IMG/VR virus record: IMGVR_UViG_3300035670_000683
Coordinates: 1-36,774 of that record
Reading direction: 5' to 3' (one strand)
Length of the DNA: 36,774 nt
DNA from: a virus
How positions within the stretch are numbered: the first letter of the stretch is position 1; each line of letters opens with the position of its first letter. The notes under the pieces were generated by a model. The model saw only the letters and a program-made list of their open reading frames with translations, had not been told where the DNA came from and ran no database searches. The translations under genes were made by a program, and so were the position numbers. Shown here one piece after another: positions 1 through 36,774 of the stretch.

Positions 1-52
1 CCGCAGGATCACCCACACGGCCCTGGGGCAGAAGGACCCGCGCACCGGGGGG

Positions 53-727
53 TCAGCGCCGAGAGGACGCCAGAGCGCGATCGAGGGCGCGTGAGAGCTC
101 GGTGGGATAGACGCGGCGCACTGTGTCGTTACCGAGCCTCTCGAAGGGGAAGAGACGGTCGTAGTTGGGCTCTTGGTCAGAGACCAGGAAGTACGGCACA
201 AGGCGGCCGCGAGAGCGGCGGTAGACACCAGGTGCGCGGTTGCCGCCACGTGGGATGCCGATCATGTAGCCGCCGCGGTCGGTGGTTGACAGGCGGGACT
301 GGAGCTCACCGAACAGTCGGCGCTTGGGGTTGCCTGCGGCGTTCTGGGCGATGGCGGTGGGGTACAGCTTGCGGTTGCCGGGCAGCGGATTGCCTGAGGA
401 TGCTGCTAGGCCACGGATGAGGCCTTCGTAGTCCTTCCAACGGCGCTGGCCACCAAGGATCTGAGTGTTGAGGTAGGAGCGATCCTTGGATGGGTAAACG
501 GTGGCGACCAGGTTGCTCTTGTTGGACTTGTCGTAACGAAAGGCGTTGCGGGTGAAGGCAACGGGCTTGAAGAACGATTGAGATGTTTGTGCTTTGTAGG
601 CCTGCTGCACTTGGCGCGCGGTCTGGTTCAGCGCGACGGACGCGGCGAAAGGCAGCTGGCTTTTGTAGGCGCCAATGAAGCGTTGCGCCTTGGTGAGGCC
701 TGATAGGTCGGTGGTGATGTTGATCAT
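53..727 (-). CDS. gpZ-like minor tail protein (tail completion)
   Basis: A 224-residue basic protein. Its N-terminal part (TKAQRFIGAYKSQLPFAAS, then VALNQTARQ) resembles the start of lambda gpZ and related minor tail proteins, in which a short amphipathic region is followed by a conserved A-x-A-x-N-x-x-A stretch. gpZ acts late in tail maturation at the head-proximal end. The start is set at the ATG before INITTDLSG, because the upstream in-frame codons back to 778 would run through a terminator hairpin; no good ribosome site is visible at either start. In lambda order this gene belongs between FII and U, but here it lies about 29 kb away, after the replication genes. If the genome is circular, it would sit just upstream of the terminase. 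The family call is by weak similarity; a generic HK97-gp10-like head-tail protein is the main alternative. Confidence 0.55.
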   Translation of the reverse strand: MINITTDLSGLTKAQRFIGAYKSQLPFAASVALNQTARQVQQAYKAQTSQSFFKPVAFTRNAFRYDKSNKSNLVATVYPSKDRSYLNTQILGGQRRWKDYEGLIRGLAASSGNPLPGNRKLYPTAIAQNAAGNPKRRLFGELQSRLSTTDRGGYMIGIPRGGNRAPGVYRRSRGRLVPYFLVSDQEPNYDRLFPFERLGNDTVRRVYPTELSRALDRALASSRR

Positions 728-738
728 GGGTTGACGAT

Positions 739-766
739 AAAAAACCCCGGCCACCACAACCGGGGT
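739..766 (-). terminator. Rho-independent terminator upstream of the gpZ-like gene
   Basis: Read on the minus strand, a perfect GC-rich stem (ACCCCGG/CCGGGGT, loop TTGTGGTGG) is followed immediately by six T residues. This is the textbook shape. It lies between the resolvase-like gene and the gpZ-like gene, so it would end or attenuate the primase-resolvase transcript. Confidence 0.8.
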
Positions 767-788
767 ATGCCCTCTCATCGTCAGGGAC

Positions 789-1121
789 TCATCCCGGGCT
801 GATGGTAGCGAGCAGATCGCGGAACTGCTTGAGGGTCATGACCACGAATTGCTGAGATGGGTCAGTGGTGCCCTTGCGCTTCACCACCAGGGCATGGAGT
901 GGCTTGGCAGCGTGTTGCTGTTGCTCCTGTGTGTCATCCAGCCAGGCGCCGAGGGAGAGAGTGCGGTGGTTCTTGCACTGGATCGCGGCGGTGGCGGTCC
1001 ATAGGTCGCCGCGGTCGAGGGTGGCACCGGCGGGAATGCGTTCGCATGGGATGCGCTCGGCGAGGTAGTCGGCGATGAGGCGCTCGAAAGCGCTGCCCTT
1101 GCGCTTCTGTGGGTTGGCCAT
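789..1121 (-). CDS. Hjc-like PD-(D/E)XK nuclease, probable Holliday-junction resolvase
   Basis: A 110-residue protein with the layout of archaeal-type (Hjc) resolvases and other small PD-(D/E)XK nucleases: KGSAFERLIADYL with Glu13, then RGDLW with Asp39, then AAIQCKNH with Lys50. The usual E-x-K is Q-C-K here, a variation that occurs in this superfamily. Such enzymes cut branched DNA, which a phage needs before packaging. The start ATG overlaps the stop of the upstream gene by one base (TGATG), indicating coupling. It is cotranscribed from the primase side and ends just before a strong terminator. The nuclease fold is likely; junction specificity is inferred from size and context. Confidence 0.68.
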   Translation of the reverse strand: MANPQKRKGSAFERLIADYLAERIPCERIPAGATLDRGDLWTATAAIQCKNHRTLSLGAWLDDTQEQQQHAAKPLHALVVKRKGTTDPSQQFVVMTLKQFRDLLATISPG

Positions 1122-1468
1122 CAGGAGATGCCGTGCTGCTGAGCCAGGCGCTCAAGCATGGCCTGAGGGTCGAAGGCAGCGAGCAGGAGAGCGGAACCAT
1201 CAGGAGAGGCCACTGCGTGGACCGGGAAGGGGCCTCCGAGGTCTTCTAGGCGTTCCCCATGCAGCGGTTGTGGTGTGACCCACTGGCGGCGCCACCAGCC
1301 GATGAGCTGATGGTCCAGAAAGATCGGGCGCTGCGCTTCACCGGGGCGGGCGTGCGGATCGGTGCGTGGCTGCCAGTCGCCGAAGGTGAACGGGCAGGGC
1401 GCGTCGTGCTGCGGAGCTGAAGGCGCTGGTGAGGCGACTGCGGCGCGTAGCTGGGCCAGGACGTTCAT
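1121..1468 (-). CDS. Hypothetical protein, 115 aa
   Basis: I do not recognise this protein. It has a Pro/Ala-rich start (about residues 10-25), an aromatic stretch with FTFGDWQP and LIGWWRRQW, and a C-terminal helix (FDPQAMLERLAQQHG). No signal peptide or membrane segment is visible. The ATG at 1468 follows the repeat-rich region and the stop overlaps the start of the resolvase-like gene by one base, so both are probably made from one message. Its place between a candidate origin and a DNA-processing nuclease suggests a role in DNA metabolism, but nothing in the sequence shows which. Confidence 0.6.
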   Translation of the reverse strand: MNVLAQLRAAVASPAPSAPQHDAPCPFTFGDWQPRTDPHARPGEAQRPIFLDHQLIGWWRRQWVTPQPLHGERLEDLGGPFPVHAVASPDGSALLLAAFDPQAMLERLAQQHGIS

Positions 1469-1549
1469 CGATGGGCGGTGGCTGCTGTGAGGCTAGCGGT
1501 CGTTTGCAAGCACCAGCACGAAACCACCGAGAAACGGAGGGTTTGGGGG

Positions 1550-1561
1550 TGCATCGATGCA
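1550..1561. repeat. 12-bp perfect palindrome
   Basis: TGCATCGATGCA is a perfect dyad that abuts the tandem ATTCCACCCC units at 1561. It could be a binding site for a dimeric protein beside the array. Confidence 0.6.
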
Positions 1562-1590
1562 TTCCACCCCATTCCACCCCATTCCACCCC
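1561..1590. repeat. Three perfect tandem 10-mers (iteron-like)
   Basis: ATTCCACCCC is repeated exactly three times without spacers. Two more direct copies (one of 9 bases) occur at 1636-1654, and two inverted copies at 1727-1745. The 10-base period would place the sites on one face of the helix. On the minus strand the array reads as repeated GGGG runs separated by TGGAAT, so a quadruplex is also conceivable. Confidence 0.85.
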
Positions 1591-1619
1591 GGAAGGTGTG
1601 AACGAAAACGCTGCCCAGG

Positions 1620-1761
1620 ACTGGCGTCTGGGGCAATTCCACCCATTCCACCCCATATAGAGAGAGTACTTTTTATTACTCTCTCTCTTTATATTTCCTT
1701 CCCCATTCCCCCCTTTCCCCCCTAACGGGGTGGAATGGGTGGAATGGGGCCAAACGCCAGT
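1620..1761. repeat. Long imperfect inverted repeat carrying iteron copies
   Basis: The left arm (1620-1654) and the reverse complement of the right arm (1727-1761) agree at 31 of 35 positions by my alignment. Both begin ACTGGCGT and end in two units of ATTCCACCC(C). Weaker similarity extends outward: a TGTGAACGA motif lies at similar distance outside each arm (about 1597-1605, and inverted near 1769-1777). The spacer of about 72 bases is A+T- and pyrimidine-rich. The arrangement looks like an inverted duplication of a whole regulatory block, not a simple hairpin. Confidence 0.8.
1659..1686. repeat. 10-bp hairpin in the A+T-rich centre
   Basis: AGAGAGAGTA (1659-1668) pairs perfectly with TACTCTCTCT (1677-1686) around an 8-base loop rich in T. 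It sits inside the spacer of the larger inverted repeat. Read on the plus strand it is followed by TCTTTATATTT, so it might also act as a weak terminator. Confidence 0.7.
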
Positions 1762-1827
1762 CATACCAATGGATCTCGTTCACACACCGCGGTGTGGAGC
1801 GGTGTGGAGGGGGTGAAATGCCTCTCC

Positions 1828-4347
1828 TCAGGCCGGTGGCACCCACTGGACCGATTTCTGCACCTCTCGCAGCTCACCGAGCTCCGGCGCGTCGCGCACC
1901 ACCGCCTCAAGCCATGCCCGGCGCTCAGCCGCTTTCATGCGTTTGCGCGGCAAACACCACTGCCGGAGCTGATCGAGCGGCACTGGCCTGCTCCCATGGG
2001 CCCGTCGCCATTCCTGCCCGCGGGCCAGCAGCTCCTTCACCTTCCCGGTGGCGTCGGCCTCGCGCACGGCGCACAGCACGCGATCACGCTCAACGATCAG
2101 CAGGCCAGCGAAGCCGATGGCAGCCATCAGCGTGTCGGCGGTGATCGGGACATCCATCCGCACGCCACTGGCACCGCAGCGGATCGCATGGAGCAGCAGC
2201 GACAGGGTGAGTGTGGTGCCGCGCAGCTTGATGATGTAGCCCTTGTCCTCCTGCAGCGTCCGCGCCTTGCGCATCTCCAGCAGGTCGTCCACCCATTGGG
2301 CCCAGATCGGCACGGCATCAGGCGCCAGGGGGATTTCGCAGGCCTTGCCGGGTGCTGGCCGCGGCAGCCGCGCCGCAGAGGCATCAATGGCCTTGTAGAG
2401 GTTGGCCAGTACCGGCGTGATCTGCACCTCGGTCTTGCGGTAGCGGTAGTCCCATTCGGGGAGCTGCATCATGTGAAAGCGGGCCCAGAGGCCATCGGCA
2501 TCCGGCACGCCCTGGCAGGCCTTGACGTCGGCTTCCCAGAGGCCAGCGATGCGTGCAGGCTGCAGGTTGCCGAACAGCGAGCAGCGCGGGTTTGGGATGA
2601 TCACCTCAGTGCGGTTGACGCGATCGGTCAGCAGCGCTGCGCCAGAGCCGATTGATAGCCACTTCGGGCGATCACTTTTGCCACCACGTTCGCGGCATAG
2701 GTTGGTGAACCATCCTGAAAGTTCATCGTGAAATGAGAGGTGTCCGGGTGTCTCAGGGCTGAGCAGGTTGATCTCAAGCTTTTCGATCGTGGTGTCGGTG
2801 GAGATGATGTAGCGCCGTTCAGGTTGTGGGTTTTCCGCCAGATAGTCGCCGACTGGATCATCAGAACCGCCTGATTCGTCACCATTGCGACGGCGCTTCT
2901 CAGCTTCCTCGGCCTTGGCCTTGCCGCGGTTCCATTCCTTGATGGCGGCCTCGTGCTTCTCACGTTCGGCCGCGTGCCATGCGACCAGGGGCAGCTCAAT
3001 GGCAGGGCCGGTGATGGGTGACTTGCCGGCGCTGACGCCACCGATCGACATGCCCCAGAGCACCGCGATCCCTTTCACCGCATCACCGAGCTGCGGGACG
3101 CAGTGGGCCCGGTTGCCGATGATCGAGGCAACGGTGCACAGGATCGGCAGGTAGAAGCCATGGACTGGCAGCTGCTGCTCTGTGGCGTAGCCGGTCAGCT
3201 TGGCGGCGACATCAGGCGGGAACAGCAGCTGGGGTGTGACGGTGGCTGCCAGTTCGTTGGCATCGCGGAAGCTTTGGAGCTCAGCGAGCAGGTCGCTGCG
3301 TGCCGCGGCCGCGTCTTCTTCGTCTTCCTGCTGCAGCTGCCATGGCTCTGGTTCCGGTGTGGGCGCATCGGGCGGGATGAACTGCTCACCGTTGAGCGGT
3401 GGCGTTGGCGGCGAGGCCTTCTGGCGTGATAAGTCAACCCAGCCGGCCTGCTTGGCTTTAGCGAAGAGGGTGCCGGGGCCGATGCCCCCGGGCTGGCTCT
3501 TGAAGCTGCGCCACTTCTGCTCAAGCTCGCGGCTGTTCTTGTATTTGCTGCTGCCGCGGCTCCAGTCGTCCCAGATCGCCAGGCCGGCTGATGCGTCGAT
3601 CGCATGAAGGGCCATTCCGATCTCAACCCATTCGTCATGGCTCATGCCGGGGTCCAGATGGCGGATGGCGGCGCGTGCGCGATCGAGATCGCTGAGTTCT
3701 GCCGGCCGCGGCGGTGCGGGCAGCGGCGGCTGCGATGGCTGCTGGGCTGCTGGACCGATGATCTGCTGCACCAGCGCCCACCAGGTGGGCGGGATCTCGG
3801 CGAGCTCTTGTGGCGTCCGGCCCTGTGGCCAGTAGTAGAAGCCGCCGGATTCGCGGTGATGGCCGAGGACGATCACCTGCCCTGTGGCCCAAAACAGCTC
3901 GATCTGCTCACCCTTGGCGCCTTCTGTGGCCGCCTTGGTGACCAGCTTCTTTTTGCTCGGCAGCTGATCCCACAGGTGCTGCGGGACGCGAAAGGCGACC
4001 TTGAGGCGATCAGGTGCAGTGCTGCGGTGTATCTGCCACGTGGTGGTGGTGGCCGGATCGCAGCCGTTCTGCCTGCAGTGCTCGATGGCGCTGGCGCCGT
4101 CCAGGTCGAAGACCAGCAGGCCGCCTGCATCAGGACCGCAGCGTGTGCCGCAGCACAGGACCACGCCGTTCATGGCGTGGATCTGCTCAGGAGTGAATGC
4201 GCCGTGCTGCCACTGGGTGGCGGGTGCGCCGGTGGCTGGGTTGATCGGTGCCTTGCCTTCTGCGCCGGCACCGCAGGGGATGAGCGGGAAGCCTTGAAGG
4301 GCCGGCAGCCAGAGACGCCAGTCGTCGCGCGGGGATGGATCGGTCAT
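1828..4347 (-). CDS. Replication protein: PrimPol / PriCT-2 / DUF3987 primase-helicase-like
   Basis: A large protein of 839 residues from the ATG at 4347; an upstream in-frame GTG at 4362 would add five. The N-terminal part looks like a bifunctional primase-polymerase domain, with LLVFDLDGASA near residue 78 giving the paired acidic residues and IELFWATGQVIVLG as the later core strand. Around residues 220-305 is a PriCT-2-like domain (HLDPGMSHDEWVEIGMALH ... KWRSFK ... GTLFAKAKQAGW). An acidic linker leads to a DUF3987-type region with a Walker-A-like GGVSAGKSP near residue 437 and conserved FHDELSGWF. It should prime phage replication and probably unwind DNA. It is transcribed divergently from the SF2 helicase and is followed by the candidate origin region. 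Confidence 0.82.
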   Translation of the reverse strand: MTDPSPRDDWRLWLPALQGFPLIPCGAGAEGKAPINPATGAPATQWQHGAFTPEQIHAMNGVVLCCGTRCGPDAGGLLVFDLDGASAIEHCRQNGCDPATTTTWQIHRSTAPDRLKVAFRVPQHLWDQLPSKKKLVTKAATEGAKGEQIELFWATGQVIVLGHHRESGGFYYWPQGRTPQELAEIPPTWWALVQQIIGPAAQQPSQPPLPAPPRPAELSDLDRARAAIRHLDPGMSHDEWVEIGMALHAIDASAGLAIWDDWSRGSSKYKNSRELEQKWRSFKSQPGGIGPGTLFAKAKQAGWVDLSRQKASPPTPPLNGEQFIPPDAPTPEPEPWQLQQEDEEDAAAARSDLLAELQSFRDANELAATVTPQLLFPPDVAAKLTGYATEQQLPVHGFYLPILCTVASIIGNRAHCVPQLGDAVKGIAVLWGMSIGGVSAGKSPITGPAIELPLVAWHAAEREKHEAAIKEWNRGKAKAEEAEKRRRNGDESGGSDDPVGDYLAENPQPERRYIISTDTTIEKLEINLLSPETPGHLSFHDELSGWFTNLCRERGGKSDRPKWLSIGSGAALLTDRVNRTEVIIPNPRCSLFGNLQPARIAGLWEADVKACQGVPDADGLWARFHMMQLPEWDYRYRKTEVQITPVLANLYKAIDASAARLPRPAPGKACEIPLAPDAVPIWAQWVDDLLEMRKARTLQEDKGYIIKLRGTTLTLSLLLHAIRCGASGVRMDVPITADTLMAAIGFAGLLIVERDRVLCAVREADATGKVKELLARGQEWRRAHGSRPVPLDQLRQWCLPRKRMKAAERRAWLEAVVRDAPELGELREVQKSVQWVPPA

Positions 4348-4423
4348 ACGAGGGAAGGGCACAAATGCACCCTAGCCGCAAGCGCTGCGCGTGCTAGTGT
4401 GTGCGCAATGCTGTTGTGAGTGC
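4348..4423. promoter_or_regulatory. Divergent control region between primase and helicase
   Basis: This short gap separates the leftward primase unit from the rightward early operon, so both promoters should lie here or just inside the genes. An interrupted inverted repeat (TGCGC at 4386-4390, GCGCA at 4403-4407) encloses GTGCTAGTGTGT. It is a reasonable operator candidate; no consensus -35/-10 pair is evident. Confidence 0.4.
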
Positions 4424-5893
4424 GTGTTTGAGCTTCGCCCCTATCAACTGATGCTGGCCAGCGAAGGGGACAGCGCCATGCTGGAAGGCTGCCGGCCGTG
4501 TCTGGTGGCGCCAACCGGCGCAGGCAAGACCGTCATCTTGGCTGAGCTGGCCCGGCGCGCCCTCGATCGTGGTGAGCAGGTGGTGGTGATCTGTCACCGC
4601 GAAGAGATCCTCGGTCAGATCGTCACCAGCCTCCAGCAGCACCTAGGCCATGGCGTGGTGATCGCCAAGGTGCTCGCCGGCAGCAAGCCCCGGCTCGATC
4701 GCCGCGTGGTGGTGGGCATGGTGCCGACGATGTGCCGCCGGCTGCAGGCGCTGCAGCAGCTGAAGGGCTGCACGCTGCTGGCGGATGAATGCCACCACGC
4801 ACCGAGCGCAACGTGGCGGAAGGTGATCGAGGCGATGGCACCGGCCCGCATGGCAGGACTCACCGCCACACCAGTGCGCCCGGACGGCAAGGGCCTGGGT
4901 GATGAGGGTGTGTTTGATCTGCTGATCAACGGCCCTGAGGCAGCGGAGCTGATGGCTGCCGGCAAGCTCTGCCGCTATCGGCTGTTCGCGGCGCCACATC
5001 GGATTGATACCAAGGGGCTGAAGAAGCGTGGCGGTGACTTCGCCGTGGCTGATATGGAGCGCCGCGTGGTGGCGATCAATGGCGACATCGTGCGCGACTG
5101 GCGGCAGCTCAACCCACAAGGCCACGCTTCAATCTGCGTTGCGGTGAGCGTCGATCATGCGCATGATGTGGCAGCACGGTTTCGTGATGACGGCATTGCC
5201 GCAGAAGCGGTGGATGGCAACACACCGAAGTATGAGCGGCGCGCGATCTTTGACCGGTTCCGCCGCGGCCAGCTGACGGTGCTGTGCGCCTGCGCGGTGA
5301 TCGATGAAGGCCTCGATGTACCAGAGGCCACATGCCTTCAGATCTTGCGACCGACCGCGAGCATTCGGCTGTGGCGGCAGCTGATCGGCCGCGTGCTGCG
5401 CCCAGCACCGGGAAAGGCTGAGGCGTTGATCATCGATCACACGGACAACTGGCGCCGCCTGCCGCCGCCTGATGCGGCGATGGACTGGCAGCTCAATGGC
5501 GAGGTGCAGCAGCCGAGGGAGGCACGGCAGCGGGTGATGGATGAAGAGACCGGCGAGGTGCGTGATGAGGAACTGCCGCCGGTGGAGGTGGAGGAGGACG
5601 GCGGCCGGCTGGTGGAGATCACGCCGGAGATGCTGGCCCAGGCGCATCCGATCACGGCGCGGCGGCTGATCAATGAGCGATGCCGCGCTGAGATCGAGCA
5701 ACGCGACCCGAAGCTGCGCCGCTGGCTGCAGCATCTGGACGTGCTTGAGGATGACACGCTGCAGATGCTGGAGCCTGCGCTGGGGATGCACCCGGGCTGG
5801 GCGCAGGGGCAGATGATGCTGCGGCTGCTGCTGAGCCCGAAGCAACGGCTGGCGGCCACGAAGCGATTGCAGAACAGCTGGCATACGCTGTAG
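4424..5893 (+). CDS. SF2 DEAD/DEAH-box helicase
   Basis: A 489-residue superfamily 2 helicase with the motifs in order. FELRPYQ is the Q-like start, APTGAGKT is Walker A (near residue 30), LLADECHH is the DExH motif (near 118), GLTATP is motif III (near 145), and QLIGRVLRP is motif VI in the second RecA lobe. I chose the GTG directly before FELRPYQ. The open frame extends to 4391 with a Cys-rich lead (VCAQCCCEC) that looks non-coding, and the ATG at 4451 would delete the Q motif. The role is probably DNA unwinding or remodelling in phage replication or recombination. It is the first gene of the early rightward operon. The C-terminal roughly 140 residues are acidic and helical without a recognised domain. 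Confidence 0.85.
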   Translation: MFELRPYQLMLASEGDSAMLEGCRPCLVAPTGAGKTVILAELARRALDRGEQVVVICHREEILGQIVTSLQQHLGHGVVIAKVLAGSKPRLDRRVVVGMVPTMCRRLQALQQLKGCTLLADECHHAPSATWRKVIEAMAPARMAGLTATPVRPDGKGLGDEGVFDLLINGPEAAELMAAGKLCRYRLFAAPHRIDTKGLKKRGGDFAVADMERRVVAINGDIVRDWRQLNPQGHASICVAVSVDHAHDVAARFRDDGIAAEAVDGNTPKYERRAIFDRFRRGQLTVLCACAVIDEGLDVPEATCLQILRPTASIRLWRQLIGRVLRPAPGKAEALIIDHTDNWRRLPPPDAAMDWQLNGEVQQPREARQRVMDEETGEVRDEELPPVEVEEDGGRLVEITPEMLAQAHPITARRLINERCRAEIEQRDPKLRRWLQHLDVLEDDTLQMLEPALGMHPGWAQGQMMLRLLLSPKQRLAATKRLQNSWHTL

Positions 5894-5918
5894 TCTGCAA
5901 TTGTTAGCACCCAACCCA

Positions 5919-6107
5919 ATGGCAGAGGCACCGCCCAAGCACAAGACGATCACCTTCCGCTTTGATGCGGAACTGTTTGATCGCGTCGCAGCAGCTGCAG
6001 AGGCTGACCGGCGCTCGATCAACAGCATGGCCCAGATCCTGATCGAGGAAGGTCTGGCCAGTCGGCCTTCTCTCGATGTGGCCAATCAGAGCCGCACCCA
6101 ATCCTGA
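5919..6107 (+). CDS. Ribbon-helix-helix (CopG/Arc-like) DNA-binding protein
   Basis: A 62-residue protein with the ribbon-helix-helix pattern: a beta strand KTITFRFDAELFDRV, helix A AAAAEADRRSINSMA, then a second helix QILIEEGLAS. Such proteins dimerise and bind operators through the paired strands. An upstream TTG at 5901 is in frame, but the ATG before AEAPPKHK fits the family start. It lies 25 bases after the helicase stop and just before the ERF gene, so it may autoregulate the early operon. The target site is unknown; the palindromic and repeated sequences at 4386-4407 and 8878-8903 are candidates. Confidence 0.72.
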   Translation: MAEAPPKHKTITFRFDAELFDRVAAAAEADRRSINSMAQILIEEGLASRPSLDVANQSRTQS

Positions 6108-6115
6108 ATTGATCC

Positions 6116-6673
6116 ATGCCCAACACAACCCCGGCGCCAGATCCTGGCGTTGATCTGCTGCCGCCCAACTGCGGACCATCCATCGCCGCAGTGGCGGCCC
6201 TTGATGGCGCCATCGCGGCAGCACTGCCCAGCTTCGGCAGCCTGGCCAAAGATGGCGACAACACTTACCTGAAGACCAGCTACCTCACGCTGCCGGCTCT
6301 GCTCGATGCCGTACGCCCGGCACTGATGGCGCAGGGTGTGCTGATCACCAGCAGCCTGCGCCTGGTGCCTGGTGGGTTCGTCTGTCAGACGACGTTGCAA
6401 CACAGCGGCGGCGGCTGGCGCACGAGTCAGTTTCCGGTCGGTGACCCGAGCAATGCGCAGCGCGTTGCGGCCGCGGCCACCTATGGCCTGCGCATCAACC
6501 TGCAGCAGCTGCTGGCGGTCTGCGGTGTTGATGACGACGGCCAGGCCGGTGTGATGCCGCAGCAGGCGGCGCCGGCATGGCAGCAGCCACCTGCTGCGCC
6601 GCCGGTGCCCTATGCGCAGCCACCGCAGCCACCGCAGCAGCCGGCACCTTCCGATTTCAACGCCTACGTCTGA
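6116..6673 (+). CDS. erf: ERF-family single-strand annealing protein
   Basis: A 185-residue protein with the ERF signature: KDGDNTYLKTSYLTLPALLD, then LMAQGVLITSSL, then NAQRVAAAATYGLRINLQQL and the closing LLAVCGVDDDG. ERF proteins form rings that anneal complementary single strands during phage recombination and genome circularisation. From about residue 150 the chain is a Pro/Gln/Ala-rich tail ending SDFNAYV, a common flexible extension in this family. Its stop overlaps the start of the next gene by one base. The neighbours (nuclease, Gp157-like protein, possible ssDNA-binding protein) complete a recombination module. Confidence 0.9.
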   Translation: MPNTTPAPDPGVDLLPPNCGPSIAAVAALDGAIAAALPSFGSLAKDGDNTYLKTSYLTLPALLDAVRPALMAQGVLITSSLRLVPGGFVCQTTLQHSGGGWRTSQFPVGDPSNAQRVAAAATYGLRINLQQLLAVCGVDDDGQAGVMPQQAAPAWQQPPAAPPVPYAQPPQPPQQPAPSDFNAYV

Positions 6674-7185
6674 TGAAGAGCGCACGTGTCTGCCTGTGGA
6701 ATGCACAGGCCTCTCAGAACCCGAAAGCCCCGATCCTCAACGGCAGCGTGGAGCTGCCCGCGCAGCTGGTGTGGGAGCTGAGCCAGCTGATGCAGGCCGG
6801 CCAAGGCCTTGAAGTGAACCCGCAGAGCGGGGAGCAGTTCTTCAAGTTGCGCCTGTCGATGTGGCGCGGCACCGGCGAAAACAATGGCCCGGTGCTCAAC
6901 GGCCAGATCGAGACGCCAGCCGAGCGTGCTGCGTATCTGGCGCAGAAGGCTGCGCAAGGCGGCGGCCAGCAGCCGTGGGGGGCACCAACGGCACCTGCTG
7001 GCTATGGCGCACCGACGCCCGCCGCACCTCAGCAACCTGTACAGCCTGTACAGACTCCACCGCCTGCGGCTGCCCCGGCTCCTGCCGCGCCGGCCTGGGG
7101 TGCACCGCCGGCTCCTGCTGCACCACCTGCTGCACCCGCTGCACCGGCCTGGGGTGCTCCAGCCCCCGGCGCCTGGGGCGCCTGA
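6673..7185 (+). CDS. Hypothetical protein with low-complexity APAWGAP tail, possible ssDNA-binding partner of ERF
   Basis: A 170-residue protein. The first roughly 95 residues are a compact, probably beta-rich domain (KSARVCLWNAQASQNPKAP, LNGSVELPAQLVWELS, FKLRLSMWRGTGENNGPVL). The rest is Ala/Pro/Gly with recurring APAWGAP units ending APGAWGA. The start ATG overlaps the ERF stop and its stop overlaps the nuclease start, so the three are translated as a unit. A small beta domain plus a disordered tail beside an annealing protein is how phage SSBs are often arranged. However, the tail lacks the acidic SSB tip and I see no clear OB-fold signature, so the function is inference. Confidence 0.72.
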   Translation: MKSARVCLWNAQASQNPKAPILNGSVELPAQLVWELSQLMQAGQGLEVNPQSGEQFFKLRLSMWRGTGENNGPVLNGQIETPAERAAYLAQKAAQGGGQQPWGAPTAPAGYGAPTPAAPQQPVQPVQTPPPAAAPAPAAPAWGAPPAPAAPPAAPAAPAWGAPAPGAWGA

Positions 7186-8051
7186 TGCAGCCGCCGCGGC
7201 CTGCTCTCAACCTGCTGCCGCAACAGCAGGGCATCCGGTTTGATGAACCGTCGCATCGTTACTGGGTGTGGAGCAGCCGTCGCGGCCGGTGGATGCAGCC
7301 GCCCAGCTGCTCACAGGTGCTTGGCATCTCAGGCGCCAAGGGCTTCGATCCCCAACACTGGCGCCGCAAGCTGATCGAAAAAGACGGCCTGCGCCCGCAT
7401 GAAGCGGAGCTCTACATGGAGCTCCACCGCAATGGCCGCGCCGAGATCGGCACCGAACTCCATGCGCTCATCCGCCAGGAGCTGCTCGGCATCGCTGCAC
7501 CGCCGGTGCAGTTTGCGGAATCGCTGTTGCTGCTGGCCGCCTGGCGGCAGCAGTTCATGCCGCAGCTCGAGCAGGTGATCGCCTGCGAGCAAGCCATGGC
7601 TAGCCGGCAGCTGTTCTTCACCGGCACACCCGATTTGATCGCGAAGGTGGCCGGCCGCTGGCTCACCGTGGACTGGAAAACCAAGGTGAGCGAAGAGAAG
7701 GCCAAGCCCGATGCAGCATGGCCGCTGCAGCTGGCGGGCTATGAGCAGCTGGCGCAGGAGAACTACGGCATCTGCCTGGAGGGTGCCTGCAACGTGATGG
7801 TCTGGCCCGGTGGTATCCGCGAGGTGTTCTATCCGGCTGATCAGATCGCTGCACTCCGGCAGCGCTTCATCGGTCATGCGGCCTGGTGTCATGTGGTGCT
7901 GGCCGCCAACGGCAACGACGACAACCGCGGAGCACTGCACCACCTGTTGACGCTGCATCCCGCGGCGCTTGATTGGGCTGAGCCACCGAAAGGCCACGGT
8001 GCATGGACTGTGGCGCAGGTGCTCGGCACTGACCACCCATCCCTTTCATGA
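7185..8051 (+). CDS. PD-(D/E)XK (RecB/Cas4-like) exonuclease
   Basis: A 288-residue protein with the RecB-type nuclease core: an N-terminal substrate-binding helix region with IGTELHALIRQELLG, then FFTGTPDLIAKVAG (catalytic Asp) and LTVDWKTKVSEEKA (D-x-K), then PLQLAGYEQLA, the Q-x-x-x-Y motif typical of this clade. In phages such nucleases resect DNA ends to feed an annealing protein, here ERF encoded two genes upstream. The ATG at 7185 overlaps the preceding stop (TGATG); the longer upstream frame runs out of frame through the APAWGAP gene and is not coding. Confidence 0.85.
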   Translation: MQPPRPALNLLPQQQGIRFDEPSHRYWVWSSRRGRWMQPPSCSQVLGISGAKGFDPQHWRRKLIEKDGLRPHEAELYMELHRNGRAEIGTELHALIRQELLGIAAPPVQFAESLLLLAAWRQQFMPQLEQVIACEQAMASRQLFFTGTPDLIAKVAGRWLTVDWKTKVSEEKAKPDAAWPLQLAGYEQLAQENYGICLEGACNVMVWPGGIREVFYPADQIAALRQRFIGHAAWCHVVLAANGNDDNRGALHHLLTLHPAALDWAEPPKGHGAWTVAQVLGTDHPSLS

Positions 8052-8055
8052 ACCA

Positions 8056-8601
8056 ATGACCACATCCCTGTTTGCACTGGCCGGTGATGCGCTGAGCATC
8101 CAACGGCAGATCAATGAAGCAGCTGAGCTGCTGTCCAGTGAAGACGCGAAAGAGGTGGCCGCTGCAGTGGCGGCGCTTGAGCGGTTGATTGATGCCGAGC
8201 ATGACAACCGCCAGGCGGTGGAGCGCAAGGCCGATGCGTGGTGCTGGGTGATCGACCAGCTGCGTGCGCAGGCGGTTGCGCAGGCCGAGCACGCGAAGCG
8301 TCTCAGTGAGCTGGCGAAGGCCACCGAACGCCAAGCTGATGGGCTGCAGGACCGGCTGATCAGCGTGCTGCAGAAGCTCGATGGCGACGCCACCAGCTGG
8401 ACGCTGCCGGAGCACAAGATCACCAGCCGGCGATCACTTGCAGTCGAGGTGGCCGTGAATCCGTCGGCACTGCCGCCGCGGTTCCAGCGGGTGAAGCTGA
8501 CCTACAGCGCGGACAAGACTGCGATCAAGGCCGCGCTGCAGGCCGGTGAGGCCGTGGAAGGTGCCGAGCTGGTGGAACGCCGCAGCTGGACAATCAAATG
8601 A
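8056..8601 (+). CDS. Siphovirus Gp157-like protein
   Basis: A 181-residue protein matching the Gp157 pattern. The N-terminal half is a helical coiled coil (LSIQRQINEAAELLSS ... LERLIDAEHDNRQAVERKAD ... AEHAKRLSELAKATERQADG). The C-terminal part is beta-rich with TLPEHKITSRRSLAVEV, PPRFQRVKLTYSADKTAIKA and ALQAGEAVEGAELVERRSW. The function of the family is not firmly established; a phage-resistance link has been suggested for a Streptococcus thermophilus homologue. It typically sits beside ERF/RecT and SSB genes, as here. The stop overlaps the next start by four bases (ATGA). Confidence 0.82.
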   Translation: MTTSLFALAGDALSIQRQINEAAELLSSEDAKEVAAAVAALERLIDAEHDNRQAVERKADAWCWVIDQLRAQAVAQAEHAKRLSELAKATERQADGLQDRLISVLQKLDGDATSWTLPEHKITSRRSLAVEVAVNPSALPPRFQRVKLTYSADKTAIKAALQAGEAVEGAELVERRSWTIK

Positions 8602-8867
8602 CGGCGGATGAACAGCTGGCGCTGCTGCTGGAGCTGCGCCACCAGGTGCCCGATGGCGTGCTGCTGGATTGGCTTGATCTGAAGCAGTGGCTGCAGCCGC
8701 CGTGCCGCGTGCAGGGAGCGCAGCTGATGGAGCGGTGGCATTGCAGCCAGCCGGCCGTGAGCAGACGGCTGAAGCGGCTGCGGGATGTGGGGCTGATGAG
8801 CTGCTGGTCAGAGCACGGCCGGTGCGGCGCGTATCACGTGCATTCACTGGATTGTGAACAGATGTAA
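8598..8867 (+). CDS. Small winged-helix/HTH DNA-binding protein
   Basis: An 89-residue protein with a helix-turn-helix at about residues 44-68 (LMERWHCSQPAVSRRLKRLR), followed by DVGLMSCWSEHGRCGAYHVH, which has the look of a wing. The recognition helix PAVSRRLKRL resembles MarR/replication-initiator-type domains. It is translationally coupled to the Gp157-like gene and ends 10 bases before the first duplicated leader element. It could regulate that leader or act in replication; neither is shown by sequence. Confidence 0.75.
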   Translation: MTADEQLALLLELRHQVPDGVLLDWLDLKQWLQPPCRVQGAQLMERWHCSQPAVSRRLKRLRDVGLMSCWSEHGRCGAYHVHSLDCEQM

Positions 8868-8877
8868 CGGGCTTGCA

Positions 8878-8949
8878 CGCAACTGCACTCAGTGTGGTGT
8901 ATATTGAATGAGTCGGGAGCGATCCCGGCGTCCCACCGCACCTGGACAA
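8878..8949 (+). promoter_or_regulatory. Promoter/leader element, copy 1, with 5' hairpin
   Basis: A 26-base block (8878-8903) starting CGCAACTGCACTC and ending GTGGTGTATA is identical to 9287-9312. It contains the dyad CACTCAGTG and a -10-like TATATT at 8900-8905. A hairpin follows (CGGGA, GCGA loop, TCCCG; 8914-8927), placed where a transcript starting about 7 bases after the -10 would begin. The element ends with CCGCACCTGGACAA (8936-8949), also shared with copy 2, directly before the ATG at 8950. No -35 consensus is seen. Confidence 0.7.
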
Positions 8950-9144
8950 ATGAATACCCGCACCGCCCTCGAGGCGCTGGCCCAGACGGCCAACGTGATC
9001 AGCGCCGCTGAATCCGTTGCCACCGCCCTGCAGGCACTGCGTGATGGCACCACTGAAGACCAGTGGGATCAGCTCTGTGACAACGAGCTGCTCGATGCCT
9101 TGATCGCCGCCTGCATGGATCTGGAAGCCGAACTTGAGGACTGA
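8950..9144 (+). CDS. Small acidic helical protein, cassette copy 1
   Basis: A 64-residue acidic, mostly helical protein (NTRTALEALAQTANVISA ... DQWDQLCDNELLDALIAA ... LEAELED) of unknown function. Its ATG touches the conserved leader motif CCGCACCTGGACAA. The longer frame from 8908 would read through the leader hairpin, so 8950 is preferred. With its own promoter-like element and a strong terminator right after the stop it is effectively monocistronic. Sixteen bases of coding sequence (ACCCGCACCGCCCTCG, 8956-8971) recur in the gene at 9450, and the proteins align as TRTAL-x3-A-x-TA-x2-I, so they look like diverged duplicates. Confidence 0.72.
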   Translation: MNTRTALEALAQTANVISAAESVATALQALRDGTTEDQWDQLCDNELLDALIAACMDLEAELED

Positions 9145-9150
9145 GCACCG

Positions 9151-9174
9151 GGGGCCTGCGGGCCCCTTTTTTTT
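9151..9174 (+). terminator. Strong rho-independent terminator
   Basis: The stem GGGGCC/GGCCCC with loop TGCG is followed by eight T residues, seven bases after the stop of the 64-residue gene. It isolates cassette copy 1 from copy 2. Confidence 0.93.
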
Positions 9175-9286
9175 GCCTGGCGGTCGGCGCTATCCGCAAG
9201 GACGCGCGCGGTGCTGCAGTCGCGGTGGCTGCAGCTGAAACCGTATCGGAGGCCGCTCAACAATCAACAAATGCAACGCAGCCGCG

Positions 9287-9350
9287 CGCAACTGCACTCA
9301 GTGTGGTGTATAGTTGCGTGCATGAGGGGCGCAGCCCCGCACCTGGACAA
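9287..9350 (+). promoter_or_regulatory. Promoter/leader element, copy 2, with 5' hairpin
   Basis: This second copy of the leader has the identical 26-base block at 9287-9312, a -10-like TATAGT at 9309-9314, a hairpin of different sequence (GGGGC, GCA loop, GCCCC; 9326-9338) and the same CCGCACCTGGACAA at 9337-9350. Copy 1 continues into ATG, whereas copy 2 continues into TTG, which is in frame with the gene at 9450. About 100 bases separate the leader from the better start at 9450. The rest of the 9145-9449 gap holds only the terminator and no gene I can support. Confidence 0.68.
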
Positions 9351-9449
9351 TTGCATATTCCGCGGGCGATCGGCCCGGCCCCGGTGGTGGCCTTAACCCA
9401 GGCACCCCATGAGTCCCGCCTGGGGGCTCAACCACACACCGGAGGACCG

Positions 9450-9650
9450 ATGGACGATCTCACCCGCACCGCCCTCGCCCGCGAGGCCGAAACCGCTGCG
9501 CTGATCGCGGAGCTGGATGAAGCATTCGCGGCGTGGTGCCGCTCCACCGAGCAGCTGCTGCAGACGGCCCAAGAGGCCATCGCGGTTGCTGACTCGATCG
9601 AGTCGGAACTGGCTGATGCCAGCGCCCGGCTCGCGGAGTGGGACTGCTGA
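9450..9650 (+). CDS. Small acidic helical protein, cassette copy 2
   Basis: A 66-residue acidic helical protein (DDLTRTALAREAETAALIAE ... STEQLLQTAQEAIAVADSIE) of unknown function. GGAGG lies four bases upstream of the ATG, which fixes this start against the longer in-frame TTG at 9351 that touches the leader. The N-terminal TRTALAREAETAALI resembles TRTALEALAQTANVI of the 64-residue protein, and the two genes share 16 identical bases. Together with the shared leader this indicates a duplicated cassette. A GC-rich hairpin follows the stop. Confidence 0.72.
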   Translation: MDDLTRTALAREAETAALIAELDEAFAAWCRSTEQLLQTAQEAIAVADSIESELADASARLAEWDC

Positions 9651-9658
9651 GGGCATCG

Positions 9659-9676
9659 CCCCGGGCCACCGGGGCT
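9659..9676 (+). terminator. Hairpin after cassette copy 2 (possible terminator)
   Basis: A perfect 7-bp stem GCCCCGG/CCGGGGC with loop GCCA starts nine bases after the stop. Only TT follows, so it is at best an inefficient intrinsic terminator or an mRNA-stabilising end. The 139-base gap to the next gene holds nothing else I can name. Confidence 0.4.
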
Positions 9677-9789
9677 TCAGTTGCAGGCCAGAAGCCCGAT
9701 AGAGCGCCCGGGATTCTCCGCTGCGGACAAGAGAGCAGCCTGCCAGCCGGGAGCAGCGATCTCGGCACCCATCCTTCTCTCCACCGCTC

Positions 9790-9981
9790 ATGACCACTGC
9801 CATCTGTCTGCTGGCCACAGTGCTGGCATTGCTCACCATCCCCCTGGCGATCGTGCTGTGGGCCAGCGAAAGCCAGCAGCAACGCGCCCGCCGCTGGCAT
9901 CGCGCCGGCCAGTCCTACCGCGCCATTGGGCAACGCCTGGGCGTCTCTCACACCACCGCGCGGCGCTGGTGCGTCGCTTGA
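9790..9981 (+). CDS. Membrane-anchored helix-turn-helix small protein
   Basis: A 63-residue protein with two clear parts: a strongly hydrophobic N-terminal segment (TAICLLATVLALLTIPLAIV, about residues 3-23), then a basic region and a resolvase/transposase-style helix-turn-helix (AGQSYRAIGQRLGVSHTTAR, residues 39-58). A single membrane anchor on a DNA-binding motif is unusual at this size. It may tether DNA or act as a membrane-localised regulator, but this is inference. No Shine-Dalgarno sequence is evident before the ATG. The next ATG begins four bases after its stop. Confidence 0.66.
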   Translation: MTTAICLLATVLALLTIPLAIVLWASESQQQRARRWHRAGQSYRAIGQRLGVSHTTARRWCVA

Positions 9982-9984
9982 TCC

Positions 9985-10194
9985 ATGACCATTGACCGTT
10001 TCTTCACCGCCGGTCTTTTGATTGGTGTGTTCGCCAGCATCGTTGCAGTCAGCCATGGCACTCGGACCACTCGCGCGTTTCCTGATCTGGTTCCTGCGCC
10101 GCTGCCCGAACGTGAGCTTGATCGAGCTCTCCCACAACAGCCGGCCGCAGCACTCCCCAGCCGACCCGCCAACGGTTTGGGGGGCAGACCCTGA
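9985..10194 (+). CDS. Small hypothetical protein with N-terminal membrane segment
   Basis: A 69-residue frame starting four bases after the preceding stop. Residues 7-24 (FTAGLLIGVFASIVAVSH) form a likely membrane segment or uncleaved signal; the rest is Pro/Ala/Arg-rich without a motif. Its second half overlaps, in another frame, the gene starting at 10055. The tight spacing to the upstream stop argues that the start is used, but the tail may simply be the shadow of the downstream gene. One or both frames may be real. Confidence 0.42.
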   Translation: MTIDRFFTAGLLIGVFASIVAVSHGTRTTRAFPDLVPAPLPERELDRALPQQPAAALPSRPANGLGGRP

Positions 10195-10294
10195 AGCCCT
10201 CTCGCAGGAGCTCAGAGACCCGTATTACCGGCAGGCCTACATCGACCACCTGGAGGCGTGCCACGCCATGCCAGCCAGTCAATTCAGGAAATAG
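10055..10294 (+). CDS. Hypothetical protein, 79 aa
   Basis: From the ATG at 10055 this frame encodes LGPLARFLIWFLRRCPNVSL, then a hydrophilic middle and a plausible helical end (DPEALSQELRDPYYRQAYID, then HLEACHAM). The composition, with its acidic and aromatic C-terminal part, looks more protein-like than the overlapping 69-residue frame. It overlaps that frame by 140 bases. I recognise no family. An upstream GTG at 10022 is an alternative start. Confidence 0.5.
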   Translation: MALGPLARFLIWFLRRCPNVSLIELSHNSRPQHSPADPPTVWGADPEALSQELRDPYYRQAYIDHLEACHAMPASQFRK

Positions 10295-10330
10295 GTCACG
10301 GTGGCCGGTCCTCACGCGGTGCCGGCCTTG

Positions 10331-10348
10331 CCCCCGCCGGGTCGGGGG
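10331..10348 (+). other. GC-rich hairpin in an intergenic gap
   Basis: CCCCCG and CGGGGG pair around CCGGGT in the 106-base gap after the 79-residue gene. No T tract follows. Downstream, near 10373-10387, the sequence CGCAACCACACTAG loosely resembles the start of the duplicated leader block but lacks a -10 match. Confidence 0.4.
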
Positions 10349-10400
10349 TGACGCGATGACCCAAAAACAGGGTACGCAACCACACTAGCCACTCAACGCC

Positions 10401-10559
10401 ATGACTGAGCGCCACTACTACTTCGAGATCCCAAGCTGCAACGTCATCGACTGCGTAAAGGCAGTCAGCTTGGCCGAGGCCAAGCAGAAGGCCTTTGACA
10501 ATTACTGCGAGCACTGGTCAGATTTGCGCTGGCTGACGACCGATCAGAAGGAGGCCTGA
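10401..10559 (+). CDS. Small hypothetical protein, 52 aa
   Basis: A 52-residue protein reading TERHYYFEIPSCNVIDCVKA, then VSLAEAKQKAFDNYCEHWSDLR and a charged end. It looks like a small alpha/beta domain (strand, then the helix AEAKQKAFDNY). Its TGA overlaps the ATG of the next small gene (TGATG), which supports real translation of both. I recognise no family. It belongs to a cluster of tiny early genes before the sigma factor, where phages often keep host-takeover factors. Confidence 0.6.
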   Translation: MTERHYYFEIPSCNVIDCVKAVSLAEAKQKAFDNYCEHWSDLRWLTTDQKEA

Positions 10560-10720
10560 TGCACGACGATCGCTCTTACCAGGCCGGCCGCGAGCAAGAA
10601 CGCGAGCGCTTCCGTCTGCTCATTGATGCCAGAATCGACCAACTCGCCAACATGCCCCGCGTCTACAAGCGCCACCTCTGCGCGGAGCTGCTGCTGATGC
10701 GCCAATCACTTGACCTCTGA
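10559..10720 (+). CDS. Small basic/acidic helical protein, 53 aa
   Basis: A 53-residue charged, all-helical protein (HDDRSYQAGREQERERFRLL, then IDARIDQLANMP, ending LLLMRQSLDL). AAGGAGG lies just upstream of the overlapping ATG, a strong ribosome site within the end of the preceding gene. The stop is three bases before the sigma-factor ATG, so it is probably coupled to sigma synthesis. Function unknown; a sigma partner or anti-factor is possible by position only. Confidence 0.62.
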   Translation: MHDDRSYQAGREQERERFRLLIDARIDQLANMPRVYKRHLCAELLLMRQSLDL

Positions 10721-10723
10721 CTC

Positions 10724-11626
10724 ATGGATTCCATCAATCAGTACCTGAACGAGATCTCCAGGCATCCGCTCCTGACGCCCACTGAGGAGATCGAATACAG
10801 CCGCCAGGTTCAGGCCATGCTGGCCCTGCAGGAGCAACAGCCAGACGCCAGCACATACGACCGGGAGCAGCGCATGATTGTTCGCCGCGGCCAGCGTGCC
10901 AAGGAGCGCATGATCGTGCGCAATCTCCGCCTGGTGGTGATAATCGCCAAGAAGTACACCAAACGGTGCACCACCCTGTCACTGCTAGATCTTGTGCAGG
11001 AGGGTTCCCTGGGGCTGAATCGCGCCGTTGAAAAGTTCGACCCGACCCGCGGCTACAAGTTCAGCACCTATGCCTACTGGTGGGTGCGGCAGTCGATCAA
11101 CCGCGGCTTGCAGGACAGCGACAGGATGATCAGGTTGCCGTTGCATTGCCAAGAAACGGTGATGAAGGCTAGGGCATACATGACGCGCCAGCTGGCGGTG
11201 ACAGGTCATACGCCGACGTTGGCCGAATGCGCCGAGCATCTAGAGATTGCACCGGATCAACTACAGCGCTCACTCACCATGGCGCAGGATGTCTGTAGCC
11301 TGAACGCACCGGCCGGGCAGGACAGTGACAAGAGCTTCATCATTGATCTGATCCCTGATGCACGTTCTTTTCAGGAAGATGATCCGTACCTGCTTGAGCG
11401 GGACATCTTGATGGATGCGATCGAGACGCTGAACGAAAGGGACAAGGACATCATCAAACGGCGCAACGGGCTCAACGGTTGCAAGCAAGAAACACTTGCT
11501 GCGATTGCGAAAGATTATGATGTCAGTCGCGAGCGGATACGCCAGCAAGAGAAGAAGGCGATAAACAAGGTGCGGCAGATGATCGGACCCATCACTGCTG
11601 CAAAACTGCGTGATGGATCTATGTAG
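10724..11626 (+). CDS. RpoD-like (cyanobacterial group 2 type) sigma-70 factor
   Basis: A 300-residue sigma-70 lacking region 1.1. Region 1.2 is DSINQYLNEISRHPLLTPTE (residues 2-21). Region 2 carries RNLRLVVIIAKKYTKR and FDPTRGYKFSTYAYWWVRQ (residues 105-123), the core-binding and -10-recognition segments. Region 3 spans about 140-220. Region 4 ends with the -35 HTH SRERIRQQEKKAINKVRQ. Layout and wording match non-essential group 2 sigma factors of picocyanobacteria, not phage gp55-type factors. Some normally constant positions differ (RQQE for the usual RQIE, RQSINRGLQ for RQAITRAI), so promoter preference may be altered. It closes the early operon, suggesting a role in switching host polymerase to phage promoters. 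The codons look somewhat less GC-rich than in neighbouring genes. Confidence 0.93.
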   Translation: MDSINQYLNEISRHPLLTPTEEIEYSRQVQAMLALQEQQPDASTYDREQRMIVRRGQRAKERMIVRNLRLVVIIAKKYTKRCTTLSLLDLVQEGSLGLNRAVEKFDPTRGYKFSTYAYWWVRQSINRGLQDSDRMIRLPLHCQETVMKARAYMTRQLAVTGHTPTLAECAEHLEIAPDQLQRSLTMAQDVCSLNAPAGQDSDKSFIIDLIPDARSFQEDDPYLLERDILMDAIETLNERDKDIIKRRNGLNGCKQETLAAIAKDYDVSRERIRQQEKKAINKVRQMIGPITAAKLRDGSM

Positions 11627-11645
11627 CACTGATCACGCAACGACG

Positions 11646-11831
11646 ATGGATTTCAAATCAGCCGAAATCATCAGCATCATCAAGCGCGCCGGCGGCACCA
11701 TCGAGACGCTGCAGCCGCCGGCCGGTGAGCTCTACTACCGCAGTTGCGTCGGCAGCGTCTGCCGCTACAGCAGCGACCTCTGGCAGGCTGAGCTCTACCT
11801 TGACCAGCTGCTGGCGCAGGACTTCAGCTAG
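11646..11831 (+). CDS. Small hypothetical protein, 61 aa
   Basis: A 61-residue protein, last of the rightward genes (DFKSAEIISIIKRAGGTIET, then GELYYRSCVGSVCRYSSDLW, then a helix ending LLAQDFS). The ATG before DFKSAE is preferred to the one at 11610, which overlaps the sigma gene. The first 30 residues look like a helix plus strand. No family recognised. Its stop overlaps the 3' end of the leftward HNH gene by eight bases, so two convergent transcripts meet here without an intrinsic terminator. Confidence 0.55.
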   Translation: MDFKSAEIISIIKRAGGTIETLQPPAGELYYRSCVGSVCRYSSDLWQAELYLDQLLAQDFS

Positions 11832-12132
11832 CCAGCCACTGCACAATCGCCCACTCGCCCAACGCCGAACGAAACGGCTGCTCACGTAGCCACTCCCGCC
11901 ATGGCCTGTGCCCCTTTGAGGCGTTGCAGGCCATGCAGCAGGCCACCAGGTTGCTCGGCACCGTCAGCCCACCATCAGCCTTGGGCACGACGTGGTCGAT
12001 GGTCGGCTTGCTGCCAAGCTCATCACCGCAGTACGCGCAGCGGTAGTCCCAGGCCAGCAGGATCTGATCACGGGCTGAGCGCCGCGTTACCAGTTGCGTT
12101 CCATCAATGCGATGTGACTGCATGGATGTCAT
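11824..12132 (-). CDS. HNH endonuclease
   Basis: A 102-residue HNH nuclease: AWDYRCAYCGDELG (first Cys pair), then TIDHVVPKADGG (the catalytic D-H), NLVACCMACNASKGHRPW (Asn and the second Cys pair). Phage HNH proteins of this size are either packaging-associated nickases or free-standing homing-type enzymes. This one lies at the far end of the late operon beside the lysis genes, not next to the terminase, so a packaging role is less certain. The ATG at 12132 overlaps the upstream gene by 29 bases; the ATG at 12123 is equally plausible. Confidence 0.9.
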   Translation of the reverse strand: MTSMQSHRIDGTQLVTRRSARDQILLAWDYRCAYCGDELGSKPTIDHVVPKADGGLTVPSNLVACCMACNASKGHRPWREWLREQPFRSALGEWAIVQWLAS

Positions 12133-12289
12133 CAGGCACCGGAACGCAGTTCACTTCGATGTCGATGATGTCCTCATCGGAGCGGACGTGTTCTGCGATC
12201 TGCGAGTAGACATCCCCAGGGATCAGGTCCGGATCTGCGTCCGACCTGATGAACAGCTTGCAGTTCAGCTCCAGGAAGTACCCAGCCAT
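12104..12289 (-). CDS. Small hypothetical protein, 61 aa
   Basis: A 61-residue acidic protein (GYFLELNCKLFIRSDADPDL ... QIAEHVRSDEDIIDIEVNCV) with a plausible alpha/beta pattern. It sits between the endolysin and the HNH gene and overlaps the latter. I recognise no family. Its small size and tight packing are typical of late-operon accessory genes. Confidence 0.55.
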   Translation of the reverse strand: MAGYFLELNCKLFIRSDADPDLIPGDVYSQIAEHVRSDEDIIDIEVNCVPVPDDIHAVTSH

Positions 12290-12324
12290 GACCCGGCGCC
12301 GCTGGCCTCACGGTAGCCGTGGCC

Positions 12325-13407
12325 TCAGTAGTCCCAACGGACGCGCGGCCGGCCGCGGCGGATGCCGAGATGCACGAAGCCCTTAGGAGCGCCGTAACCG
12401 AGCGAGCAGGGCCAGTGCTGATCGCACCACTTCTGCAGCTCCCAGATGTCCACACCTTGGATGTAGAAGTCCACGGCACCGACGCCCGGTGCGTCGTACA
12501 GGTGCTCGCTGCCGCTGGCGCCGCCTACCGATCGGTTGATCGCTGCTGGCCTGTAGCCGCTGGTGATGATCACCGGCTTCCCGCTGAAGTGCGCTCGAGC
12601 ACGTTCCAAGAACGCCGCCAGTTCGGCCGCGGTGTCCACCTGATACTGATGATCGAAGCGCCGCGCCTCCTGATCCAGCGCAAACTCGCCCAGCCTGATG
12701 TGCGGCGTGATCCTGGCGCCGAATGAGCTGGTCGGGCGCAGCTTGGCCGGTTCCTGCTGTATTTGCGGTTGATGCTGCCCCCATAGCTTGCCCTCGGCTT
12801 TCCTTCTCCGCAGCAGGCCGGCCTCCACGGTGGTGCCCGGATTGCGGTAGAGCTCAAGGGCAGACGGCACACCAGCCCAGTTGCGATCCCGCAGCCTGGC
12901 CGTGATCGTCTCGAAACCCTGTGCACCATAGAACTCGGCGCCCAGGTTGTAGGCGAAGCTCACCAGCGCAGAACGCTGGTTGTCGTTCATCGCTGCCCAT
13001 TGCGGCACGGTGCTGGCCAACTTGCCGGCGATGCGGTCAACCTCCTGGCGCAGCAGCATGTCAGCCTCGATGGCATTGATTTTGTCGCCACGCTGCACCT
13101 TGCGCCCGTCTTGGTAACGCGTGGTGCCATAGCCGATAGTGGGCACCTCCCAGCCATGCAGTGGGTCCGGGTAGGCCTCCAAGTGGCAGCCCTCAAACTC
13201 CTTGATCAGCTGCAGCGCTGGCGCCAGATCCCACTGCTTGCCACCTTGGCTCCAAGTGGCGAACCATGGTCTGTCCCTGCGCATCGCCACGGCGTAGCCA
13301 TTGGCCTGCAGATCCTTCGCCAGCTCCTCGATCGCCGCGGCCTGATGCGGCAAGCCGCGGTAGTACCTGAAGATCTGCTCCAGGCTGATCGGCGCTGTGT
13401 TGGTCAT
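12325..13407 (-). CDS. Bifunctional endolysin: GH24 lysozyme plus M15-type peptidase
   Basis: A 360-residue two-domain cell-wall hydrolase. After an uncharacterised roughly 55-residue N-terminal region comes a T4-lysozyme-like GH24 domain (about 60-210): LIKEFEGCHLEAYPD with catalytic Glu72 and Asp81, then TIGYGTTRY with Thr90. A linker leads to an M15-type metallopeptidase domain (about 235-360): TSGYRPAAINRSVGG, GSEHLYDAPGVGAVDFY with His302 and Asp313, and FVHLG with His346 as the zinc set. One enzyme would thus cut both glycan and peptide bonds of host peptidoglycan. No signal peptide is visible, so release would need a holin; three small membrane proteins are encoded just upstream. Confidence 0.88.
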   Translation of the reverse strand: MTNTAPISLEQIFRYYRGLPHQAAAIEELAKDLQANGYAVAMRRDRPWFATWSQGGKQWDLAPALQLIKEFEGCHLEAYPDPLHGWEVPTIGYGTTRYQDGRKVQRGDKINAIEADMLLRQEVDRIAGKLASTVPQWAAMNDNQRSALVSFAYNLGAEFYGAQGFETITARLRDRNWAGVPSALELYRNPGTTVEAGLLRRRKAEGKLWGQHQPQIQQEPAKLRPTSSFGARITPHIRLGEFALDQEARRFDHQYQVDTAAELAAFLERARAHFSGKPVIITSGYRPAAINRSVGGASGSEHLYDAPGVGAVDFYIQGVDIWELQKWCDQHWPCSLGYGAPKGFVHLGIRRGRPRVRWDY

Positions 13408-13413
13408 GGCTGG

Positions 13414-13728
13414 TCAGTGTGTCTCAGTAGCGTTGCGCACCGCGGCCTTGATCGGGCTGTAGAGCGCAACCACCTGGTCGATCTGGCGGGCGGTGGCTGG
13501 CGCGCCGGTAGCCTTGGTGATCGCCGAGGCAATGTGAGCGGTCATCACTTCGGGGTCGGCCTTCTGCAGCAGCTCGGGCATGTCGCTGTCGAGGCGCTCG
13601 AACACCGCCGGCAGCACACGCTTCAAAGGTCGGCTGACGACAGCCATTGCCAAGGGCTTGATCAACACTTCCGTGACACCAAGCACCAGGAAGGCGATCA
13701 GCGCATCAACCAGGGGATTCAGGCTCAT
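13414..13728 (-). CDS. Small protein with N-terminal membrane segment (lysis-cassette accessory)
   Basis: A 104-residue protein with a hydrophobic N-terminus (LVDALIAFLVLGVTEVLIKP, about residues 6-25), then a soluble helical part (VLPAVFERLDSDMPELLQKA, then VMTAHIASAITKATG). It lies directly upstream of the endolysin and three bases from the preceding gene. Position and topology suit a lysis accessory or holin-like protein, but I recognise no family. Confidence 0.58.
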   Translation of the reverse strand: MSLNPLVDALIAFLVLGVTEVLIKPLAMAVVSRPLKRVLPAVFERLDSDMPELLQKADPEVMTAHIASAITKATGAPATARQIDQVVALYSPIKAAVRNATETH

Positions 13729-13731
13729 GGT

Positions 13732-13977
13732 TCAGGATGGCGGGGGGCCGTTGCGGCGGCGGCTGGCCGTGGGTGAGTTGGGCGAGTCGACGACGTAGGC
13801 CCAAAGCGTGCTGGCAGCACCGCCGGCCACGGTGAAGGCCTGGGTCCATTGCGGACCGCAGGCGCCGGGCTTGCGCAGTTCGCAGGCGGCGACGTTGGCG
13901 CTTGCCATCACAAGCATGTAGCTGTAGCAGCCAATCAGCAGCTTGAGTACGAGGCCGACGACGGCGGGGTGGTTCAT
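13732..13977 (-). CDS. Candidate holin (two predicted membrane segments)
   Basis: An 81-residue protein with two hydrophobic stretches: AVVGLVLKLLIGCYSYMLVM (about 5-24) and WTQAFTVAGGAASTLWAYVV (about 44-63). They are joined by a short Cys-containing loop, and a basic tail (SRRRNGPPPS) follows. Size, two membrane spans, a charged C-terminus and position two genes before the endolysin are classic class II holin traits. The assignment is by topology and context only; the neighbours on either side also have membrane segments and could share the job. Confidence 0.55.
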   Translation of the reverse strand: MNHPAVVGLVLKLLIGCYSYMLVMASANVAACELRKPGACGPQWTQAFTVAGGAASTLWAYVVDSPNSPTASRRRNGPPPS

Positions 13978-14012
13978 TGCCTGGCCTCGAACCCTCGAAC
14001 TCGGTCTTCAGG

Positions 14013-14258
14013 CTAGCGATCCCGCCCTTCAAGCAATGTGATCCTGTTGCCATGCTCGTTGAGCCGGCTGTAGACCTCCTTCCGGTCGGTCTTCATGTCT
14101 TCGTGTAGCTCTGACAGCCTGACCGCGATTGATTCAACGGCTGCGGTAAGGCGTATGACGGCCTCGCGGGATTCGTCTGATTTGCGCGAGAACCCGAAGG
14201 CTCCCATGCCCGCCAGGGTTACGGCAGCGCCGGATAGGGCAGCGAGAACCTCAATCAC
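14013..14258 (-). CDS. Membrane-anchored coiled-coil protein (spanin- or holin-like)
   Basis: An 81-residue protein starting with GTG. Residues 2-22 (IEVLAALSGAAVTLAGMGAF) are hydrophobic. The remainder is a long amphipathic helix (ESREAVIRLTAAVESIAVRL, then SELHEDMKTDRKEVYSRLNE) likely to form a coiled coil. N-terminal anchor plus periplasmic coiled coil is the i-spanin layout, though no partner outer-membrane lipoprotein is seen. It is the first intact gene after the fibre region. The roughly 125-base gap upstream contains only a small hairpin (AGCCAC/GTGGCT near 14313-14329). Confidence 0.55.
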   Translation of the reverse strand: MIEVLAALSGAAVTLAGMGAFGFSRKSDESREAVIRLTAAVESIAVRLSELHEDMKTDRKEVYSRLNEHGNRITLLEGRDR

Positions 14259-14383
14259 AGCGTCACTGTGGCTACGTGGTCAGCTTATCCAGCCACACGA
14301 CGTGGCTCAGGACGCCCACGGGAGGCCTTGCGCCACCTTCGGCGCCCGCTGGTCTTCGATCTGCTGCGACAGGACAGCAGGGG

Positions 14384-14522
14384 CTAGGCGATACCAGCAT
14401 CCGTGAGACGCTGTTCAAGCACTTCAATCTTGGCAAGTGCTTCCTGTAGTGCAGCCGTCAGCAGAGGCACCGTTACTTGCTGCGCTAGTCAGTGCAGGCA
14501 GCTCGGTAATTTTGATGCTCAT
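14384..14522 (-). pseudogene. Remnant of an S74-type tail fibre (N- and C-terminal scraps, frameshifted)
   Basis: A 32-codon frame starts at 14522 ([20 protein letters not shown] ... CQD, stop at 14424) with an ATGA overlap to the upstream gene. From 14470 another frame reads VPLLTAALQEALAKIEVLEQ, then RLTDAGIA and a stop at 14384. The first scrap looks like a phage fibre N-terminus. The second matches the usual C-terminal end of peptidase S74 intramolecular-chaperone fibres (a VPLL-x-AL-x-E-x-L-x-K-I-x-x-LE coiled coil). The simplest reading is a fibre gene that lost its centre and suffered a frameshift. The short 32-residue product may still be translated. Confidence 0.6.
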
Positions 14523-14752
14523 TGCTCAATGCCAAGCAAGGCTTTCAGTTCAGCAACAGTTAAGCCGGCCGCTTCCAGCTTCTGCTCGGTGGTGAGCACT
14601 GGAGCGGCGGCAGGCTCAGGAGCAGGCTCGGGCTCGTTGCCATCCTCCAGCCAGGCCTGATAAGCCTGGAAGTCGATGTTGGACGGATCATCAGGGATGA
14701 AGGCGCCATCAGCGAGCCGGATGATCGAGGTGGTGTTAGTGAGTTGGTACAT
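14519..14752 (-). CDS. Small tail-fibre-associated protein
   Basis: A 77-residue protein of the kind commonly found after phage tail-fibre genes: [20 protein letters not shown] with the typical I-R-x-x-D-G-A-x-I-P-x-D, then [17 protein letters not shown] and a C-terminal helix [20 protein letters not shown]. It may aid fibre folding or attachment; its function is not established. The ATG lies two bases after the fibre stop (TGATCATG). The frame can be read from a TTG two codons earlier, which is less likely. Confidence 0.72.
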
Positions 14753-14754
14753 GA

Positions 14755-15882
14755 TCAAAGCTCCGCAGATGCAGCGACGATCGCCGCCTTTTCACGTCCT
14801 GTCACGCTGTCCAAGACTTGCCATTCCCAAAGTCCTAAAGCTCCATAACCGCCCTTCGCTGTCCAGGAAATGCTTGACGAGTTGTTGCCTGATTGAGACA
14901 CAGTGGTAAGCGTTGGGGCCGTCCTCATGTGGACTGGGAAATACCACATGGCGCCAGTGCCCGCGGCTGCGCCACCGCCGGGGCCAATCTGGCCATCAAA
15001 CTGATATTCACCATCCACAACGCAGTAGTAGCGCTGGCAAAGCAATAGCTCCTGGTTCTGGCTTCTGTTCTCAAACGGTGTCGCGACAGTGCCAGGTTCA
15101 AGCTGCGCCAACGCAAAGGTGCCGCCGCTGAAACGCACTGTTGCGTTGGTGCCACCAGTGAGCGTGACGGTGCCGCCCTTGCTCACGGAGCTGCCGTTCA
15201 CCGTTGCCGTAGCGGTGCCGGTCCAGTTGAGCGTGTGAGTGCCGCTGAGGATGTTCGATCCCTCGATCACCTGCTCAACACCACCAGCTGGAGCCGTGAC
15301 AGTGCGGACGTTCTCGCTGTCAGTCCAGCTGATCGACTGGCCAGATGTCACCACCCGCCAGCGGTCAAGCGTGTACTGATTGGCCCCGCTTGTCGCGGTC
15401 CCGGACACGTAGCCCCGCTGATTGATGGTTGGGTTGCCGTTGATCAGCAGGTTGCGGAAGCCAGCAAGTTGACCGCCGTTCAGGTTGGCGACGTTGACAG
15501 CCCCGGTGAAGGTGCTCCCAAAGCTGCCGAACCTGACCCGTTGCACGCCGCCGGTAGCGATGGCGAACTGATCAGCGCCAGGGCTGTAGGCGCCGGTATC
15601 AGTGCCCTTGAAATACAGCGATGGAGCGGTTGCGCTGCCATCCTCCAAGGCCAAGGTGCTCCATTCGCCATCAAGCTGATACAGCGTGATCCAGCCGCTG
15701 TTGGCCGCATTGCGGATCTTGAACAACCCACTGGCCGTATCCGCCCACGGCATGTAGGCATAGGTGACGCTGGGCGCGCCAGAGCCGCTGTTCTGGCTGA
15801 CGATCGCAGCCAGTGCGTTGTTGAGGTCTGCTCGGAACGCAGCGCCCGACTGGTTGGCGATCACATAGTCGTGCTGTGCCAT
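14755..15882 (-). CDS. Tail fibre / receptor-binding protein
   Basis: A 375-residue fibre. The N-terminus [20 protein letters not shown] resembles fibre starts common in cyanophages. The middle has [20 protein letters not shown] and [19 protein letters not shown], beta-repeat modules of phage fibres. The C-terminal half carries [43 protein letters not shown] and LLCQRYY, a widespread carbohydrate-binding-type end module. It should contact the host surface. Its start overlaps the stop of gpJ, so it is produced with the tail tip. Confidence 0.85.
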
Positions 15883-18800
15883 CAGACGACCTCCTTGCCG
15901 TAGCCGGTTGCTGTGTAGCTGAAGTCTCGGCTGATCACGTTGGCACCGCTGTCATAGAAGGTGATCGAGAAGCCAGTACGCGACTGGCTCGTGACTGCAT
16001 AGTAGTCACCTGTCGCCATATTGTACGCAGTCACACCAACAGCAGGCGCCTGGTAGAAGGCGTTAGCAAACGTCACCGAATAGGTAGATGCGCCGCTAGT
16101 GATCGAGCCACTTGTTTCAGTGCGCTGCTGCAGCTCCAGCTCCGCGCCGAGCTCATCAATCACAATGTTTTGATCTTCGGAGAGGCTTGTGGCTTCCGTC
16201 TTGAACTGGAATGCGCGCCCACGTTTCACAGCGTTGACGAACTCGCTCCACTCAGACCAGACAGGTGATGCGCCAGGATCATCAGACGTTGAGCGCACAT
16301 ACAGCGTTGCATTGACCTGATCCAGCACGTCGCCGTCAATGTCGGCCCACAGATCAATCAGGTCCAGCTGATCATCCCAAAGATTGCTAGGCGAGTAAGG
16401 CCGAGTGACAAAATAACGACGCAAATTTACGTCATAAACCCCGCCGAAATCGTAAGTGGTGCCGAACTCGTATTCACCGCTGCCGCTGCCGCTGCTCAGG
16501 CTGTCGATCGTGCCTAGGCCGTCCCAGTTGCCATCAGTGGCATATTCGTCAATCAGTTTCCCAAGGCTAAGGATCAAGCCATCCAGCTCGGCGCTGTAAA
16601 CCATGTCAGTTACGTTGCCGCTGAACGGAGGAGATTCCTGGTCCTCGCGGTAGGACTGCACCAGAAAACGGGGCTGCGGTGTTGGCAGGTCAACCGCAGC
16701 AGTCGCAGCAGCAGCAGAGCGCCTGCCGCCGTCGTCCTCGAACTTGATCAGATACGTGCCCTCCAGCAACGGCACTTGCTTCTGCGTCTGGCTGCCGGCA
16801 GCGGCGCTCACGATGTCCTGGCTGTCTTGCCACACTGCGCCAGTCGACAACGTGCTGTGACGGATGATCACCTTGCCACCAAGCAGCACATCCAGTTCTG
16901 TGCTCCTATCCCAGCTCAGGATCGCCGTCGTATCGCTGTTTGGGATAATGCTGATTCCTGTCGGCGTGGCCGGTGGCGCAGTCTTGCCCACGGCTTGTTT
17001 GGTGAGCTCAGCCGGCTGCGCTGAAGATCTGAGGTTTGCGCTGATGCTGTAGACCTTGATCTCATACCGGCCTGGTGTGACATCGGGGATTTCGTAGTCC
17101 GGCCGACGCTGGGTTGAGCTTGTCCAGTTGCCCTCTTCATTGCGCCATTCAATGCGATATTGCGACACGCCAAGGACAGGCTGCCAGCTCACCAGCAACT
17201 TGACTTTGGCAACACCACCAGCGTTATAGATCACCTCCTCAGCCGTCAGATTGGTGGGCGATGGACGGATGACGTTCAGATCAGTTACGTCGCGCTGCTG
17301 CAATGGTGCATCGCGTTCGATGAAGTCGTATTTGCTTGCGTTGTATGCAATGGCAGTCACTGCATATTGCATTGCATCTTGCTCGGCAACGCTCAGGACG
17401 CGCCATGTTGTTGTCTGAATGTTGGGTGTTTGATACACCCAGACAGTGTTGGCTTTTGGCACGCTTGGCAGCGAACCACTCAGCGTGATGACATTGCCGG
17501 CAATGCTCTGGATTCCCCGCGTTTGAACGGTGCCGTTCGGCATCACGATCGACAGCGTGGCACCTGATGGCGTGAGGCCAGAAGCATCATCAACCGTTAC
17601 TGTCGCGGCTGTGGCGCCACTGATGCGCCCGCCACGGCGCTCCCCTGCCCGGACTGGATCGCTCACCTCAATCACCTGCCCAGGCCTTACCAGCACGCCG
17701 GCATCGACTGATGTCACGAAGCTGACCACTTCGCTTTCGTAGCGTTCTGAATAGAGCAGCCATTCGCCAATGCGGCGTGCCTGCCCGCGGCTGGTACAGG
17801 CGAACGCACTGATTTCTGCTTTGACGACGCCATACTTGGCGATACCATCGGCATCTTCTACCGCTTCGTAGGCGATGTCCCTGGTGTCCAGGTCCAGATA
17901 GCTGACGATGCAAACGGTGGGACGCGTCTTGCGGCTGGCGCCTTGATAGCTGAAACCCTCTTCGGTCACATTCGCCAGCGTGAACAGATATGCAGTATCT
18001 GCCGGGCGATCTTGGCTGACAGTCAGTGCGCCTGTGCTCCAAAATGGCATTGTGCGCATAACAGAGCACATGTCATTGATGAGCTTGTACGCTTCCTCTG
18101 CGGTCTGAATGTTGACGCTGCAGGAGAATCGCGGCTCAGTGCCGCCGAACCCATCAGGAACCAGGACAGAGCAGTATTGGCTAGCGCTGTAGAAAGCCCA
18201 TTTGTCAAGCTGTGACTCTTGGATGTGATCGCCGAACCCGTAGCGCGTGCTGGTCAGCAGATCCCACAAGATCCACGCAGGATCGGTGCACCACTGCTGC
18301 GCACCAAACGCACCATTCCAGAGCCCGCTGTATGTGACGCGGCCTGTTCTTTGATCAACGCTGGCGTTGCTTGGCAACCGCACTTTGATGCCGCGAATGC
18401 GATACGCGCGCCGAGGGATTGAGCTGAACTGCTCCGCATTGATGCGGAGAGCGATCAGTGCGCTGTTGGGGTATCGCAGCTTGGCGTAAGTGATCTCCGT
18501 GTAGGAGGTCCACTGAAAATCGTTGGCGTATTGGATCCAGTTCCTAGTTGCGCGTGTTGCCTCAGCTGGCTCGCTGATCCGCACCACCCTGACATCAACG
18601 GAAGTCGCAAAGCTTGTCGCAAAATTGATGACATAATCCCGCTGGTATGCGTCCGTCGTGCGGCCGGAGATTGTGTCATCAATGGCGACCGAGAACCCGC
18701 CGCCGTCATACTGCAGCTGGATCTGCAGCCTGACGCTGGCTCCACGCTGATCGCCGTCTTGTTCAAGGCGAGTCAGCTGTGGCACCGTGATGGTCACACG

Positions 18801-19178
18801 GACCGCATCAACCGTTTGATCGGTGATTGTCCGTGTGACAGGGACATCGTTTTGCACCTGAACATTGACAGGCGTTTCGCTTTCAATCTCTGACGTGCCT
18901 TGGATATAGCTTTGCTCTTGCGTTCCATTGCGGGTCGTTATGGTGATGTCCGTGAAGTTAAACGATCCATCAGGATTTTGAACTGGCGTGTCGTCCAGAT
19001 ACATGGACTTGAGGCCATCCTTCAATCCTTCAATCTCGCCCTCACTTAGGAGATCAACGACAGTTGCGTATTGCGTTGAATCTAGATTGTCCTTGTCAAT
19101 GTCCGGTGGGTTGGGCGCTTTGGCGGCGCCACCGCCCTTGCCACCACCGCCACCACCAGCGCCGTAGATCAGACTCAT
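15882..19178 (-). CDS. J: gpJ-like central tail tip / host specificity protein
   Basis: A 1098-residue lambda gpJ homologue. The Gly-rich start (IYGAGGGGGGKGGG) leads to TVVDLLSEGEIEGLKDGLKS, a hallmark of gpJ. The body includes GLWNGAFGAQQWCTDPAWIL and DLLTSTRYGFGD (tip hub), a fibronectin type III stretch around residues 630-740 (VKLLVSWQPVLGVSQYRIEW), and a second one after TPTGISIIPNSDTTAILSW. The C-terminus (FANAFYQAPAVGVTAYNM ... GYGKEVV) is a small beta module typical of adhesive tips. It binds the receptor and initiates infection. Four-base ATGA overlap with gpI. Shorter than typical longer J proteins, mostly at the C-terminus. Confidence 0.92.
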   Translation of the reverse strand: MSLIYGAGGGGGGKGGGAAKAPNPPDIDKDNLDSTQYATVVDLLSEGEIEGLKDGLKSMYLDDTPVQNPDGSFNFTDITITTRNGTQEQSYIQGTSEIESETPVNVQVQNDVPVTRTITDQTVDAVRVTITVPQLTRLEQDGDQRGASVRLQIQLQYDGGGFSVAIDDTISGRTTDAYQRDYVINFATSFATSVDVRVVRISEPAEATRATRNWIQYANDFQWTSYTEITYAKLRYPNSALIALRINAEQFSSIPRRAYRIRGIKVRLPSNASVDQRTGRVTYSGLWNGAFGAQQWCTDPAWILWDLLTSTRYGFGDHIQESQLDKWAFYSASQYCSVLVPDGFGGTEPRFSCSVNIQTAEEAYKLINDMCSVMRTMPFWSTGALTVSQDRPADTAYLFTLANVTEEGFSYQGASRKTRPTVCIVSYLDLDTRDIAYEAVEDADGIAKYGVVKAEISAFACTSRGQARRIGEWLLYSERYESEVVSFVTSVDAGVLVRPGQVIEVSDPVRAGERRGGRISGATAATVTVDDASGLTPSGATLSIVMPNGTVQTRGIQSIAGNVITLSGSLPSVPKANTVWVYQTPNIQTTTWRVLSVAEQDAMQYAVTAIAYNASKYDFIERDAPLQQRDVTDLNVIRPSPTNLTAEEVIYNAGGVAKVKLLVSWQPVLGVSQYRIEWRNEEGNWTSSTQRRPDYEIPDVTPGRYEIKVYSISANLRSSAQPAELTKQAVGKTAPPATPTGISIIPNSDTTAILSWDRSTELDVLLGGKVIIRHSTLSTGAVWQDSQDIVSAAAGSQTQKQVPLLEGTYLIKFEDDGGRRSAAAATAAVDLPTPQPRFLVQSYREDQESPPFSGNVTDMVYSAELDGLILSLGKLIDEYATDGNWDGLGTIDSLSSGSGSGEYEFGTTYDFGGVYDVNLRRYFVTRPYSPSNLWDDQLDLIDLWADIDGDVLDQVNATLYVRSTSDDPGASPVWSEWSEFVNAVKRGRAFQFKTEATSLSEDQNIVIDELGAELELQQRTETSGSITSGASTYSVTFANAFYQAPAVGVTAYNMATGDYYAVTSQSRTGFSITFYDSGANVISRDFSYTATGYGKEVV

Positions 19179-19768
19179 GCCGTCACCTGCACAGTGTCGA
19201 TGCCAGCGCTGATGACAACACTGCCAACGATCGTCTCGCCATAGACGATCGGCACAGGTACCCCCTGCCTGCTGGTTTGCTGGATCCCGCTGAAGCTGTA
19301 GCTCTTGCGTGGATCATCAGGCGTATCAGGCCCTTCTGGAATCTTCGGCGTTGGGGTCAGCAGCTGCGCCACGCCGCCGAGCACGAGGCTGGCGCCAACG
19401 CCGAGCAGCACGCTGCTGACAGCCACCGGCGCTGCCAATCCAAACAGGCCGATCGTTGCACCGCCGGTGAAGAACGCACCAGCAATCAGTGCAACCCCAG
19501 CAATGATCCTCCCAGTAGCTCCAGCACCGGCCAGCACCGGAACGATCCTGATCTCACCCTGCCCGATCGGATCGTGGAGCTCATCAATGCTCACGCTCCA
19601 CTGCCCAGCGCTCACCCGGTAGTGCTGCTCAGCCATGTGTCGCTCCAGCTGGGGGAAGTTGGCGACCAAGAACCGCACCGCTTCGGCGGTGGTGGCCACC
19701 TCGGCCTCAAACACACGCCGGCCAAGGAACTTCGCCAGGCGACCGTAGACCTTGATCCTGCGCAGCAT
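19175..19768 (-). CDS. I: gpI-like tail assembly protein
   Basis: A 197-residue protein of the lambda gpI family. The N-terminal ubiquitin-like part reads IKVYGRLAKFLGRRVFEAEV and AEAVRFLVANFPQLERHM; then comes GEIRIVPVLAGAG and a long Gly/Ala-rich hydrophobic region (about 95-145). Required for tail tip assembly, thought to be absent from the finished tail. The ATG at 19768 has GAGG a few bases upstream and is preferred over the longer frame overlapping gpK. Confidence 0.87.
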   Translation of the reverse strand: MLRRIKVYGRLAKFLGRRVFEAEVATTAEAVRFLVANFPQLERHMAEQHYRVSAGQWSVSIDELHDPIGQGEIRIVPVLAGAGATGRIIAGVALIAGAFFTGGATIGLFGLAAPVAVSSVLLGVGASLVLGGVAQLLTPTPKIPEGPDTPDDPRKSYSFSGIQQTSRQGVPVPIVYGETIVGSVVISAGIDTVQVTA

Positions 19769-19776
19769 GGCCCGCC

Positions 19777-20499
19777 TCAACCTGCAGTCATCGTAGAAAG
19801 GCCCGGATGCCTCAACCTGCGGCCGCAGGTGCGCTGCAGCCAACCGCCGTAGATGTCACGAGATGACAAGCGGCCACGCAGGTGATGCAGCAACAGCTGG
19901 TCGCCGATGTAGACGCCGCAGTGATTCAGTCCTGACGACTTGATCGCCATCAGCAGAAAATCACCAGCCTTGAGCGGCTCATCCTGCTGCAACTCGCGGA
20001 AGCCAGCCGCCTGCCACGACTGATCGAACAGCGGCGCATCCTCAAACGCCTGTGGCGTGAGCGGTCGATCGAAGTCCCGCAGCGCCAGCCCATGCTCGGC
20101 GTACCAGTCGCGCGCCAGCGTCCAGCAGTCGCTGACGCCCCACACCCAGGGACGCCCCACCAGCGGCGCACGGAAGCCGGTCGGTCGCAGCTCTGCGCTC
20201 CATTGCTCTGTCTTCGGGTTGACGATGAACCACGGCAGCGCGCTGCGCTCGAGCGCCAACAGGTCCGCCTGGCTCGGCACTGGAGGGGTCACTGGGTGGC
20301 TGTGGACAACGGCCACCACCTCGCCGGCATCTTCGGCCGCGGCGAAGTCATCAGGGTCAAGGATGAACTGATCAGTGTCGTTGCACAGGTTGCGACAGGG
20401 CCAGTACAGCTCCTTGCCTTTGACCACCACCACAAGGCCGCAGGCCTCGCGGGGATCAGCGGCCTTGGCGTGCTCCAAGGCGAGACTGCGCCAGCTCAT
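19777..20499 (-). CDS. K: gpK-like tail tip protein: JAB/MPN metalloprotease plus NlpC/P60 peptidase
   Basis: A 240-residue two-domain protein. The N-terminal JAB/MPN part has Glu18 (REACGLVV) and [18 protein letters not shown], giving the H-x-H-x(10)-D zinc site (His66, His68, Asp79). The C-terminal NlpC/P60 part has [11 protein letters not shown] (catalytic Cys125) and [17 protein letters not shown] (His193). It probably trims peptidoglycan during entry or processes tail components. Four-base overlaps on the gpL side and eight bases to gpI. Confidence 0.92.
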
Positions 20500-21560
20500 A
20501 CCACAAACGCTCCAATGCCGGGGAATGCGCCATAGGGCAGTTCAGCCGACTGCCCGAAGTGTGCGCGGCAATCGTCCAGTGTCTTGTTGCAGGTGGGCAG
20601 GCCACCTGTGTAGCCGCATTCAGCCGACCGGTAGCGCCACTGACAGATGTTGGCGATGCACTGCCGTTTAGGGGCACGAACGCCCGCCAGGTCAAACGCG
20701 GCCGCCAGCTCGAACTCCACCACGTCTCTGGTTTCAACCGTCTTGCGGTCGATGTAATAGATCTCGCGGGGAAACTCGGCACTTGGGTCAGGCGTACCGA
20801 ACGGGTTGTTTTCAGCAGCAGGGAAGTTGTCGGAGTCGATGTATCGCGCCAAAGTGCGAATCCGTGTCACCTTGGCACCTTCCAATCCATCCGGCAGCGT
20901 CTGCATCAGTGCTGTGATGGTGCTTAGCACATTGCTGGCGCGAAGCCTAGGCCGCGGCAGCTGGCCATTCCCGCTGTACTCAAATCCTTCCGCTTCAATG
21001 GGGAATGCCAGATACTCATTGCCAGCCCAATAGAGCGAACCATTGTTGTTCAGGCTTGTGCCTGCGTGGAAGCGAAAAACGTCATTGCTGCCATGCTGCT
21101 CTGGGTTGAGCTGCAATTCAAACAGCTCAATAATTGAGCTTGGGTTGACGGACTGCAGCTCTGAAATAATCTGCAGTGCTGGCAGGTTGACCGCTGATGC
21201 GGTGCCGGTCGCCCAGATTGCTGTTCCGTTTGCTGCGTAAAGAGCAAAGTTGCCATCGTCTTGTATGACAAGACGATCCGAGACCAACCCGGACGGGTTA
21301 TTGACGCCACCAGTGAAAGTGTCGGATGAATAGGTAACAACACCATCGCCGTTGCGTCTGATGGTGATGTTTGAATCGCCTTGGTGGTACAGCGTGCTCG
21401 GGCCATTGCCGTCTGTGTTGGTGGCCCAGCGGGGGGCAAAGTCGCGGTCATAGATGACAAGGTTGCCATCGCTTTGCATCACCAAGCGGTAGTGCCCGCT
21501 GTTGGCAATCAGCTCATTGCCGCTGGTAAGGATCTGGCCCCTGAGCAGCCGGTCAGTCAT
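20496..21560 (-). CDS. L: gpL-like minor tail protein with an N-terminal B-lectin domain
   Basis: A 354-residue fusion. Residues 1-120 form a bulb-type mannose-binding (GNA-like, beta-prism II) lectin with three Q-x-D-x-N motifs: [10 protein letters not shown] at 29, QGDSNITIR at 60 and [10 protein letters not shown] at 100. Residues from about 121 match lambda gp[38 protein letters not shown] and the C-terminal Cys set (Cys301, 306, 315, 324, 331). gpL-type proteins hold an iron-sulfur cluster with four such cysteines. Lambda gpL is about 232 residues, so the size excess equals the lectin. The frame is continuous, with ATGA overlaps on both sides. The lectin probably displays sugar binding at the tail tip. 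Confidence 0.9.
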
Positions 21561-21919
21561 GGCTCAAACACTTGGCGGAAGGTGGCAGCAATCCGCACGA
21601 GTCCCGGTCCCGTCAGCTGCCGAGTCCATTCAGCGCACACCCATTTGTAGTAGCTGGCGTCATCCGGTGGGCTCCAATCGAACGATGCACTGTCGGATGC
21701 TCTGGCGTCGAAGAACGCCTCAAACGCATCCGCGTGGGCCGTGGTCAGGTTGACCCATGCCAAGCTCCACTCCTTCGGGTTCTGGTTCAGGCCGAAGGTG
21801 GTGCGCTGCTCGTAGCCGTCACCGAACTGCGTTCGGCGCGTCTTCGGGGCAGATCGCTTCTCCGCGCCGAAGTCCGGGCAGACGGGGTAGCCGATCGTGG
21901 CGTCGTCGAAGGTAGCCAT
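21557..21919 (-). CDS. M: gpM-like minor tail protein
   Basis: A 120-residue member of the phage minor tail (gpM) family: TRRTQFGDGYEQRTTFGLN, WSLAWVNLTTAHADAFEAFF, FDWSPPDDASYYKWVCAEW and a terminal [11 protein letters not shown]. This is the expected order and content of the family, which forms part of the distal tail. Start and stop overlap the tape measure (TGATG) and gpL (ATGA). Confidence 0.9.
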   Translation of the reverse strand: MATFDDATIGYPVCPDFGAEKRSAPKTRRTQFGDGYEQRTTFGLNQNPKEWSLAWVNLTTAHADAFEAFFDARASDSASFDWSPPDDASYYKWVCAEWTRQLTGPGLVRIAATFRQVFEP

Positions 21920-24366
21920 CAGGTTGCGAGCAGGCCGCCGGGCCGTTTCTGCTTCACCAACTCTGCCTGCACTGCAGCGCCGATCACCCGGCCGAGCTGG
22001 CTGGCCTGCTGGTTGTTGCCTTCCACGCTGCTGCCCTTGGCGTCCACGTTGACGGTGACGGTGGTGCCGCCGGTGGTGGGCAGGACGGTGCCGGAACGAC
22101 CGGGGACGAACAGCTCGGGGCCACGCTCGCCGATCAGGTACGGAGTGCCCATCTGCACCGGGCCACCGTTGGCGCGCTGCGGGATCCCGTAGTTGGGGCC
22201 AAGCGTGCCATACCGACCCACCTGGCCGCCGCCCGCGCCTATTGGCGTAGAGGGGCTGAATGGCGTGAGGAAGGTCTTGATCGCGCTGATTGCTTGCTCA
22301 ATCACAAAGATGCGGATCAGCTGGTTGGCGATGTCCTGCAGAGCACCGGCAGCGATCTGCCGCAGGCTTTCGCCCCAGTTCTCTGCTCCGCTGATCAGGC
22401 CATCAAAGGCTGATGTCATGCCTTGCCCCAAAGTGTCGGCGATACCATCAGCCAACTGCAGCTGGTTCTGAACAGCGGTGTTCATCTCGTATTGCTTCTC
22501 TGCAAGCTGCTGCAGCGCATTGAATCGTCGCTGATCGGCCTCAAGCTGCAGCTGGCTGAGATCGCGCCCGATCTCGCGGCGATTGGCCACCAATGCCACA
22601 TTGCCCTCATAGATGATTGCCCTCTGGGCTTCGATGTCTCTCTCCGCTGCCAGCTGTTGTGCGTAGCGGTACTGGATCTCAACCTCGCGCTCTTGCCCGC
22701 GAAGCCTGGCAGCAAGCATGGCATCGCCGTCTCGCTCTGCTGCAACGATGCGGTCTTGCATTTCGCTCTTGAGCTTCATCAGCTCAGCTTCAGCCAGGCG
22801 ATCACGAATAAGCGACTGCACCCGCTCGGCCTCTTTCTTGGCAGCATCATCTGCTCGCTTTGCATCTGCCGCGGCCTTAGTGCCACCGCCAGCGCGGCCG
22901 CCACCGGCGGTGCCGCCTCCACCGCCGCCGCCGTCGATGGTTGCAGGGGGCAGCACTGGCTTAGCTGCGGGAGTGATCGATACTGACGGCTTGATCTGCC
23001 CCGTGCGGTAGCCGTAGGACTCGATCAAGTCGCGGAAGCGTTCGTTTGTCAGCCGTTGAACCAGCGCCGTATCAATCGCTCTGCCACTTCGACCGAACTG
23101 CCCAGCGCCGCGGCCTGCACGCAACCGAGCAATATCCATCGCCTCACGCTGCGCTTGCTGGTAGAGCTGATTGCGCTGCTGCGCACCCATGCCGAATTGT
23201 TGGAGCCGAGCCCCTGCAGACAGGCTCTCGTTGATCGACTGGAGGACGCCCTGTGCTTGCCTGAGAATTCCTTGGAGCGCCGGCCCCAACACCTGATCCA
23301 ACTGCCTGGCCACGTTGCCGATGCCGTTAAGCAGCATGGTGAACTGGCGGCTGACAGTGCTGCCCAGCTTCTCCGCTGCATCAGCCGCTTGGCCTGACTT
23401 CATCGTCTGGTTGTCCAAGTTGCTGTTGAACCTGACCAGCCCATCGTTTGTGATCGGCAGGATTGTAGAAACTGCCTCAACACTGCCGAACAGCGTTGTC
23501 ATCGCTGTTGTGCTGCCTTTCGTCTTGGTGGCGACTTCTTCAAGAACTCCAGCAAAGCCTTTGGAACGCAACGCTGTTTCGTTGAAATCAATCCCAAGCT
23601 GTGTCGCAAGTTTCTGCGCCTCAGAGGATGGCTTAAGGATTGACGAGATCGCTTGCCGCAGGCCAGCAAAGGTTGACTCAACCGGCACGCCGGTAGCCGT
23701 GACCGTTGCGATGGCCGCATTCAGTTCGCCGATTGAAATGCCAGCTGCAGCAGCAATCGGCGCGACGTTACCAATCTGCTGCGCATACTGATCAACAACG
23801 ATTTTGCCGTCATTCTGTGTCTGAATGAATCCGTCAATCAGCCTTGCCGCGTTGTCAGCAGAAAGGCCATAAGCATTCAAGACAGACGTAGCAGCATCGG
23901 CCACTGTGTTGATGTCTGACAGGCCACCCACTGCGCCATTGAGCGATGCCTCCAGGATCTTGGCGTTATCGCCGGCATTGCCAAATCCAGCAGATGCAAC
24001 GTCATAGGCAGCAGCCATCAGCTCGGTCTGACTAGCCAACCCACCGCTTGCTGTCGAGACGCGCAGCAACTCAACCTGAAGATCCTTCACGTTGACGCCT
24101 AGGCTGTTGACCTTTTGAGCAGCTAGCTCCGCCTGGTTGAACCCTTCAAACCATTTAGCGACCACCACGCCAGCTGACAGCGGGCCGAGCACTGCAGCGA
24201 TGGAGGAGCTGAGGCCACGCATTGCGACACCAAGGCCCTGTGCGGCGGCTCCTGCTGCCTTGGAACGCTGCTCAACACCCTTGAGGCCATCCTGCAATTG
24301 CCCGATCTGGGCCAGCCCAGCAACCTGCGCCTTGATCCGCAGGATCGCATCCATGTTCATCGCCAT
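21919..24366 (-). CDS. H: Tail tape measure protein (gpH-like)
   Basis: An 815-residue tape measure. The N-terminal helical part leads to the TMP core (SELMAAAYDVAS-like block near ELMAAAYDVASAGFGNAGDN, ISIGELNAAIATVTATGVPV, FAGLRQAISSILKPSSEAQK), then a coiled coil around residues 520-650. The lambda-tail-type C-terminus has TLGQGMTSAFDGLISGAENW, IANQLIRIFVIEQAISAIKT and RANGGPVQMGTPYLIGERGP. The ATG at 24366 shares one base with the gpT stop (TGATG); the longer frame upstream overlaps gpT out of frame. Length predicts a tail of roughly 120 nm by the usual 1.5 angstrom per residue rule. No muramidase motif was recognised. Confidence 0.93.
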   Translation of the reverse strand: MAMNMDAILRIKAQVAGLAQIGQLQDGLKGVEQRSKAAGAAAQGLGVAMRGLSSSIAAVLGPLSAGVVVAKWFEGFNQAELAAQKVNSLGVNVKDLQVELLRVSTASGGLASQTELMAAAYDVASAGFGNAGDNAKILEASLNGAVGGLSDINTVADAATSVLNAYGLSADNAARLIDGFIQTQNDGKIVVDQYAQQIGNVAPIAAAAGISIGELNAAIATVTATGVPVESTFAGLRQAISSILKPSSEAQKLATQLGIDFNETALRSKGFAGVLEEVATKTKGSTTAMTTLFGSVEAVSTILPITNDGLVRFNSNLDNQTMKSGQAADAAEKLGSTVSRQFTMLLNGIGNVARQLDQVLGPALQGILRQAQGVLQSINESLSAGARLQQFGMGAQQRNQLYQQAQREAMDIARLRAGRGAGQFGRSGRAIDTALVQRLTNERFRDLIESYGYRTGQIKPSVSITPAAKPVLPPATIDGGGGGGGTAGGGRAGGGTKAAADAKRADDAAKKEAERVQSLIRDRLAEAELMKLKSEMQDRIVAAERDGDAMLAARLRGQEREVEIQYRYAQQLAAERDIEAQRAIIYEGNVALVANRREIGRDLSQLQLEADQRRFNALQQLAEKQYEMNTAVQNQLQLADGIADTLGQGMTSAFDGLISGAENWGESLRQIAAGALQDIANQLIRIFVIEQAISAIKTFLTPFSPSTPIGAGGGQVGRYGTLGPNYGIPQRANGGPVQMGTPYLIGERGPELFVPGRSGTVLPTTGGTTVTVNVDAKGSSVEGNNQQASQLGRVIGAAVQAELVKQKRPGGLLAT

Positions 24367-25078
24367 CAGCTCGCCGCCTTGCTGAACAACATGAGCGCGT
24401 GAGCTTCCATGATCTGCAGGTTCTCCAAGGCTTCGCGCCTGTTCCTCACATCGTAGAGATCCATCATCTGAAACACCACGCCATAGTCCAGCCCGCAGCG
24501 GCCACCAACACCGACACGCCACTGCGTGGACATCAGCATGAACAGCATCACCGCTTCCTCATGCTCGGGCCACACCACCACCTCTGCCGGTCGCCTGACG
24601 TGCTCCGGCAGATGCGATTCGTCCAACCCGTAACGGGCCAGTTGCTCTGCAAGGTCTGAACCGGCGCCGTCGCCACCGCGAAACCAGTAATCGACGACGC
24701 CTGTTAGTTTCCCTTCTTGGTAGCCTCCAGAGACTGCTGCCACTGCTTCACGATCTGCCCAGCCACCGTGGGGATCTGCAGCAGCTGATCCAGTGCGCGC
24801 TCGGTGAACGGCACATCGTCGCCTTCGTCGTCGAGCACATCAGCCCAACCGACCATCACCTCCTTCGCGGCGCTGATGTCGTCGATCTCCTGCTGCTCGG
24901 GATCAGCAAGGCCCATGCTCTGCAGCCGCACCGTCCGCCGGATCTCCTCGATCCGCGACTGGGGCAGCCACGCGAAAACGCCGGTGAAGGACTCGGTGAC
25001 ACGCTTGCCATCATCCGCCGGCAGTGTGATTTTCACGGGCCAGCGGTAGGGCTCTTTCTGCTTGAGGACGAGAGGCAT
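24366..25078 (-). CDS. gpGT tail assembly chaperone made by programmed -1 frameshift
   Basis: The G frame ends at 24704, but the overlapping frame continues for 113 further codons to 24366 (LTGVVDYWFRGGDGAG ... FQMMDLYDVRNRREALENLQ ... LFSKAAS). The T segment has no start codon of its own in a sensible place. A slip site GGGAAAC lies in the right register 1 base upstream of the G stop. -1 slippage gives EATKKGN followed directly by LTGVVDYW. In lambda, G and GT keep the tape measure soluble and recruit tail tube subunits; T is only made as this fusion. Confidence 0.85.
24704..25078 (-). CDS. G: gpG-like tail assembly chaperone
   Basis: A 124-residue acidic protein: LVLKQKEPYRWPVKITLPAD, then ESFTGVFAWLPQSRIEEIR and a C-terminal half with WADVLDDEGDDVPFTERALD. 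Location between tail tube and tape measure and an embedded frameshift identify it as gpG. The ATG overlaps the stop of the tail tube gene (TGATG). Only a minority of ribosomes should shift to make GT. Confidence 0.85.
   Translation of the reverse strand: MPLVLKQKEPYRWPVKITLPADDGKRVTESFTGVFAWLPQSRIEEIRRTVRLQSMGLADPEQQEIDDISAAKEVMVGWADVLDDEGDDVPFTERALDQLLQIPTVAGQIVKQWQQSLEATKKGN
24707..24713 (-). promoter_or_regulatory. -1 ribosomal frameshift slip site
   Basis: The minus strand reads AAG AAG GGA AAC TAA; G-GGA-AAC is a standard X-XXY-YYZ heptamer (GGGAAAC). Lambda uses GGGAAAG at the same gene junction. The stop follows immediately, which favours pausing. Confidence 0.85.
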
Positions 25079-26010
25079 CAGGTGAAGGCCAGGGTAAAAT
25101 CGTCGTTGCCGGCTGAGGTTGGCAGCAAACGGAAAGGCAGGGTGACGTACGTCACGCTGTCGTTTTCAACATAGGTAGGCGAGTCGAAAGCTGCCTGGTT
25201 AGCGGCGAAGGTGCAGATGTTGCCCGCGGTGCCGCCATGCACCCAGGTGATGGCGCCCTCAGTTTGTGCGCTGGCGATGGCCAGAAAATCCTTGGTAGCA
25301 AAGTCCGGCAGCTCAATCGTGATGCTGCCGGTGGTGCGGCGATCGGTCAGCCGCACCTGCTTTGCACAGCCTGCCTTCTGCTCGAAGACCATCTCAGTGC
25401 CGAGGCTCAGCGAGAACTCCGTCATGCAGGCGCTGAACCCATGCACGCTCACGGTGGCGGTGTTGTCGGCATTCACCACGACCGGCACGCCTTGAGCGCT
25501 GTAGGTCTCGCTGGGACGGGCCAGCTCGGTCGGGGCGGACCAGATGCCCATGTGCGAGAAGGCGATCGTGGGGATGCTCCCAACTGCCAGGTTCAGATCA
25601 AACGACCCGCGGATGCCACCGATCGACTGCTTGCTGCCGTTGTCAATGAAAAAATCCATTGCGTAGCTGCTGAATGCAGTGCTCACCGGCGCATAGGTGA
25701 CGCTGGTGCCGGCCACAATGGTTTCGCCAAGCCCAGATGCCTTGAGCATCGGGCCGAAGCGCGGCGCCGTGCCTGCGATGCCGCTGCCAGCGAGCTCCAC
25801 CGTGGCACTGATCGGCACCGACCGCTGAGCTACCAGGCTCTTGCGGTTGCCGAAATGCTTCTGGATTGTCTCGCGTTCAGCCAGTTCAAGGCTCAGCGGT
25901 TCAACGTCCAGCTCCGTGAACAGCAGCGCATCAGTGGGCGCCAACGTCGGGTTGACGTTGTAGGTAGATTCGGCCTTGACCAAGGCCAGTCGATTACGCC
26001 ACAGGGCCAT
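25078..26010 (-). CDS. Major tail tube protein (gpV position)
   Basis: A 310-residue protein with the look of siphovirus tail tubes: ALWRNRLALVKAESTYNVNP, then VPISATVELAGSGIAG, SIGGIRGSFDLNLAVGSIPT and TGSITIELPDFATKDF. The family forms hexameric rings that stack into the tail tube. The ATG at 26010 is used because the in-frame TTG at 26016 overlaps the previous stop; the ATG is two bases after that stop. Longer than lambda gpV, but of a size frequent for tubes of this type. Confidence 0.82.
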   Translation of the reverse strand: MALWRNRLALVKAESTYNVNPTLAPTDALLFTELDVEPLSLELAERETIQKHFGNRKSLVAQRSVPISATVELAGSGIAGTAPRFGPMLKASGLGETIVAGTSVTYAPVSTAFSSYAMDFFIDNGSKQSIGGIRGSFDLNLAVGSIPTIAFSHMGIWSAPTELARPSETYSAQGVPVVVNADNTATVSVHGFSACMTEFSLSLGTEMVFEQKAGCAKQVRLTDRRTTGSITIELPDFATKDFLAIASAQTEGAITWVHGGTAGNICTFAANQAAFDSPTYVENDSVTYVTLPFRLLPTSAGNDDFTLAFT

Positions 26011-26012
26011 GG

Positions 26013-26177
26013 TCAATCCTCAGGAATCGGGGCAGCTTCTGGCTCATTCTGGCAGGGCTCAGCCTCGCCAGGCTGCAGTGTGCGCTGGAGGCAAACCCAC
26101 TCGCCATCCTTCAGTTCGTAGGAGCCACCACCTTCTGGGCGCGGTGGGATCTCAAATGCTGATGCTTTGCGCGTCAT
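26013..26177 (-). CDS. Small protein between tail terminator and tail tube, 54 aa
   Basis: A 54-residue acidic protein (TRKASAFEIPPRPEGGGSYE, then LKDGEWVCLQRTLQPGEAEP, ending AAPIPED) fitting exactly the gap between its neighbours, with the stop two bases before the tail tube ATG. ELKDGEWV suggests a single beta hairpin. Similar short proteins often sit beside tail tubes; function unknown. Confidence 0.62.
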   Translation of the reverse strand: MTRKASAFEIPPRPEGGGSYELKDGEWVCLQRTLQPGEAEPCQNEPEAAPIPED

Positions 26178-26202
26178 AACGCCATGGTCTGGTGGTTACA
26201 GG

Positions 26203-26628
26203 CTAGGGCTGCGTCAGATCAGCTTCTCTGGTCCTGAACTGCACCTCATAGGTGTGCACCCACCAGATGCTGTTCATGTCCGCCTGGTCGATCTGCGGAT
26301 CGTCGTTCGTTGGCACGATGTCAACCGCCAACCCGCCGATCGTCGTGTCCGCCATGATCAGCGCATGGGCTGAGCTGATGATCGGATCCGCCAGCACGTC
26401 CGGCGTGTTGCCCCGGCAGTGCACCACCACCTGCACGTCCATGGTCCAGTGGAGCTTGCAGGTGCTGTGCCGCTGGCAGCGCCCAGGGCCAGGCGAGATG
26501 ATCAGCGATGGCGCCTCAGCCCGGCTGAATGCTTCGGCCCTGCTGCGATAGACCGCCACCACGCCGGTGGTGCTGGCCAACGTGGCAGCAAGGCTGCTCA
26601 GGATCTGCTCACGGATGCTGGCGGTCAT
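26203..26628 (-). CDS. Tail terminator (gpU-like)
   Basis: A 141-residue protein at the gpU position. It begins with a helix (SIREQILSSLAATLASTTG), then VYRSRAEAFSRAEAPSLIIS, a beta strand WTMDVQVVVHCRG and a closing TYEVQFRTREADLTQP. This order (helix, target-binding segment, alternating strands ending in a tail-type beta strand) resembles gpU and related terminators, which cap the finished tail and bind the head connector. Similarity is modest; position supports it. Confidence 0.72.
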   Translation of the reverse strand: MTASIREQILSSLAATLASTTGVVAVYRSRAEAFSRAEAPSLIISPGPGRCQRHSTCKLHWTMDVQVVVHCRGNTPDVLADPIISSAHALIMADTTIGGLAVDIVPTNDDPQIDQADMNSIWWVHTYEVQFRTREADLTQP

Positions 26629-26650
26629 GGCATCAAGCTAGTCCGGGACA

Positions 26651-27004
26651 CTACGCCGGCGCCAGCGAGTACGCCTTGTCAAGGTGATACTCGGCCATCA
26701 GTGTTGACAACTCGGCAACATGCTGCTCGGTCAGTTGCACTTGACTGAGCAATAGCCAGATCGCACCTTGCATGGCTTGTTCGTTGACGCGCCCGGCCAT
26801 TGCATCCTGAATTGCAGAGACGAAGACCGCCAAAGCGCGGGCCAGTTCCGCAGTGGCCGGCACTTGCAGCACCGCTTGATAGGTGGCGCTGCCCAGCAAA
26901 GCGGCGTAGAAGCCTTGATAATCGGGCCTCGGCGGGTCGCCTTCGCCGTGGTCGATAACGCCTACCACGTTGCCTGCGTTGTCGATGAGATATGTCTTGC
27001 TCAT
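26651..27004 (-). CDS. Fibre-associated hypothetical protein, 117 aa
   Basis: A 117-residue protein: a beta start (KTYLIDNAGNVVGVIDHGEG) then an all-helical part (YQGFYAALLGSATYQAVLQV ... LARALAVFVSAIQDAMAG ... AIWLLLSQVQLTEQHVAELS). Such short helical proteins commonly follow cyanophage fibre genes. It starts two bases after the stop of the 762-residue fibre, so probably a fibre partner or chaperone; function inferred from position. Confidence 0.62.
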   Translation of the reverse strand: MSKTYLIDNAGNVVGVIDHGEGDPPRPDYQGFYAALLGSATYQAVLQVPATAELARALAVFVSAIQDAMAGRVNEQAMQGAIWLLLSQVQLTEQHVAELSTLMAEYHLDKAYSLAPA

Positions 27005-27006
27005 GG

Positions 27007-29295
27007 TTACGCCACCAGCATGGGGATTGGGCGGGTAAAGGCGTCCGTCCTGAAGTTGCCGATCAGGTTGGCCGGCAGCGCCGTATAGCCTCCAGCGTTG
27101 GTTCGGCCGATTGTGGTGGGTTGGCCGTTAGGTGTGAATTCAACGTGCCACGGAGCCCCAAGGCCGGCGCTGTTACTTGCAGGCCCAAAGAAGTTCGGCG
27201 TAGCTGCATTGCTGATTGCGAGAAACGCCAGCCAATAGAAGCCGGGCTGCAGTGTCTGACTGAACCCTGCAGGGCCATAGTTTGAGTTGACCGACCCAGT
27301 GAATGTCAGATCGCCCGAGGTGTAAATCAGATCCTTCGGGCCATTTGTCGCTTTGTCGTGATCATAAATTCCAAGCTGGATGGTGCTGGTTCCTGAGTAG
27401 TTGCTCCAAGTTCGCGTGATCAGCCCGGAGAATGTTGTTGCTTCTGGGATGTAGATACAGGCGAGGGTCGGCAGGCCGACAACTGGCGTAGACGAAACTG
27501 CGCCGTCCTTGTATGTTGGCGGCGCAATCAGATTGCCTGATGTGTAGCCCGGGTTGATGACCGTGCCGCCACCTCCGGCAGGTGCGGCCCATGTGCCATC
27601 AGCACGCAGGAAGTTAGTTGTTCCACCGCCGCTGCTGGGGGCTAAGCCAGCTTCAGTGCTAGTGAATAGCGGGAGTGTGGCATCAGTGCCAGTGGAGCTA
27701 GAGAGAACGCGGGTGGCAGCGTCATAGCTGAGGTCGGTAGCCCCAGCACCACCGGATGCGTCCAGTGTGGTGCCGGTAATGCTCAGATTGGCGCCGAGCG
27801 TTAGGTGCGTCAGTTTGCCGGCGCTGTCATCCCAAAAGATGAGGCGATCGGCGCCGGGATCGTCGGCGGTCAGCTGCTGCCCAGTCAACCCGAGCACATC
27901 GGCCACGCTGGCAGCCAGCGTCACAGGATCATGGAACCTTGCATCATCGCCAGCGGCAACAGTGCCGGCAGTGGTGCCAACATCCAACGCCGCAGCAGTG
28001 CCCAACGTGGGTTTGTTCAGGATCTGCGCGTCGCCGCTGGTTGCGTTCCAGTCGGGGTTGACGTTGACCTCAGCGCCAGGCTCGATCCCTGCGAGCTTCC
28101 CGGCTTCTGTGCTGGTATAGCCCTGATAGCCGGCCGCGTAGCTCAGCGCGATGGTTCCGCTGGTGGTGATCGGCGAGCCGGAAACATTGAACCCAGTTGG
28201 CGCCGTGAATCCGACGCTGGTTACCGTGCCGCCGCCACCGCCTGGAGATGCGGCATTGATCCACTGGCCGGTGGCAGCGTCGTACTTGAGAACCTGCTGA
28301 TCAGCCGGGGAGCTGAGCGTTACATCACTCAGCCCGTCCAGAGCCGTGACCAGGGCGGGTTTACCGCTCAGGTCGTTGTAGGCGCCGCTGGTCGCAACGG
28401 TCGCCAAGCTTGACTCCAGGGCATAGCCAGGGTGCGGATCAGCCGCCGCCTCGTGTGCGCTGATGGCGCTCGATGCAGTCCCCGCGGCATCGGCGCCCAC
28501 ATCTGCCGCGCTCGGCATTGCATGGACGTGATCCTCGCGGGCGTAATCGACACTGGCACCAATCGCCGCAGTGCCAAGCGGCTGCGGTATCGCATCGGCA
28601 GCGGTCGGTACTGTCGGCTTGCCGCTCAGGTCGCTGTAGGCGCCGGTAAAGCCAACTTGAGACATCGCAGCGCCAAGGCCCACCACGATGGTCCCGGTAT
28701 CGGCTTGGACTCGGGCGACGCTGCCAACACGTTGCACCGCGCCTGACGCGGGAATCGCACTAACCAGCGCGCCACCAGCGCCCACATAGAGCTCATCGCC
28801 CAATGTGTAGATGCTGGTATTGGTCGGCCTCAACTCGCCGAGGATGATTGCATCGCCTTCGGCATTGTTCGCCAGGGTGGTGGTGAGCAGCCCGATTGCC
28901 GGCATCTTCGCCGGGTCGGTCGGGTCACAGGCCGCCACCTCGATGCGATCGGTATCGCCGACAGATCCGGTCGCATAAACCGCTGTGTTGGCCGCCAGGG
29001 TGCCGCCGCTGGTGTTCTTGACGTGAACGTAAATATCACCCGCCAAGCTGCCGTGAATATGCGGCGCTGTCAGCAGGCCAGTGAGCGTCAGATCGGCGAA
29101 CGTCGGGCTCGCCCCGTTGTGCGGGTCTGCTTCAGCGTCGTGGGCCGCAATGGCCACTGTAATCGCTGCGCCAGCCAGGTTGGCAACGGCTTGCGTGGTG
29201 GTGCGCCGCTGGACGCCGTTCTGCACCACGTAAACCAGCTCGCCGCCAGTTGGCGTTGCCGCCGGTGTCAGTTGAGAAAGTTTCTGGTCAGCCAT
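27007..29295 (-). CDS. Large fibre-like structural protein at the head-tail boundary
   Basis: A 762-residue repetitive fibre. The N-terminus ADQKLSQLTPAATPTGGELV and VYVVQNGVQRRTTTQAVAN is a known phage fibre start. Modules recur: YSDLSGKPTVPTAADAIPQP and YNDLSGKPALVTALDGLSDV; AHDAEADPHNG and AHEAAADPHPGY; FLRADGTWAAPAGGGG. The C-terminal roughly 180 residues look like a globular beta domain (TFSGLITRTWSNYSGTSTIQ, LQPGFYWLAFLAIS). The position between head completion and tail terminator is unusual for a tail fibre; it could be a head or neck fibre. The ATG at 29295 is preferred over the in-frame TTG at 29301. Confidence 0.85.
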   Translation of the reverse strand: MADQKLSQLTPAATPTGGELVYVVQNGVQRRTTTQAVANLAGAAITVAIAAHDAEADPHNGASPTFADLTLTGLLTAPHIHGSLAGDIYVHVKNTSGGTLAANTAVYATGSVGDTDRIEVAACDPTDPAKMPAIGLLTTTLANNAEGDAIILGELRPTNTSIYTLGDELYVGAGGALVSAIPASGAVQRVGSVARVQADTGTIVVGLGAAMSQVGFTGAYSDLSGKPTVPTAADAIPQPLGTAAIGASVDYAREDHVHAMPSAADVGADAAGTASSAISAHEAAADPHPGYALESSLATVATSGAYNDLSGKPALVTALDGLSDVTLSSPADQQVLKYDAATGQWINAASPGGGGGTVTSVGFTAPTGFNVSGSPITTSGTIALSYAAGYQGYTSTEAGKLAGIEPGAEVNVNPDWNATSGDAQILNKPTLGTAAALDVGTTAGTVAAGDDARFHDPVTLAASVADVLGLTGQQLTADDPGADRLIFWDDSAGKLTHLTLGANLSITGTTLDASGGAGATDLSYDAATRVLSSSTGTDATLPLFTSTEAGLAPSSGGGTTNFLRADGTWAAPAGGGGTVINPGYTSGNLIAPPTYKDGAVSSTPVVGLPTLACIYIPEATTFSGLITRTWSNYSGTSTIQLGIYDHDKATNGPKDLIYTSGDLTFTGSVNSNYGPAGFSQTLQPGFYWLAFLAISNAATPNFFGPASNSAGLGAPWHVEFTPNGQPTTIGRTNAGGYTALPANLIGNFRTDAFTRPIPMLVA

Positions 29296-29297
29296 CG

Positions 29298-29660
29298 TCA
29301 AGACTCCAACAGCAGGTAGCCGGCATCTTCAAGCAGCAAGAATGAACCATCTTCGAGGAGCAATCGACCAAGCTCAACCACCGCTGAAATCAGCGTCAAT
29401 GCCAGCTGGCAGAATTTGCCGTCGTCAAGGAGCAGCACCTCGCGCACCTGGTAGCTCCGACTGTCCACCGTGATGCTATCGCCGTACAACAAATCGCCGA
29501 AATCGGATGACTTGGCAAGAAGCATGTACTCAGTAGAAATCACCATGCCGCCGGAGACAGTCTCGCCCGGCATGTCGAGGATGCCCAATGCAGAAACGGC
29601 GCCAGCTGTGCAGCTGACGCCGAAGTCTTCAAGGAAGATCTCTAGGTCTTCCGTGAACAT
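29298..29660 (-). CDS. Head-tail connector (lambda FII-like) with C-terminal LLLED repeats
   Basis: A 120-residue protein. The beta-rich core (ISTEYMLLAKSSDFGDLLYG, DSITVDSRSYQVREVLLLDD, GKFCQLALT) matches the FII-like head-completion fold that links portal ring to tail. The last roughly 21 residues are three copies of a short unit, RLLLEDGS, FLLLEDAG, YLLLES, which FII lacks. The ATG at 29660 starts just after the previous stop (TGATCATG). It is the last head gene in lambda order before the inserted fibre. Confidence 0.72.
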   Translation of the reverse strand: MFTEDLEIFLEDFGVSCTAGAVSALGILDMPGETVSGGMVISTEYMLLAKSSDFGDLLYGDSITVDSRSYQVREVLLLDDGKFCQLALTLISAVVELGRLLLEDGSFLLLEDAGYLLLES

Positions 29661-29662
29661 GA

Positions 29663-30043
29663 TCAACCGTACTTCTTCAGGCCGAAGCCCAGGCAGGTGA
29701 CGGCCGAGCTAGCGGTCCCGGTCTCAGCAGTGCAGCTGAGGCGGATGAACCGCTTCAGGTCGTTGCTGTTCAGGGTGATCACCTCCTTGTAAGCAGCGTT
29801 GCCTATAGCGGTAAAGGTGCCGCCAGTGGCTGCGGTGTAGGTGCCGCCGAGGGTGTCGGATTCCTCGATGCGGAAGGTGAGGTCAGCGCCGGCGCCAGCA
29901 GCGGTGCCGGTCAGGATGATCTGAACATCACCCTCATAACCGGCCAGATCCACGCCGGTCTGGTTGCCAGTGGCGGTGATTGTGGTGGTGGCCAGAAGGG
30001 TGAAGTGCTGGAGCTTGTCCAGCGTGAGCTCATGCAGTGCCAT
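29663..30043 (-). CDS. Putative head decoration or structural protein, 126 aa
   Basis: A 126-residue beta-rich protein (LHELTLDKLQHFTLLATTTI, YEGDVQIILTGTAAGAGADL, RIEESDTLGGTYTAATGG, RFIRLSCTAETGTASSAVT). It resembles small head proteins that often follow capsid genes. It might be a decoration protein or part of the head-tail joint. It overlaps the upstream 71-residue gene by 14 bases. Confidence 0.65.
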   Translation of the reverse strand: MALHELTLDKLQHFTLLATTTITATGNQTGVDLAGYEGDVQIILTGTAAGAGADLTFRIEESDTLGGTYTAATGGTFTAIGNAAYKEVITLNSNDLKRFIRLSCTAETGTASSAVTCLGFGLKKYG

Positions 30044-30245
30044 TGGTCTTAGTGCGACGTGTACGGGGTTTGCGTTGGATCGGCTCGGGATCCTGCACCA
30101 CCACCGGCACCGGGAGCACCGGGGCCGGCTGCGCCTTGCCGCTGCCCATCAGCAGCCTGGCGTCGCGGCCGTCTACCTCCACCACATCACCGACCCTTGC
30201 GGGCCGGCCGGCGATGGAGGTCTGACGCAGGATCTCAAGCCTCAT
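30030..30245 (-). CDS. Small head-region protein, 71 aa
   Basis: A 71-residue basic protein with RLEILRQTSIAGRPARVGDV, then VEVDGRDARLLMGSGKAQPA and a Pro/Lys/Arg-rich tail (EPIQRKPRTRRTKTNGTA). The V-G-D-V-V-E-V-D-x-x-D-A-x-x-L-x-x-x-G-K-A pattern is common in short phage proteins next to capsid genes (FI-position). Start fixed by TGACCATG directly after the capsid stop; a longer in-frame extension upstream lies inside the capsid gene and is not used. Confidence 0.72.
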   Translation of the reverse strand: MRLEILRQTSIAGRPARVGDVVEVDGRDARLLMGSGKAQPAPVLPVPVVVQDPEPIQRKPRTRRTKTNGTA

Positions 30246-30247
30246 GG

Positions 30248-32149
30248 TCACAGGGTGTTGTTGCCGCGGCAGAAGGCCTCGGGATGACGCACAGCCACGT
30301 CCACATCCTGCAAAGCGGTCACGCGCACGCCGCCGCTCTTGTCCAAGGCGTAGGGGTTGACTTGGATATCCAAGGCGCCCCACATGCCCATGATCATCTG
30401 GCTCCAGACGCCGAAGAACACGTCACCGCTGGCCACCTGGTTGGAGCGGACCACGTTGTAGCCGTTCACGGTGCCGCCTGGTTCGAGCACAAACTGAGCG
30501 GTGTTGCTGGCCTTCTCGGTGGTCTTGAACCCGCCGTAGATGGTGGAGTTGGTCACATAGGACATAGCGCCGATGTCGGCGTTGTCCGCAGCCACCTTGG
30601 TCTCCATGCTCACCAGCTCCTCGTAGGTCGGGTTGGCAGCGTTGAAGTCCTCGGTGTTGATGCCGGTAACGAACTTCAGGCCCTCAGGCTGGCTGCTCGA
30701 GCCGGTGCCGTAGAGCGCAGCGCGATCAATCTCGAGAGCGATCACGGTGGCCAGCTCGGTGCGCACCATCTGCTCAACGTCGATGCTCGACTGAAGCAGC
30801 AGGCGACGGCTGAACTCGGTGTAGGCGCCAAGGGTCTTGGCCACCAGTGCCACCTGATCCACGCTGGGCTGCGATTCGGTGGGCTCGCCACCTTCAGCCA
30901 CCCAGTAGGCAGATGCCGCGCCGGTCTGGCGAGGGATAGCCACAGGTCCCTGCAGGCCGGTCAGCATGGTGACACCAAGGCTGCTGAGCGCCAGGCGGTT
31001 GCGCAGCAGCTCGATGAAGCTGCCCGGGCGTGCATCGGTGAACACCAGATCACCAGCAGCCGAAGCAGTGCCAACGGTCAGGTCACGCTGCAGCACATCG
31101 TTAGGGGCCAGGATGCCGCGCGGGGTAATGCCCATGCGCTGAGCGGTGGCCTCGGAGACTTCACGCTCAAAAGCAGCAGCCTCATAGGCAGCACGATCGC
31201 CGGGCATCATCTGCGCACGGATGGCACGCACGAAGCTGAAGCTACGGGCTTCCTTCTCGGTCAGTCCGATGTCAGCAGAACCGCCGGAAGCGATCGGCTG
31301 AGCGGTGCGTGCAGGAGCAGCAGGGGTGGCCGGCTGAGCAGCGGGACGCTTGGCGATCTCGGCGAGCACCGAGCGCATCGCGTCAGCCTCAGACGCACCG
31401 GATTCGATCAGGCCTTGGGCCAGATCGTCGGCCTTGTGCTCACGGCAGAGAGAAGTGATGGAGGCGACGCGGGTGCGCTCATCGGCCGCAGCCTGAGCCC
31501 GCACAGCCTCCATGTCGAGGTTGGAGGTTTCCATTTCGGGGTTTTTCTTGGGGGTCGAGGGTGCGGCCAGAGCCGCGGCAGCGTCAGGCGGGCTGGCGCT
31601 GCTGGTGTGGCCGGCCTTGCGACCTTGGCCAACGGTGTGATCAGCAGGGATGCTGACAGCCGAGACCTCCATTGGCGTGAACCGTGTCACCACCGCGAAG
31701 CCGTCACGGCTGGTGGTATCAAGCGGCTCATCAATGGAATACATGAACGACACGTTGCGGATCGTGCCGCTCTCCCAGTCCTGCCGGCGCTTGTACTCTT
31801 CGCTGCCTTCGGTCTTGGTGTTCGGGCTCCAACGGGTGCGCACACGGCCGCGGCGATCGTCGCCCATCCATGCACGCTCAACCACGCCAAGCACAACCTC
31901 GGGGTTGTGATTCCACAGCCACGGTGCAGCTCCACTATTCAGCCGCTCCATGTTCATGGCGCTGGCGTCGTGGCTCAGCACTTCCATGCCGAAGTAACGC
32001 TCAACCGGCTGCTCTGAGCTGAAGGTGAACTCAACAACGTCCGGGTCTTCATCTGCTCGCGCAACATCAGCCACCACCGCAGCGCGGTAGAGCGGCTGTT
32101 GATTGAGCTCGCGCAGATCCACTTCCTGATCCCCTGATCTTGGTCTCAT
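30248..32149 (-). CDS. Fused prohead protease and HK97-fold major capsid protein
   Basis: A 633-residue single frame with two enzymes' worth of domains. Residues about 25-175 are an S78/U35-type prohead protease: WLWNHNPEVVLG with His81 and FTPMEVSAVSIPAD with the Ser163 region. Residues about 206-300 form a helical delta-like scaffold segment. From about 340 the HK97 capsid fold follows: GSFIELLRNRLALSSLGVTM, IPRQTGAASAYWVAEGGEPT, VALVAKTLGAYTEFSRRLLL and the closing QDVDVAVRHPEAF. Self-cleavage near residue 300-340 would release mature capsid. The internal Met206 is a possible second start but has no ribosome site I find convincing. Fusions of this type are known in other phages. Confidence 0.9.
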   Translation of the reverse strand: MRPRSGDQEVDLRELNQQPLYRAAVVADVARADEDPDVVEFTFSSEQPVERYFGMEVLSHDASAMNMERLNSGAAPWLWNHNPEVVLGVVERAWMGDDRRGRVRTRWSPNTKTEGSEEYKRRQDWESGTIRNVSFMYSIDEPLDTTSRDGFAVVTRFTPMEVSAVSIPADHTVGQGRKAGHTSSASPPDAAAALAAPSTPKKNPEMETSNLDMEAVRAQAAADERTRVASITSLCREHKADDLAQGLIESGASEADAMRSVLAEIAKRPAAQPATPAAPARTAQPIASGGSADIGLTEKEARSFSFVRAIRAQMMPGDRAAYEAAAFEREVSEATAQRMGITPRGILAPNDVLQRDLTVGTASAAGDLVFTDARPGSFIELLRNRLALSSLGVTMLTGLQGPVAIPRQTGAASAYWVAEGGEPTESQPSVDQVALVAKTLGAYTEFSRRLLLQSSIDVEQMVRTELATVIALEIDRAALYGTGSSSQPEGLKFVTGINTEDFNAANPTYEELVSMETKVAADNADIGAMSYVTNSTIYGGFKTTEKASNTAQFVLEPGGTVNGYNVVRSNQVASGDVFFGVWSQMIMGMWGALDIQVNPYALDKSGGVRVTALQDVDVAVRHPEAFCRGNNTL

Positions 32150-32175
32150 GTTATCTGCACATTGTGCAAGGCATC

Positions 32176-33630
32176 TCAGGCGTTTTCAGGTGGTACCAGC
32201 TCGGGCGTTGCATCAGCAGCGCCGCCCTGTTGGTCATCGGCTGGGTTGGTCTCAAACTGGAGGCCCAGCTGCTCGGCCCGGTCCACCTCCGCGGCGCGCG
32301 CCACCAGCAGATCCTCAATATCGCCGCCACCCTCGGCCACGATCTCGGCCTGGGTCTTGAAGCCAGAGCGGACGGCCTTGGTGTAGGCATCCACTTCCTT
32401 CTGCGGATCCACCCATGCCCATCCGCGGGGGTGCCACTTCACGGCCTCGTAGCGTTCCGGCTGGCTGTCGTAACCGGGCAGGGTCAGCTGACCCGCGCTC
32501 GTGGCCGCGGCCAGCCAGCGATCAAACACCGGCTGCAGCAGGTGCTCGATCATGTAGTCCTGCAGCATCCGCCAATGCTCGCGGTCCTCCAGCAGGCTGA
32601 GCCGGCTGCTGCTGTAGTTGGACTGGCTGAAGTCGCGGCTGATCGTCTCGAAGCTGCAGCCGATCGCGGCCGCCACGCCACGGAGCATGGCGCGCAGGAA
32701 CGGCTCAAACTGGCCATCCGGCGCGTCCAGCTGCGGCACCGTGACGGTTTTGCCGGGGGGCAGGTACTTGAAGACGCCAGGCTCAAAGCGGGTCACCTGA
32801 TCGCCGTCTTCCACATCGTCGCCATGGAGTTCACCCTCTGGCGATTGGATGAAGCCCATCAGCGAGCTGTTGGCTCTGGCCCGCACCACCTCGGCCTCCT
32901 CATACCCGGACAGGTGATGAAGCCGTTTCACGGCGCTGGCCGCCCAGGGCACGCCGCGGGACTGGCCGGGCCGCTCAGTGATGAACAGGTGGATGATCTG
33001 CTCGGCCGGCACCTCAGTCACCCTGAAGCCAACGCCGTTCACCAGATCACCGGGGTGACGATCGCGGAATGCGTAGGCGATCGGCCGGCCCCAGCGGTTG
33101 CCGCGGACACCCATACGCCACTCGTTGCCCTGCGCATCAGGGCCGCTGCTCTTGCCTTCGTCGCAGTAGTCGGCCTCAATCACCTCAAGCGCTAGCGGCA
33201 CTCGGCTGCGTCCGAAGGGCTCGTCAACAATGCGGATGAACACCTCGCCGGATTCCGCCATCGCCTCGATGGCAACGCGCAGGATCTCGGGCAGGCTGAG
33301 CTTGCCGGCAACGTGGCAGCGGTCTGCGTGGCTCCAGCTGGTCCAGGCTGCCTCGATCAGGCGATTCAGCTGTTCGTTAAGCCTGCCGCCGCGTTGCATC
33401 ATCACGCGCGACTGCATGCGAATGCCGCGGCCGATGACGTTCGCGCCGATCGCGCGGATCGCCTGGCGGACGTAGGGCGAATCGCGGCGGAGCTGCCGTG
33501 AGCGATCGCGCAGCTTCACCAAGCTGCCGTCAATCTCAGCGTCGGCGCTGGTGGCGCTGGTGACCCAGCCGTGGGTCAGGCGGTTGACGATGGCGCCCTC
33601 ATAGGCGCGTGCTGCCTTGGTAGTAGCCAT
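32176..33630 (-). CDS. Portal protein (lambda gpB family)
   Basis: A 484-residue lambda-type portal: RSRQLRRDSPYVRQAIRAIG, NVIGRGIRMQSR, MAESGEVFIRIVDEP, VPLALEVIEADYCDEG, GRPIAYAFRDRHPGD, RPGQSRGVPWAASAVKRLHH and DFSQSNYSSSRLSLLEDREH are its successive landmarks. It forms the dodecameric ring for DNA passage and binds terminase and gpW. Start overlaps the gpW-like stop (TGATG). Confidence 0.94.
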   Translation of the reverse strand: MATTKAARAYEGAIVNRLTHGWVTSATSADAEIDGSLVKLRDRSRQLRRDSPYVRQAIRAIGANVIGRGIRMQSRVMMQRGGRLNEQLNRLIEAAWTSWSHADRCHVAGKLSLPEILRVAIEAMAESGEVFIRIVDEPFGRSRVPLALEVIEADYCDEGKSSGPDAQGNEWRMGVRGNRWGRPIAYAFRDRHPGDLVNGVGFRVTEVPAEQIIHLFITERPGQSRGVPWAASAVKRLHHLSGYEEAEVVRARANSSLMGFIQSPEGELHGDDVEDGDQVTRFEPGVFKYLPPGKTVTVPQLDAPDGQFEPFLRAMLRGVAAAIGCSFETISRDFSQSNYSSSRLSLLEDREHWRMLQDYMIEHLLQPVFDRWLAAATSAGQLTLPGYDSQPERYEAVKWHPRGWAWVDPQKEVDAYTKAVRSGFKTQAEIVAEGGGDIEDLLVARAAEVDRAEQLGLQFETNPADDQQGGAADATPELVPPENA

Positions 33631-34199
33631 CAGCCGAACCTCACGAACATGGTGCCGGGATCACCCAGGCCCTGCGCGGCCTTCTCTGCTGCACGCTCGC
33701 GAGCGACGATCGCCTTCAGCTGCGCCTCGCGTTGCATCAGCGGGCCCAAGTCCTGGCTGGTGTAACTGCGGCTGCCGATGCTGTAGGACTTGGCACCCTT
33801 GCTGATGATCGACCGGATGGCGGCCTGCACCGCCTCCAGATCCTGCTCGGCCTGGGTGCGGCCATCAAACGCGACCGGCTCGCCGGTGAACGCCAGCGAG
33901 GCCTGCACCGTGGTGGTGCCGGTGCCGACGATCACCACCTCGCTGCCGCTGGTGATCCGGGCCTGCCAGTACCAGACGCCAGGCGTCCAGCTGCTGGTGG
34001 TAGCGGCAGAGAGCGCCACGTCCCAGCCGCCATCAGACCGGGCCGAGCCCGTGACCGTCGCGCCTTCTGCGGTATTGGTTCTGAAGTCGATCTGCAGCGT
34101 CCAGCTGGCCGACGTAGCCGGATCACCTGATGGATCAGTGGCAGGCGGCTCGATCCATTGAATCGTGGCGCCAACGGTGAGCGCAGCGGGAACAGTCAC
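33630..34199 (-). CDS. gpW-like head-tail joining protein with N-terminal beta domain
   Basis: A 189-residue protein about three times the size of lambda gpW. The C-terminal part (about 115-189) looks like gpW: LEAVQAAIRSIISKGAKSYS, then SRSYTSQDLGPLMQREAQLK and a Gly-rich end MFVRFG. The N-terminal roughly 105 residues are a beta sandwich-like domain (IQWIEPPATDPSGDPATSAS, WTLQIDFRTNT, GVWYWQARITSGSEVVIVG). GTG is the start: AGGAGG lies seven bases upstream (34207-34212). gpW normally fills the portal channel mouth after packaging. The extra domain may project from the neck or be a fused fibre-anchoring module. Confidence 0.75.
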   Translation of the reverse strand: MTVPAALTVGATIQWIEPPATDPSGDPATSASWTLQIDFRTNTAEGATVTGSARSDGGWDVALSAATTSSWTPGVWYWQARITSGSEVVIVGTGTTTVQASLAFTGEPVAFDGRTQAEQDLEAVQAAIRSIISKGAKSYSIGSRSYTSQDLGPLMQREAQLKAIVARERAAEKAAQGLGDPGTMFVRFG

Positions 34200-34229
34200 G
34201 AGTGCACCTCCTGACCCTCAGGGTAAGAC

Positions 34230-36113
34230 TTACCAGCCGCTCACGAAATTAGGGCCGGCTGATGCGGTCCTACGGCGCCGTTGTTTGGGCTTGTCGGGCG
34301 CTATTCGCTGTTGCTCAACCGCTGCCGCCAGTTGATCCCACATCGTCGCCCTGTTGTATCTGCGCTTCACCAGCTCCAGCATCGCCAGCGCATACACGCA
34401 GAGATCCAACGGCTCGTTGCGGGCACCGCTCGGCTTCTCCCAGGTCAGCACTTGGAAGCCCTTCACCGTCTTGGGCACCAGCCGTTCGCAGGTCAGGCCC
34501 TGCAGGAACTCCTCCGTCACGTCATTGCCGAAGTGAATGCTGCCCGGGCCGGTGCTGTCCTTCTTCAACCTGGCGTAGATCGTGCGCTTCAAGGTGTCGC
34601 CGCCGACCATGAACAAGCTGAGGCCTTTCTTGATCACGCGGCCGCGCCAGTTCACGTCCACCTTGCTGCCCTTGCCCAGCGCCGGTGCCGCCTTGGTGCT
34701 GCTGCCCTTGATCGCCACCACGCCCTCGGCCGCGTGCTTGCGGCAATACTCATAGGCCTCCTGGGTGAAGTGGCCGCCGGTATCCACCGCGCAGTGGCGC
34801 ACAGTCAGGACGCCGCCGTCTTGCCGAGGCCACTGCGTCTTCCTGATGCTGGTGATCTGCTGCCACACGTCCTCGTAGGCCGGGCTGCCCTCGATCTTCT
34901 GATGCCAGATGCGCCACATCTCCTCGCCGCGGCCGAAGCCCCAGACCGTCGTCTCCAGCCAGGTGTCCTGCACGTCCACCGCCATCAGCAAGAGCACGAC
35001 GCCCTCGGGGCAGGTGCCGCTGCTGTAGCCGTCGCTCTGCGCACGGGCCATCAGGCCATCGGCGTTGATGGCGGCCACGGCTTCATCCTCCCAGGCCTCA
35101 GCGGCGCGCTTGTTCACCCAGCCCTTCAAGAGCAGCGGGTCAGACTTGGCGCGGAGGAACTCGTCGCGGATCTGCCCCCAGCTGGTCCAGCCGGCCGGTG
35201 CGTACCAGGCCGGTAGATGGAAGCCGGCCGTGATGCCGTCGCCCTTTGCCGTCGCCTGCCACTGGGCGCCGGTGAGCATCGTGGTCTTGTGGTGCTCGCT
35301 GACGCGCTCACCGCAGGCCGGGCACTGCGCGAACACCTCGCCATCAGGTGTGTCCCACTTCATGTGCTCACGCCAGCGCAGCACCTCCAGCGCACCGCAG
35401 CAGGGCATCCGCATCGCCAGCTGCCGCCGATCGCTGCGGGCTTCAAACTCGTGCGTGATGCGGCACATGCCGCGGGTGCCGGGCGTGGAGGTGATCAGCA
35501 CCTTCCCCATGGGGAAGGTCGACGTTCGGGCCTCTGCGTTCTCGAGCGGGTCGCCCTTGTCGTCGGCCTCGAACGGGTAGGAGCTCACCTCATCGGCCAG
35601 CAGATAGGCGGCTGGCATGGACTGCAGGCCGCTGCCGCTGTTGGCGCCGGTGAGCACGAACAGGCCGCCCCTGAACTCCTTCAGGAACATGGTGTTGCCG
35701 CTGTCCCTGGCCCTTGCTGGTGCGATCAGCTCAGACAGCACTGGCGTCTCGCGCAGCAGCGGCTCCAGCCGCTGGCGGTTCAGGCGCTTGGCCATGTCCA
35801 GCGTCGGCTGCACAAGCAGCGTCGGCGCCGGCCACAGATGGATGATCGCGCCAAGCCAGTTCAGCACCACCTCCGTCTTCCCAAGCTGGCTGCCGAACAT
35901 CAGCACCACACGCCGGTATGGGCTGGTGGGGCTCAGGCACTGCATCGGCTCGCGCAAATAGGGAGTGCGATCAGTGCGCCACTGGCCGGGCTCCGCTGAG
36001 CCCTTGCTGCTCAAGACGCGATGGCGATCAGCCCACTGATCCAGCGTCATCGGATCAGCAGGCCGCAGGCCATCGCGGAAGGCCTCGGCGTAGATCAGCG
36101 CAGCATCAGCCAT
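34230..36113 (-). CDS. Terminase large subunit (lambda gpA family)
   Basis: A 627-residue packaging motor. The ATPase half has LMFGSQLGKTEVV (Walker A near 74-81), AYLLADEVSSYP (Walker B near 170-180) and KVLITSTPGTRG. A zinc-ribbon-like insert follows (MPCCGALE, FAQCPACGERVSE). The nuclease half has LLMAVDVQDTWLETTVWGFG and VRHCAVDTGGHFTQEAYEYC. It cuts concatemers and drives DNA into proheads. It overlaps the small subunit gene by eight bases. The gpA family makes cos-type packaging likely. Confidence 0.95.
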   Translation of the reverse strand: MADAALIYAEAFRDGLRPADPMTLDQWADRHRVLSSKGSAEPGQWRTDRTPYLREPMQCLSPTSPYRRVVLMFGSQLGKTEVVLNWLGAIIHLWPAPTLLVQPTLDMAKRLNRQRLEPLLRETPVLSELIAPARARDSGNTMFLKEFRGGLFVLTGANSGSGLQSMPAAYLLADEVSSYPFEADDKGDPLENAEARTSTFPMGKVLITSTPGTRGMCRITHEFEARSDRRQLAMRMPCCGALEVLRWREHMKWDTPDGEVFAQCPACGERVSEHHKTTMLTGAQWQATAKGDGITAGFHLPAWYAPAGWTSWGQIRDEFLRAKSDPLLLKGWVNKRAAEAWEDEAVAAINADGLMARAQSDGYSSGTCPEGVVLLLMAVDVQDTWLETTVWGFGRGEEMWRIWHQKIEGSPAYEDVWQQITSIRKTQWPRQDGGVLTVRHCAVDTGGHFTQEAYEYCRKHAAEGVVAIKGSSTKAAPALGKGSKVDVNWRGRVIKKGLSLFMVGGDTLKRTIYARLKKDSTGPGSIHFGNDVTEEFLQGLTCERLVPKTVKGFQVLTWEKPSGARNEPLDLCVYALAMLELVKRRYNRATMWDQLAAAVEQQRIAPDKPKQRRRRTASAGPNFVSGW

Positions 36114-36639
36114 CAGCCAGACTCCTCAGCGCGATGCGCAACTCCTCGGTCAGCAGCGTGTGGCATTGCCTGGCGTCAGTGGTGCCAGCCAGCTGCGCAG
36201 CCAGCCGGTCAGGTATCGCCATGATGCTGTCCCGCACACCACGGGCCAGCTTGAACGCTGTGGCCTTCACCTCAGCAGCCGGCACCAACTCGCCTTGCTG
36301 CGTTGCCAGCTGCAGCGACGCCAGCTCGGCCTTGAAGTGTTCATGCCGCGCTCGGCTCTGGTTGAGGTCCGGGATCGCCTCATCAGGCAGTGCATCGATG
36401 CGGCGCTTGAGATCAGTGCGCTTCTGCTCGGCCGGCTCGATCGGATCGGCCTGGCGCACCTTGCTGCCCGGCTGCGATCTGGTGTTCTTGTCCCAGAGCT
36501 CCAATGCCAGATCGCGATCGAGCCACCGCTTGCCGTCCTTCTCCACCACAGCGGCAGCGATGCGGCTCTTGCTGGCGTGCGTCACTGCAGCCTTGGTGCA
36601 GCCCTTGATCATCGCCAGCTCAGCGAAGGTGATCAGCAC
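36106..36639 (-). CDS. Terminase small subunit (Nu1-like)
   Basis: A 177-residue protein with an N-terminal winged helix (ITFAELAMIKGCTKAAVTHA, then a wing VVEKDGKRWLDRDLALELWD) as in lambda Nu1. The helical remainder (EQKRTDLKRRIDALPDEAIP, HEHFKAELASLQLATQQ) leads to a C-terminal region for contact with the large subunit. It recognises the packaging site, which in lambda lies just upstream, i.e. in 36640-36774 here. The start is a GTG; a later ATG would break the HTH. Confidence 0.85.
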   Translation of the reverse strand: MLITFAELAMIKGCTKAAVTHASKSRIAAAVVEKDGKRWLDRDLALELWDKNTRSQPGSKVRQADPIEPAEQKRTDLKRRIDALPDEAIPDLNQSRARHEHFKAELASLQLATQQGELVPAAEVKATAFKLARGVRDSIMAIPDRLAAQLAGTTDARQCHTLLTEELRIALRSLADG

Positions 36640-36774
36640 TCGGGTTTAGCGGTCTGGGTTTAGTAAACTCCACGATAAACTGTTGACGGGAGCATTGTAT
36701 GCGCATAGATGAGAACGCCTGCGCTGCAAGGGTTTAGCGGCTTCGGCGGCTGGGGCTAGGAAAAGATCGAGCCG
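36640..36774. other. Non-coding end with repeated GTTTAG motifs (possible cos or control region)
   Basis: No gene is supported here. GTTTAG occurs three times (36644, 36658, 36732). The 11-mer GGGTTTAGCGG occurs twice (36642-36652, 36730-36740). GTTTAGTAAAC (36658-36668) is an 11-base palindrome. A rightward TTGACG (36683) to TAGATG pair spaced 17 bases and a leftward -10-like TACAAT (36694-36699) could be promoters. By analogy with lambda the packaging site should be here. Confidence 0.5.

Follow-up and report, generated by a model that had tools for sequence, protein, structure and literature searches.

Two small-gene cassettes in the window, by which we mean the whole 36,774-base virus record analysed here, open with a short GC-rich hairpin followed by a boxA-like tail, and judging from sequence there is about an even chance that they carry a phage form of the rrn-type boxB-boxA antitermination leader on portable small-gene units. 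The leader architecture, its conservation, its covariation and its similarity to boxA were observed directly, as were a conserved RNA and promoterless genes behind a terminator. Together these suggest that picocyanobacterial viruses borrow host rRNA transcription machinery to pass stop signals and make early RNAs. The large terminase shares 94% identity with its counterpart in Synechococcus phage S-CBS3 and the sigma factor, compared in the same way, shares 64%, which identifies the window as a picocyanobacterial siphovirus. The cassettes sit in a rightward region between a winged-helix gene (8598-8867), which has a weak ArsR/MarR-type HTH match, and the sigma factor gene (10724-11626). Features are listed in Table 1; the IMG/VR contigs used as relatives are fragments.

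Table 1 Features of the two cassettes and the region between them, in window coordinates.
Feature	Position	Strand	Description	Support
Promoter 1	8878..8905	+	26-nt block + -10 box TATATT (8900-8905)	good -35 lacking; recurs in cassette 2, not in relatives
boxB-like hairpin 1	8912..8929	+	GTCGGGA[GCGA]TCCCGGC	shuffle hairpin test; stem covaries between relatives
boxA-like tail 1	8938..8956	+	GCACCTGGACAA + D4-like ATGAATA with gene 1 start codon	14/19 to cyanobacterial boxA-D4, p 2e-4; window's top-scoring site
Gene 1 (P1)	8950..9144	+	64-aa acidic all-helical protein	relatives in 20 loci
Gene 1 intrinsic terminator	9150..9175	+	GGGGGCC TGCG GGCCCCT + T-run	stem 9150-9167
77-nt structured RNA	9180..9256	+	three-way junction: P1 GCGGUC/GGCCGC, P2 with GNRA loop, bipartite P3	
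Promoter 2	9287..9314	+	second 26-nt block copy + -10 box TATAGT (9309-9314)	
boxB-like hairpin 2	9326..9338	+	GGGGC[GCA]GCCCC	GGGC/GCCC-type hairpins in homologues L013, L007, L177, L042
boxA-like tail 2	9339..9357	+	GCACCTGGACAA + TTGCATA, away from start codon	15/19 to boxA-D4, p 2e-4
Second hairpin of leader 2	9363..9377	+	CGGGC[GATCG]GCCCG	from sequence; other-sequence hairpins here in homologues
Gene 2 (P2)	9450..9650	+	66-aa acidic protein, Shine-Dalgarno GGAGG before ATG	

The first-pass annotation had described an identical 26-base block ahead of each gene, and this block, CGCAACTGCACTCAGTGTGGTGTATA, is indeed exact at 8878-8903 and 9287-9312 and occurs exactly twice. A 27-nt version gave two matches where none was expected from 100 shuffles, and the similarity of the two copies reaches 47 nt at 83% (8857-8903 versus 9266-9312). 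Each block is followed by the -10-like box that had been proposed, and the combination of a good -10 with no good -35 indicates that transcription here probably depends on an activator or on the sigma factor that the phage encodes. No exact copy of the block was found elsewhere among 2.9 million viral contigs, and relatives replace it with repeated promoters of their own, such as TTGACCACGGCGGCGCATGG-type copies. The operator is thus phage-specific, with the duplicated block confined to this phage, while the leader is common to many phages. Additional copies of such phage-specific promoters, followed by 5' hairpins of varying sequence and often by a different tail (CCGAGAACCATG), lie at L008 2232, L018 5658 and 5919, and L020 5657, which may mean that a 5' hairpin is a general feature of such promoters. 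Upstream of the leader promoters, at about 8852-8870 and 9266-9280 in the window and also in the L008 and L013 groups, there is another stretch of conserved DNA (about TTGTGAANAGATGTNAC) that may be a distal site for a regulator.

The two hairpins differ in sequence and occupy similar places, at the predicted 5' end of the transcript. Base changes between them had been said to keep the stems paired, and homologous leaders bear this out with paired substitutions in which stems are rewritten and pairing is kept. Stem variants include CGGGA/UCCCG, CGCCA/UGGCG, GGGCG/CGCCC, GGGGG/CCCCC, UGGCA/UGCCA, GCAGGC/GCCUGC, GGAGGC/GCUUCC and GGAUGC/GCAUCC, and the loops are often, not always, GNRA (GCGA, GAAA). 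Eight ungapped tetraloop stems pair in 40/40 cells with 10 two-sided changes versus 2.7 in shuffles, a count in which choosing each hairpin as the best stem favours pairing. The shuffle test for hairpin presence is for that reason the fairer test, and it gave a combined p of 6e-7 across families that are partly related. Folding z-scores of single leaders were uninformative in this GC-rich DNA, and the shuffle hairpin test and covariation counts were used instead. The leader was also considered as a coding frame, with an in-frame ATG at 8908; this ATG is lost in relatives and the spacer length varies by one base, which rules out a reading frame through the hairpin. Behind the gene 2 boxA, positions 9358-9449 contain a conserved hairpin-forming sequence (GGTGGTGGCC ... 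CCCGCC ... CTCAACC) that is kept in eight homologues. Against Rfam 15 the window gave no match at gathering scores, with only chance-level matches at E<=5 in 8860-9700.

Both the private promoters and the attachment of the leader to many different genes would also fit an element acting at the DNA level, a shared operator or a recombination boundary of moron-like cassettes in which the hairpin is an inverted repeat for a DNA-binding protein. However, the compensatory stem changes point to RNA, as does spacing to the -10 box that varies while hairpin and tail are kept, and the operator differs between phages where the leader does not. We consider a DNA-level element very improbable.

The sequence shared behind both hairpins, CCGCACCTGGACAA, is exact at 8936-8949 and 9337-9350, as first reported. 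Its boxA character was missed in that reading, and recognizing it turns what was read simply as a leader into an antitermination-type leader. In cyanobacteria boxA reads GAACCTTGAAAA, with D4 CTGCATA behind it (PMC8461337), and the Arthrospira ITS is alike (PMC8125830). Compared with the cyanobacterial rRNA boxA GAACCUUGAAAACUGCAUA, for which the references are not picocyanobacterial, the window tails match at 14-15 of 19 positions. Both copies reach p about 2e-4 against shuffled tails in the 19-base match, a comparison that was chosen after the motif was seen. The best boxA-D4 match falls exactly on the conserved tail, at p <= 0.02, in 17/20 tails (19-base form). When the window and the isolated marine phage S-H1 were each scored with a matrix built partly from their leaders, the two leaders came out clearly ahead of all other sites. 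Residues C4 and T6 of boxA, important in E. coli (PMC5725501), are unchanged in every copy. A plasmid rrn operon of Allocoleopsis carries the same boxA-D4, preceded by a hairpin CTGGAC/GTCCAG; a CRISPR leader was considered as the source of this plasmid match and rejected because the site is an rrn operon.

Tails of cassette-2 orthologues grade from the window form, GCACCTGGACAATTGCATA (15/19 to boxA-D4), into the near-canonical boxA of L177 (GCACCTTGAAAACCGAATA), L184 (GATCCTTGAAAACCGAATA) and L176 (GATCCTTGAAAACTGAATA, 17/19); the homologous position reads GCACCTAGACAATGGAATA in L042 and GAACCTGGACAACCGCATA in L013. The P1-type copies differ from boxA in two residues (T7 to R, A10 to C), and their start codon AUGAAU occupies the place of CUGAAU or CUGCAU in boxA-D4. 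Given this divergence and overlap, NusB-S10 might bind weakly, and the diverged copies may bind weakly or have changed role. An exact GATCCTTGAAAACTGAATA boxA is also found in Bacillus phage Stills (L249, KP696448, 1201-1219), where it sits about 25-30 nt past a consensus promoter (TTGACT..TATAAT), within a long leader that separates a terminator from a small gene; boxA leaders may thus occur in other phages as well.

The position of the start codon bears on what the tail does. In cassette 1 the ATG abuts the 14-mer, and in cassette 2 the ATG has a GGAGG Shine-Dalgarno and lies about 100 nt behind it. A stability and translation leader, with a 5' hairpin that blocks 5'-end-dependent RNase E decay, an unstructured C/A-rich tail that serves as a Shine-Dalgarno-less ribosome entry site, and a boxA likeness that is coincidental or vestigial, would account for a hairpin at the predicted +1 whose sequence is free while pairing is kept and for a P1-type tail that abuts the AUG without a Shine-Dalgarno. 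A cyanophage is also reported to exploit and raise host RNase E in infection (reviewed in PMC10989914). However, cassette 2 keeps the tail despite its distant start codon and own Shine-Dalgarno, and there the tail is closer to boxA, so it is not merely a ribosome site; nor would a ribosome site call for an identical 13-base sequence in front of ten gene families. We regard the stability leader as possible, though on the unlikely side. The AUG embedded in the boxA-D4-like stretch of P1-type cassettes would also suit a Nus-controlled translation switch as for E. coli suhB, where NusB-S10 on the tail would block the ribosome at that AUG and the small protein would be made only when Nus factors are scarce. 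This is improbable in our view, as it leaves unexplained the distant AUG of cassette 2 as well as what lies past the terminator, namely a conserved RNA and genes lacking a promoter. Three further candidates were set aside. The tail is not a Shine-Dalgarno or SAS-type start signal, having no Shine-Dalgarno core and being kept away from starts; pairing of YCGCACCU with 16S helix 45 (3' strand, 7-8 bp) would require that rRNA helix to be open, and boxA explains more; and TTG 9351 as the P2 start is replaced by CCG or TAG in L013 and L007.

Further copies of the leader elsewhere had been set as a test of the regulatory-leader proposal, and they are present in related phages; together with the paired substitutions in homologous leaders, they uphold a phage regulatory leader with a hairpin under selection. 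P1 relatives were identified in 20 viral loci, and upstream of them lies either the same hairpin or a different hairpin in the same place, plus the same tail; five loci (type C) have the tail without a hairpin. Pattern scans enlarged the leader set well beyond the P1 loci, with CGCACMTRRACAAATGAA matching 35 stretches versus 4 for a reversed control pattern. In all, a promoter-proximal hairpin with CGCACCURRACAA was found in more than 40 viral contigs and, in two copies, in S-H1. The leader precedes about ten small-gene families that show no convincing match among one another, and nearly all leader-bearing contigs are related at the protein level to S-H1, S-CBS or the window. One S-H1 copy stands before a P1 homologue and the other before an unannotated 82-aa ORF with a terminator behind; the two hairpins lie upstream of 21138 (+) and 3825 (-). 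This ORF (MNLDRPRAKQVIIGIFAAMES...; MK105819, about 21152-21400, + strand) lies opposite an annotated hypothetical gene and has a promoter-like -10, a hairpin and a boxA-like tail besides its terminator. The leader was not found in the examined parts of S-CBS1 and S-CBS3. A scan of host chromosomes from 84,980 prokaryote species returned 20 pattern matches, about the chance level, with none in a cyanobacterial-named record.

The first cassette has its own strong terminator directly past gene 1, as had been predicted. Just behind it on the same strand, between the cassettes, we identified a 77-nt structured RNA that lies inside the range covered by the first-pass annotation and was missed there. 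In 21/21 aligned copies, 31-38 nt separate it from the stop of the P1-type or F2 leader gene ahead, and its covariance model gave strong matches in 36/67 sources plus two distant ones (L231, L013). Among 23 distinct sequences, two-sided changes occur in 15/28 pairs versus 6.1 after shuffling and no more than 3 after sliding, a count that leans towards structure because the alignment was fitted to the model; an unfitted alignment gave 28 two-sided cells versus 8.9. Three invariant G-U pairs establish the gene strand as the RNA strand. With no match in Rfam 15, the element is a previously undescribed orphan structured RNA with strong covariation. Divergent copies at L013 1592-1680 and L231 2655-2736 (-) stand apart from the leader gene, located between other genes or behind them, and the RNA is therefore not bound to a single cassette. 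In L015, L167, L170 and L180, the sequence just behind the RNA (GGCGGGATTCGAACCCGC and neighbours) looks, in reverse complement, like the T-arm and 3' end of a tRNA; no whole tRNA was found there, and the stretch is possibly an attachment site.

In six contigs (L006, L008, L009, L018, L020 and L025), some 26-37 nt separate the 77-nt RNA from the start of the next gene, and in five of them this gene encodes DPBB_1, a lytic-transglycosylase-like protein. No sigma-70-like promoter was found in these contigs between the gene-1 stop and the next start, though the terminator is present, which means that the terminator is leaky or bypassed. The boxA-like leader would be a natural candidate for the bypass. 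In the mechanism we propose, the transcript from a phage-specific promoter would open with a short GC hairpin standing in for boxB and then the boxA-like sequence. On emerging from RNA polymerase, this boxA-like RNA would recruit host NusB-S10 and other Nus factors, and the modified, processive polymerase would pass the gene 1 intrinsic terminator, reading on into the 77-nt RNA and, for many relatives, into the gene beyond. The stem would be free in sequence while paired, the boxA residues would be what is read, and the acidic proteins would be expressed early and strongly. Against the antitermination reading, the P1-type tails diverge from boxA and overlap the start codon, the type C loci lack a hairpin, S-CBS1 and S-CBS3 lack the leader in the parts examined, and several leader genes have no terminator behind them. 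Cyanobacteria are not known to carry Rho, and hence the best-known benefit of boxA does not apply, which also counts against it.

The small acidic proteins announced behind each leader are there, with 64 and 66 aa and a pI of 4.05 for both, at charges of -12.5 (P1) and -11.5 (P2). AlphaFold2 modelled P1 as a three-helix protein (pLDDT 84.5). The genes share 16 coding bases, ACCCGCACCGCCCTCG, at 8956 and 9462, as noted before; the idea that P1 and P2 form one family did not hold, their similarity being one 16-aa stretch with a BLAST E of 0.009 in a single comparison. The TRTAL pattern said to unite them is present in both window genes and absent from the P2 homologue of L013, and kinship is doubtful. 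Neither protein matched a Pfam, PHROGs or PADLOC family above cut-off, and a fold search with P1 returned nothing significant in PDB or viral models. A takeover or counter-defence role of the proteins is possible.

Among known systems, rrn leaders have the order boxB-boxA-boxC, with boxA as the necessary part (PMC10250234). The phage leaders resemble them and the boxB-boxA-D4 of the cyanobacterial 16S-23S ITS in having a hairpin, missing in type C loci, and then boxA, near the predicted transcript 5' end, with a recognizable D4-like extension and with C4 and T6 kept. They differ in lying in small-gene mRNA leaders, in hairpin loops that are often GNRA, and, in the P1 type, in a tail diverged at two positions with an embedded start codon. 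Bacteriophage lambda has the layout PL-nutL-N-tL1. Similar to its nut sites (nutL, nutR), a phage leader with boxA and a small hairpin is followed by a small gene, a terminator and further genes; however, the order is hairpin-boxA and not boxA-boxB, so the leader was not classed as a nut site. The small proteins are acidic and not Arg-rich like N, and the lack of conservation in hairpin stem and loop sequence implies no N-like specific reader. Cluster K mycobacteriophages carry the SAS, a 13-bp GGGATAGGAGCCC with the Shine-Dalgarno core AGGAG immediately ahead of the start codon; in about half of the cases an inverted repeat, judged not to be an RNA hairpin, lies upstream (ESAS; PMC3203893). 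These also place a short conserved sequence just upstream of diverse small phage gene starts. In contrast, the tail GCACCTRGACAA has no AGGAG core and is off the start codon in cassette 2, which sets it outside the SAS, and the phage leader stems covary and the motif resembles boxA. The suhB-type boxA mRNAs likewise have boxA in an mRNA leader near the translation start, but they belong to chromosomal gamma-proteobacterial genes with Rho-linked repression in suhB and no shared hairpin cassette (PMC5725501). In the open-access literature searched, we found no work that joins cyanophage with boxA, a nut site or NusB.

Taken furthest, and offered tentatively as unlikely in full, the cassettes would form a portable module of cyanobacterial siphoviruses, in which a phage promoter, a host-mimicking boxB-boxA, an acidic gene, a terminator and a 77-nt cis-acting RNA, by analogy for example a put-like polymerase-modifying RNA, would jointly regulate readthrough in Rho-less hosts. 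The leader flags small early genes missed in annotation, the S-H1 ORF being one example, and the 77-nt RNA adds a new family of structured RNAs that calls for an explanation. Finally, the findings raise the question of the role of boxA in bacteria without Rho, and, with a host-like boxA present in many phage leaders, capture of the rRNA antitermination machinery by non-lambdoid phages becomes amenable to direct testing.
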